In this document: positions 1-46,379 of the stretch, one piece after another
How the letters are laid out: each line of letters begins with the position of its first letter
Position numbering within the stretch: position 1 is the stretch's first letter
Assembly: GCA_002009975.1 (NCBI GenBank)
Contig: MTLP01000006.1
Location: 1 to 46,379, forward strand
DNA length: 46,379 bases
Direction: 5' to 3'
Source: Thermococcus sp. JdFR-02
GTDB taxonomy: Archaea; Methanobacteriota_B; Thermococci; Thermococcales; Thermococcaceae
Translations under genes and position numbers: made by a program
Notes under the pieces: model-generated
The model's database searches: none
The model's input: the letters and a program-made list of their open reading frames with translations, nothing else
Told to the model about the DNA's origin: nothing

Positions 1-1151
1 TTTAACGCTACCAAATCAATTTCCTCACTTTTATGCCACCACTTTCCAATCTTAACAAACCTAAAAGGCAGTCTCTTCGCTTTGTTAAACTCAACCAAAA
101 AATCCTGTGCAACTTTTTCAAAAACCATACCAAGGTAAGCGTTAAAGTCTTCCATAACAATATCAATAAGCTCCTCTCCCCTTGCCGCTTCAATTAAATC
201 AGCGTTTGGATAAACATAGCGGAACCAAAAGGCAAAATAGAAGTCGTTTAAATAATATTTCCCTTTTCGGCTTTTGTAATTTGCCGTTATTGGGACTTTT
301 CTTTGAACTATCTCAAGCTCCCTAAGAACTGAAAGATATTTACCAACCATCCCTCTATCTAAACCTGTTTCGTTAACTATTTCTCCTAGAGTAGTCTTAC
401 CTCTTGCTATTGCTTCGATTATTGCAAAATAGTTCCTCGGATCTTCCAGTTCTTCTCGTAGAATGAAAATAGCATCTTGGTAAAGTATAGAGTCAAAGCG
501 AAAATACCTCTTTAGATTTTCTTTAATCGTTAATCCATCCGAGAACTCAAGCAAATACGCCGGATTTCCACCTAAGATTCCGTAGACCTTTACCAAATCC
601 TCCCATGAATAGCTAGGAAAGAAGTCTCTAATCTCAAAGAATCTTAAGGGTTTTATCTTTAGCTGTGCAGTTCTCCTACCGTAGAGGGGACTTTTATATC
701 CCAAAAGTTTTTCCATCATGCTTATTGAAGAACCACAGATTATGAAGAAGAGCTTTGAATCCTTCAGCTTCAGATCCCAATATTCTTGGAGAATTGATGG
801 TAATGCTGAATTGCCTTTAACGAGATAAGGAAACTCATCGATTGCTACAATAACCCTTTTATCACTTTTCGATGCAAGGTACTCAAAGAAAGCATCCCAG
901 CTTTGAAAGGGATTTTTGATCAGAAACTTATCATTAAAACACTCAGCCATTTTCTGGGAGAATCGCCTTAGGTTTTCCTTATCACTGGTTTCTCTTGCAA
1001 GAAGGTATACCCCTTTCTTGTTTTCTAGGAATTTTAAAATTAAGGCGGTTTTACCAACCCTTCTCCTTCCATAGATTACTACAAATTCTGCTTTTTCTGA
1101 ATGATACCTTTCCTCCAAAGCTAAAAGTTCTCCTCTTCTATTCACAAACAT
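1..1151 (-). CDS. Archaeal AAA ATPase (PF01637/DUF234-like), 3' truncated by window edge
   Basis: The frame is open from an ATG at 1151 to the window edge, giving 383 complete codons; the C-terminus lies outside. Residues 28-35 form a Walker A motif (GRRRVGKT), and an acidic Walker B-like VAIDEF follows near residue 110. A winged-helix-like stretch (GEIVNETGLDRGMVGKYL) comes near residue 255, and a segment ending in EEIDLV near the truncation matches the start of the nuclease-like C-terminal domain of this family. These ATPases form large lineage-specific families in Thermococcales; their cellular role is unsettled, and roles in defence or mobile elements have been suggested. An in-frame GTG at 1160 is an alternative start. 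There is no good ribosome binding site, and the TATA box lies about 35 bases upstream, so the transcript has almost no leader. Function beyond ATPase is not assigned. Confidence 0.85.
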   Translation of the reverse strand, partial: MFVNRRGELLALEERYHSEKAEFVVIYGRRRVGKTALILKFLENKKGVYLLARETSDKENLRRFSQKMAECFNDKFLIKNPFQSWDAFFEYLASKSDKRVIVAIDEFPYLVKGNSALPSILQEYWDLKLKDSKLFFIICGSSISMMEKLLGYKSPLYGRRTAQLKIKPLRFFEIRDFFPSYSWEDLVKVYGILGGNPAYLLEFSDGLTIKENLKRYFRFDSILYQDAIFILREELEDPRNYFAIIEAIARGKTTLGEIVNETGLDRGMVGKYLSVLRELEIVQRKVPITANYKSRKGKYYLNDFYFAFWFRYVYPNADLIEAARGEELIDIVMEDFNAYLGMVFEKVAQDFLVEFNKAKRLPFRFVKIGKWWHKSEEIDLVAL

Positions 1152-1192
1152 TTTACTCACAAGTAATTTACTTGTAAGTAAATTATTTAAAC
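1152..1192 (-). promoter_or_regulatory. TATA box and two tandem 15-bp dyads overlapping the ATPase start region
   Basis: Reading the plus strand, 1152-1166 is TTTACTCACAAGTAA and 1167-1181 is TTTACTTGTAAGTAA, head to tail without a gap; they differ only at three central bases. The second copy is a perfect dyad (TTACTT-GT-AAGTAA) and the first is a five-base-arm dyad. On the minus strand a TATA box (TTTAAATA, 1184-1191) directly precedes them, so the dyads sit between TATA and the start codon. That is a repressor-type position. The regulator is unknown; autoregulation is an inference. Confidence 0.55.
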
Positions 1193-1261
1193 TTTTCTCC
1201 GAACAAAAGAGATTTTATGCGAATTATGAAATGAAGTCATACAAACTAAAATAAAGAGAAT

Positions 1262-1275
1262 GAAGATAAAAAGCT
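1262..1275 (-). terminator. Possible T-run terminator after hydA
   Basis: Just after the hydA stop codon the minus strand reads CTTTTTATCTTC, a short T-rich run of the kind that terminates archaeal transcription. The hydA stop itself lies in the perfect 14-bp palindrome AAGCTTTAAAGCTT (1270-1283). The evidence is weak because the region is AT-rich anyway. Confidence 0.3.
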
Positions 1276-2559
1276 TTAAAGCTTAACTACATGGACGGAA
1301 CATGAAATACATGGATCAAAAGCTCTAACTGTCATCTCTGATAACAGCTTAAGCCTCTCTGGATCATCTTGATAGTGCTTCTCTGCCATTAATCTTACGT
1401 GCCTTTCCATGATTGCTAAGTTCATTGCTGTTGGTGTAATAATGTCAGCATAGGCAACTTTTCCATCTTTAACCTCCAAAGCATAAACTAACAATCCTCT
1501 TGGAGCTTCTGTAATGCTTACTCCAAAACCGTCTTTTAGCTCGACTTCGTCCCTTGGTCTTATCTCCCACTTTGCTAATGTTTCATCTATTAAGTCAATT
1601 GCCCTTTCTGTGAAGTAAACTAATTCCAAGGCTTGAGCAAAGTTGTTTGCAAAACAGTTATCGTATCTTAAGAGATCCTTGTATTGCTCATAAAGTTCCT
1701 TGGCTTTTCCATAAAGCAAATCAGCGTTGTTGACAACTCTCGAAATTGCACCTACCATGAAAGGCTTTTCTTTGTAGAAACTGTGTTTTGCAAAGCTGTG
1801 CTCAACAACTTTTTCAATTATATGGTTCCTGTAATCCTCAACTGGGAATTTAAAGCCATCATTAACTTTTATGTAGTCTCCATAAATGCCGTAAACCCCA
1901 TCCCTTGGATCAACAGCCATGTGAACGTTCTCTTTGTCCTCGACTTCACTAAATTGCTCAAGCTTTGCAAAAAGTTCAACTGTATACTCAGCCAAAGGTA
2001 ATGCTTCTTTTAATTCTCGCTTAAGCTCTTCAAATTGAGCTTTGGTTGGTAGTTTCCCAAAACCACCTAAGACAGCATTCTCCTGATGAATAGCTCTTGA
2101 GCCAAGATAATCCATAACTTTTGAACCTATGTTCTTTAAAGCTAAAGCATACTCGATCTCTTTCTTATACTTGTCAACCATACTCAATGGGTTTCCATAG
2201 CCAAGGTAGTCAGGTAAAACAAGCAAATACAAGTGTAGAGCATGGCTCTCTATCATGTCTCCAATATATAAAAGCTCCCTCAGCTTCTGTATCTCATCTC
2301 TTGGAGTGAAGCCAATAGCCTTTTCTGCCGCTTCAATAGCAGTTAGCTTATGTGAAGCTGAACAGAATGAACAAATTCTTGGATAAATTGCTAAAGCCTC
2401 GTCAAGTTTTTTCCCTATGGTTATGGCTTCAAAGAACCTTGGACCTTCAATTATGTTGAGCTTAACCTCTTTAAGCCCTTCATCTCCAACAACTATTTCA
2501 ATTCCACCTTTACCTTCAACTCTCGCAATGTGATCAACTGTAATAGGGATGTACATCAT
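1276..2559 (-). CDS. hydA: Sulfhydrogenase I alpha subunit (NiFe hydrogenase large subunit)
   Basis: This is the catalytic subunit of the cytosolic NADP-dependent hydrogenase I of Thermococcales, which interconverts H2 and NADPH. The NiFe site ligands are visible: the N-terminal [10 protein letters not shown] motif (C63, C66) and the C-terminal DPCISCSVH motif (C417, C420). The four residues after H423 (VVKL) are the tail expected to be removed by the maturation protease. The length of 427 aa fits the family. It is the last gene of the hydBGDA operon, and its start overlaps the hydD stop (ATGATG). The ATG at 2559 is listed, but the next ATG (2556) has better spacing from the GGAGG upstream. 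All metal ligands are present, so the protein should be active. Confidence 0.97.
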
Positions 2560-3341
2560 TCTCCCTCCTCAAAGACTTTGTTTATCATTTCTTCAAGCTT
2601 TGGATTGTGAGCATTGAAGATTCTCATCCTCTCTAAGATTTCCTCCTTTGTGAGTCCCTTCTTTTTGAATTCTCTGGCTAAAGAATCAAACCATGCCACA
2701 CCATAACCAACAGCACCTCTACACCCAATACAAGCTATGTTAAAGCTTGGACACCTTGCATCACAGCCAGCTGTGGTTAAAGGTCCTAAACAGGGTTCAC
2801 CCTTTTCGATTAGTATACATGGGTTTCCATTTAAGCGGCACTCTACACAGACTGGATAATCAATATCTTCGGGCCATGAACCAATTAAGAAAGTTCCCAA
2901 TGCATAGAGAAAGTCCTTCTTTTCGGGTGGACAGCCATAGAGTTTATAATCAACTTTTATATAGTTTTCAACTGGTTCTGCCATCTTTGGTTCAAACTTT
3001 ACTCTTCCATCTCCGTAAACAGTCTTCCAAAGCTCTTCAAGCTCTTTATCTTTGCCCCAGCTTTGGACTCCTCCATGAATAGCACAAGAACCAACGGCAA
3101 TCACTATCTTAGCTTTCTCTCTAATTTTTTTGATTAACTCGATTTCTTCTTGAGTTGAAACACTTCCCTCAATGAACGCTATATCAACTTCTCTTTCCTC
3201 ATCACTATCTCTGTCGACCATAAACCAGCACTCAATGTTTGCCTTATCAAGAAGCTGAACTATTTCATCCATCATAGCGAATTGTAATTGACAGCCGTAG
3301 CATGAAGTGAGAGCGTAAAATCCAATTCTAACTTTTTCCAT
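2556..3341 (-). CDS. hydD: Sulfhydrogenase I delta subunit (NiFe hydrogenase small subunit)
   Basis: Small subunit that carries electrons from the NiFe site. With the start at 3341 it has 261 residues. The proximal [4Fe-4S] ligands are C14 and C17 (LTSCYGC), C86 (GSCA) and C137 (YGCPPE). A second group at C165, C168, C175, C184, C193, C197, C204 and C207 matches the medial and distal clusters of the family. The reading frame extends to a GTG at 3350, but the GAGGTGAT box sits correctly only for the ATG at 3341, which also matches the known N-terminus of this protein (M[16 protein letters not shown]). It lies between hydG, with a gap of about ten bases, and hydA, with overlapping stop and start. 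It acts in the cytosol as part of the HydABGD heterotetramer. Confidence 0.96.
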
Positions 3342-3351
3342 CCCCATCACC

Positions 3352-4203
3352 TCAATCCAATAGCCCCGGTGTTGATACTATGTCAAAGTAACCAAATACT
3401 GGACCATCCTTACATATATACTTCCAAGAGGTGCTTGTTCCAACGTTACAGTGACCACATTTTCCAATTCCACACTTCATCCTTCTTTCAAGGGTTACGT
3501 AGATGTTCTCTGGTCTATAGCCGTAATTTATGAGCGTTTCAAAAACATCCCTATACATTCTAGGAGGTCCACAAACTGTTACTGCAGTTTTCTTTGGGTT
3601 TGTATTCGCCTCAACTATGAATTGTTGAGGTCTTCCCTTCAATCCCTTCCATTCCTTATCTCTCGTGACACTTTGAATTATCTTAACGTTTTCAGCCTCT
3701 GCTAAATCCCTAATAGCTTCAAGCTCCTTATAGAATAAGAGTTCCTTTCCATATCTCGCTGTGTTAATGAAAGTTATGTTTCCAAATTTCCATCTGTTAT
3801 CCATTGCATAGAGAAAGACGCTTCTTAGGGGAGCAGTTCCAAGACCAGCAGCAATGATTAATAAATCCATCCCTTCCCACTCATCAACTGGAAATCCATT
3901 TCCATATGGCCCTCTAACTAATACTGTGTCACCTGGCTTTAGCCTATGAATTACAGTGGTTACCCTTCCAATTCTCCTAATACAAAGCTCAAAGAAACCT
4001 TTCCTCATTGGTGATGAACATATACTAATTGGAACCTCTCCAACTCCCGGGATAGTCAATTGAACGAACTGCCCTGGCTTGAATGTCCAATTCTCAGCAA
4101 TTTCAGAATTTTCAAATCTAAAGAGGAACAACTTTTCGGTCTCAGTTAAATCATAAACCCTTAAAACCTTTGCTTTTTCTAATGCATAAGGGTTATCGCT
4201 CAT
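3352..4203 (-). CDS. hydG: Sulfhydrogenase I gamma subunit (FAD/NADP(H)-binding diaphorase)
   Basis: Ferredoxin-NADP reductase-like subunit that exchanges electrons with NADP(H). The N-terminal half is a FAD-binding barrel containing the segment [11 protein letters not shown] near residue 60. The middle is a nucleotide-binding Rossmann-like domain with [11 protein letters not shown] near residues 118-128. The C-terminus has a [2Fe-2S] motif with C244, C249, C252 and C264. At 283 aa it has the normal length. The ATG at 4203 has a GGAGGTG ribosome binding site seven bases upstream, inside the end of hydB, and overlaps the hydB stop as ATGA. Translational coupling within the operon is likely. 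Confidence 0.96.
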
Positions 4204-5291
4204 TGCTTAGCACCTCCATAGGCAAATCCTCTCTTTGGAATCTCCTCGCTAATCTCAGGTGGACAGCTTTTGTCTTCCAATCCCATAATCGTCCTTAAAT
4301 TCTTTACAAAGCTGATTCCTGCTGGGCAGAAGTAGGTACATCTTCCACAGCCAACACAGTAGCTTAATCCAAGCTTTTCGTTATAGGAGTTCTTACATAG
4401 ATAGCGGTTCATGAAACGAGACCTTTTAGTTGGTCTAAAGTTGTGATTACCTGCAACTAAGCCGTGACTCCTCAACTGACAAGAATCCCATCTTCTAATC
4501 CTAACACCAGTGTCTCCATCAAGATTTGGTATATCTTGGACTTCATAGCATCTACAAGTTGGACAAGTTGTATTACAATTACCACATGCCAAACAGAGCT
4601 CGCTTTGCTCATCCCACATTGGGTGTTCCATTTCAAGCTCAAGCAAGTATCTAAGGCTACCCCAATCTTCGTGATATTTAAATGATTCTTCTCTCTTCTT
4701 TTCAAATTCTCTAAAGTCACAGATATCTTGACTTGTAACTTCCTCAAAGAGCTTTATGCTCTTGTCAACTATTCTGTGTCCTATTGGTGTGCCAACCCTA
4801 ACCAGATAACCATCTGGAAGTTCGTGCAAGAACAAATCAAAACCATCATCAGCAAAATCGGTCTCTCTTAAGTTACAGAAACAGTATTCATCTGGCATAC
4901 AGCTTATACCAATGATAATTCCTTTTTCCCTTCTAACTTTGTAGTATTTGTCTGGAAATTCGTCTAAGTAGATAGTGTCCATAATCTTTAGTGCAAAGAT
5001 GTCACATGCGTGAAGACCAAACACAACAAAGGGTTCAACATTTTCAATAGTTTCTTTATACTCAGCTTTTGAAATGCTGAACTCAAACATCTTTTCTCTC
5101 GGCAAGAAGAAGAACTTCTTAGGTGGCATTATCGTTCTGTTGTAATGGAATTCTATCTTTTTAACATCATCAACTTCTCTGAAGTCATAGAACTTTTCTG
5201 AGATCTTTACTGGAGCATAAAGTTTTCCATAATCCTTTAACCTCTCAAGGAAGTCATAAATATTCTCTTTTGGAAGTTTAACATATCTCAC
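4200..5291 (-). CDS. hydB: Sulfhydrogenase I beta subunit (iron-sulfur electron-transfer subunit)
   Basis: First gene of the hydBGDA operon. The protein links the hydrogenase half to the diaphorase half and contributes to the sulfur-reducing activity of the enzyme. Two cysteine groups are visible: C233, C236, C239, C243 (with C246 and C248) and C312, C315, C318, C322, both of the C-x2-C-x2-C-x3-C kind. I chose a GTG start at 5291 because it follows a GGGGGG ribosome binding site and gives [10 protein letters not shown], matching the family N-terminus; the upstream in-frame ATG (5309) has no ribosome binding site. That yields 363 residues. A strong TATA box and a SurR-like site lie upstream. 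Confidence 0.93.
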
Positions 5292-5365
5292 CTTCTTCCC
5301 CCCATACAATGTACGTGATTATTCATACGCTCATTTTTATTCATTTCAATTGCACCTCTCTTGCT

Positions 5366-5384
5366 AAATATAAAAAGTCTTTCT
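5366..5384 (-). promoter_or_regulatory. hydBGDA promoter (BRE and TATA)
   Basis: Reading the minus strand, AGAAAGAC followed by TTTTTATATTT gives a good archaeal BRE plus TATA box about 75 bases before the chosen hydB start, which predicts a leader of roughly 50 bases. It is the best TATA-like element on this strand between hydB and 5563. Confidence 0.6.
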
Positions 5385-5400
5385 AAACCCTTAATTTATC

Positions 5401-5417
5401 AACCAAAGGTTGTAAAT
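5401..5417. promoter_or_regulatory. SurR-like binding site upstream of the hydrogenase promoter
   Basis: The plus strand reads AAC-CAAAG-GTT-GTA-AAT. The sulfur-response regulator SurR of Thermococcales is known to bind GTT-n3-AAC, extended by n5-GTT, and to activate hydrogenase operons from sites upstream of BRE/TATA. Here the n5-spaced AAC/GTT pair is exact and the n3-spaced half has one mismatch (AAT for AAC). It lies about 17 bases upstream of the BRE, the position expected for an activator. Binding is inferred, not shown. Confidence 0.45.
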
Positions 5418-5562
5418 ACTTTACATTCTAAAACTGCAGTGTCATGATTCTCTGCTAAATGTTACCTACTGTAAAAATACTGACAGTAATGAAGTTTTGG
5501 AATCCACAGATGTACATAATTATCCTATAACCTTTTAAAACTCTTCATCCTTTGTTTTAATC

Positions 5563-6900
5563 ATGCAAATCATAAGTCAAGAGTTAGTGGCTCAAATTCT
5601 AAGTGAAATTGAAAAGACAGGTTCCTCAGCTAAGAGTATTTTAGAAAAGAAATTCAAAAAAATGGGAATTGATGACCCAAAAATTAGGGGTTTAGTTCAT
5701 GCCTACGTCTTTGAAATCCTCAAATGGAGAAAAAAGATTGATTTTATTATAAACAGTGTTTTAAAAGGTTCTAAAATTGAAGATTTAGACCTGCTTTTGG
5801 CAAATATTTTGAGAGTAGGCGTTTATGAGATGAAGCTTAAGGGTGTGAATCCAGCATTAGCAACAGATTCAGCAGTTCGATTAGTGAAGAAGCATTATGG
5901 ATTACGAAGAGCTAAATTTGCCAATGCTGTTTTAAGATTTGCCGAGGAATTTGATGAAGAAAAAGCCCTTACAAAGCTTAAAGAGAAAGACAGAATAGAA
6001 TATTTGAGTGTTAAATTCTCCCATCCACACTGGTATGTGGAATATACCATAGATTTGCTTGGTTATGAAAACGCTATAAGATTAATGATTTCAAATAATA
6101 AGCCGCAGCGCTATTATGTGAGAGTAAATCAATTAAAAACAGATATTGACAAGCTTAAGGAATATTTAGAAGAAAACAACGTCAAAGTTGCCATGACTCC
6201 AATTCCCGACGTCCTAAAGGTCTTAGAGTATGAAAAACCGATTACAAGACTTGAATGGTATAAGTTAGGATATTTTGTGATCCAAGACTTAGCCAGTGCT
6301 TATGTTGCCCATGTTTTGGAACCGGAGAGAGGAGATAGGATTTTAGACTTAGCAGCAGCCCCAGGGAGTAAAACATTTCATGTTGCACATTTGATGGAAA
6401 ATACCGGTGAGATAGTTGCTGTAGATTACTCCCTAGAGCGTTTAAAAAGGATGCGCGAGAAAATGAAAATTTTGGGAATAAGGAATGTTAAATTGATCCA
6501 CGCAGATGGCATGAAATTCAAAGACAAAAAAGAATTTGACAAGATTATTCTTGATCCACCTTGCTCATCATCAGGAACTTATAGACAATTTCCAGAGGTA
6601 AAGTGGCTTTTTGATGAAAAAAAGATTAAGGGAGTGATAAAAGTTCAAAGAGCAATGCTTAGAAATGCCTACCGCAACTTGAGAAAGGAGGGTGAAATAA
6701 CCTATTCAACCTGCTCAATTAGGGTTGGTGAAAATGAGGAGAACATCAAATATGCCTTAAGCTTGGGTTTTGAGTTGGTTGATTATCCTTTTGATTGGGG
6801 TGAGAAGGGATTCACGGATATTGGAGATAAAGTGTTTAGAACTTTCACACACATAAATGACTGCAACAGCTTTTTTATAGCAAAATTAAAAAAGCCATGA
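5563..6900 (+). CDS. RsmB/NSUN-family RNA cytosine-5 methyltransferase with N-terminal NusB domain
   Basis: SAM-dependent RNA m5C methyltransferase of 445 aa. The N-terminal 150 residues are alpha-helical and NusB-like (LVHAYVFEILKWRKKID). The catalytic domain has the SAM-binding motif DLAAAPGSKT at 262-271, motif IV DPPCSSSG with C334, and motif VI TYSTCS with C384. These are the two cysteines used for release and catalysis in this family. The substrate, rRNA or tRNA, cannot be told from sequence. It is transcribed divergently from hydB. The TATA-like CTTTTAAAAC at about 5532-5541 lies some 26 bases before the ATG, so the mRNA is probably leaderless, in line with the lack of a ribosome binding site. 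Confidence 0.92.
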   Translation: MQIISQELVAQILSEIEKTGSSAKSILEKKFKKMGIDDPKIRGLVHAYVFEILKWRKKIDFIINSVLKGSKIEDLDLLLANILRVGVYEMKLKGVNPALATDSAVRLVKKHYGLRRAKFANAVLRFAEEFDEEKALTKLKEKDRIEYLSVKFSHPHWYVEYTIDLLGYENAIRLMISNNKPQRYYVRVNQLKTDIDKLKEYLEENNVKVAMTPIPDVLKVLEYEKPITRLEWYKLGYFVIQDLASAYVAHVLEPERGDRILDLAAAPGSKTFHVAHLMENTGEIVAVDYSLERLKRMREKMKILGIRNVKLIHADGMKFKDKKEFDKIILDPPCSSSGTYRQFPEVKWLFDEKKIKGVIKVQRAMLRNAYRNLRKEGEITYSTCSIRVGENEENIKYALSLGFELVDYPFDWGEKGFTDIGDKVFRTFTHINDCNSFFIAKLKKP

Positions 6901-6903
6901 TGC

Positions 6904-7524
6904 TTAAACAATGAAAAAGAACAATAATAACAAAATTCCTGGAACTGTTACTTCGTCTATAACTGAAGGTTGAGGGAGACTTTCTGCTAAAGTTGCCATG
7001 GATGAAATAAAGATTCCATTTTTAAGTTCTAAGCCTAAGAGTGTGCAAATTAAGACTGAAATTATCAACATTGCCAAACTTCCAAAAATGCTTTTTCTCG
7101 GATTCCAAGGTATTTTCGGTTTGTGTAAGTAGCGTCCAATTATAGCCGCTACTGCATCACCAAAGCTCGCTATTGTTATTGCAATTACAGCTTCTAAAGG
7201 ATTTAGAAAGTAAATTATCAGAATAGCAAACCCCCAGAAGTAAAGCGCCCCCATAAAGTGTCTTTTTTCAATTTCCTCTTTTCTTGCCATGATTTGATAG
7301 GTTTTTGTCGTTATGGGTGCTTCATAAGGGATGAAGCCTTTGATATAAAGTTCATTCCAGAGATAAAGGAGAAAGAAAAGCATTGCTATCCAAAGACCAA
7401 CAGTCCTGCCAAGGAAAACTAGTATCGGATAGGCTAAAAAACCTGGAATCATGTGAATACTTTTCCTTTTTAACTCAATTAGAGCAGCCTCTTTTCCATG
7501 AGCATATAGGTCTATCCTCTCCAT
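6904..7524 (-). CDS. Dolichol kinase/phosphatidate cytidylyltransferase-like integral membrane protein
   Basis: Polytopic membrane protein of 206 aa. It contains the signature of the SEC59/DGK1/VTE5 family of CTP-dependent polyprenol or phytol kinases: GDAVAAIIGRYLHK (about residues 123-136), then PRKSIFGSLAM, and near the C-terminus AESLPQP with VIDEVTVP. Such enzymes phosphorylate isoprenoid alcohols, which in archaea would feed dolichol-phosphate or archaeal lipid salvage. About six hydrophobic segments are visible. The ATG follows AAGGTG at a usable distance, and TATA-like CTTTTTAAAC lies near 7571-7580. It converges on the methyltransferase gene, with only three bases between the stops. 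The exact substrate is not inferable. Confidence 0.82.
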   Translation of the reverse strand: MERIDLYAHGKEAALIELKRKSIHMIPGFLAYPILVFLGRTVGLWIAMLFFLLYLWNELYIKGFIPYEAPITTKTYQIMARKEEIEKRHFMGALYFWGFAILIIYFLNPLEAVIAITIASFGDAVAAIIGRYLHKPKIPWNPRKSIFGSLAMLIISVLICTLLGLELKNGIFISSMATLAESLPQPSVIDEVTVPGILLLLFFFIV

Positions 7525-7598
7525 GAAAAAACACCTTATTTAAGACACTAACAAATTAATTAGAGTTCAAAGTTTAAAAAGTTTAAGAAAAGCAAAAA

Positions 7599-8924
7599 TC
7601 ACTTTGTAGCTTTGGTTATTCCAACGTCCTTAATCAGAACATAAGGAGTAAATGCTGGTGTATCCACTTCCCACCAGTGAATTTGGTAAATTTCCTTTCC
7701 TAAGGCGACTATGTTTTCAAATATCTTCTGCATATTGTCACTTACTCTAATGTTTCTTATTGGCTTTGTTATTTCTCCGTTCTCAATTAAGAAAGCTCCA
7801 TCCCTTGGTATCGTTGAAAAGTCTCCAGTAACATAATTTTGGAACCTTGTATACCAAACGTTTGTAATATAAATTCCTTTTCTGACTTCTTGGAAAAGTT
7901 CCTCCTTTGAGTAATCCCCTGGCTCTAAATACATGTTCCATGCCCTTGGCATCATCAAACCTGCATTTGCAGTTGTTTCAGTTTTGTATTTCCTTGCATA
8001 GCTTGTATTTAGAAGATAGGTCTTTAAAACTCCCTTTTCAATTATTGTGGTTTCTTTCGTAGGAACACCTTCCTCATCGAATTTTCTCGTCCCATAACCA
8101 TTTGGCATATTTCCAACATCTTTGAGAACTATATCTTCATTTGCAATCTTTTGTCCTATTTTTCCAGCTAAAAAGCTAAATCCAGCTTCAACAGCAAAAA
8201 CTGAAGCCATCCAGCTCATATATGATAAGATATTTGCAAAAGCTAATGGGTCAAAGATTATGTCGTATTTTCCAGGTTCTCCCTCTATTGGATTTTGAAC
8301 CATTTTTGCAATTTCACCAGCTTTTCTCCCAGCAAATTCTGGATCGAATTTGTCTAAAACCCTTGAAGAACTCGTTCCATGACCACTTGCAACATCATCA
8401 ACAAAAGCCCTAACGCTAATCTCTATTCCCGTTCCTTCATCAAATCCCTCTACATCGTTGCTCGTGGTTAAATAAACCCTATTATGATCTGTGTATAAAA
8501 CACCAGCAACTCTCTTGGCTCCTTCCTCTAAAGCAGCATTTATAGCTTGTTCAACATAAACATTTGGCTCATCCAATTCAACAATTCTCTTGTCAAAGGT
8601 CTCTGGAATGTCTTTGTATTTAAAGGGACCCTCTGCAATACCGTAATAATCTTCTTTAGGCTTCATACTTTTAACAGAGCTTAAAAGTACTTTCAGAGTC
8701 TCCTCGATAGTCTTTTCATCAAAATTAGTTAGCTCTGTTGCGGCTAACCTCTTCTCGTATTCAACAAAGATTTGAGCTTTCTTATAATTCCAGTGCTTTG
8801 CGATAGTTATTTCATTGTTTGCAAATCTAACCTGCCTTCTGTCAGTTTCATAACCTAAAACAACAACATCTCCAAAGCCAAGCTCCTTTGCTTTCTTTAA
8901 GATGAATTCATTAACGTCAAACAT
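7599..8924 (-). CDS. tldE: TldE/PmbA-family protein (non-catalytic partner of TldD)
   Basis: A 441-aa member of the TldD/PmbA family, second in a two-gene operon directly after tldD with four bases between them. It has the family fold features, such as a GDFSTIPRDGAFLIENGE segment near residues 365-385, but lacks the HExxxH zinc motif. That is typical of the TldE (PmbA) subunit, which pairs with TldD to build the enclosed protease chamber. In bacteria TldD/TldE degrade unfolded peptides and mature microcin B17; the archaeal substrate is unknown. The ATG follows GAGGTGAAA. T-rich sequence after the stop (TTTTTGCTTTTCTT) may terminate the operon. Confidence 0.9.
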   Translation of the reverse strand: MFDVNEFILKKAKELGFGDVVVLGYETDRRQVRFANNEITIAKHWNYKKAQIFVEYEKRLAATELTNFDEKTIEETLKVLLSSVKSMKPKEDYYGIAEGPFKYKDIPETFDKRIVELDEPNVYVEQAINAALEEGAKRVAGVLYTDHNRVYLTTSNDVEGFDEGTGIEISVRAFVDDVASGHGTSSSRVLDKFDPEFAGRKAGEIAKMVQNPIEGEPGKYDIIFDPLAFANILSYMSWMASVFAVEAGFSFLAGKIGQKIANEDIVLKDVGNMPNGYGTRKFDEEGVPTKETTIIEKGVLKTYLLNTSYARKYKTETTANAGLMMPRAWNMYLEPGDYSKEELFQEVRKGIYITNVWYTRFQNYVTGDFSTIPRDGAFLIENGEITKPIRNIRVSDNMQKIFENIVALGKEIYQIHWWEVDTPAFTPYVLIKDVGITKATK

Positions 8925-8928
8925 ATTT

Positions 8929-10347
8929 TCACCTCCTCAAAACGATGTCTCTAAGCCTTGCATGTGGACCTCCCATCCAAACTGGAACTCCTTGCATTGG
9001 CTCACCTTTTCCACAGTTGCCGGTGTAGAAGTCAAGATCCTTTCCAACTGCATCAACACTCTTCCATAATCCTGGAGTTGTTATCTCAAGAATAGGTCTT
9101 TTTACTGGATGCTTTATCTCCCCATTCTCAATTAAGTAAGCCTCCCTTCCAATGTATCTCTGTTGATAACGCCTATCATCAATATTCCACTCATTGAAAT
9201 TCCTTATGTAGACTCCAAGCTTTATGTCCTCAATTAGCTCTTCAAATGTGTAATCACCTGGGGCTAAGTAAGTGTTTGCCATCCTAACAATTGGTTCTCT
9301 ATCATAGTTTATCGCTCTGGCAGAGGCATTTGAGTGAATTCCCAAATAGTATGCATATTCTCTGTTGATGAGGAACTCATTGATGATTCCATCTTTTATG
9401 AGGTATCTTGGTCTTGCTTTTACTCCTTCATCGTCGTAGAGATAAAAGCCATAACTGTTTGGTATTGTCGGGTCTTCAACAACTGTTACAACTTCACTTC
9501 CAATTCTTTCACCAAGCATCTCCGGTTTTATAAAGCTCTCTCCAGCTTGAGCGGCTTCCCTTCCCATAATCCTATCAGCCTCATAGGGATGTCCAACGCT
9601 CTCATGGACAGCAATTCCAGCCACCTCTGGTCCTATAACAACATCTACATGTCCCTCTGGTGGTTTTTGACCCTCTTTAATCAGCTTTTGCAAAACCCTA
9701 ACATCCTCTAATGCCTTTTCCCACGGCTTTATTTCTTCGATTTTCTCCAAACCACCAGTGAAGCCATATGAAACAAAAGGTGCTTGCTCTATTTGTCCCT
9801 CTTCAAAAACAACCAAGTTATAAGCGGTTACAACCCTTGGAATAACACTCTCAACCTTAGCTCCTTCATTGTTCACAAAATATTTGCGAGTTATCCAATC
9901 CCTATACATCAAAAATCTCATTGGGACATTTATCCCAGAGCTTAGAACATTCTCTTCAATTAGCTTTAGATACTCCATCTTTTCCTCGGCACTATAGTCT
10001 CTAAAGTCCTTCTTCATCTTAACTTCATAATAAACTTCATGGAACATCTCCTCACTAAACTCTATTGGTTTGTTTCTAACCTTAGAAGAGGCTTTTGCTA
10101 ATTTAACAGCCCTTTCAACGGCTTTAAAGACACTCTCTTTTGTTAGGACATTCGTTGATGCAAAGCCCAAGCCACCATTGATCAAAACCCTAATTCCAAT
10201 TCCCTTATCTGTTTCAATTCCTAAGCCTTCTGGAATACCATTCTTCATTGCTATTTGAATCCCTTTACGCTCTTCCAACCTTGCTTCAGCATATTTTGCT
10301 CCAAGTTCTTGTGCCTTTTCAACGGCAAACTCAACAAGTTCATGCAT
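8929..10347 (-). CDS. tldD: TldD zinc metalloprotease
   Basis: Catalytic subunit of the TldD/TldE protease. With the start at 10347 it has 472 aa. The zinc motif HESVGH (H248, E249, H253) is followed by an aspartate-bearing YEADR. The C-terminal NCGKGEP supplies the cysteine expected to complete the metal site in this family. The frame also opens at a GTG (10356), but that codon is part of the GAGGTGAT ribosome binding site of the ATG at 10347, so the ATG is the better start. A TATA-like ATTAAATAC lies about 45 bases upstream (near 10390-10398), preceded by CGTAAAG. Together with tldE it forms a two-gene operon divergent from the thiamine-salvage operon. Confidence 0.93.
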   Translation of the reverse strand: MHELVEFAVEKAQELGAKYAEARLEERKGIQIAMKNGIPEGLGIETDKGIGIRVLINGGLGFASTNVLTKESVFKAVERAVKLAKASSKVRNKPIEFSEEMFHEVYYEVKMKKDFRDYSAEEKMEYLKLIEENVLSSGINVPMRFLMYRDWITRKYFVNNEGAKVESVIPRVVTAYNLVVFEEGQIEQAPFVSYGFTGGLEKIEEIKPWEKALEDVRVLQKLIKEGQKPPEGHVDVVIGPEVAGIAVHESVGHPYEADRIMGREAAQAGESFIKPEMLGERIGSEVVTVVEDPTIPNSYGFYLYDDEGVKARPRYLIKDGIINEFLINREYAYYLGIHSNASARAINYDREPIVRMANTYLAPGDYTFEELIEDIKLGVYIRNFNEWNIDDRRYQQRYIGREAYLIENGEIKHPVKRPILEITTPGLWKSVDAVGKDLDFYTGNCGKGEPMQGVPVWMGGPHARLRDIVLRR

Positions 10348-10457
10348 GTAAATCACCTCGTATCAATGCATACTTAACTCAATTAGTATTTAATCTTTAC
10401 GTTTCGATGGATATCTAAATCCCTTTTTATAATCAAGTTTTAAAATTTTACAAAAAA

Positions 10458-10465
10458 GTTATAAG
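10458..10465 (+). promoter_or_regulatory. TATA box of cytX-thiDN operon
   Basis: GTTATAAG preceded by CAAAAAA makes a plausible BRE/TATA pair, predicting a start of transcription near 10490 and a leader of about 35 bases that ends in the strong ribosome binding site AGGAGGC. The leader is too short for, and shows no conserved parts of, a TPP riboswitch. Confidence 0.5.
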
Positions 10466-10524
10466 CCTAAAATTGCAACTCAATAATAGCAAAAAGGCTT
10501 AGCAAAATTTTAGGAGGCAAAAAT

Positions 10525-11811
10525 ATGGAGAGTGAATATGCAATAACTCCCGTAAAGAGAGAAGCAAAAGTTTTTGCGTTCTGGGAGTTATTTGCAATTT
10601 GGTTTGGTGCGGGGATAAGCATTGCCGAATTTTGGGCTGGTTCTCTGCTAACACCAGCATTACCTCTATTGACAGCAATTATAATTATAATAATTGGACA
10701 TTTAATTGGAAACTTCATAATGGGACTAATTGCGATAGAGGGTGAGGAAACAGGGTTACCCACAATGGTTCTCTCAAGAGGAGCTTTGGGAATAAAAGGC
10801 TCAATTCTACCGTCATTACTTAACTATCTACAATTAATAGGCTGGACTGCAATAATGCTCATAGTAGGAGCAAACGCTATGAATACCGTGTCAAGCACTC
10901 TTGGATTTGGAAACTACTATCTCTGGGTCATTTTCTTAGGAATTCTTGTAACGTTGTGGAGTTATATTGGTCCAAAGAGATGGAGAGAACTTGAAAAAGT
11001 ATCAGCCTTATTGCTATTGATCTTGAGCATTTGGCTTACATACATTACCCTACAACGCTTTTCTTTAAGTGATCTACTCTCAAAGAGCGGTACTAAAGAG
11101 ATCGGCACAATGCTCGCTTTAGATCTGGTTATTGCAATGCCCATCTCTTGGGCACCTTTAATAGCCGACTACTCAAGGTTTGCAAAAACCAAAAACTTTG
11201 CCTTCTGGGGAACTTTCATTGGCTATTTCATATCCAGTTCGCTCTTTTACTTCGTTGGGGCTTTAACAAACATGGCAGTAGGAGAAGTTGATCCAATAGG
11301 AATAATAGCTTCTTATGGGATTGGAATTCCAGCTATGCTTATAATAATGTTCTCAACAACAACCACCACATTCTTAGATGTTTACTCCGCTGCAATAACT
11401 TATAAGAACGTTTCACCAAAGGCAAATGCAAGAAGGCAAATTCTATTGGTCGGAGCCTTAGGAATAATATTAGCTTTAGTATTCCCAATGGAGCAATATG
11501 AGAGCTTTCTCTTACTCATTGGAGGGGCATTCGTTTCATTAACAGCCATAATGATCACAGATTACTTCATCGTAAAGAAGGGATACAACGTAAAAGAGCT
11601 TTTTGATGAGAATGGGAAGCTTAAAGGTTATAATACCAAAGCAATGCTGATATGGGCTTTAGGTTTTATTTTCTACATGGGTTTAGCTTTGGAGGGTCTC
11701 TTTGGAATTCATGTGCCAATTTTAAGTACTATTGGCTTTAGTTTTGGTTCCACTATACCCACATTAATTTTAGTCGGAGCACTGTACTATGCATTGGGGG
11801 TGAGAAAATGA
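10525..11811 (+). CDS. cytX: NCS1-family transporter, CytX-like (probable hydroxymethylpyrimidine importer)
   Basis: A 428-aa polytopic membrane protein with about twelve hydrophobic segments. The N-terminus matches NCS1 permeases (FAFWELFAIWFGAGISIAEFWAG) and the middle has APLIADYSRFAK, typical of purine/pyrimidine:cation symporters. The next gene is ThiD-ThiN, overlapping by four bases (ATGA), so the substrate is most likely the thiamine pyrimidine moiety HMP, as for CytX in other prokaryotes. The ATG has an AGGAGG ribosome binding site. A cytosine or allantoin specificity cannot be excluded by sequence alone, but the operon context strongly favours HMP. Confidence 0.85.
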   Translation: MESEYAITPVKREAKVFAFWELFAIWFGAGISIAEFWAGSLLTPALPLLTAIIIIIIGHLIGNFIMGLIAIEGEETGLPTMVLSRGALGIKGSILPSLLNYLQLIGWTAIMLIVGANAMNTVSSTLGFGNYYLWVIFLGILVTLWSYIGPKRWRELEKVSALLLLILSIWLTYITLQRFSLSDLLSKSGTKEIGTMLALDLVIAMPISWAPLIADYSRFAKTKNFAFWGTFIGYFISSSLFYFVGALTNMAVGEVDPIGIIASYGIGIPAMLIIMFSTTTTTFLDVYSAAITYKNVSPKANARRQILLVGALGIILALVFPMEQYESFLLLIGGAFVSLTAIMITDYFIVKKGYNVKELFDENGKLKGYNTKAMLIWALGFIFYMGLALEGLFGIHVPILSTIGFSFGSTIPTLILVGALYYALGVRK

Positions 11812-13070
11812 AGCCAATTAGGACTGCTTTAACAATAGCTGGGAGTGATAGTGGGGGAGGAGCGGGAATTGAAGCAGATCTAAAGACTTTCTCCTCCTTT
11901 GGAGTTCATGGTCTGGTTGCAATAACTTCAGTCACAGCTCAAAACACCCAAGAGGTTAGGGCAATTTATGACATTTCCCCAGAAGTCGTTTCAAAGCAAA
12001 TTGAAGCTGTAGCGGATGATATAGGTGTTGATGCAGCCAAAACTGGAATGTTAAGCAATGCCCATATAATTGAAGCAGTTGCAAAGACGGTTAAAAAATA
12101 TGATTTTCCGTTGGTTGTCGATCCTGTCATGATTGCAAAGAGTGGAGCACCTCTTTTAAGAGAAGATGCTGTAAATGCTCTAATTGAAAAAATAATTCCT
12201 CTTGCGACTTTAGTTACACCAAACAAGTCCGAAGCTGAAAAATTGAGTGGAATAAAAATAGGAAATATTGAAGATGCAAAAAAAGCCGCTAAGATCATAG
12301 TTGAAGAGTTCGGAGCTAAAGGGGCAATAGTTAAGGGTGGGCACTTGGGATTGGATCAGGCGATAGATATTTTATACTATGATGGCAAGTTCAAAGAATA
12401 TAAAGCCCCTTTCGTTAATGGTTGTACCCATGGAACTGGTTGCTCTTTTTCAGCTGCTATCACAGCAAATTTAGCTAAGGGAAAAAGCTTGGAAGAGGCT
12501 GTAAAGATAGCAAAGAAGTTCATAACTATGGGCATTTATTATGGGGCAAGAATTGGAAAAGGTCATTGCCCAGTAAATCAAAACGCTTGGATCGAGATTC
12601 CAGCCGAAAAATGGCGCATTTATGAAGAGCTAAGCAAAGCCGTTAGAAAACTTGAAAGCTTAGGAGAAAAACTCTTATCCTATGTTCCAGAAGATGGTAT
12701 TAACTTCGTGTATTCTTTACCAAAGCTGTACGCTAAAACCCCCAAAGACGTTGCGGGAGTGTATGGAGGAATTGTCAAGTTTGGAAACACAGTAAAACCT
12801 ATTGGCTGGATATATTTTGGGGCTTCAGAGCATTTAGCTGAAGTTGTTTTAAAAATCATGAAGCTTTGTCCAGAAGTTAGGAGTGCTTTAAGCATTAAAT
12901 ACAATGAAGAAATCATAGAAAAAGCTCAAAAACTTAATTTTAGAGTTTCAGAATCTACAACAGAGAGCTTGAGAGAAAAACCTGATATAATTTGCTTTAG
13001 AGAAAGGGTCCTAATTTTTGGAGAAAACCCAAAAAATGTGCTGAGAAAATTAAAGGCTTTAATTCTCTAA
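11808..13070 (+). CDS. thiDN: Bifunctional HMP/HMP-phosphate kinase and thiamine-phosphate synthase (ThiD-ThiN fusion)
   Basis: A 420-aa fusion. Residues 1 to about 260 are ThiD, a ribokinase-fold kinase that phosphorylates HMP and HMP-P: TIAGSDSGGGAGIEAD near the N-terminus, VVDPVMIAKSGAPLL in the middle, and the anion-hole/catalytic motif HGTGCSFSAA near residue 205. Residues from about 270 to the end are a ThiN domain, which condenses HMP-PP with the thiazole phosphate in organisms lacking ThiE. The start overlaps the cytX stop, indicating coupled translation. With cytX it forms an import-and-activate module for thiamine biosynthesis. Its stop overlaps by four bases the stop of the convergent gene at 13067. 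Confidence 0.94.
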   Translation: MKPIRTALTIAGSDSGGGAGIEADLKTFSSFGVHGLVAITSVTAQNTQEVRAIYDISPEVVSKQIEAVADDIGVDAAKTGMLSNAHIIEAVAKTVKKYDFPLVVDPVMIAKSGAPLLREDAVNALIEKIIPLATLVTPNKSEAEKLSGIKIGNIEDAKKAAKIIVEEFGAKGAIVKGGHLGLDQAIDILYYDGKFKEYKAPFVNGCTHGTGCSFSAAITANLAKGKSLEEAVKIAKKFITMGIYYGARIGKGHCPVNQNAWIEIPAEKWRIYEELSKAVRKLESLGEKLLSYVPEDGINFVYSLPKLYAKTPKDVAGVYGGIVKFGNTVKPIGWIYFGASEHLAEVVLKIMKLCPEVRSALSIKYNEEIIEKAQKLNFRVSESTTESLREKPDIICFRERVLIFGENPKNVLRKLKALIL

Positions 13071-13522
13071 ATCCTCCTAGCATAACTTTTTCTTTTAACT
13101 ACTCTCCCATTTTCAAATTTGTATACATCAACCCTTTCAAATCCAAGGGTTTCTCTCTTATATGCAACCAAATAGTCAATTAATTCTCTAACTCCATATC
13201 GAGTTATGGAATCCTTAACATACTTTTCCTCATAAATTAAGATCAATCTATCCTTATTCTCTCTTATCCAATTGTAAAGTTTCGCCCTTTCAGCTTTTGG
13301 TCTTGAGAGGAGGTTCACGATCAAATACCCATCAAAACTAAATGTTTCATTAACTTCACCGACAAAAACTTGTTCAGGGTAATTAACATCGAAGGGTAAT
13401 GCTTCAGCTAAGAAAGTTAAACCTTTTGAAAGCCAAGAGTTCATAAATATTTTACCAAGCTTTTTAGCATCCCCAGTTAGTAAAACAACCCCTCTATTAA
13501 GGAGTATTATGTCTTTAAGCAT
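13067..13522 (-). CDS. Conserved-looking hypothetical protein with degenerate P-loop-like N-terminus
   Basis: A 151-aa protein that I do not recognise. It begins with a beta strand and turn (GVVLLTGDAKKLGK, residues 11-24) resembling a P-loop, but the final Thr/Ser is missing, so ATP binding is doubtful. A hydrophobic strand YLIVNLLS follows near residue 67, and the tail is basic (RKSYARRI). The layout suggests a short, eroded RecA/KaiC-like half-domain, but this is a weak inference. The ATG has a GTGGGGGTTG ribosome binding site, and TATA-like GTTTAAAAG lies about 25 bases upstream. No membrane segment is evident. Codon use resembles that of its neighbours. Confidence 0.7.
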   Translation of the reverse strand: MLKDIILLNRGVVLLTGDAKKLGKIFMNSWLSKGLTFLAEALPFDVNYPEQVFVGEVNETFSFDGYLIVNLLSRPKAERAKLYNWIRENKDRLILIYEEKYVKDSITRYGVRELIDYLVAYKRETLGFERVDVYKFENGRVVKRKSYARRI

Positions 13523-13620
13523 TTTTCAACCCCCACATCTTTTAAACATCCATAACTTAAAAATTATTTTGAGTAGACATTAGTTTTAAAAAGGCTTTTC
13601 ATTTTGCATGACCATAAGAT

Positions 13621-13630
13621 ATATATTTAA
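13621..13630 (+). promoter_or_regulatory. TATA box of the BMP transporter operon
   Basis: ATATATTTAA, preceded by CATAAGAT, lies about 50 bases before the ATG at 13678. This predicts a leader of about 25-30 bases carrying the GAGGTG ribosome binding site at 13665-13670. Confidence 0.55.
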
Positions 13631-13677
13631 AGCGACACACTTTTATGCTTGAGAAATACTTTCAGAGGTGTTAGTAA

Positions 13678-14937
13678 ATGAAGAAGTCAATGTTTGCATT
13701 GTTTTTAATTGGGGTTTTGGCATTTAGCGTGGTTGCAAGCGGCTGTATTGGAGGAGAAAAGGAAACAGAGACAAAAACTGAATATGCTGGTAAAATAGCA
13801 ATAGTTTACGACGTTGGTGGAAGAGGTGACCTAAGTTTCAACGACATGGCTTACTTAGGTGCCTCAAAGGCTGCAAAAGACTTTAATTTAGAACTCAAAG
13901 AAGTTCAAAGCAAGCAAGAAAGTGACTACTTACCAAACTTGAGAAGCTTAGCCAAGAGTGGAGAATACACCATAATCATTGCTGTTGGTTTTATGATGAC
14001 AGATGCTATAAAACAAGTTGCCGACGAGTTCCCTGATCAAAAGTTCGCTATCATTGATGGATATGTTCCAGATAAGCCAAACGTTATGAGCATTCTCTTT
14101 AAGGAAAATGAGGGTTCTGCATTAATTGGTGCTTTGGCTGGACTTATAGCAGCCAATGATGGAAAAGACACAGTTGGTGTAGTCTTAGGTATTGAAATTC
14201 CAGTCCTCTACAAGTTCGAGGGTGGTTACAGATTTGGTGTAGCTTGGGCTGAAGACTACTACAAGCAAAAAGAAGGAAAAGATGTTGACATTCAAATCCT
14301 CTACACATACACAGGTTCATTTACAGATCCAGCAAAGGGTAAGACAGCAGCACAAGCCCAACTTGGTCAAGGCGCATGGGTGATTTACCAAGTCGCTGGT
14401 GCTGTTGGTTTGGGTGTCTTTGATGCTATTAGTGAATACCTACAAAGCCAAGGAAAAGAGTTTGGACCACCATTTGCAGTTGGTGTTGATTCAGCTCAAG
14501 ACTGGATCAAGCCAGGTGTTATAATAGCCTCAATGATGAAGAGAGTTGACGTCGGTGTTTACAAAGCCGTTGAAGCAGCTGTCAAGGGAACATTCAAAGG
14601 AGGAATAGTAGAATTAGGTCTCGCAGACGGTGGTGTCGGAGTAAGCACAATTGAGGACATAAAGGAAATGTTAGAGTCACTCCCAGAGGACGTTAGAGCT
14701 AAGAAGCTTGAGGAAATTGGAGTTGCAAGTGAAGAAGAATTGCTCAAGAAGATTGAGGAGACAAGAAAGCAAGTACCAGATTGGGTCTGGGATGCTGTAA
14801 AAGAGCTTGAAGAAAAGATCAAGAGCGGAGAAGTCAAGGTTCCAAAAGCCTTCAATAAAGATGAGATTGAAGCAATAAGAAAGGCTAAAGACTGGAAAGA
14901 AATGATGAAACTTGCAGAAGAATGGGAGAGTGAGTAA
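13678..14937 (+). CDS. BMP-family ABC transporter substrate-binding lipoprotein (nucleoside/purine uptake)
   Basis: Extracellular binding protein of the PnrA/BmpA class. It has a signal peptide with lipobox VASGC (C23 as lipid anchor), an acidic linker, then the BMP fold: IAIVYDVGGRGDLSFNDMAYLG near residues 43-64, VGFMMTDAI, and GVDSAQDW near 275. In this family such residues bind purine nucleosides. The C-terminus (from about residue 345) is a charged helical extension, giving 419 aa, longer than bacterial PnrA. It is the first gene of a four-gene operon with one ATPase and two permeases. The predicted ligand is guanosine, adenosine or inosine; the exact choice cannot be read from sequence. 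Confidence 0.92.
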   Translation: MKKSMFALFLIGVLAFSVVASGCIGGEKETETKTEYAGKIAIVYDVGGRGDLSFNDMAYLGASKAAKDFNLELKEVQSKQESDYLPNLRSLAKSGEYTIIIAVGFMMTDAIKQVADEFPDQKFAIIDGYVPDKPNVMSILFKENEGSALIGALAGLIAANDGKDTVGVVLGIEIPVLYKFEGGYRFGVAWAEDYYKQKEGKDVDIQILYTYTGSFTDPAKGKTAAQAQLGQGAWVIYQVAGAVGLGVFDAISEYLQSQGKEFGPPFAVGVDSAQDWIKPGVIIASMMKRVDVGVYKAVEAAVKGTFKGGIVELGLADGGVGVSTIEDIKEMLESLPEDVRAKKLEEIGVASEEELLKKIEETRKQVPDWVWDAVKELEEKIKSGEVKVPKAFNKDEIEAIRKAKDWKEMMKLAEEWESE

Positions 14938-14974
14938 TTCCTTCTTTTTTCTTTTCAATTTTGGAGGTGGACTT

Positions 14975-16504
14975 ATGGAAGAAGTTCCAATCATCAAAAT
15001 GAAAGGAATAGTTAAAATTTATTCAGACGGTACAAAAGCCTTGAAAGGTGTAGATTTTTCTGTAAAAAAAGGAGAGATTCACGGTCTTTTAGGTGAGAAT
15101 GGTGCGGGTAAGACTACTTTGATGAAGATACTTTCTGGTATGCTTCATCCTACTGAGGGTAAAATCTATGTTAATGGTAGTGAGGTAACTTTTAAGAGTC
15201 CAGCTGATGCTTTGGCTAAAGGTATTGGTATGGTTCATCAACATTTCACTTTAGTCGATGTTTTTGATGCCTTGCATAATATCATCCTCGGAATGGAAGG
15301 TCATGGAGCTTTCTCTAAGATAGATGTTGAGAGAGCTAAGGAGAAGCTCCAAAAGCTGATGGATGAACTAAACTTCCAAGTTCCCTTAGAGGTTCCAGTC
15401 GAGAACCTTCCTGTTGGAGTTCAGCAGAGAATTGAGATTTTAAAGATGCTCTATAGAGACGTTGATGTTTTAATCTTGGACGAGCCAACCGCTGTTCTGA
15501 CACCAATAGAGGTTAAAGAGCTTTTTGATGTCCTAAGAACGCTGAAAAATCAAGGAAAGACAATAATATTCATAAGCCACAAGTTAAGGGAAGTGATGGA
15601 AATAACAGATAGAGTTACGGTTCTTAGAAAAGGTGAACTCATTGGAACTGTAAATACAAGTGAAGCAACACCTCAGCTTTTAGCAAGGATGATGGTTGGT
15701 AGAGATGTCGTTTTGAGGGTTGAAAAGCCACCAAAGGTTCCTGGAGAACCAATCTTAAAAGTTGAGGACTTGTGGGTTAAAGGAGATAGGGGAGAAGATG
15801 CAGTTAAAGGATTAAGCTTTGAAGTTAGAGCTGGGGAAATCTTTGGAATTGCTGGTGTTGAAGGCAATGGACAAACGGAGTTAATTGAGGCAATAACAGG
15901 ATTACGAAAAGTTGAAAAGGGTAAAATAATCCTAAATGGCAAGGTCATAACAACAAAATCACCAAAGGATCTATATAATCTTGGAGTCGCTCACATTCCA
16001 GAGGATAGAATAAATATGGGACTTATATTAGAGATGAGTGTTGCTGAGAATACTATTCTTGGTCTTCATTGGAGAGAAAAGTTCGTAGGACCATTAAACT
16101 CAATTAGATGGAAGAACGTTAAGGAGCACGCAAAAAGATTAGTGGAAAACTTTGAGATTGTTGCACCAGGTGTTGACAGCCCAGCAAAGAGCTTAAGTGG
16201 TGGAAATCAACAAAAGCTAATCGTTGCAAGAGAAGTAAGCAAGGAGCCTCTTTTGATAGTTGCATCACAGCCAACAAGGGGAGTTGATGTTGCATCAACT
16301 GAATACATAAGAAACTATCTCATAAAGCTTAGAAACGAGGATAAAGCGGTTCTTTTGGTCTCAGCTGACTTAGATGAGGTGTTACAGCTAAGCGATAGAA
16401 TGGCAATCATGTATGAAGGACAATTTGTTGGTATTGTTAAGCCCGAAGAAGTTACAGAGGAGCAAATTGGACTAATGATGGGAGGTATCAAAGATGAAAA
16501 TTGA
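14975..16504 (+). CDS. ABC transporter ATP-binding protein, tandem nucleotide-binding domains (BMP system)
   Basis: A protein of about 509 aa with two ABC domains in one chain, like RbsA/NupO. Domain 1 has an intact Walker A (GENGAGKTT) and Walker B (ILDEPTAVL) but a divergent signature (PVGVQQR). Domain 2 has a degenerate P-loop (GVEGNGQTE), an intact signature (LSGGNQQK) and ASQPTRGVD in place of the usual catalytic glutamate segment. This asymmetry is usual for BMP-type transporters. The frame opens earlier (14912), but the GGAGGTGG box at 14963-14970 points to the ATG at 14975. The segment around 15088-15240 has codon use unlike the rest (see findings). The permease gene overlaps its 3' end by eleven bases. 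Confidence 0.93.
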   Translation: MEEVPIIKMKGIVKIYSDGTKALKGVDFSVKKGEIHGLLGENGAGKTTLMKILSGMLHPTEGKIYVNGSEVTFKSPADALAKGIGMVHQHFTLVDVFDALHNIILGMEGHGAFSKIDVERAKEKLQKLMDELNFQVPLEVPVENLPVGVQQRIEILKMLYRDVDVLILDEPTAVLTPIEVKELFDVLRTLKNQGKTIIFISHKLREVMEITDRVTVLRKGELIGTVNTSEATPQLLARMMVGRDVVLRVEKPPKVPGEPILKVEDLWVKGDRGEDAVKGLSFEVRAGEIFGIAGVEGNGQTELIEAITGLRKVEKGKIILNGKVITTKSPKDLYNLGVAHIPEDRINMGLILEMSVAENTILGLHWREKFVGPLNSIRWKNVKEHAKRLVENFEIVAPGVDSPAKSLSGGNQQKLIVAREVSKEPLLIVASQPTRGVDVASTEYIRNYLIKLRNEDKAVLLVSADLDEVLQLSDRMAIMYEGQFVGIVKPEEVTEEQIGLMMGGIKDEN

Positions 16505-17519
16505 TACTCTTGTAAAACCACTTATGGAGAGTATAGTTGCAATAACGATAGGAGTCTTAATAGGTGCAATTGTGCTTACATTCTCTGGCTTTAGCCCAAT
16601 AGAAGCCTACAAAGCACTTTTAGATGGAGCATTGGGTTCTACCTATGGAATTGCAATGACGTTAAGCTCTGCAACACCTATAATCCTCACTGCCCTAACT
16701 TTCGCTATAAGTGCAAGAACTGGAATATTTAACATAGGTGCAGAAGGAACAGTTTACTTTGGTGCAATAGCGGCTATAATTTTAACTAACGTAGTCGGGA
16801 ATCCATTGGTTGGTCTATTAGGTGGAATCCTCTTAGGAGCGCTATGGTCACTCCCTGCTGCATTCTTAAAGGTCTATAGAGGTGTTCACGAGGTTATATC
16901 AACAATAATGTTCAACTGGATAGCCTTTTATACAGTTCTTTACTTTGTTTTAGGACCTTTGGCTAATCCAAATGATCCAAATAAGACGATAGAAATACCA
17001 ACAAGTGCGCGATTACCCCTTTTAATGAAAGGAAGTGAGTTATCTTGGGCATTTATAATAGCGATTTTAGCAGCAGTAATAAGTTACTACATTTTATGGC
17101 ACACGGTGTTAGGTTATGAACTCAGAGCAAGTGGGTACAATGAGAGAGCGGCAAGATATGCTGGAATAAATCCAAAGAGAGCAATAATATGGTCTTTTAT
17201 CTTGGGCGGATTAATGAGCGGTCTTGCTGGTGCAACTGAAGTAATGGGGAGACCTCCAAGCTATGCAATAAGCCAAGGAATGGCAAACATTCATGGCTAT
17301 GGTTTCGATGGAATTGGAGTCTCATTAGTTGGAAGAAACCATCCCATAGGAATAATATTCAGTGGCATATTCTTTGGTATCTTAAAGGCTGGAGCAACGG
17401 CAATGCAAATTGAAGCTGGTGTTCCTTTAGAGATGGTAAAAGTAGTTCAAGGAATAATCGTTGTAGCAGTTGCAGTTCCGGGATTGTGGGATTTAATTAA
17501 GAAGGTGGTGAGAAGATGA
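16494..17519 (+). CDS. BMP-type nucleoside ABC transporter permease 1
   Basis: A 341-aa membrane protein of the BPD_transp_2 (branched-chain amino acid/ribose) permease family. It shows eight or more hydrophobic segments and the conserved loop ISARTGIFNIGAEGTVYFGAI near residues 70-90, which characterises the NupP-like subunit. The cytoplasmic coupling region ELRASGYNERAARYAGI lies near 205-225. A GGAGGT ribosome binding site precedes the ATG inside the ATPase gene. It forms the transmembrane heterodimer with the next gene and is energised by the tandem ATPase. Confidence 0.92.
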   Translation: MKIDTLVKPLMESIVAITIGVLIGAIVLTFSGFSPIEAYKALLDGALGSTYGIAMTLSSATPIILTALTFAISARTGIFNIGAEGTVYFGAIAAIILTNVVGNPLVGLLGGILLGALWSLPAAFLKVYRGVHEVISTIMFNWIAFYTVLYFVLGPLANPNDPNKTIEIPTSARLPLLMKGSELSWAFIIAILAAVISYYILWHTVLGYELRASGYNERAARYAGINPKRAIIWSFILGGLMSGLAGATEVMGRPPSYAISQGMANIHGYGFDGIGVSLVGRNHPIGIIFSGIFFGILKAGATAMQIEAGVPLEMVKVVQGIIVVAVAVPGLWDLIKKVVRR

Positions 17520-18427
17520 ATGCCCTTGACATGATAATCTTCAATTTAATCGGTGCATTTACAGCAATGGTTCCATTAGTCCTAACGAGCGTAGGTGCAG
17601 TAGTTAGTGAGAGAGCTGGAGTAGTCAACATTGGTTATGAGGGGATACTTTTAATGTCCGCATTCTTTGGTGCAGTGTTTGCTGAAATAAGCGGAAGCCC
17701 ATGGATTGGACTTTTAGGAGGAGCATTTGTTGGAATGCTCTTAGGGATGCTTCATGGAGCAATAACCGTTTACTTAAAGGGTGATCACATAATACCCGGA
17801 ATTGGTATAAACCTATTAGCCTTAGGTGTTGTTGCATTTGGAATTCCAGCTGTCTGGGGAACTGCAGGGCAACATCAAGTCCCTTCAACCGTTAGAATTT
17901 CTCCAATAATCAACACATCCTACGGCGGAATAAGTCCAATGATCCTAATAACCATAATAATAACCTTCTTGACCCATTGGGTTCTCTTTAGAACACCCTT
18001 AGGATTGAGGATAAGGTCATGTGGTGAAAACCCAGAAGCTGCTGATTCCTTAGGAATAAGCGTTGAAAAGTATAGGTTTTTAGCAACAGTGTATGGAGCA
18101 ACTCTTGCAGGTCTTGGGGGAGCTTATCTAAGCCTGGATTGGCTGGGCACAATTACAAAAGAATTATCCTCTGGAAGAGGATTCATTGCATTGGCAAACA
18201 TGGTCTTCAGTGGATGGAATCCAATAAGGGCATTAATTGGAGGATTCCTTTTCGGATTCTTCGATAACCTATCGATATGGGTTAGCACAAATCCAGGGGT
18301 ACAAAAGATAATTCCTTGGCAGTTCGTTGCAACGTTACCTTACTTAGTGACCATAATCATAGTTGCAGGAATAATCGGAAGAGCAAGACCTCCAAAGTGG
18401 GATGGAAAGCCATACAAGAGAGAATGA
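17516..18427 (+). CDS. BMP-type nucleoside ABC transporter permease 2
   Basis: A 303-aa permease paralogous to its upstream neighbour. It has the matching loop VVSERAGVVNIGYEGILLMSA near residues 29-49 and the coupling helix LRIRSCGENPEAADSLGI near 165-185. The start overlaps the previous stop by four bases and is preceded by AAGGTGGTGAG. It is the last gene of the operon, and its stop abuts that of the convergent MATE gene with no spacer, so the 3' ends of the two transcripts must overlap. It corresponds to the NupQ-type subunit of nucleoside importers. Confidence 0.92.
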   Translation: MNALDMIIFNLIGAFTAMVPLVLTSVGAVVSERAGVVNIGYEGILLMSAFFGAVFAEISGSPWIGLLGGAFVGMLLGMLHGAITVYLKGDHIIPGIGINLLALGVVAFGIPAVWGTAGQHQVPSTVRISPIINTSYGGISPMILITIIITFLTHWVLFRTPLGLRIRSCGENPEAADSLGISVEKYRFLATVYGATLAGLGGAYLSLDWLGTITKELSSGRGFIALANMVFSGWNPIRALIGGFLFGFFDNLSIWVSTNPGVQKIIPWQFVATLPYLVTIIIVAGIIGRARPPKWDGKPYKRE

Positions 18428-19771
18428 TCAAACCTTAATCTCTTTCCATTTTCCTTTCTTAAATATCCACCAGAACATTATTGCACTCGTGAAGGTTTCT
18501 AAGGTCATTGCAATCCATGCCCCTATTACTCCAAATCCCAGAATAAAGCCTAAAACATAGGATGGAACTATTCTAAAAAGCAATTTGCTGATAGCTGTAA
18601 CATAGAGAGGGCTTTTTGTATCTCCCGCACCTCTCAAAGCCCCACCCAAAACAAATATCCATCCTAATGGGACTTCGCTTATCCCAACGATTATTAGATA
18701 TATGACAGCCAAGCGGATAACTTCCACATAATTGGGATCGCTTTTCGTTATAAAGGGCATTGCAAGGTATTTCGGAAAGAGAATAAGGATTAAACCCATA
18801 ATGCCCATAAAGATGCTCACCATCTTCAAAGCTTCATAGACAACCTTTTCTGCTTTTTCAGGATCACCTTCACCTAAGCTTTGACCAACCAAAGCTGATG
18901 TAGCAACGTTAAACCCAAAAGCTGGCATATATGCTATGCTCTCAACCCTTAAGCCAACTTGATGAGCAGCTAAAGCTATTGTTCCAAACCTTGTCACAAT
19001 GCTTATGTAAATGAAGTTGTAAAAGCTGAAGATGAAGCGTTCAACTGTTGCTGGGACTCCGATTCTCAAAATCCTCTTAACCATTTCAAAATCAAACTTG
19101 AATGTAGGTTTAAACTTCAAAATCAGAGAACCCCTAAGGAAGAGGAACATCCCAACTAAGAAGGCAATCACAATCGAAAGTCCAGAAGCTAAAGCCGCTC
19201 CCCTAACTTCCAACCTTGGAAATCCAAACTTACCAAAGATAAGGAGATAGTTTAGCATAACGTTCAATACGTTTGTCAGAATACTGAGCTTCATTGGAGT
19301 CTTTGTATCTCCCGCACCTCTCAAAGCAGCAAAAGCTGAAAAGGCTATAAAGTTAACGGGATAAAAGAGAAAGAAAATCTTAATGTAGCTGTAGCCGAGC
19401 TTTATGACCTCTTCACTAGCACCCATTAGCCTTAAAGCATCATCTCCAAGAAAAACACCAACCAACATAACTGGAATGCTCATTAAAAAAGCCAAATAAA
19501 CGCTCTGCTCGAGAACTAAATCTGCTTTTTCAAAGTCTTTAGCACCAATAAATCGTGCAACTAATGCCAAGGTTCCGGTAGAAATTGCAAACATTAAAGG
19601 CATCATGAACCATGAAAATTGTCCTCCAAGACCAACGCTTGCAATTGCTAAACTCCCTAGCTGACCTACCATTATCATATCGACTAAGTTAACGAGGGTT
19701 GATGAGATATTAGCCAAAATTGCGGGCCATGCAAGTTCCCAAAGTCTTTTCCTCAAACTGTGGTCACTCAT
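18428..19771 (-). CDS. MATE-family multidrug/cation antiporter
   Basis: A 447-aa membrane protein with about twelve hydrophobic segments in two pseudo-symmetric halves. It carries family motifs: AWPAILANISSTLVNLVDMIMVGQLG at the N-terminus, read here in two parts (AWPAILAN and DMIMVGQLG), FAALRGAGDTKTP at the end of half one and the related GGALRGAGDTKSP in half two. MATE proteins export drugs or metabolites using Na+ or H+ gradients; the substrate here is unknown. The ATG follows GGGAGATAGT. The gene converges on the BMP operon and lies downstream of the regulator at 19819 on the same strand, 47 bases apart, so co-transcription with the regulator is possible. Confidence 0.93.
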   Translation of the reverse strand: MSDHSLRKRLWELAWPAILANISSTLVNLVDMIMVGQLGSLAIASVGLGGQFSWFMMPLMFAISTGTLALVARFIGAKDFEKADLVLEQSVYLAFLMSIPVMLVGVFLGDDALRLMGASEEVIKLGYSYIKIFFLFYPVNFIAFSAFAALRGAGDTKTPMKLSILTNVLNVMLNYLLIFGKFGFPRLEVRGAALASGLSIVIAFLVGMFLFLRGSLILKFKPTFKFDFEMVKRILRIGVPATVERFIFSFYNFIYISIVTRFGTIALAAHQVGLRVESIAYMPAFGFNVATSALVGQSLGEGDPEKAEKVVYEALKMVSIFMGIMGLILILFPKYLAMPFITKSDPNYVEVIRLAVIYLIIVGISEVPLGWIFVLGGALRGAGDTKSPLYVTAISKLLFRIVPSYVLGFILGFGVIGAWIAMTLETFTSAIMFWWIFKKGKWKEIKV

Positions 19772-19818
19772 ACTATCTCCCTTAGATGCTTATCTAAACG
19801 GTAAAAGTAGAATAGAAG

Positions 19819-20826
19819 TTATAAACCTTGCGTTAGGATGAGTTTGTCTAAGTTAAAAACTTTTAATCCAAAACGTGCGAGGGCTTCATTAATCTTCTCT
19901 TTTTCCAGCTTGTAGTCATAGACATAACCCTCAAAGCTATGTTCTATCAAATCTCTTTCAAATCCAAATAAACTCTGCATAATTTTGATAGCCTCTTCTT
20001 TCCTCTCTCCAAGTCTTTCCGTGTTTTCCCTATATCTCCTTACAAAATCATCAAAAATTTCCCTGTTAATCTCCAAGAAGCCCAAATTCACTCCCAAACT
20101 GCAGCAGGGATAATTACCAAAATAGTTCTTGTATCTATAAATCTTAAATCCCCTTCTTTCCAAAAGAGTTAAATAAGGTTCCCAAATGCTTAAAGCGTCA
20201 ATCTCTCCACTCAATAAAGAACCCATCATGCTTTCTGGATTTTTAAAGTATATGACATTAACCTTTTCAATAAGACCCTTTCTTTCTAAAAAGAGCTTCA
20301 ACATAGTTTCCATCGTGGAAAGTTCAGAAGAACCTATTTTTATTCCCTCTTTAAGCTCTTTCCTCACAACCAGACCGCTTCCACCAAACCCACATCCAGC
20401 CACGATCTTAACACTCCTCATCAGTAAACCATAGAGGATTTGGGTAATTAAAGGAGAACAGGCTAAATCGACCTTTCCCAAAGCTAAAGCATTTGTAAGC
20501 TCTAAAGCACTGTTATATACGAGAACCCTAACGTCATACTTTTCCTTTAAATCTTGAGCTGTTAAAAGGGCATGTGGATATTCTACTGCTCTCAAAATCC
20601 CCAACCTTACAATATCCTTAACTGGAAAGGGTGCTTCATCAATAAGCCAGATTCTGTAAGCCTTTTTACCTATTTCTCTTCTAACGATTAGCTTCTCCTT
20701 CTCAAGGAAATCTAAAGCTTCAGATATCGTAGAACGTGAATACCTTAGATTGTAAAGCTCACTCTGCAGAGCACCTTCATGACCTCTGCTTCTTAGATAA
20801 GTGAGGATATCATCTTTAGCACTCAT
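19819..20826 (-). CDS. Winged-helix transcription regulator fused to an NMT1/THI5-like substrate-binding domain
   Basis: A 335-aa protein with an unusual one-component architecture. Residues 1-65 form a winged helix (ILTYLRSRGHEGALQSELYN, then SRSTISEALDFLEKEKLIVRR as recognition helix and wing). Residues from about 70 to 320 look like a periplasmic-binding-protein domain of the NMT1/THI5/SsuA type, with LRAVEYPHALLTAQDLKEKYDV, ALALGKVDLACSPL, and SMMGSLLSGEIDALSIWEPY. There is no signal peptide, so the binding fold acts in the cytoplasm as a ligand sensor. TATA-like CTTAAATAC centred near 20853 lies about 27 bases from the ATG, implying a leaderless mRNA. The ligand is unknown; pyrimidine precursors or sulfonates are family precedents. 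Confidence 0.8.
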   Translation of the reverse strand: MSAKDDILTYLRSRGHEGALQSELYNLRYSRSTISEALDFLEKEKLIVRREIGKKAYRIWLIDEAPFPVKDIVRLGILRAVEYPHALLTAQDLKEKYDVRVLVYNSALELTNALALGKVDLACSPLITQILYGLLMRSVKIVAGCGFGGSGLVVRKELKEGIKIGSSELSTMETMLKLFLERKGLIEKVNVIYFKNPESMMGSLLSGEIDALSIWEPYLTLLERRGFKIYRYKNYFGNYPCCSLGVNLGFLEINREIFDDFVRRYRENTERLGERKEEAIKIMQSLFGFERDLIEHSFEGYVYDYKLEKEKINEALARFGLKVFNLDKLILTQGL

Positions 20827-20887
20827 GAAAGCTTATAGAAAAGTTTGAGTATTTAAGGCTTAGCAAAGATAAAGTAAAAGAGAGGGT

Positions 20888-21061
20888 TCACTTTCTGTGC
20901 TTTCTTGACCAGCTGTACTTTCTCATCTTTGAGCTCTTTCCAAAGCCGCATGCCGCACAATAACCTTTTCTTCTGTTATAGGATTTCCTTCCACAGCGTC
21001 TGCACCTAATGTGAGTTTCTTTTTTATTCCTTTGACCCATCGTTGCAGTACCGCTTCCCAT
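20888..21061 (-). CDS. rpl37e: Large ribosomal subunit protein eL37 (L37e)
   Basis: A 57-aa zinc-binding ribosomal protein. The start at ATG 21061 gives [14 protein letters not shown], the usual L37e N-terminus, and has a GGAGGTGG ribosome binding site; the longer frame from 21082 is not needed. Zinc ligands are C20, C23, C35 and C38 (CRRC and CAAC). The tail is strongly basic (YSWSRKHRK). It is the second gene of a two-gene operon after the LSm gene, an arrangement common in archaea that ties RNA binding to ribosome production. Confidence 0.97.
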
Positions 21062-21078
21062 GAAAGCCACCTCCAAGC

Positions 21079-21309
21079 TCACTCTTCTTCAACTGGGGAA
21101 ATTGCCAAGACATTATCTCCCCTAATTACCACCCTACCATAGCTCCTCACAACTTCTCCACTTTCATATTGGTGAGCATCAGCCAATACCAAGTTAAGGT
21201 GTATATCATAACCCTTAAGCTTGCCTCTAAACTCAATACCCTTCTTGAGGACAACTAATACGTCTTTTTCGAGAGATCTGTGTATAACATCGAGTGGTCT
21301 TTCCGCCAT
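21079..21309 (-). CDS. Sm-like archaeal RNA-binding protein (SmAP/LSm)
   Basis: A 76-aa LSm protein. Sm1 motif: [29 protein letters not shown], visible as strands around residues 17-45 with the RNA-contacting D-x-H-x-N triad (DIHLN). Sm2 motif: [13 protein letters not shown] around 58-70. Archaeal Sm proteins assemble as heptameric rings that bind U-rich RNA. The ATG follows TAGGAGGGAAG. It is upstream of rpl37e with 17 bases between them and divergent from glyS, sharing a promoter region of about 140 bases. Confidence 0.96.
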
Positions 21310-21368
21310 TTCTCTTCCCTCCTAAATAATCAAACTAAACGAAACCTCACATTCATAACGGGAAGATT

Positions 21369-21385
21369 TATTTATAACTCTTTCG
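21369..21385 (-). promoter_or_regulatory. LSm-L37e operon promoter
   Basis: The minus strand reads CGAAAGA followed by GTTATAAATA, a near-ideal BRE/TATA pair for a highly expressed operon, about 65 bases upstream of the LSm start. The opposite strand carries GCAAAAG-TTTTTAG near 21410-21423 as a candidate glyS promoter. Confidence 0.6.
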
Positions 21386-21445
21386 TATTTATCTGAGCCT
21401 TGCCACCGCAAAAGTTTTTAGGTTTTAACATTTATGCCCTAAAAG

Positions 21446-23164
21446 GTGGGAGAAGTGAAGAAGATTGATAAGTTTGAAGTTTTGCAAGATTTGATGAGAA
21501 GGAGAGGTTTCGCTTGGCAAAGCTTTGAAATCTATGGTGGTGTCGGTGGATTTTACGATTATGGTCCTCTAGGTGCTACAATAAAAAGAAAAATCGAACA
21601 AAAAATCAGAGAAGCCTTCCAGAGGGAGGGATTTTTTGAGCTTGAAACACCAACAGTTACTCCAGAAGAGGTTTTTATAGCCTCTGGACACGTTGAAAAG
21701 TTTGTTGATCCATTAGTAGAGTGTAAAAAATGTGGCTCAAGATATAGAGCAGACCATTTAGTTGAAGAAGCCTTAGAAATTGATACAGAGGGTATGAGTG
21801 CTGAACATTTGACCAAAATCATCGAGGAAAACAACATAAAATGTCCCAAATGTGAGGGTGAGTTAGGAGAAGTTTGGTACTTTAACTTGATGTTTGAGAC
21901 TTATATCGGACCTTACAAAGATAAAAAAGGTTATTTAAGACCAGAAACTGCTCAAGGGTTGTTTATCAACTTCAAGCGTTTAAACCACTTTGCAAGGAAT
22001 CAATTACCTTTTGGAGTCTTCCAAATTGGAAAAGCATATAGAAACGAGATTTCGCCAAGACAAGGGATGATAAGGCTCAGAGAGTTTACACAGGCAGAAG
22101 CAGAGATCTTCTTTAACCCAAAAGAAACCGAGCACCCACACTTTGACGATGTAAAAGACGAAATCTTAAGGCTCTATCCAATTGAAAATCAGCTCAAAGG
22201 GTTTGGAGAAATCGAAATAACACTTGAAGAAGCTGTCAAGAAAAGATATGTCCTAAACACTTTCTTTGCTTATTACATGGCTATGGTTAAGCGTGTTTTA
22301 CTTGATATTGGTATTCCAGAGAAGGCGATTCGCTTTAGGCAGCAGCTACCAGAGGAAAGAGCCCACTATTCAACCGATACTTGGGATGTTGAAATCTACA
22401 GCGAAAGATTTGGATGGGTTGAATGTGTTGGAATTGCCTATAGAGGAGACTATGATTTAAGCAGACACATGAAGATGAGCGGTGAAGATTTAACTGTTAT
22501 GATACACTATGACAAGCCAAAGATAGTGAAAAAACTCAGAGTGTCCTTAAACATGGCTAAAGTTGGACCCAAGCTCAAGAAAGATGCAAAGAGGATAAAT
22601 GAGAGATTAAAGGAAATGAGTGAAGATGAAGTTAAGAAGATAGTTCAAAGCTTGGAAGAAACTGGAAAGGCAATAGTTGAAGGATATGAACTTGAAAGAG
22701 ACGACTTCATTATTAAAGAGGTTGAGGAGAAAATTACTGGAGAAAAGATAGTTCCTCACGTCTTAGAGCCAAGTTTTGGTATTGACAGACCTTTCTATCT
22801 CCTGCTTGAGAATTCGCTAACGGTTGATGAAGATGGAAGAATATATCTAAAAATAAAGAAAGATATGGCACCAATTGAAGTCGCAGTATTGCCTTTGGTT
22901 GCTAGAGAGCCATTGAAGGACATAGCATACGATGTATTTAGAACTCTGCAAAAAGCTGGACTCATAGTTATCTATGACGAAAAGGATACAATTGGAAGAA
23001 GATATGCAAGATATGATGAGATTGGAGTTCCCTACTGTGTAACAATTGATAATCAAACACCAGAGGACAATACTGTAACGATTAGAGATAGAGATACAAG
23101 AGAACAAATAAGGGTTAAGATTGAAGAGCTACCACAAAGGTTGAAAGAGTTAATTTTTGGCTAA
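21446..23164 (+). CDS. glyS: Glycyl-tRNA synthetase (class II, eukaryotic/archaeal type)
   Basis: Charges tRNA-Gly. The protein has 572 aa and class II motifs: motif 1 region near YDYGPLGATIKRKI (31-44), motif 2 KAYRNEISPRQGMIRLREF (about 195-213) and motif 3 EPSFGIDRPFYLLLE (about 437-451). A C-terminal anticodon-binding domain follows (IEVAVLPLV onward). An insertion near residues 93-140 has two CxxC pairs (CKKC, CPKC), as in archaeal GlyRS. It is listed from a GTG at 21446, but a second in-frame GTG at 21455 is equally plausible given GGTGGGAG just ahead of it; no ATG start exists. Confidence 0.96.
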   Translation: MGEVKKIDKFEVLQDLMRRRGFAWQSFEIYGGVGGFYDYGPLGATIKRKIEQKIREAFQREGFFELETPTVTPEEVFIASGHVEKFVDPLVECKKCGSRYRADHLVEEALEIDTEGMSAEHLTKIIEENNIKCPKCEGELGEVWYFNLMFETYIGPYKDKKGYLRPETAQGLFINFKRLNHFARNQLPFGVFQIGKAYRNEISPRQGMIRLREFTQAEAEIFFNPKETEHPHFDDVKDEILRLYPIENQLKGFGEIEITLEEAVKKRYVLNTFFAYYMAMVKRVLLDIGIPEKAIRFRQQLPEERAHYSTDTWDVEIYSERFGWVECVGIAYRGDYDLSRHMKMSGEDLTVMIHYDKPKIVKKLRVSLNMAKVGPKLKKDAKRINERLKEMSEDEVKKIVQSLEETGKAIVEGYELERDDFIIKEVEEKITGEKIVPHVLEPSFGIDRPFYLLLENSLTVDEDGRIYLKIKKDMAPIEVAVLPLVAREPLKDIAYDVFRTLQKAGLIVIYDEKDTIGRRYARYDEIGVPYCVTIDNQTPEDNTVTIRDRDTREQIRVKIEELPQRLKELIFG

Positions 23165-23172
23165 TCTTTCTT

Positions 23173-23526
23173 TTATCTATACTTCACAAAAAAGTTGTAG
23201 TAAATTACAGCTCCAATGAGACTAACCCCAAGAACAAAAAGGTAAAGTGCTTCATCTGGTTTTTGATATATTGTGACCAAATAGCACCCATCAAAAGGTT
23301 CAACTTTTACATTGGGAATTTCTATGTAAGTTCTATTTCCCTTAACGAGATAAACTTGTGAATTTTTATAGTAAACGCCTAAATAACCCCTTCTCACACT
23401 TACATAGTATCCATTAAAGGAGAACTTGTCTCCTTCACAGAGCTTTTTGTTTAAGATTTCCTCATTAGGAAGAAGAAATGCAAGGAGTATTAAGGCAACA
23501 GCAACTAGTATAATGACCCTCTCCAT
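23173..23526 (-). CDS. Small hypothetical membrane protein with two transmembrane segments
   Basis: A 117-aa protein without a recognised family. Hydrophobic segment 1 (VIILVAVALILLAFLLP, residues 4-20) and segment 2 (LYLFVLGVSLIGAVIYY, about 94-110) flank a domain of about 70 residues that would face outside and holds two cysteines (C30 and C81) able to form a disulfide. The soluble part is strand-rich (FSFNGYYVSVRRGYLGVYY, VYLVKGNRTYIEI). It converges on glyS and precedes gap on the same strand. Function unknown. Confidence 0.7.
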   Translation of the reverse strand: MERVIILVAVALILLAFLLPNEEILNKKLCEGDKFSFNGYYVSVRRGYLGVYYKNSQVYLVKGNRTYIEIPNVKVEPFDGCYLVTIYQKPDEALYLFVLGVSLIGAVIYYNFFVKYR

Positions 23527-23566
23527 GCTATCCCATGAAAAAATAGAAAAGAATATATTTAAAGCT

Positions 23567-24571
23567 TCACTTCAAGATTCCTAGGCTCTTGTTTGTCTTT
23601 CTTATGCTTTTCCACTTTTCGGCTAATTCAAACATAGCTCTTATTGCATCAATGTTCTCTGGAACAACATCGCTCTCTTGATGAACCGCTTGGATGTAGA
23701 ATAAGCGATTTCCTTTGACACTAATGCTCTCTTTCCACACAGCAATTTCATATAAGTTGTTCCATTCTCTATGCAAGTCGCGAGCAAACTCAATTAACTG
23801 AGCTGTGCTTTCAAATCCCTTCTCCTTCTCAAAGAGCAACACTCTAGTTGTATTTTCAAAAATCTCAATGACATCTTCTTTTGTTATTGATTTCTTAAGC
23901 TCGATCATTACTGAGTGGACATGCATAAGTGTAGTAGGGACGACAAAAGCCATTGTCTCAATGTTTATTGGGATCACCGTTTGAACATCTGGACCGTGAT
24001 GAGATGGAACCTCAACACTCGGTTTTATTGCATTTATCGGACCTCTCTTGATGTCATTTGGATCTGCGGCTCTTCTAATCATCACAGCATAGACGTAATC
24101 GATATACTCTCGTAAGGCACTTAAAGTCCTTGTTAAGCCTGTTGTGTTACATGAAACCACTCTAACGTATCTTTTACCTAAAGCCTTCTCATAGTTCGCT
24201 TGAGCAACAAATGAAACCTCCCCAACTTCAGCTTTTTCCCCACCTTGAAAAATAGCTCTAACTCCATGTTTTTCATAAAGAGCTTTGTTTTTAGCTCCAA
24301 TTCCTCCGGGTGTTGCATCAACTATCACATCTACTTTATCTAAAAGATCCTCTAATGTTCCTGCAACTTCAAATCCCCTTTTCTCAAACCTCGGCAAGAA
24401 TTCTGAAGAAGCAGCGAAAACTGGAATACCCAGTTCTTTTGCACGATAAGCTTCATAATCAGGCTTTGTTTTTGTTACTCCAATGAGCTCCATATCATCC
24501 TGTTTTAAAACAGCATAAGCGACTCTCTTCCCAATTGTTCCATAACCATTAATTCCCACCTTTACTTTCAT
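23567..24571 (-). CDS. gap: Glyceraldehyde-3-phosphate dehydrogenase, archaeal phosphorylating type II
   Basis: A 334-aa archaeal GAPDH. It has an N-terminal Rossmann motif ([14 protein letters not shown], residues 5-18) and the catalytic cysteine C141 in SCNTTGL. It interconverts glyceraldehyde-3-phosphate and 1,3-bisphosphoglycerate with NAD(P). In Thermococcales glycolysis runs through GAPOR or GAPN instead, so this enzyme serves mainly gluconeogenesis. The ATG has a GGGTGATAAG ribosome binding site. A Thermococcales-glycolytic-motif-like dyad lies upstream of the TATA box, the arrangement expected for a gluconeogenic gene activated when sugars are absent. Confidence 0.97.
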
Positions 24572-24603
24572 CTTATCACCCAGGATATTTTATATTTGTG
24601 AAA

Positions 24604-24613
24604 TACTTAAGCT
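24604..24613 (-). promoter_or_regulatory. Candidate gap TATA box
   Basis: The minus strand reads CTTAAGTATT about 35 bases before the gap ATG, next to the upstream dyad at 24617-24635. A second TA-rich run (AAATATAAAAT, 24589-24599) is too close to the start codon to be the main TATA box. Confidence 0.4.
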
Positions 24614-24616
24614 TTG

Positions 24617-24635
24617 TTTTCACCAGGAGTGAAAA
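24617..24635. promoter_or_regulatory. Thermococcales glycolytic motif (TGM)-like dyad
   Basis: The sequence TTTTCAC-CAGGA-GTGAAAA is an inverted repeat with seven-base arms and a five-base spacer. The consensus bound by Tgr/TrmBL1 is TATCAC-n5-GTGATA; here each arm differs at one symmetric position. It lies just upstream of the gap TATA box, as in gluconeogenic promoters, and also upstream of TATA-like TTTAAAT (24639-24645) of the divergent gene at 24676. Confidence 0.5.
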
Positions 24636-24675
24636 GCGTTTAAATTGAAAAGGAAAATTAATTCTGGTGAGACCT

Positions 24676-25434
24676 ATGCTTGCTGAGATTTTAACTATTG
24701 GAGATGAGCTTTTAACTGGAAACACAGTTGACAGCAACTCGGCATATATAGCTCAAAAATTAACGGAGAAAGGATATTGGGTTAAAAGAAAAACAACAGT
24801 TGGAGATGACGTTGAAGAGATAAAAACTGTTGTTAGAGAGATTTTAGATAGGAAGCCAGAAATTTTAATAATCTCTGGCGGCTTGGGACCTACTCACGAC
24901 GATGTTACAATGTTAGCAATTGCTGAGGCTTTGAATTTAGAGTTAGAGCTGAATGAGAATGCTTTAAAAAGAATTGAAGAATTCTACAAAGATCTTTATA
25001 AAAAAGGTTTGATTGATGATCCTACGTTAAATGAAGCAAGAAAGAAGATGGCTTATCTTCCCAAGGGTGCTGAGCTTCTAGAGAATACTGTTGGAGCTGC
25101 CCCCGGGGCCTATATAAAGCTTGAGAACACGAAAATTTTTGTTCTTCCAGGAATGCCAAGGGAGATGAAAGCAATGCTTGAAAATGAAGTCTTGCCGAGA
25201 ATCGGGGAAAAGAAGTTCATTCAAAAGAAACTTTTAGCAGAGATTACCGACGAATCAAAGCTGGCTCCAATTTTAAGTGAAACTCTTCAAAGGTTTAACG
25301 TTAAAATCCACTCTTCCCCAAAGGGTTTTGGAAAGTATATTGGGGTGATAATATTTGGGGAAAATGAAGAGACTATAGAAAAGGCTAAAAAGTTTATGGA
25401 AGAGAAAGGAATTCAGTTTGAGGAAGGATGGTGA
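24676..25434 (+). CDS. Molybdopterin-binding (MoCF/CinA N-terminal) domain protein
   Basis: A 252-aa protein made of the domain shared by MoaB/MogA/MoeA and the N-terminus of CinA: AEILTIGDELLTGNTVDSNS at the start, then LIISGGLGPTHDDVTM near residues 70-85 and VLPGMPREMKAM near 155. It lacks the C-terminal NMN deamidase domain of bacterial CinA. Proteins of this kind are linked to molybdopterin handling or to nicotinamide/ADP-ribose metabolite repair; neither can be chosen here. A GTG at 24667 is in frame but forms part of the GGTGAG ribosome binding site of the ATG at 24676. It is followed closely by the IF2B-like gene, whose start lies a few bases past its stop. Confidence 0.88.
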   Translation: MLAEILTIGDELLTGNTVDSNSAYIAQKLTEKGYWVKRKTTVGDDVEEIKTVVREILDRKPEILIISGGLGPTHDDVTMLAIAEALNLELELNENALKRIEEFYKDLYKKGLIDDPTLNEARKKMAYLPKGAELLENTVGAAPGAYIKLENTKIFVLPGMPREMKAMLENEVLPRIGEKKFIQKKLLAEITDESKLAPILSETLQRFNVKIHSSPKGFGKYIGVIIFGENEETIEKAKKFMEEKGIQFEEGW

Positions 25435-25438
25435 TTTA

Positions 25439-26266
25439 ATGCTTCCAAAAGATGTTCAAGCAATACTTGAAGAGATGAAAGCAGAAAAAATTAGAGGTGC
25501 TTCATATTTAGCTAAAAAAGGAGCTGAGGCATATATAAAGCTCTCTGATCTTTTAGATGGTTTTGAGCTTTCTAGTGCTATTGAAGAGCTTAGTAGGGAA
25601 ATATTAAACGTCAATCCCACCATGGCTTCCCTTTACAACCTAACCCACTTTATTAAACCTTCCCAAGATCCTGAATTTGTGAAAGCAAAAGCTCAGGAGT
25701 TCATTAAATTAAGCGAGGAAGCAAGAAAGGAGATTGGAAATATAGGAAGTGAGTTAATTGATGATGGAGACATCATAATAACCCACTCATTCTCTTCAAC
25801 GGTTTTAGAAATCTTTAAAGCGGCAAAAGTTAAGGGTAAAATGTTTAGGATTATCTTAACAGAGAGCTCTCCTGATTACGAGGGCTTAGCTTTAGCTAAG
25901 GAGCTTAAAAAAATTGGAATTTCATTTGAAATCATAACAGATGCTCAAATAGGATTTTTCGCTAAAAAATCAACCTTAGCTTTTGTTGGTGCAGACAACA
26001 TAACCCAAGATGGATGCGTAATTAATAAAGCTGGCACTTATCTCCTAGCTTTAGCCTGTTTTGATAATGGTATTCCCCTTTATGTTGCTGCTGAAAGCTT
26101 TAAAATTCATCCAAAACTCAAGGCTGAGGAAATCGAAATCGTGGAACGGAAATTTAAGAGAAATCACTTTCTAATTAGGAACTTTCTCTTTGATGTAACA
26201 CCTTGGCGCTATGTAAGGGGCATAATAACAGAGCTGGGAATTTTGGTGCCACCTAAGGAATTATAG
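25439..26266 (+). CDS. IF2B/ribose-1,5-bisphosphate-isomerase-family protein (aIF2B-like)
   Basis: A 275-aa protein of the eIF2B alpha/beta/delta-like fold, close to the Pyrococcus horikoshii structural homologue PH0440. Family signatures are MASLYNL near residue 62, DDGDVIIT-like DDGDIIITHSFSSTVLEI near 105-122, TESSPDYEG near 140, GADNITQDGCVINKAGTYLLAL near 185-206, and DVTPWRYVRGIITE at the end. R15P isomerase has a catalytic cysteine at the position of the serine-rich THSFSS segment here, so that activity is doubtful. The start was moved to the ATG at 25439, which follows GGTGAT. It is probably co-transcribed with the preceding molybdopterin-domain gene. True role unknown. Confidence 0.88.
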   Translation: MLPKDVQAILEEMKAEKIRGASYLAKKGAEAYIKLSDLLDGFELSSAIEELSREILNVNPTMASLYNLTHFIKPSQDPEFVKAKAQEFIKLSEEARKEIGNIGSELIDDGDIIITHSFSSTVLEIFKAAKVKGKMFRIILTESSPDYEGLALAKELKKIGISFEIITDAQIGFFAKKSTLAFVGADNITQDGCVINKAGTYLLALACFDNGIPLYVAAESFKIHPKLKAEEIEIVERKFKRNHFLIRNFLFDVTPWRYVRGIITELGILVPPKEL

Positions 26267-26275
26267 ATATTCTCA

Positions 26276-26608
26276 TTAACCTTTTCTCTTCCTAATCTTC
26301 CGGTTAAATCTAGGCAATTCACCATGTTTTTTAATATATCCATCTAAAAGAGCTTTTTGCCTTTTTTCTGCTTCATTTATGTCCTCCGTTATCTCATATC
26401 GAAAATATGATGCTCCCATTATTGGATCAGAGCCAGATGGTAGATGCGTTAAAAGTTCATCCCTAATATTTCCTGCCCCTACATATAGAACTTCTCCATT
26501 CCCACTTACAAGCTCGTAAACTCCATAAAGGTTCATAGCCTCTCTAAATATGTCTTCTTCAGTAAACTTAAACCAATCTTTCGCAATTGTCGTTCTTAAT
26601 CCCTCCAA
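26276..26608 (-). CDS. Small GIY-YIG-like domain protein
   Basis: A 110-aa protein with a GIY-YIG-like arrangement: GVY at 29-31, LYVG at 41-44, an arginine at 49 (GNIRDELLTHL), a glutamate in NEAEKRQKALL near 79-81 and a final asparagine in PRFN (N102). Active GIY-YIG nucleases use Tyr, Tyr, Arg and Glu in this order, so an active or structural relative is plausible. The gene appears to start with TTG (26608) because an in-frame stop lies just upstream and the next ATG would remove the N-terminus. TATA-like TTATATAAG (26637-26644) is about 30 bases upstream, suggesting a nearly leaderless mRNA. Function not known. Confidence 0.65.
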   Translation of the reverse strand: MEGLRTTIAKDWFKFTEEDIFREAMNLYGVYELVSGNGEVLYVGAGNIRDELLTHLPSGSDPIMGASYFRYEITEDINEAEKRQKALLDGYIKKHGELPRFNRKIRKRKG

Positions 26609-26645
26609 AACTCCTATAGCTATACTTTCTTTTGTTCTTATATAA

Positions 26646-26950
26646 CACTATCCTAAAAATTTATAGGAAAGTTAAAAATAAAAGCCATCTGATTGCTACT
26701 TAAAAGAAACTCAAAGTCCCAACAGTCGTTATCAACGTTCTTACAGAGCTTTTCAAAAAACTTCCCCTTTAAACTTTACCACAACTCGCCTTAATGACCA
26801 CAAGTATCATTAAAACTGAAAGTCAGTAACTATGAAAATTTAGTATTGCTACTCTTCAAATCCGAAAGCTATGTAACTTTTGACCACATTATAGAGGATC
26901 AAAAACTCTAAAGTTCGAGATTCATAGCTCTAACAAGAATAGTGATTGAA
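26646..26950. other. Gene-free stretch upstream of the GIY-YIG-like gene
   Basis: About 300 bases without a supported gene. I see a short inverted repeat around 26651-26668 (TCCTA...TAGGA), an inverted pair TAATGA/TCATTA near 26793-26815, and no reading frame of useful length, CRISPR repeat or C/D box pattern on either strand. It is AT-rich, so a high-GC structured ncRNA is unlikely. Confidence 0.4.
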
Positions 26951-27027
26951 TGGAGCCGGGACCGGGATTTGAACCCGGGACCTGGGGATTACGAGTCCCC
27001 CGCCCTACCGAGCTAGGCTACCCCGGC
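26951..27027 (-). tRNA. tRNA-Thr(CGT), CCA encoded
   Basis: The minus strand folds as a complete tRNA: acceptor GCCGGGG paired with TCCCGGC (one G-T pair), a D arm with AGCTCGGTAGG, anticodon arm GGGGA-CTCGTAA-TCCCC, and T arm with GGTTCAAATCC. The loop CTCGTAA gives anticodon CGT, decoding ACG threonine. The discriminator base is T, as expected for archaeal tRNA-Thr, and CCA is encoded at 26951-26953. There is no intron. Confidence 0.96.
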
Positions 27028-27053
27028 ATTTCCAAAAATGATGAAAAAACAGG

Positions 27054-27068
27054 AATTTATAAGCTTTA
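27054..27068 (-). promoter_or_regulatory. tRNA-Thr promoter
   Basis: The minus strand reads GTAAAGCTTATAAATT, a good BRE/TATA pair about 30 bases before the first base of the tRNA and directly after the nikR stop codon, so the tRNA has its own promoter. Confidence 0.6.
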
Positions 27069-27073
27069 CCCAT

Positions 27074-27490
27074 TCAGACCAATTCTTTTCCAGTAGTCGT
27101 CATGACCAACTTTCCATGCTTAACTCCTTTTAAGCTTATTAATCGTTCAGCAATCTTTTTTATATCGCTGGCTTTCCCCTTAACCACTATAACTTCTAAA
27201 CAGTTATGCTCATCCATGTGTACATGGAGACTTGAGATTATTTGATTTACGTAATCATGCTGCAAATCTAAAAGTTCTTCAACTACCGCTGCTTCATCAT
27301 GGTTATAAACTATCGTTATTGTTCCAGCCACTTCTTCATCACCCAGCTCCCACTCATGCCTCACGATGAAATCCCTGATCAAATCTCTTATTGCTTCACT
27401 CCTATTTGCATAACCCTTTTCTTCAATCATCTCATCGAACTTTGTCAATAAATCCTCTGGAATAGAAACACCAAAGCGAACTATCTTCAT
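27074..27490 (-). CDS. nikR: Nickel-responsive transcription regulator NikR
   Basis: A 138-aa ribbon-helix-helix plus ACT-domain regulator. The DNA-binding N-terminus is [20 protein letters not shown], followed by the helix region [13 protein letters not shown]. The square-planar nickel ligands H78, H89, H91 and C97 are all present (QHDY, LHVH, NCLEV). The start was placed at the ATG at 27490, which follows AGGTGGTG; the longer frame to 27535 runs through the TATA box (GCTTAAATAC). NikR represses nickel uptake when nickel is plentiful, which fits an organism that feeds NiFe hydrogenases such as the one at the left end of this window. Confidence 0.95.
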
Positions 27491-27510
27491 AGCACCACCT
27501 AAGGATAATG

Positions 27511-27530
27511 CAACAATGTTGTATTTAAGC
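27511..27530 (-). promoter_or_regulatory. nikR TATA box with adjoining palindrome
   Basis: TATA-like GCTTAAATAC (27521-27530, minus strand) is followed at once by the perfect dyad CAACA-T-TGTTG (27511-27521), lying between TATA and the predicted transcription start. The position suits a repressor such as NikR itself, but the short dyad does not match the known bacterial NikR operator. Confidence 0.45.
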
Positions 27531-27638
27531 TTCATGTATCTGAGCTTTCCACAATTTTAAAACGAATTGAAAGAGTTTTCTAATGATAAACAATAAAGTT
27601 GATAAAGCCTAAAACTTAACATTAAGATAGTGGTATGT

Positions 27639-29726
27639 ATGGAAAAGAACATGCGTAGGATTATTCTTGTTCTTCTTGCTCTTTATGTATTATTTCTACT
27701 TGTGACGCTTAAACCGCCCGAAAAAGATGAGATAGCTTCCCAAGTTGAAGAATTCGAAAAGGGTAAAAATGTTACTCTTGGACAAACTGAGGACATAATT
27801 TTGATTGCAAATAAGCTTGGATTTCTTGATGACTCAATTTTAAGTGATGAGGAGATAGAGATTTCGAATAAAGTTTATTCCCTCTACAAATACCGCACAA
27901 CCTTATTTGATGATGTTCTTGTAGATGATCCAAGAAAGTTTGGGGAGTTAAGTGAAAGAGTTACCAAAACACTTCAAAATGTTCCAGTTCCACTTAGGGA
28001 TGATATGATAAGGTTTCTCTTTTCTGAAGCTCCTTATACCCTTAAAGAGTTCTCTGTTAGGGTTGAACTTTTTGAAATGCAGGTAAATGAGTTTCTACAG
28101 ATTTACAAAAAACTGCCAAGAAACATTAAGAAGGGAATAGAAAACTCAAAAAGAATTTATGAGGTCAAAAACTTTGAAAACTACACCTCTTTGATAAAAA
28201 AGCTCGAAATGACGTTGGAAGGTTTTCCTCCTGAAGTTGTTAATGCAATTGATGAGATGAAAGGTATCATAAAGGGATTTGAACCAGATGAGATTCTTGA
28301 ATTTTTAAGAGGAGCAAAAGAGGTTAGGGAAAAGATCTATGCCAACATAACATACAAGGAATGGTTTTTGGAGAACTCATTCCATTACAATATAAACGAA
28401 ATTCATAAGTCATGGGAAGGATTTGTCAAAGCCCAACTCAACGATAAAGAACCCCCTAAATTCAAAGGCACCATAGAGAGTTTACCAAGTGGCTTAATTG
28501 AAATTATGGTGTCAATAAAGGATCAAGCCAATCCCCCAAAGAAGATTGAAATATACCTCAATGGGAAGAAAAAGCTCAGCGAAACTTTTAGCACTCAATC
28601 GTTGAGTCACAGCTATATCATATCAACTTTTATTGAATGGGGAGACTACAACATAACGGTTAAAGTATTTGATGCAAAAGGAAACTATAACTATGTAGAA
28701 GTGTTTTTACAGCACTATCCTTTAATTTTCCCGATTGAATTTGGAAATGAAGCAAAGTACAGCTTCCAAAAAGCAAGGCTTTACAGCAGAGAAGAGATAG
28801 AATATATGTGGAGAAAAGCTGTAGAGTATAAGCCGCTCCAATTATTTAAAGCCGTTTATCCCGAATTAGGCTTTGAAAGATACGACAAAATCAGATTTGG
28901 AAGCATGATCTCGTTTTTCTATAAAGATGCGAAGAAAAAGCTGCTCACATATTACAACAAGCCTTTAACACCTTACTCAATAAATGCTCTGCATATAGCA
29001 ACGTTTGTCAATGACTATGTTCACTCTTTCAATTTACCTGTAATTAAAACGTTGGAATCGACAGTTTGTGGTTATGACGGAGAAACAGAATTGATCCTAA
29101 TGAACAATCTTTTTATGGACTTCAATATAAAAGCTTGGGCAATACAAATTCCCGCAAGCATAGAAGGGAAAAATATTGATCATTCTGAGGTGGTAGTTCT
29201 TTGGAGGGCTCCTCTCTTAGTTGGAAGTAACTATAAAGGAGTCTTCATTTTAGGCAAAGATCCCTATCTCTTCAATCCACAAATCTATCCCTTTGAAGAG
29301 GGATGGCCCGAAAAATATACCCAAGACACTGTTGGAATAATGACCCTCGGATTACTACCTTACAGACCCGAACAATTTGCCCTAAAAGAGTTCTATGAGC
29401 GCTTTGGCATAAAAGTTACTCCAGCGTATCCACTAAAGAACCTAGAAAAAGAGTTTATAAAAGGATATGAACTCTTCTTTTCATATATAAGCTTTCAAAT
29501 TAGTCAAGAGTATCTCCAAAAACTGCTCAACATGACTATGGAAGGGAAATTGGAGATTTTAGATGAGCTAAACAAACTGGAAGCTGCAAGAGAACTTTGG
29601 TATCGCTTGGATGGATACAAGCTCTATTCTGGTCTCCAAACTTCTTACGATTACGTGTTTGTAGATGGGGAGGGGAACTTTTACTATGTTCACAAAAGTC
29701 GCTCCAGAATGTTCTCAAGCTCATAG
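27639..29726 (+). CDS. Large membrane-anchored surface protein with Ig-like and possible transglutaminase-like domains
   Basis: A protein of about 695 aa. A single N-terminal membrane segment (IILVLLALYVLFLLV, about residues 7-21) anchors a large extracellular part. Residues from about 30 to 265 are helical and charged. A strand-rich, Ig-like segment follows (about 275-365: IEIMVSIKDQANPP, YNITVKVFDAKGNYN). After residue 400, a stretch with C477 (TVCGYDGETEL), H515 (DHSEVVVLW) and D541 (GKDPYLFNP) resembles the Cys-His-Asp order of transglutaminase-like proteins. No exact family is recognised. The start is uncertain: GTG 27630, ATG 27639 and ATG 27651 are in frame and none has a strong ribosome binding site. 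The 3' end overlaps the convergent flavoprotein gene by 37 bases. Confidence 0.75.
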   Translation: MEKNMRRIILVLLALYVLFLLVTLKPPEKDEIASQVEEFEKGKNVTLGQTEDIILIANKLGFLDDSILSDEEIEISNKVYSLYKYRTTLFDDVLVDDPRKFGELSERVTKTLQNVPVPLRDDMIRFLFSEAPYTLKEFSVRVELFEMQVNEFLQIYKKLPRNIKKGIENSKRIYEVKNFENYTSLIKKLEMTLEGFPPEVVNAIDEMKGIIKGFEPDEILEFLRGAKEVREKIYANITYKEWFLENSFHYNINEIHKSWEGFVKAQLNDKEPPKFKGTIESLPSGLIEIMVSIKDQANPPKKIEIYLNGKKKLSETFSTQSLSHSYIISTFIEWGDYNITVKVFDAKGNYNYVEVFLQHYPLIFPIEFGNEAKYSFQKARLYSREEIEYMWRKAVEYKPLQLFKAVYPELGFERYDKIRFGSMISFFYKDAKKKLLTYYNKPLTPYSINALHIATFVNDYVHSFNLPVIKTLESTVCGYDGETELILMNNLFMDFNIKAWAIQIPASIEGKNIDHSEVVVLWRAPLLVGSNYKGVFILGKDPYLFNPQIYPFEEGWPEKYTQDTVGIMTLGLLPYRPEQFALKEFYERFGIKVTPAYPLKNLEKEFIKGYELFFSYISFQISQEYLQKLLNMTMEGKLEILDELNKLEAARELWYRLDGYKLYSGLQTSYDYVFVDGEGNFYYVHKSRSRMFSSS

Positions 29727-30214
29727 GGATGTTCAACTATTATAGTGCCTTCTTTCTTTAAAGCCTCTAAATGCTCCAAGTCAATTTTTCTTACATAGAT
29801 TTTAAACACTTGTCCATCTGGGGCTTTGGTTTCAATAATGGGCTTAGAATCAGTTGGTACTAGGATTAAAGGCACTTTGCTCTTTAAAGCCTGAGTTGCA
29901 CAGCAAGATAAAAGAGAATCGGCTATACCCAACCTAATTTTTGCAACGGTGTTTGATGTTGCTGGCGAGATTATAAAAACATCAAACTTTCCTAAATTGA
30001 AAGCGCCACACGAGGGAAAAGCGTAGCCTTGCTTTGATTCCCTAACAATTGGAAAATCCCCTATTCTTTTTAAGACTCCATACATTCTGGCAACTTCTTC
30101 ACCAGCTCTTGAGAGAAAAACCTTGATTTCATGCTTTTCCTTAAGCTTCTCCATAACTTCAACACTCTCTCTCAAGAGATGTCCAGCACCGCTAATTCCC
30201 CAAGCGATTTTCAT
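29690..30214 (-). CDS. Archaeoflavoprotein AfpA-like (flavoprotein/DmrB family)
   Basis: A 174-aa flavodoxin-like FMN-binding protein of the Flavoprotein family (PF02441): IAWGISGAGHLL at the N-terminus, VFIISPATSNTVAKIRLGIADSLLS near residues 79-99, and PLILVPTDSKP near 114-124. Archaeal members (AfpA or dihydromethanopterin-reductase-like) pass electrons from ferredoxin to small acceptors; Thermococcales do not run methanogenesis, so an AfpA-like electron-transfer role is more likely. C69 and C103-C104 are visible. The ATG follows AGGTGGTGAG. It is divergent from the HAD gene, with about 60 bases between starts. Confidence 0.82.
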   Translation of the reverse strand: MKIAWGISGAGHLLRESVEVMEKLKEKHEIKVFLSRAGEEVARMYGVLKRIGDFPIVRESKQGYAFPSCGAFNLGKFDVFIISPATSNTVAKIRLGIADSLLSCCATQALKSKVPLILVPTDSKPIIETKAPDGQVFKIYVRKIDLEHLEALKKEGTIIVEHPYELENILERLL

Positions 30215-30277
30215 CTCACCACCTAACTCTGAGTAAAGTTTAAGATGGATTTAAACTCTTTCCTATTTGGTGATAGC

Positions 30278-30724
30278 ATGGAAATTCCAAACTATGGAAA
30301 AATTGAAGCAAAAACGGTTATCTTTGACCTAAATGGTACTTTAGGAGTTGAGGGAAAAGTAAGCAAAGAAGTTAAGGAGTTTTTAAAAAAGCTGAGTGAA
30401 AAGTATACGATTATAGTTTTAAGTGCTGATACATTTGGAACTCTTAAAGAGGAGTTTGAAGGATTAAATGTTAAAATAGAAAGAGTAAAAGATGGAAATG
30501 ACAAAATGAGAAAAGCTCAGAAATATTCTCCCTACATAGGTGTTGGTAATGGAAACAATGACATTGGAATGCTTGAGAATGCAGAGCTGGGAATTTGTGT
30601 TATTGGAGAAGAAGGGACAAGTGTTGAAGCTTTATTAAACTCAGATATTGTGGTTAAAGATGTTAGGGATGCAATCAGTCTCCTTTTGAATGAAAAAAGA
30701 CTGATAGCGACTCTTAGAGGTTGA
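30278..30724 (+). CDS. HAD-superfamily hydrolase, soluble P-type-ATPase-like
   Basis: A 148-aa minimal HAD protein. Motif I is DLNGT (D17-T21): the second acidic residue of classical HAD phosphatases is replaced by Asn, as in the soluble P-type ATPase-like group (COG4087). A serine-bearing VLSAD forms motif II, K near residue 80 motif III and GNGNNDIGML motif IV, with the first Asp replaced by Asn. These changes suggest altered catalysis. The frame extends upstream to 30245, but GGTGAT just before the ATG at 30278 and the TATA-like GATTTAAAC within that extension favour the shorter form. The substrate is unknown. The stop lies one base before a pair of palindromes. Confidence 0.85.
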   Translation: MEIPNYGKIEAKTVIFDLNGTLGVEGKVSKEVKEFLKKLSEKYTIIVLSADTFGTLKEEFEGLNVKIERVKDGNDKMRKAQKYSPYIGVGNGNNDIGMLENAELGICVIGEEGTSVEALLNSDIVVKDVRDAISLLLNEKRLIATLRG

Positions 30725-30725
30725 G

Positions 30726-30767
30726 GTAATGGTACTGTTACTTAGTAATGGTACCATTACTTATAAG
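30726..30767. repeat. Two palindromic 16-mers with adjacent TATA-like element, no gene attached
   Basis: 30726-30741 reads GTAATGGTACTGTTAC and 30745-30760 reads GTAATGGTACCATTAC; the second is a perfect 16-bp palindrome and the first matches it at 14 of 16 positions. They are spaced 19 bp start to start and are followed by TTATAAG (30761-30767). The block lies between two convergent genes, where no promoter is expected. It looks like an operator-promoter without its gene, or a site bound by a dimeric protein. Confidence 0.6.
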
Positions 30768-30820
30768 GGTTTTGAGAGATTAGAAACTCCAGAGAGGGTT
30801 TTTAAATATCCTTTATATTG

Positions 30821-31540
30821 CTAACTTGATTCTAGAGTCAAATTTTGCCTGCGCTTCTCTACTGTAGCTTTTAGTATCTCTCTAAACTGCGATACACGTT
30901 TTCCTAATTCTCTGATATCATCCAAGTCTGCCTCTGTGTAATTAAATGGTATTATCAGTGCCCAAGAAGGGGGTATTGACTTCTCAATGATTTGGCTTAC
31001 AACACGATCTATGATCCCCCTTGTATGAACCCAGTCTTTAGAGAGTTTACCCCACAATTTAACAGCTCCCCTATCTAAATTCACCATATTGTCGAACTCC
31101 TCCATGAAATCGTGTTCTCTTTTTGGCGTTTTCTTGCCGTCTCTCTCTTTTGTTTCTTTCTCTAGCAATTCAAGTTTTCTTCGAAAGCTCTTTTCTGGAT
31201 ATTTTACGTCTGCAAGATAGCACTTTACTAACGATTCAAGCATTAGCCTAAGCTCCATGAAGCACGCGGGTAAGTTGCCAATCAGCAAATCTGTGTGAAT
31301 TGCATAGCTTAATGGCATGAGAACGTTGAACAAGAAGAAAACCATCGAACGCTTAACATACTCTTCTCCACTATATCTTCTCTCGCTGGTATATTGGATA
31401 ACATCCCTACCTGCCAACTCTATAACTTCCTTGTAAGCTTCTGGTGCGTTACTTCGTAAAAATTCTTCATTTTCTTTCATTACTCTACAGTGGCGATTGA
31501 GCAGTTTGGTAATGAGATCCCCTTTTGTTTCTTCTGTCAT
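30821..31540 (-). CDS. Hypothetical all-alpha protein, possibly HEPN-like
   Basis: A 239-aa soluble, helix-rich protein that I cannot place with confidence. The segment MELRLMLESLVKCYLADV (about residues 95-113) and a later LSKDWVHTRG (about 167-176) follow the LR-LE-Y ... LS-H pattern seen in some HEPN/DUF5677-like alpha domains, but a canonical Rx4-6H RNase motif is not clear. The start was chosen at ATG 31540, with GAGTGAT upstream, directly after the stop of the lipoprotein gene (TAAAATG). The two genes thus form a translationally coupled pair. No neighbour suggests a pathway. Confidence 0.7.
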   Translation of the reverse strand: MTEETKGDLITKLLNRHCRVMKENEEFLRSNAPEAYKEVIELAGRDVIQYTSERRYSGEEYVKRSMVFFLFNVLMPLSYAIHTDLLIGNLPACFMELRLMLESLVKCYLADVKYPEKSFRRKLELLEKETKERDGKKTPKREHDFMEEFDNMVNLDRGAVKLWGKLSKDWVHTRGIIDRVVSQIIEKSIPPSWALIIPFNYTEADLDDIRELGKRVSQFREILKATVEKRRQNLTLESS

Positions 31541-31541
31541 T

Positions 31542-32429
31542 TTAATCACTCAGTATTATAATTTCATCTACATCTCCATAGAGACAGAATATGCTTAACT
31601 CAACGGGTTTCCAATCTTTTGGTATCCCTTCAATTCTTAACTCCCCAGTAAAACTTTCTTCGGGTAAAAGAGAGGATGGGCAGGATCTATAGGGGTTATC
31701 ATTCGTTGGACAGTAAAAGTGGCTTGTCTGATAACCAAGTACGTAACCTTTATCTGTCATAATCACCCCATTAAGAGTAGGAGCACTCTCTTCTGTTCGA
31801 GAATAACTGTTTTTAACTGTCACGTTAATTACAACATCCATCTTATCCGCATCCCACTTGTCGGGTTCTATGTGCCAAGAATTGAGTGTTAAATCAAACT
31901 TTCTTCCATCTCTCATGTGTATGAGGATTGTATCTCCAATTTTTGCAGTAGGGATTGAAACTGAGAAGTTTCTTTTATTCAAGATCTTGCCATACTCATT
32001 TTTAATGTAAAGAACCCCTTCGAATTCATACTCCTTTGGTTGTCTCTCCACGTTAATTGAAAGATCCGCTATGTCTGCAAGAGCAGGACTCCAAGTCTCG
32101 TTAGGCTTTATACAGGCATAATCTTTAATAGTCTTATGTTGCCCCTTGACTACCGTTTCGAATATAATTGTCTGAGAGTTAAGTGCTGAGCAGAAACTAC
32201 CATTTCCAATATTTCTAATCTTGATATTCTCAAAGTTGATTCTAATTTTATCAAGCGTTGAGCCCATTTCATCATATTTTGCACTTACATTTTCAATAAT
32301 AAGATTAGCCTCTCCAGTTTGTATATTGGTGGGTGAAGAAGTGAACTCTCCTTTCTCAGTGCATCCTGAAGCAATAACTGCTCCAATAAGTATTATAAGT
32401 ATCCCCATCACAAAGTTCTTTTCCCACAT
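31542..32429 (-). CDS. Hypothetical surface lipoprotein
   Basis: A 295-aa secreted protein with a clear signal peptide and lipobox (VIASGC, lipidated C23), then a Thr/Ser-rich linker and two strand-rich repeats: one near residues 40-150, and a second starting at about 155 (GDTILIHMRDGRKFDLTLNSW) in which DVVINVTVKNSYSR resembles telokin-like or DUF4352 extracellular folds. Several cysteine pairs (for example C258 and C265 in YCPTNDNPYRSC) could form disulfides. The ATG at 32429 follows GGTGGAAA; the frame also extends to a GTG at 32438. First gene of a two-gene cassette with the all-alpha protein. Function unknown. Confidence 0.72.
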   Translation of the reverse strand: MWEKNFVMGILIILIGAVIASGCTEKGEFTSSPTNIQTGEANLIIENVSAKYDEMGSTLDKIRINFENIKIRNIGNGSFCSALNSQTIIFETVVKGQHKTIKDYACIKPNETWSPALADIADLSINVERQPKEYEFEGVLYIKNEYGKILNKRNFSVSIPTAKIGDTILIHMRDGRKFDLTLNSWHIEPDKWDADKMDVVINVTVKNSYSRTEESAPTLNGVIMTDKGYVLGYQTSHFYCPTNDNPYRSCPSSLLPEESFTGELRIEGIPKDWKPVELSIFCLYGDVDEIIILSD

Positions 32430-32464
32430 ATTTTCCACCCAATTTTACATTGTTCATAAAACTA

Positions 32465-35140
32465 TTAACTATTATAAAAAAACTTTTCCCAAATTTTCTT
32501 AGCTTGCCACTTATCCAAAAACTCGTTAAATGTGCCACATTTAGGCGAATAAACACAAAGAGGACAGCCATCTTTACACTTGCAGCTCTTTAAATGCTCA
32601 AAACTTTTCTTCATTAGTTTTTCAACATTTTCATAGAGAATTTCCGCTAATCCGAAACCTCCCTCATTTCCATCGTAAATGAAGACTATTGGCTTTCCTA
32701 TGTGTGGAGGATTTGGGAAGCTCTCATAGCTATAGCCACCCAACTCACGGCTGTCGACATAAGTGAAAATTGGAGCTAACTTTATCATGTTATGCTCTAT
32801 AGCGTGAAGCCCATTTCCGATTCCATCTTTGCTGTCAATCATCTTCTTAACAGCAAAAGTTAACTCCTTATCTTCAATTTTTAGCTTCTTTAAACTCTCT
32901 TCTATGCTCTTTCTTATGAAGTAGGTCGTTGCTCCCAAAAATTCTGGGAACAAAAGTTTTCTGTTTAGCTTTTCATAGAGAGAGAATGCAAAATCTCCAA
33001 GGTCCTTCTCAATAGCCTTTCTAAAGAACTCGTGGAACTCTTCATTAGCAACTTCTTTAATCTTCTCTGGAAAGACAAGCCAAATACCATCAGTTTCGAA
33101 CTCTCTAATTAGCTCTTCCTCAAATTCGACCTTTGCAAATTTTGTCCAATCCAAGATGCTCCATTCTTCCTCCTTAATCTCCTCAATGGCTCCTCCTATT
33201 GGTGAATAAATCTCTCCCTTTAAAATTCCCTCTTCCTTAAGCTTCACTAATTCAGCGATATAATTCATAATATCCTTCCCCTTAACTGCAAAACCCCAGA
33301 ACTTTTGCTTTATCCTAAGCCTTCCAATGTAAATTTCAATTCCGTTATGCTCTTTTTTAGTATAAACATCAAGGATTCCTACATCTTCTCTCTTTGAAGC
33401 AAAAGTCTCGACTTCCCAGAATTTAGGCAATTGTTTGGCAAAAATGAAGTGAAACTTCCCAATGCTCAGCTTGTCTCTAACCATGTAAAGCTCTCCTCTT
33501 GAAAAGTATGCCATTCCTGGCAAAAGTGAGCGGTAATACTCCTCTTTGTCAACCTCTTCAATTAAATATCCCTTAAACTTAAGCCAGTTTACAAAATTCA
33601 AAAGTTCCCTTAAACTCTCTTTTTCTAAAAGTTTGTATCTGATCCACGGCTCATCCAAAACTAAAAAATAACTTTCATCGCTTGCAGTTCTAATTGAGGA
33701 GTAACTAAAAGCGGGTCTTAAAACCCTAAGCTCTTTCTTTCCAGTTAGCGGGTTTTCATAGAGTCTCGCTTTTCCTTCTTTTACAAGCTCTTCTGCTATG
33801 CTTTTTTCAAAATCATTCAACTCCTCCCAGTCAAGAACCTTTAACTCAGAAAGCATGTAGTGGAGATGTTTTTTAACAACCAAGCGGTTTTTCAGATTCA
33901 CAGGCATGTATTCAATTATTCCTCTCTCTAGACGCTCTACCAATTCATTCAAATGTTCTTTGTAATAATAATCCAAGCCATTCTTTCTCAAAACTATGCT
34001 GTTTATCGCTTCCCTTTCCTTTAAGCGCCCTGCTCTCCCAAAGCGCTGGATTAAAGAGAACAAACCATCCGGTGGAATTCCATAATTAATCACTGCATCT
34101 AAGTCTCCAATATCAATGCCAAGCTCTAAAGCATTAGTCGTGAGCAGAACCAAAAGCTTACCCTCTTTAAAATCACGTTCAATTTCATAGCGTATATTCT
34201 TTGGCAAAGTCCCCTTGTAAGTTGTAGTCTTATAAACAGCAGGGGAAGAGAGTAAAAATCTCATTAACTTTTCAGTTCCTTTCCTTGAATCAAAGAAAAC
34301 GAGGGTTTTAACACCTCTTTCGGCTAACTTTTCCACTACTAATCTCAAAAGCTGCATCTCGTTGAAATGTTTTGGCTCAAAAACTATCAAATAGCGCTTT
34401 GGAAATGGATTCGTTGCTTCAGTAATGACTTCAAATGTTCTCCCAAAGAAGCTTTCTGTAAATTCCTTTGGGTTCCTTAAAGTTGCTGATAAAGAAATGA
34501 TTTGAGGCTTAGCATTAAAGCGCTCTATTGCCTTTAACAGCCTTTTAAAAACATAGGCAGCATTGGTTCCAAAAACACCTCTATAAATATGCAGTTCATC
34601 AACAACAAGATACCTCACATTTCTTAAAAGCCACTCATAATCTTTAAGGTTTCTTAAAATATGGTGGTGAATCATGTCTGGAGTTGTAAAGATAATTCTT
34701 GGTTTTTCTCTTATTATTGCCCTTCTTTCCTTCCACTCCACATCTCCAGTCAAAATTTTTGCACTTATCAATTTTCCCGTTATTTTGAAAAAGTGAAAGT
34801 TCTCAATGCTGAACTTCTCGTATTGATTATTTATTAAAGCTCTCGTCGGATAAATTAAGAGATAAGTGTTTTGGGGATTTGAAAGATAACTGTCAAAGAT
34901 AGCCAGCCTAAAAATCTCGCTTTTTCCACTTGCAGTGGGAGTTGTGACTACTATATTTTTCCCAGCATAGAGAGCATTTAGTGCTTCAACTTGATGCTGA
35001 TAGAGTTTAAAGCCTAAATTTGTAATTAACTCGTTAACTTGAGAGTTTTTAAATCTAAACTTTCCATAAATACCCTCTTTTGGTGGGAACTCCTCGATGG
35101 AGATGATTTCACTTTCGAGTTCTTTAAAGATTGAATGCAT
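32465..35140 (-). CDS. Hrq1/MrfA(YprA)-like superfamily 2 DNA helicase with C-terminal cysteine (DUF1998) domain
   Basis: An 891-aa SF2 helicase. Visible motifs: Walker A TPTASGKS (67-74), DELH box in VVDELHIYRG (near 197-206), SLSATLRN (near 235) and motif VI QRFGRAGR (near 378-385). The C-terminal part has a zinc-type cluster C853, C855, C859, C862, C868 (CKCKDGCPLC...KC), as in the DUF1998 domain of MrfA and Hrq1, which unwind DNA 3'-5' in repair of crosslinks and other lesions. Its ATG has no ribosome binding site, and the TATA-like GTATTTTTAGG lies about 27 bases upstream, so the message is leaderless. It is divergent from the M23-like gene. Confidence 0.92.
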   Translation of the reverse strand: MHSIFKELESEIISIEEFPPKEGIYGKFRFKNSQVNELITNLGFKLYQHQVEALNALYAGKNIVVTTPTASGKSEIFRLAIFDSYLSNPQNTYLLIYPTRALINNQYEKFSIENFHFFKITGKLISAKILTGDVEWKERRAIIREKPRIIFTTPDMIHHHILRNLKDYEWLLRNVRYLVVDELHIYRGVFGTNAAYVFKRLLKAIERFNAKPQIISLSATLRNPKEFTESFFGRTFEVITEATNPFPKRYLIVFEPKHFNEMQLLRLVVEKLAERGVKTLVFFDSRKGTEKLMRFLLSSPAVYKTTTYKGTLPKNIRYEIERDFKEGKLLVLLTTNALELGIDIGDLDAVINYGIPPDGLFSLIQRFGRAGRLKEREAINSIVLRKNGLDYYYKEHLNELVERLERGIIEYMPVNLKNRLVVKKHLHYMLSELKVLDWEELNDFEKSIAEELVKEGKARLYENPLTGKKELRVLRPAFSYSSIRTASDESYFLVLDEPWIRYKLLEKESLRELLNFVNWLKFKGYLIEEVDKEEYYRSLLPGMAYFSRGELYMVRDKLSIGKFHFIFAKQLPKFWEVETFASKREDVGILDVYTKKEHNGIEIYIGRLRIKQKFWGFAVKGKDIMNYIAELVKLKEEGILKGEIYSPIGGAIEEIKEEEWSILDWTKFAKVEFEEELIREFETDGIWLVFPEKIKEVANEEFHEFFRKAIEKDLGDFAFSLYEKLNRKLLFPEFLGATTYFIRKSIEESLKKLKIEDKELTFAVKKMIDSKDGIGNGLHAIEHNMIKLAPIFTYVDSRELGGYSYESFPNPPHIGKPIVFIYDGNEGGFGLAEILYENVEKLMKKSFEHLKSCKCKDGCPLCVYSPKCGTFNEFLDKWQAKKIWEKFFYNS

Positions 35141-35180
35141 AATAGAAAAAATGATAAATGCCTAAAAATACCTTTCTTTC
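35141..35180. promoter_or_regulatory. Forty-base shared divergent promoter, overlapping TATA boxes
   Basis: Only 40 bases separate the start codons of the helicase (minus) and M23-like (plus) genes. Candidate TATA elements, GTATTTTTAGG on the minus strand (about 35162-35172) and GATAAATG on the plus strand (about 35151-35158), lie about 25-27 bases from the opposing start codons, so each promoter sits next to the other gene's start and both mRNAs would be leaderless. Confidence 0.4.
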
Positions 35181-35996
35181 ATGCTCATGAAAATAGCCAC
35201 TATTAACTCACTCCCATTTAGAATTCCCAAAAATGTAAAATACAGCTTTTTCAATTCACCTTATCCAGCTCATCGCTTGGGAACAGCAGTTGATGTTTAT
35301 TTTGAAGATAAAGCACTTTTTCCATTTGAAAAAGGCATTATAAGCGAGATCAAAAAGATAAGAACACCAAAATACGTTCCAATTGAAACCGATTACCTGA
35401 TGATAATCAAAGTTGAAGATCTTTGCTTAAAGGTTCTCCACGTAAATCCAAGCGTTAAAATTGGTGAAAAAGTTTATTTAGGCGATGAATTTGGAGATTT
35501 AGTAGTTTCGGGCTTTTTTAGACCTTGGTCTGATAAGCATGTTCATTTTGAGCTTAGAGAGTGTATAGATAGGTATAGAGCGAGGGGAGCTTTAAGCGTC
35601 AAGCCAGAGATTTTAAAGCTTGTTAGGACAATCGAAGGAAACGAGTTTGAGGTCATCGAAAAAAGAGAGCATTACTACTGGCTTAAACCTTTAAGAACTG
35701 GAGAAAAGAGCTTAACGCCGCTAACTTATCAAGGTGTTTCAATAGAAGGTGGATTACCACACTATCATTATGGCGTTGCTTTTGGAGATTTTGAAAAAAT
35801 AGAACTTTTCAGAGCAGAAATCAAACCAAAAGAGAAGATTAGTGGATTTAGTGTTTTTGGAGAAGACTTCATGGTTTTTGCAAACGGACAAAAAGTCAGA
35901 GGAATTGGAATTTACTGCAATGAAGAGAGAGTAAAACTCATCGGTGGAAAGTTTGAAGAGGGAGATATTGTTGAAGTTAGAATTTCGAGATCCTAA
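35181..35996 (+). CDS. M23/LytM metallopeptidase-like domain protein, cytoplasmic, unknown role
   Basis: A 271-aa protein without a signal peptide. Residues 25-126 follow the M23 (LytM/lysostaphin) pattern: H31-x6-D38 (AHRLGTAVDVYF), a LHVNPSVKIGEKVYLGDEFG segment near 86-105 matching the family turn VKxGxxVxxG, and a terminal HVHFELR (H120, H122). These are the zinc and catalytic positions of M23 peptidases. The C-terminal 140 residues are strand-rich and unrecognised. Thermococcales have no murein, so the substrate must differ or the fold is used otherwise. The ATG at 35181 or 35187 may start it. It is divergent from the Hrq1-like helicase, and its 3' end overlaps the ATPase gene by 20 bases. 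Confidence 0.75.
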   Translation: MLMKIATINSLPFRIPKNVKYSFFNSPYPAHRLGTAVDVYFEDKALFPFEKGIISEIKKIRTPKYVPIETDYLMIIKVEDLCLKVLHVNPSVKIGEKVYLGDEFGDLVVSGFFRPWSDKHVHFELRECIDRYRARGALSVKPEILKLVRTIEGNEFEVIEKREHYYWLKPLRTGEKSLTPLTYQGVSIEGGLPHYHYGVAFGDFEKIELFRAEIKPKEKISGFSVFGEDFMVFANGQKVRGIGIYCNEERVKLIGGKFEEGDIVEVRISRS

Positions 35997-37212
35997 GAAA
36001 CTCTTTCCAATCCCAAACTTCAATTTCCTCTGGTTCTCTCTTTAAAATATCCTCGCTTGGAACTATCAGAATCTTTTTAGCTTCTTTGAACTTATGAAGT
36101 TTTTCTTCAGTTTTCCTAATATCCCTACTCTCAACACTCTCCTTCCATTTCACCTCAACAACAACTTTTATTTTCTTATATTCTCTCAGAGCAATATCTA
36201 TTTCTAATTCGGGTTTAGCTATTTTGATTGGTTGCAACTTAAAATGCCTTGCCAAAAGTTCCTCAAAGAACCACTCCATATATTTAGGCATTTTCTCTTT
36301 TAACAATTCTCCAACTCTTATTCTATCAAACTCAGCTTCAAAAAAGCCATATTTTTCATTTAGATAGAATGCAAAATCTATCACCGGTGAAAAATGCCGA
36401 TATTGAAAGCTCTTCCTTTTTCTTCCGTAAAGTGGAATTGCTCTGATTACACCCATCTGAATAAGATTCTTTAGATATTGTGAAATCAACCCCGGATTAT
36501 CCTTCTCAATTAAGCCTTTGGAAAAGAGTACACTTGAGATTTCAGATGATGAAGTCTTTCCATCAGCTATTGCTTCCAGTATTCCGGAATATCTTGCTGT
36601 AAGTTGAATGTCTTCTTCATTGAATATCTCCCCAATCAGATATGGAACGTAAATCCTAAGCTCATCCTTAAGATTGTAGAAAGTTTCTTCCTTAAATTTT
36701 TCAATTTTTGGGGCTAACCAAGGTTCTCTGACTAAGCACGCTATCTCCAAAAGTTCTCTTCCATTTATTCCAAGCTTTTCAGCGAAAATTATTGCATCTC
36801 TTGGATCTACAAGAGAGACCCCTCTAAGCTCAAAGAGTCCGAGTAGAGGACTATTATTTCCAACTATCTGTTTAAAATAGTGCATTGTAGACGTTATTAG
36901 TGTTATGCATCCCTTTCCACTTAACCCCTGTATCATTGAAAGTAACGGCTCACTTAATCTGTGAAATTCATCAATCACAGTTCTCTCTTCACTTTCAAGT
37001 AAAAGAGGTAGAATTCGCTGAAATTCTCTTTGAGTGTATTCTTCACCACTTTGAATTTCTATGAGTGTTTTTCCTTTTGTTACGATGAAGTATTTGTCAT
37101 ATTCAGCTTTTTCTCTCACATAAAAGGTTTTTCCAGTCTTTCTACGCCCATAGAGGAGCAACCATCTTGAATTTAAGACCTCGTCAAGTTCTCTTCTTGG
37201 TATAATAACCAT
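35977..37212 (-). CDS. Archaeal AAA ATPase (PF01637/DUF234-like), complete
   Basis: Second member of the ATPase family found at the left edge. With the start at 37212 it has 411 aa. Walker A GRRKTGKT lies near residues 22-29, an acidic strand TVIDEFHRL near 80, and a winged-helix-like segment (SSEISSVLFSKGLIEKDNPGLISQYL) near 220-245. A C-terminal nuclease-like stretch (ELEIDIALREYKKIKVVVEVKW near 340-361) shows the D...E-x-K spacing of PD-(D/E)XK folds. The frame continues upstream through Ile-rich codons that are actually the inverted repeat and TATA box, so the ATG at 37212 is preferred. Role unknown; the nuclease-like domain makes action on DNA plausible. Confidence 0.83.
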   Translation of the reverse strand: MVIIPRRELDEVLNSRWLLLYGRRKTGKTFYVREKAEYDKYFIVTKGKTLIEIQSGEEYTQREFQRILPLLLESEERTVIDEFHRLSEPLLSMIQGLSGKGCITLITSTMHYFKQIVGNNSPLLGLFELRGVSLVDPRDAIIFAEKLGINGRELLEIACLVREPWLAPKIEKFKEETFYNLKDELRIYVPYLIGEIFNEEDIQLTARYSGILEAIADGKTSSSEISSVLFSKGLIEKDNPGLISQYLKNLIQMGVIRAIPLYGRKRKSFQYRHFSPVIDFAFYLNEKYGFFEAEFDRIRVGELLKEKMPKYMEWFFEELLARHFKLQPIKIAKPELEIDIALREYKKIKVVVEVKWKESVESRDIRKTEEKLHKFKEAKKILIVPSEDILKREPEEIEVWDWKEFLRISKF

Positions 37213-37255
37213 TATTATAATCACCATTATAATAATGATGGTTATAATATAAAAA
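37205..37255 (-). promoter_or_regulatory. TATA box and 41-bp inverted repeat covering the ATPase start
   Basis: On the plus strand the left arm ATAACCATTATTATAAT (37205-37221) is the reverse complement of the right arm (37226-37245) apart from a three-base insertion in the latter; the spacer is four bases (CACC). The TATA box (TTTATATTATA, minus strand, about 37243-37254) abuts it. The repeat therefore covers the predicted transcription start and the start codon, a strong repressor position, parallel to the dyads before the ATPase gene at the left edge. Confidence 0.6.
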
Positions 37256-37303
37256 CATTCCGAAAAATAGGTTCTATCTAATTTCAATTTACTAATTTAG
37301 AAA

Positions 37304-38149
37304 TCACTTTTTAAACACCCTCACATCTAAAACAACGTGCCAAACTCCTGGAGAATAGCGTTTAATTATCCTGCTCTCTAAAAGTTCAGCATCATAACCA
37401 TGCTCCTTTGCAATTTTTTGAAAAGTCTCAAAGGGTTCCTTTGGCATTAGTCTCTCTGGTACTGTATTGTGATAGTGAATTATAGCCTCATCTTTAGCAA
37501 TCTCTAAAGCTTTAGGAATGAACTCGTGTGTTTTAATTACATAGCCCATAAGAATTCTATCAGCTATGTTTTCACCTTTAAATTCCCTATTGTCAATATT
37601 GTAAGCACTCATTTTGTCCTGAACTTTGTTAAGCTCAATGTTTTCAACTAAAAACTTAAATGTGTAAGGGTTTTTCTCAATCGCAATAACCTTGGCTTTG
37701 CAGTGTTTGGCAATTGGCAAAGATAAGTGCCCAATCCCAGCAAACATGTCAACAACTAGTTCATTAGGTTTAGCAATGCTTGCCATTCTTACCCTTTCCT
37801 TCACATTTGCTGGAGAAAACATTATTCTTGAAGCATCAAGCTTGTAGAGAATTCCATTCTCTCTATGAACTGTTATTGGGTCGTTTCCATAAATAATCTC
37901 GTAGTGAGGTTCTCTAAATTCTCCTAAAATCCAACCCTTTCTTAGAACCGTTTTAACACCTAAAACCTCTGCATAGACTTTTGCTATCTCATGTTTGTAG
38001 GGTAAAAGTTCCTCTCTAAGCGGGAGAATTAAAACATCCCCAATTTGGCTCCATCTCTTTGGCAGCTTTTCAACTAACTCTTTAGGCAAAATTTTGCTTA
38101 ATATTTCCCTTATTCTTGGTTTTATGAGCTGGGTTTTTGTTTTTCTCAT
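37304..38149 (-). CDS. taw2: tRNA(Phe) 4-demethylwyosine aminocarboxypropyltransferase Taw2 (aTYW2)
   Basis: Trm5/TYW2-like class I methyltransferase fold that transfers the aminocarboxypropyl group of SAM to the wyosine base at G37 of tRNA-Phe. The 281-aa chain has an N-terminal domain (WSQIGDVLILPL near 33-44), KLDASRIMFSPANVKERVRMA near 103-123, the SAM site VVDMFAGIGHLSLPIA near 132-147, and HYHNTVPE near 224-231. The last is the Taw2 form of the NPP/NLP motif used by Trm5 methylases. High similarity to Pyrococcus PH0793 is evident from memory of that sequence. The promoter (TTAAAAC near 38168-38177) is about 23 bases from the ATG, so the mRNA is leaderless. Confidence 0.93.
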   Translation of the reverse strand: MRKTKTQLIKPRIREILSKILPKELVEKLPKRWSQIGDVLILPLREELLPYKHEIAKVYAEVLGVKTVLRKGWILGEFREPHYEIIYGNDPITVHRENGILYKLDASRIMFSPANVKERVRMASIAKPNELVVDMFAGIGHLSLPIAKHCKAKVIAIEKNPYTFKFLVENIELNKVQDKMSAYNIDNREFKGENIADRILMGYVIKTHEFIPKALEIAKDEAIIHYHNTVPERLMPKEPFETFQKIAKEHGYDAELLESRIIKRYSPGVWHVVLDVRVFKK

Positions 38150-38300
38150 CGAAAGCTAAGTTAATGTTTTAAGTTAAAAATTTTTGCTTGTTTGAAAATC
38201 GATTACTCAATTAGCATTTCGGCAAAAAACGATTAGAAAGCCTTAAAAAGAGGTAGTGATATAAACTAGTTGAGAACCTCACTGGAGGTAGAGGAAAACT

Positions 38301-38651
38301 ATGGATGAAGAAGACTCGAGTAGTTTTTGGCTAATGAGAATTTTTAAATCGAGAAAAAGTAGAGAAGTTCTTGAGCAGAAAATTACGGATAAAGTATATG
38401 AGGATTTAAGAACCCTTTTAATGAGAGCAAAGCCCGAGGTGAAAGGAGATAAAATTATCTTAAGGCTTCCAAAGGGAGAAGTTATTCTCAGCAAAGGCAA
38501 TCTTAAGATTATTGCTGCAAACAGGGAAGAGGCTGAGAAGATATTAAGGAATCTCCACCACTACTCAATGCCACCAGGGTTATGGCCCGCGTATGGACTT
38601 AGCTATTCTATAAAAAGAGAATCATTCACAATGAGTAAAAGTAAGGTTTAA
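38301..38651 (+). CDS. Small hypothetical protein
   Basis: A 116-aa soluble, charged protein that I do not recognise. The centre alternates short strands (DKIILRLPKGEVILSKGNLKIIAA, residues 50-73) flanked by helices (EVLEQKITDKVYEDLRTLLMRA and EEAEKILRNLHHYS), suggesting a small alpha/beta fold. The C-terminus has a Pro/Trp-rich stretch (MPPGLWPAYGLSYS). The ATG follows GAGGAAAACT, and TATA-like CCTTAAAAAG lies near 38242-38251. A T-run just after the stop ends the unit before the sRNA gene. Confidence 0.72.
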   Translation: MDEEDSSSFWLMRIFKSRKSREVLEQKITDKVYEDLRTLLMRAKPEVKGDKIILRLPKGEVILSKGNLKIIAANREEAEKILRNLHHYSMPPGLWPAYGLSYSIKRESFTMSKSKV

Positions 38652-38665
38652 TTTTTTTCTTTTAT
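38651..38665 (+). terminator. T-run terminator
   Basis: ATTTTTTTCTTTTATA begins at the stop codon of the small gene and gives a seven-T run followed by a four-T run, the typical archaeal intrinsic terminator, ahead of an independent sRNA promoter. Confidence 0.5.
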
Positions 38666-38698
38666 ACCTTCTTTGTCCTTTTTACTCCCAACCCCAAA

Positions 38699-38708
38699 GA
38701 TTTTAAGG
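38699..38708 (+). promoter_or_regulatory. Promoter of the C/D box sRNA
   Basis: GATTTTAAGG, preceded by CCCCAAA, is a BRE/TATA pair centred about 26 bases before the 5' stem of the C/D box sRNA, predicting initiation at about 38729. No other TATA-like element lies between the sRNA and the next gene, so this promoter may also serve the Cas4-like gene. Confidence 0.5.
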
Positions 38709-38730
38709 CTATCTACCTAAATTTAACTCA

Positions 38731-38786
38731 GCGGATGATGGACCTTGCCCAGTCTGAACAGTGATGACGTCGGTATTAGCTGACGC
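38731..38786 (+). ncRNA. C/D box guide sRNA (2'-O-methylation guide)
   Basis: All archaeal C/D sRNA parts are present in order: terminal stem GCG (38731-38733), C box ATGATGG (38735-38741, one mismatch to RUGAUGA), a 12-nt guide ACCTTGCCCAGT, D' box CTGA (38754-38757), a three-base spacer, a perfect C' box GTGATGA (38761-38767), a 12-nt guide CGTCGGTATTAG, D box CTGA (38780-38783) and closing CGC. The 12-nt spacers on both sides are the canonical length. By the D-plus-five rule the predicted modified bases are the U in CUAAUACCGACG and the second adjacent G of ACUGGGCAAGGU in target RNAs. The targets are not identified here. Confidence 0.85.
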
Positions 38787-38813
38787 TTTAGTTTTCCTTT
38801 AGGAGGAATAAAA

Positions 38814-39440
38814 ATGAGCGATGAACTTGTTGAGTTTTACGCGAGTGAAGCCCTAACATGCCCGAAACGAATTTATTATCGACTCAAAGGCTATCCTGAG
38901 AAATGGCCCATAACAGTTAAAAAAAGGCTTGATCAAGGGATTCAAGTTCATAACGTACTTGGGAGGATTTTAAAGGAGAGATTTAATTTTGAACTGGAGA
39001 AGCATATAATTCTAAAATCTTCCCGTTTGGGTTTTGAAATTCATGGAAGAATAGATGCCTATAATCAGTTTCCAATTGAGATAAAAGGTAAAACGAGCAT
39101 TCCAAAATTCCCCTTTGATTATCATTTGGCACAATTAAATATTTACATGCGATGGGCTGAAAGCGAATGGGGTTACCTTTATTATGTGCGGTTAACCAAA
39201 ACACCTGAACTTGTAAAGAAAACAATTGATTTTTCTCGCTTTCCTATTGTAAAAGGAAAAGGATTTAAGGCATTTGAAGTTCCCTACGATGAGAAGCTCT
39301 TTAAAGAAACAATTAAACATTTTTACATTATAAAGAAATACTATGAAAAAGACGTTCCTCCAAGAGGGTGGAACAACTATCTATGCAAATTCTGTCCCTA
39401 TTATTATCTCTGCTATGATGAAGATAATGGAAGAGATTAA
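38814..39440 (+). CDS. Cas4-like PD-(D/E)XK exonuclease with Fe-S cysteines
   Basis: A 208-aa RecB/Cas4-family nuclease. Active-site residues: H46 (VH), D81 in GRIDAY, E89 and K91 in IEIKGK, and Q107. Four cysteines, C16 near the N-terminus (LTCPKRIYY) and C191, C194, C200 at the C-terminus (CKFCPYYYLC), match the [4Fe-4S] cluster of Cas4. There is no CRISPR array, cas1 or cas2 in the window, so this is a solitary Cas4-like protein, probably in DNA repair or processing. The ATG has an AGGAGGAAT ribosome binding site just 28 bases after the C/D sRNA, so the gene is probably expressed from the same promoter. Its stop overlaps the MBL-fold gene by four bases. Confidence 0.88.
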   Translation: MSDELVEFYASEALTCPKRIYYRLKGYPEKWPITVKKRLDQGIQVHNVLGRILKERFNFELEKHIILKSSRLGFEIHGRIDAYNQFPIEIKGKTSIPKFPFDYHLAQLNIYMRWAESEWGYLYYVRLTKTPELVKKTIDFSRFPIVKGKGFKAFEVPYDEKLFKETIKHFYIIKKYYEKDVPPRGWNNYLCKFCPYYYLCYDEDNGRD

Positions 39441-40315
39441 TCCTTCTTGAGTTTCCATTTTAGGTCTTCTTTAATCTCTGCTTTAATTAATCCTTTGTTG
39501 TAAAGCTCTGCTATAAGAGCCCTAATAGAAACCTGATTTAAAGCTAAAATCTCTGGAGTCATCTTTGCCCCAAATTCCATGATCAGATGATAAGAAAGTT
39601 CACTTATACTTCTAGGCTTCTTTAAAAGTTCCAAAATTTTCTTTTCTGCTTCTTCAACTCGCTTTAAGTTAAATTCTAATAAATTAATTGCTTTCTCCTC
39701 CTTAACCATTGGACCATGAGAAGGGATTAATAGAATCTGCTGCTCTGCATAATTAATTAATTCAACAATTGAAGCTTTAAACAATTCTGGATCAATAAGA
39801 TATGGAATCCCAACTGCCTTAATCAATCTTTCACCAAAAAAGCTGTCTGCAGCATATAAAACGCCATTTTCTCTATCAAAAAATCCAGTCATGCCCGGAG
39901 AATGACCATCAAGCTTTATTGCTTTTAAACCAAAAAGCTCATCATTCCACTCGAATATTGCATGAACCTTAATCTCATAGGGAAACTGATACACAAGAAA
40001 ACCTTTTGGTGCTTTTGAACCAAAGGTGAGTATTTCTCTATTTAAAGGACTTTCAGCAATGCTGAATTCATAACGATGCATGAATAAAGGTTTTTTAAGT
40101 TTTGGTGCAACGGCTATATGATCTGCATGCCCGTGGGTTGCTAAAAGTGCTTCAATTTCACAATTAAGCTTTCTAATCTCTCTTCTTAAGTCTTTATGCC
40201 TCCCACTGCCATTTCCAGGATCAACAAGAATAGCTTTTTCCCCATAAACTTTAATCATTGTTGAAGGACTTCCAGGATAGAGATAAAGGTTTTCCCCAAG
40301 TTCTCTTAAAGCCAT
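39437..40315 (-). CDS. Metallo-beta-lactamase-fold hydrolase with C-terminal winged helix
   Basis: A 292-aa MBL-fold protein. The metal motif THGHADH supplies H61, H63, D65 and H66; DGHSPG near 155 and the Asp of YAADSFFG near 175 are further ligands, and PSHGP near 222 completes the site. The C-terminal 70 residues form a helix-turn-helix-like domain (ISELSYHLIMEFG..., ALIAELYNKGLIKAE), as in LACTB2-type RNases and related hydrolases. It could cleave RNA or a thioester; the sequence alone does not decide. The start was moved from 40390 to the ATG at 40315, which follows GGTGATATT. It lies downstream of the aspartate transporter gene on the same strand. Confidence 0.88.
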   Translation of the reverse strand: MALRELGENLYLYPGSPSTMIKVYGEKAILVDPGNGSGRHKDLRREIRKLNCEIEALLATHGHADHIAVAPKLKKPLFMHRYEFSIAESPLNREILTFGSKAPKGFLVYQFPYEIKVHAIFEWNDELFGLKAIKLDGHSPGMTGFFDRENGVLYAADSFFGERLIKAVGIPYLIDPELFKASIVELINYAEQQILLIPSHGPMVKEEKAINLLEFNLKRVEEAEKKILELLKKPRSISELSYHLIMEFGAKMTPEILALNQVSIRALIAELYNKGLIKAEIKEDLKWKLKKD

Positions 40316-40383
40316 AATATCACCAAAAATAGAATTGCCTTCAAATGTTATTAACGTTTTTAAAAAAGAAATAAGGGAAAGAT

Positions 40384-41655
40384 TCACCACTTGCTCTCAT
40401 CTAATTCGCCTTCAGTTTTTGCAACTATTGTGGTTCCAGTCAAATCTCCAGTGACGTTTACCATTGTTCTACCCATGTCTAAGATTGCATCAATTCCCAA
40501 GATCATTGCATAGGCTAAAGCTACAGCAGTTCCTGGTTCTAGTTTAAGACCAACGCTCTCTAAGACCATTGCTAACATTATTGCTCCAGCTCCTGGAACG
40601 CCAGCTGTTCCAATTGAAGCTAGAACCGCTGTTAAGACTACAATCAATTGTTGACTAAATGGCAGGGGTTGTCCAATCGCGTTTGCAATGAAGAGTGCAC
40701 AAACACCTTGATACAAAGCAGTACCATCCATGTTGATAGTTGCTCCCAATGGTAGTGTAAAGGAGTAGATGCTCTTTGAAATACCCATTTTCTCATCCGC
40801 TACGCTCATTGTAACTGGCAAAGTACCACTTGAGCTTCTTGTAACAAAAGCTGTGACCATTGCATCTTTTGCCTTGCTTAGGAATTTTACTAGATCAATT
40901 CCAAAGAATCTAAGCAAGAGTCCGTACACAATGACTATCTGCAATATCAAACCCAAGTAAACGGCAAGAGTAACTTTGGCTAATGGACCAACGACTTTTG
41001 TTCCTTGCGTTCCCATAACTGCCGCTATCAAAGCAAATACACCTATTGGAGCATACTGCATAACTCCACCAACGATCTTATACATAGCCTCAGCGGCACC
41101 ATCAAACACTTTGTAGACCGTAGTTGCAGACTCTTTAATTCTCTCGTTTTCACTATTCATCAAATAGCTTATTGCAATTCCAAAGACTATTGCGAAGAAT
41201 ATGGTGGGTAAAACTTGTCCATTAGCTAAAGCAGCAAATGGGTTCTTAGGAACTATGTTAAGTAATGTTTGCACCAATGAGGGTGCTTGGGCTTGAATAG
41301 CCTTTCCTTCTCCAGCCCCTAACTGTAATCCAAGCCCGGGCTTAAAGATATTTGCCATTAACAAACCAAAGAACACAGCGACTGCTGATGTTATGAGATA
41401 ATAAACCACAATTTTTACTCCAACTCTTCCAAGTCTTGCTGGGCTAATGCTTGCAGCACCAACTACAAGCGATGTTAGAATTATTGGCATCACTAACATC
41501 TTTAGCAATCTAATGAACAAATCTCCAAGAGGCTTTATTACTGTTGCCTTCTCTCCAGCAATCAAACCAACAACTGCACCTAAAACCAAACCAATCAATA
41601 TTTTTTGCAATACAGGAAACTCCAAATACGATCTCAATAGACCCTTTTCTGCCAT
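40384..41655 (-). CDS. Na+-coupled aspartate/dicarboxylate symporter (GltPh/GltTk type)
   Basis: A 423-aa trimeric DAACS transporter, near-colinear with the archaeal homologues used as structural models of glutamate transporters. Signatures: the serine-rich [11 protein letters not shown] loop of HP1 (near 271), NMDGT at 308-312, [11 protein letters not shown] of HP2 (near 350) and [15 protein letters not shown] in TM8 (about 389-403), including the Asp, Arg and Asn that bind aspartate. It imports aspartate with three Na+. The ATG follows GGGGGTAG. It lies 36 bases after birA on the same strand, so the two may be co-transcribed although their functions are unrelated. Confidence 0.96.
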
Positions 41656-41691
41656 ACATCTACCCCCTGTATTCTTAGCTACATCAATGTA

Positions 41692-42450
41692 TCAAGCATA
41701 TCTAAGTGATACATCCCCGTATATTACTTTTTCCCTTTTGCCATTAGCCATTTCGACAATCAACGCACCAAACTCATCAATATCAAGGGCAGTCCCTTCA
41801 AATTCTCCCTCTTCGCTCAATATTCTAACTTTTTTGCCCAGAACTGCACTGTATTCCCTCCATTTATCCAATATCTCCGAATATCTGCCCTCTAAGAATA
41901 GCGTATACCAATGTTCAAGATGCCTCACTAGGCCTTTAAACACTTCCTCTATTGAAATCTTAACCCCTAAAACCTCGCTTAAAGACGTCGAGTCGCTTCT
42001 TATATTCTCCGGCAACTCATTTTTCTCGATATTAACATTTAATCCAATGCCAAGCACCACATAATCTATTTCGCTCTCCGAATACTTCCCTTCTACTAAT
42101 ATCCCACAAATCTTCTTTTCATTAACCAGAACATCATTGGGCCATTTTATCTTTGCCTCAACACCTAAATCCCTTAATGCTTCAACAACGGCTAATGCGC
42201 CAACAAATACAATCTTAGGTAGCCTTTTTGGTTCTATTTTCGGCTTTAAAATCACACTCATCCACAATCCACCTTTAGGAGAAGCCCATGCTCTAAATTT
42301 TCTACCATATCCTCTTACTTGTGTGTCAGTAACGATTATCGTTCCCTCATCCTCTTGAAAAGCTATTCTTTTTGCATATTCATTTGTCGAGTCAATTTTT
42401 TGAAAATAAATAACCTTCTTCCCCAAAATCTCAGTATCTAAACCAAACAT
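41692..42450 (-). CDS. birA: Biotin protein ligase (BirA without DNA-binding domain)
   Basis: A 252-aa monofunctional biotin-[carboxyl-carrier-protein] ligase. The biotinyl-AMP site motif is RGYGRKFRAW (near 47-56) and the KWPNDVLVN loop (near 108-116) follows, with GIGLNVN near 140-146 and a C-terminal SH3-like domain (FEGTALDIDEFGALIVEM). No N-terminal helix-turn-helix is present, so it does not regulate biotin genes. The start was moved to the ATG at 42450 with GGTGAT upstream. Its likely client is the biotinyl domain at 46280-46379 in this same window (K563 of the decarboxylase subunit). Confidence 0.94.
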   Translation of the reverse strand: MFGLDTEILGKKVIYFQKIDSTNEYAKRIAFQEDEGTIIVTDTQVRGYGRKFRAWASPKGGLWMSVILKPKIEPKRLPKIVFVGALAVVEALRDLGVEAKIKWPNDVLVNEKKICGILVEGKYSESEIDYVVLGIGLNVNIEKNELPENIRSDSTSLSEVLGVKISIEEVFKGLVRHLEHWYTLFLEGRYSEILDKWREYSAVLGKKVRILSEEGEFEGTALDIDEFGALIVEMANGKREKVIYGDVSLRYA

Positions 42451-42507
42451 TGTATCACCCATATTTTTATTTAGTCTTCAAGGTATTTTTAGATTTAGGC
42501 GATTAAA

Positions 42508-43644
42508 ATGAAAGTTGGATTAATTGTAAATCCAATAGCTGGCATGGGTGGAAAAGTTGCCCTTAAAGGAACAGATGGTGTTGTAGAAGAAGCAATAAAA
42601 AGAGGGGCAAAACCAATAGCCTTAGAGTTAGCAAAAGTTTTTCTTAGAGAACTCTCTCACTATGATGAAGTCAAAAAACTAAAATTTCTTACTGGAATGA
42701 GAGAATTAGGAGAATATGCTTTTAACGGATTAAACATTGAATTTAAAGTCCTAAAGCATAGAAATTTTTCATATAAAATTGTTGAAGGAATTAAGATACC
42801 TGAAACAAGTGCTGAAGATACCAAAGAACTTGTTAGATTAATGCTTGAAAATGGCGTTAAACTAATTATATTTGCCGGGGGAGATGGTACGGCTAGGGAC
42901 ATTTATAGCGTAGTGAAAAATACAATCCCTATTCTTGGAATTCCAACGGGAGTTAAAATGTATTCTGGAGTTTTTGCCTCATCCCCAGAAGATGCCGCTA
43001 AAATCGTTATTGCATTTTTAAATGATAAAGCTGAAATAAAAGATGAGGAAATACTTGATATAGATGAGGAAAGCTTTAGAAAAGACATAATTAGGGTAAA
43101 GAAATTCGGGACAGCTAAAACTCCTTATGCGAAAGATCTCATGCCAGGAGCAAAAGAACCAACTCCTATTAATGAAAATGAAGATATAGAGGCAATAGTG
43201 GAAGCACTAATTGAAGAGCTCGAAGATGGAATCTACTTTTTGGGTTCTGGTTCAACTTTAAAGCTCTTAAAAGACAAGCTCGGCATAGATGGAACTCTCT
43301 TAGGTATTGATATAGTCACAATTGAAAAAGGAAAGGCTAAGTTAATCGTAAAAGATGCTCAAGAAAAGGATCTGCTTTGCTTTGTTAATCACAAGCCAAA
43401 AATAATCATAACTCCAATTGGAGGACAAGGATTCTTGTTTGGGAGAGGAAATCAGCAGTTTAGTGCAGAAGTCCTAAGGCATGTTCCTAAGGAGAATATT
43501 ATTGTAATAGCTACTGCTTCGAAATTAAGCCATAGCAAAGTTTTGAGGATTTATACTGGTGATGAAGAGGTGGATAGAAAATTTAAGGGCTTTATTAAGG
43601 TTAGAATTTCACCATGGAGCGAAAAAATGGTAAAAGTTGTTTAA
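42508..43644 (+). CDS. ATP-NAD/AcoX kinase-family protein (COG3199)
   Basis: A 378-aa protein with the NAD-kinase/diacylglycerol-kinase-like fold: [19 protein letters not shown] at the N-terminus and the nucleotide motif [10 protein letters not shown] with G124-G125-D126-G127 near residues 122-130. [14 protein letters not shown] follows near 147-160, and a [15 protein letters not shown] segment near 299-313. The family is longer than the classical NAD kinase and its substrate has not been settled; NAD phosphorylation is possible but not assured. The start lies behind TATA-like sequence in the short divergent gap shared with birA. It precedes fba on the same strand with 56 bases between them. 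Confidence 0.88.
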
Positions 43645-43680
43645 TTGAAATCATAAAGTTTAAATCCACAAAAAGTTACG

Positions 43681-43697
43681 TATCACCAGAGGTGAGT
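43681..43697. promoter_or_regulatory. Possible TGM-like site in the fba leader
   Basis: TATCAC-CAGAG-GTGAGT has a perfect left arm of the Tgr/TrmBL1 consensus TATCAC-n5-GTGATA and four of six bases of the right arm. It lies downstream of the TATA box GTTTAAATCC (43658-43665), where the regulator would repress. The right arm is also the ribosome binding site (GAGGTGAG), so part of the match could be coincidence. Confidence 0.35.
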
Positions 43698-43700
43698 AAA

Positions 43701-44549
43701 ATGGAAAGCTATTCCAATGTTGGAAAGCAGATTAGATTAAGAAGAATCTTAAGAAGAAACGGAAGAGCATTAGTCTTTGCTATGGATCACGGCTTTGAAC
43801 ATGGACCAAGGGATTTTGAGCCAGTGTGGGAGCATGTAGATCCAAACATAATCCTGAAGAAGGTTATTAGGGCTGGGATTGATGCCATAATGACAACTCC
43901 AGGAATTGTGAGACTTTCCTATAAGCAGTTCCTTGGAAAAAACGTTGGTTTAATGATAAAGCTCACAAGCAAAACCGAGCTTAGACCAAAGGAAGATCAT
44001 TTATTGCAGAGTCCAATTGGATTTGTGGAAGATGCAATTAAATTAGGTGCAGATGCTGTTGCTGCAACCGTTTATTGGGGTTCACCCTACGAAGATGCTA
44101 TGACGAGGAACTTTGCAGAAGTAGCTAGCTTAGCCCATGAATATGGCTTAGGAGTTATTCAATTTGCCTATCCAAGAGGTCCTTACATCAACGAGAAGTA
44201 TGGAAAGAAAGAAGATTATAGGGTAGTTATGTATGGTGCAAGGGCAGCTGCTGAGATGGGAGCTGATTTAATCAAAACATACTGGACTGGTTCGAAGGAA
44301 ACATTTAAGAAGGTTGTAGATGCTGCAAGCGGAATTCCCGTTTTACTCAGCGGTGGTGCAAAGACAGAGACACCATTGGATTTCCTAAAGCTTGTTTGGG
44401 AAGTTCTTGAAGCTGGTGGAAGCGGAGCAGTTGTTGGAAGAAACATATTCCAAAGAGAAGATCCAGAACCAATGATTAAGGCTTTGCTTAGAGTAATCCA
44501 TAGAAACGAAGATCCAGAAGAAGCTGCAAAAGCGGAAGGGCTAATTTAA
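43701..44549 (+). CDS. fba: Fructose-bisphosphate aldolase, archaeal class I (DhnA family)
   Basis: A 282-aa Schiff-base aldolase that joins glyceraldehyde-3-phosphate and dihydroxyacetone phosphate. Visible parts: [10 protein letters not shown] near the N-terminus, a TYWTG segment with the Schiff-base lysine K192 (DLIKTYWTG), and the phosphate-binding ends LLSGGAKT and [12 protein letters not shown]. The frame also extends upstream to 43614, overlapping the previous gene, but the AGAGGTGAG box and the family N-terminus support the ATG at 43701. It is shared by glycolysis and gluconeogenesis in Thermococcales. Confidence 0.95.
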
Positions 44550-44614
44550 ACCCATTTTCTTCAAATATTTTTATTAATTATTGACGTGTTTTAACAAGCT
44601 TTTGTTCAAAGAAG

Positions 44615-44622
44615 TTTTTATA
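44615..44622 (+). promoter_or_regulatory. Promoter of the decarboxylase gene
   Basis: TTTTTATA preceded by AAAGAAG about 65 bases before the ATG gives a leader of roughly 40 bases ending in AGAGGTGGTGAGG. Confidence 0.45.
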
Positions 44623-44682
44623 CTTTGATTGCGTTCTTTATGGAATAAAACAAATTGTTATATTCTAAGAGAGGTGGTGAGG

Positions 44683-46379
44683 ATGGTCGAGATTATAGAC
44701 ACTACATTTAGAGATGCTCATCAATCATTAATAGCAACCAGAATGAGCACATATGATATGCTACCAATCGCTGAAAAAATGGACAGAATTGGCTTTTATT
44801 CAATGGAAGTTTGGGGAGGAGCCACTTTTGACGCCCCGCTGCGCTTTTTGAGGGAAGATCCTTGGGAAAGGCTTAGACTTTTAAGGGAGAAGATAAAGAA
44901 AACAAAACTCCAAATGCTCCTTAGAGGGCAAAACATCGTCGGATACAAACACTATCCCGATGATGTTGTTGAAAAGTTTGTTGAACTGGCTTATAAAAAT
45001 GGAGTAGACATTTTTAGAGTCTTTGATGCTCTAAACGATGTAAGGAATATGAGGGTTTCAATTAAAAAAGCAAAAGAAGTTGGTGCAGAAGTTCAAGGTT
45101 CAATTTGCTACACAATCAGCCCTGTTGACACTCTTGAACGCTACATGAAGCTTGTTGATGAGTTAATAAGCTTAGATGTGGATTATATAACGATTAAAGA
45201 CATGGCAGGTCTTCTGGATCCTCAAATGGCATATGAGCTAATTAAAGAAATTAAAGAGCGCTACGGGATTAAAGTTGATGTTCACACTCATGCAACGAGC
45301 GGTCTAGCTGTGGCAACTTATTTAAAAGCTGTTGAAGCTGGAGCAGATTTTATTAACACTTCAATTCATCCGCTAGCCGGTGGCACAGCCCAACCTGCAA
45401 TTCAGACCCTCTATTATGCACTTCCAGAAAAACATAGACCTAAGATTGATATGAAAATTATAAACGACATCTCAAAATATCTTGATAAACTTTTAGAGGA
45501 GAAATATGACCATCTTTTAAGCAAAAAAGCAGTAAGAGGAGACCCAGCTGTTCTAATCCATCAAATTCCGGGTGGTATGTATTCTAACCTAATAAGGCAG
45601 TTAAGTGAGTTTAAGGCATTAGATAGGCTTGAAGAGGTTTTAGAGGAAGTTCCGAGAGTTAGAGAGGAACTTGGCTATCCTCCTTTAGTCACTCCAACCT
45701 CACAGATAGTTGGAATACAAGCCGTTTTTAATGTCCTTTTTGGAAGATACAAGCAGATAACAGAAGAAACTAAGAACTACGTTAAAGGTCTTTACGGAAA
45801 ACCCCCAGCACCAATAAAGGAAGAGATTAAAAAGTTAATTCTTGGGGATGAAGAACCAATAACTTGCAGACCTGCTGATCTATTAGAACCAATGCTGGAA
45901 AAAGCTAAAAAAGAGCTCGAAGAGAAGGGATATTTACAAAAAGAAGAGGATATCGTTACTTATTGCCTGTTCCCACAAGTTGCCCTAGAGTTCTTTGAGT
46001 TGAGAAAGAAAGGTGAACTTAAACCAGTTGAAGAGAAGCCAAAAGGAAAAATAATTAAGATTTGGGTTGGAGGAAGAGAATACGAAGTTGGCGTTGAAGG
46101 AATTGAGTTAGAAGCTTTGACAGTACCCACTTTTGTTCCTCAAATATCCCCACAAGAGCAGAGCCCACAATCCATTAGTGCTTCATCTGTTTCTCCTCCT
46201 CAAGCTATCCAGCCTCCAATGGTAGCTCCCCCTATGCCAAAAGAAGAAGTCCGTGAAATTGCTCCAGGTGCAGTTACGGCTCCTATGCCTGGTAAGGTTT
46301 TGAGGGTTTTGGTTAGGGAGGGTGATAGGGTTAGTGTGGGTCAGGGTTTGTTGATTCTTGAGGCTATGAAGATGGAGAA
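44683..46379 (+). CDS. Biotin-dependent oxaloacetate decarboxylase alpha/pyruvate carboxylase subunit B, 3' truncated
   Basis: The frame is open from ATG 44683 to the window end (565 codons). Residues 1 to about 300 are the carboxyltransferase TIM barrel: DTTFRDAHQSLIATR at the N-terminus, GGATFD near 46, KDMAGLLDP near 175 and VDVHTHATSGLA near 200, with metal-binding His and Asp and the active-site lysine. A PycB-type middle domain follows. A Pro/Gln-rich linker near 490-525 joins a biotinyl domain with the EAMKME motif (biotinylated K563). It may decarboxylate oxaloacetate or carboxylate pyruvate, depending on partners outside the window. The stop codon is not included. The last 34 codons have unusual codon use. 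Confidence 0.93.
   Translation, partial: MVEIIDTTFRDAHQSLIATRMSTYDMLPIAEKMDRIGFYSMEVWGGATFDAPLRFLREDPWERLRLLREKIKKTKLQMLLRGQNIVGYKHYPDDVVEKFVELAYKNGVDIFRVFDALNDVRNMRVSIKKAKEVGAEVQGSICYTISPVDTLERYMKLVDELISLDVDYITIKDMAGLLDPQMAYELIKEIKERYGIKVDVHTHATSGLAVATYLKAVEAGADFINTSIHPLAGGTAQPAIQTLYYALPEKHRPKIDMKIINDISKYLDKLLEEKYDHLLSKKAVRGDPAVLIHQIPGGMYSNLIRQLSEFKALDRLEEVLEEVPRVREELGYPPLVTPTSQIVGIQAVFNVLFGRYKQITEETKNYVKGLYGKPPAPIKEEIKKLILGDEEPITCRPADLLEPMLEKAKKELEEKGYLQKEEDIVTYCLFPQVALEFFELRKKGELKPVEEKPKGKIIKIWVGGREYEVGVEGIELEALTVPTFVPQISPQEQSPQSISASSVSPPQAIQPPMVAPPMPKEEVREIAPGAVTAPMPGKVLRVLVREGDRVSVGQGLLILEAMKME

Follow-up and report, generated by a model that had tools for sequence, protein, structure and literature searches.

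The window analyzed here, a stretch of 46,379 nt from a Thermococcaceae genome of 2.36 Mb, carries a box C/D guide sRNA (38731-38786, plus strand) followed on the same strand by a solo-cas4 nuclease gene (38814-39440). We consider it likely that the former is a conserved gene for a 2'-O-methylation guide with its own promoter, and that its transcript continues into solo-cas4. Direct support comes from the sRNA itself, from the pairing of its guides with the rRNA of four genera, from the position of the promoter, from the linkage of the two genes, and from the identity of the Cas4 protein. We infer, in addition, co-transcription, processing at the 3' side of the sRNA, and a dependence of cas4 output on the sRNA promoter. 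In the proposed sequence of events, RNA polymerase would start at approximately A38730, and the 5' end of the transcript would be that of the sRNA. L7Ae, Nop5, and fibrillarin would assemble on the sRNA, which would be released through a cut or trimming at its 3' side. The two guides would direct the predicted methylation of 16S rRNA G505 and U534, on the helix 18 strands at the decoding center, and the downstream product would be a cas4 mRNA that has a short leader and carries a Shine-Dalgarno sequence of its own.

The box C/D sRNA and its predicted 16S rRNA targets

The Rfam family RF00095 (snoPyro_CD) matches exactly positions 38731-38786, a length of 56 nt, with 46.7 bits (gathering score 45; E 9.3e-7 for a search of the entire window). 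By direct reading, the sRNA has a GCG/CGC closing stem (38731-38733/38784-38786), a C box CGGATGA (38732-38738), a D' box CTGA (38754-38757), a C' box GTGATGA (38761-38767), and a D box CTGA (38780-38783). CGGATGA deviates from RUGAUGA but retains the core GAUGA. Four boxes, a terminal stem, and a spacing of about 12 nt are all present, as in archaeal box C/D sRNAs. The Rfam match, the boxes, and the stem thus bear out the original prediction of a guide sRNA between these very positions. The spacing it gave (C-12-D'-3-C'-12-D) holds for the 3-nt D'-C' spacer and the 12-nt C'-D interval, and needs correction between C and D', which are separated by 15 nt when the conserved C box is used.

The sRNA sequence is single-copy in the genome, for which the same sRNA-family model yields a total of about 27 to 30 C/D candidates. 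A search with a model of the sRNA itself retrieved strong orthologues from each of the six Thermococcaceae genera and nothing from those other families of the class that were searched. Among 35 distinct orthologous sRNAs (66 loci), boxes and guide cores are invariant or nearly so, with GGATGA of the C box and TGATGA of the C' box unchanged throughout, whereas the D'-C' loop drifts. Such a pattern is expected of a guide under selection and not of a chance resemblance. On sequence grounds, we regard the sRNA as confirmed to be a genuine box C/D guide, predicted to bind L7Ae, Nop5, and fibrillarin. It resembles the Pyrococcus C/D sRNAs of RF00095 in its boxes, length, dual guides, and archaeal k-loop spacing, without any structural difference. 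A genome at the position of Pyrococcus (G004) possesses an orthologue scoring 56 bits; the window sRNA is an orthologous member of this family from another genus.

SSU and LSU models detected no rRNA gene in the assembly to which the window belongs, and targets were therefore tested on relatives, using rRNA operons from four related genera. The assembly is 99.99% complete, yet it is without a 16S or 23S match; the rRNA operon is probably missing from it. In the relatives, the D' guide CCUUGCCCAGU (38743-38753) pairs with 16S rRNA GCUGGGCAAGG (E. coli 501-511), and the D guide CGUCGGUAUUA (38768-38778) with UAAUACCGGCG (from E. coli 531), each by 11 pairs in helix 18, 10 of them Watson-Crick and one G-U. 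The guide words put forward originally were not matched exactly by any of the four rRNA operons and have to be replaced by these. E. coli numbering was anchored on the universal 515F site, where we take GUGNCAGC to mark position 515. According to the N+5 rule, 2'-O-methylation is predicted at Gm505 and Um534, two sites approximately 30 nt apart and on both strands of helix 18. The helix 18 target is identical in these four genera. When both guides were shuffled, not one of 3000 trials gave two sites within 60 nt of each other in a single rRNA operon that paired as well as those observed; this stricter control, which requires the observed pairing quality, supersedes a looser one that had given 7 of 300. 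The D' guides of the Pyrococcus-position genomes carry a U to C change at +1, which provides a better pair with G501.

Predicted methylation sites of archaea are known to cluster in helix 18, and dual guides to nearby sites have been described in other archaea (Dennis et al. 2015, PMC4644070). As in the helix 18 dual guides of Tte, Pca, Sac, and Iho, a single sRNA here serves nearby positions of this helix, but the positions differ: the known guides address A535 and G515 in three of these four, compared with the predicted G505 and U534 of the window sRNA (PMC4644070).

Promoter, transcript, and the solo-Cas4 gene

A BRE and TATA element, CAAAGATTTTAAGG, is located at 38695-38708 (TATA TTTTAA at 38701-38706). 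With a BRE/TATA matrix derived from relatives it scores 17.5 bits and ranks first of 46,379 plus-strand positions; the matrix was built from other species' copies of this very locus, and the rank thus shows conservation and is not an independent test. No site above 0 was found with this matrix inside the sRNA or in the spacer before the cas4 ATG at 38814, which agrees with the single upstream TATA element postulated at the outset. Thermococcus promoters have the TATA element centered about 27 nt upstream of a purine start that follows a pyrimidine (PMC5316973). At 27 nt from the TATA center of the window there is an A after a C, at 38730, the start predicted from the promoter match. It coincides with the 5' end of the sRNA, and the TATA center lies 23-28 nt from this end in nearly all loci. 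Thus, the earlier proposal that the sRNA is released from a 5' leader survives in a reduced form, in which no 5' processing would be needed and a cut on the 3' side would suffice.

By layout and promoter position, both read from sequence, the sRNA lies between the predicted start and a start codon on the same strand, 27 nt past the sRNA, which is preceded by a Shine-Dalgarno sequence AGGAGG (38801-38806); a similar motif stands before the start in relatives. One shared transcript for the sRNA and solo-cas4, as first suggested, would be the most economical reading, given an adjacency conserved across rearranged flanks. Between the two is a T-rich stretch (38787-38800) that could end some transcripts, with one terminator-like site compared with 0.9 expected. 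The free energy of general leader folding in the window was no better than that of shuffled sequences (z -0.08), and it supports no claim here. A weak UUUUCC/GGAGGA hairpin that would cover the Shine-Dalgarno sequence is not kept in relatives and was dropped. Further upstream, the window contains a 116-amino acid ORF (38301-38651) that is conserved in four genera and has no Pfam or NCBIfam match.

The arrangement is of a kind already known, since guide sRNAs occupy 5' leaders in T. kodakarensis. Jager et al. 2014 (PMC4247193) give 11 snoRNAs in 5'-UTRs there, presumably released by processing. The window locus would likewise place a guide sRNA in a leader, and its counterpart is at 58302-58357 of G024. 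In the main table of published T. kodakarensis circular RNAs the sRNA is not included, which is uninformative on its presence. According to the account of Tripp et al. 2017 in a review (PMC7994747), sRNAs can use the promoters of adjacent genes and share their transcript, and transcription of a reporter was lower when an sRNA overlapped a gene's 5' end. Compared with that account, the direction seems reversed here: the promoter accompanies the sRNA, and the passenger is the protein gene. If solo-cas4 expression does hang on the promoter of an rRNA-methylation guide, Cas4 output should follow ribosome synthesis and not infection.

The protein encoded at 38814-39440 (plus strand) is a PD-(D/E)XK nuclease of 208 amino acids. 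It matches NCBIfam TIGR00372 with 102.8 bits (cut-off 65) and is called Cas4 by PADLOC. Residues D81, E89/K91, and Q107 (RecB-type motifs) and the four cysteines C16, C191, C194, and C200 (Fe-S cysteines) are conserved in 65 orthologues. There is also a weak sequence match to PDB 4ic1, named as the Cas4 SSO0001 (PMC12538437). The gene has no cas genes among its neighboring ORFs and families, and a second Cas4 (CAS-Cas4) adjoins cas1 elsewhere in the genome (G000:C7:104406); the window gene is thus the solo form, in line with its initial description as a solitary Cas4-like gene. Each of the 74 good-quality Thermococcaceae genomes searched has a solo-Cas4, and this holds for the 12 among them in which no cas1 was matched. 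A solo-Cas4 of P. furiosus trims new spacers at their non-PAM end (PMC12538437).

Linkage of sRNA and cas4 across the Thermococcaceae

In 66 pattern-matched loci, the sRNA directly precedes cas4 and has the same orientation, and the other readable genomes, apart from three discussed below, agree by coordinates. The pair is kept in five of the six genera, in the face of changing neighbors: a metallo-beta-lactamase gene in the Thermococcus-like genera, and HTH-CBS-like and phosphodiesterase-like genes in Pyrococcus-position genomes. In one Thermococcus genome (G046), a tRNA-Thr lies about 8 nt or less upstream of the sRNA, and the pair is intact. At this locus (L149, 1403-1540, minus strand) the tRNA-Thr(UGU) just before the sRNA would likely give a tRNA-sRNA-cas4 transcript. 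In a Pyrococcus-position genome (G004, L074, 1227-1499), the H/ACA RNA HgcF is encoded divergently at about 50 nt from the sRNA.

An alternative is that sRNA and cas4 are neighbors only, the sRNA ending in the T-rich tract, cas4 having its own unrecognized promoter or start, and the adjacency reflecting a lack of rearrangement. The spacer following the sRNA is indeed T-rich in the window, and it varies between genera in both length and sequence. Many sRNAs of this genome, moreover, lie just upstream of genes: for about 10 of 27 C/D candidates, a same-strand ORF starts no more than 100 nt downstream (by rough ORF calls), and so the layout is common and adjacency is not unusual in itself. Against this, nothing resembling a promoter separates the sRNA from the ATG. 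The T-rich tract is not conserved across genera, the spacer being GC-rich in Thermococcus and very short in Pyrococcus-position genomes, and the linkage outlives the changes on both flanks. Independent neighbors therefore appear quite improbable to us, and we favor an sRNA gene whose transcript would continue into cas4.

The exceptions among readable Thermococcaceae loci are three genomes of one genus at the position of Palaeococcus. Here cas4 is found without the sRNA, in two of the three beside the same metallo-beta-lactamase gene as in linked relatives, and the sRNA is located elsewhere, adjoining L35Ae-like and ASCH-like genes (named by eye). A similar BRE/TATA element precedes the sRNA even with no cas4 behind it, and the promoter thus seems to be the sRNA's own. 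Either an sRNA gene with its own promoter gained cas4 downstream, or this genus lost the linkage. These genomes also bear on the idea that the element is a cis-acting structure of the cas4 leader which merely resembles a guide RNA, a reading that Jager et al. 2014 (PMC4247193) raise for some leader-encoded predictions. In the present case we consider it extremely improbable, because the sRNA occurs without cas4 in the Palaeococcus-position genomes and because the cores of its two guides, which pair with helix 18, are invariant.

A candidate kink-turn in Thermococcus leaders

In Thermococcus in the narrow sense (genus g4), the stretch from the sRNA to the Shine-Dalgarno sequence contains a hairpin of the form GGGGCGG-N-GA-GG-UUCGCGGG-CC-NAU-GA-N-CCGCCCC. 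It fits a kink-turn, with tandem G-A pairs, GC stems, and a 3-nt bulge whose last base is U. The NAU-GA/GA-GG core is invariant; 97.5% of the stem cells are paired compared with at most 63.8% when the alignment is slid, and three pairs are changed on both sides, although in few events. A model of the hairpin has exactly one match per genome in 56 genomes, all of this genus and, by coordinates, always in this leader: G024 (L060, 58262-58304, minus strand) and 55 further genomes (L116-L145) have the kink-turn before the solo-cas4 Shine-Dalgarno sequence. The same model found no such hairpin in the window organism or the other five genera, and a scan of one Thermococcus leader against Rfam returned no match for it at E 1. 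We propose the hairpin as a candidate L7Ae site on cas4 mRNA, the least expected result to come from the sequences. In the literature searched, we found no published link between Cas4, L7Ae, and C/D RNAs. Whereas the arrangement of sRNA and cas4 is real but known in kind, the candidate kink-turn is a lineage-specific addition, and L7Ae control of cas4 in Thermococcus is put forward as a testable proposal.

A stronger form of the explanation we prefer, and one compatible with it, is that the amount of solo-Cas4 is set by loading of L7Ae and other C/D proteins onto the leader or, in keeping with the initial suggestion, by the cut releasing the sRNA, with the Thermococcus kink-turn acting as a second L7Ae site. 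The restriction of the kink-turn to this one leader, its invariant core, and the two-sided stem changes would suit such control, as would the finding that L7Ae represses its own mRNA via leader kink-turns (PMC5539422, PMC6298567). Most Pyrococcus-position genomes have 15-21 nt between the end of the sRNA and the start codon, a distance at which the sRNP and the ribosome would compete. On the other hand, the window organism and the other genera are missing the hairpin, and L7Ae kink-turn control in this form cannot apply to the window organism. We regard control of Cas4 amount by these means as unlikely. It is distinctly unlikely, in our estimate, that the leader couples the supply of ribosome-modification RNPs to a DNA nuclease, such that free C/D proteins, L7Ae first, would choose between a guide RNP and open Cas4 translation, with the Thermococcus kink-turn reinforcing the choice.

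In l7ae mRNA leaders (PMC5539422, PMC6298567), the kink-turn is located just upstream of the Shine-Dalgarno sequence, as in the solo-cas4 leaders of Thermococcus. The kink-turn of the latter differs in the gene concerned, in a long GC stem that excludes the Shine-Dalgarno sequence, and in its absence from the window organism; unlike the l7ae-leader switch, this GC-rich stem should fold without L7Ae. A further point against control of Cas4 is that the sRNA of Palaeococcus-position genomes (L146, L147, and L148) also has a long GC-rich hairpin downstream; this hairpin shows compensatory changes, is not a kink-turn, and has no cas4 behind it. It is thus possible that the Thermococcus hairpin began as part of the sRNA unit.

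The automatic count of sRNA-to-start spacing was set aside for Thermococcus, as it catches an AUG inside the kink-turn. In some leaders of this genus, for example L039, this AUG (within GAUGA) is in frame with cas4, and a possible alternative cas4 start would overlap the kink-turn in some species.
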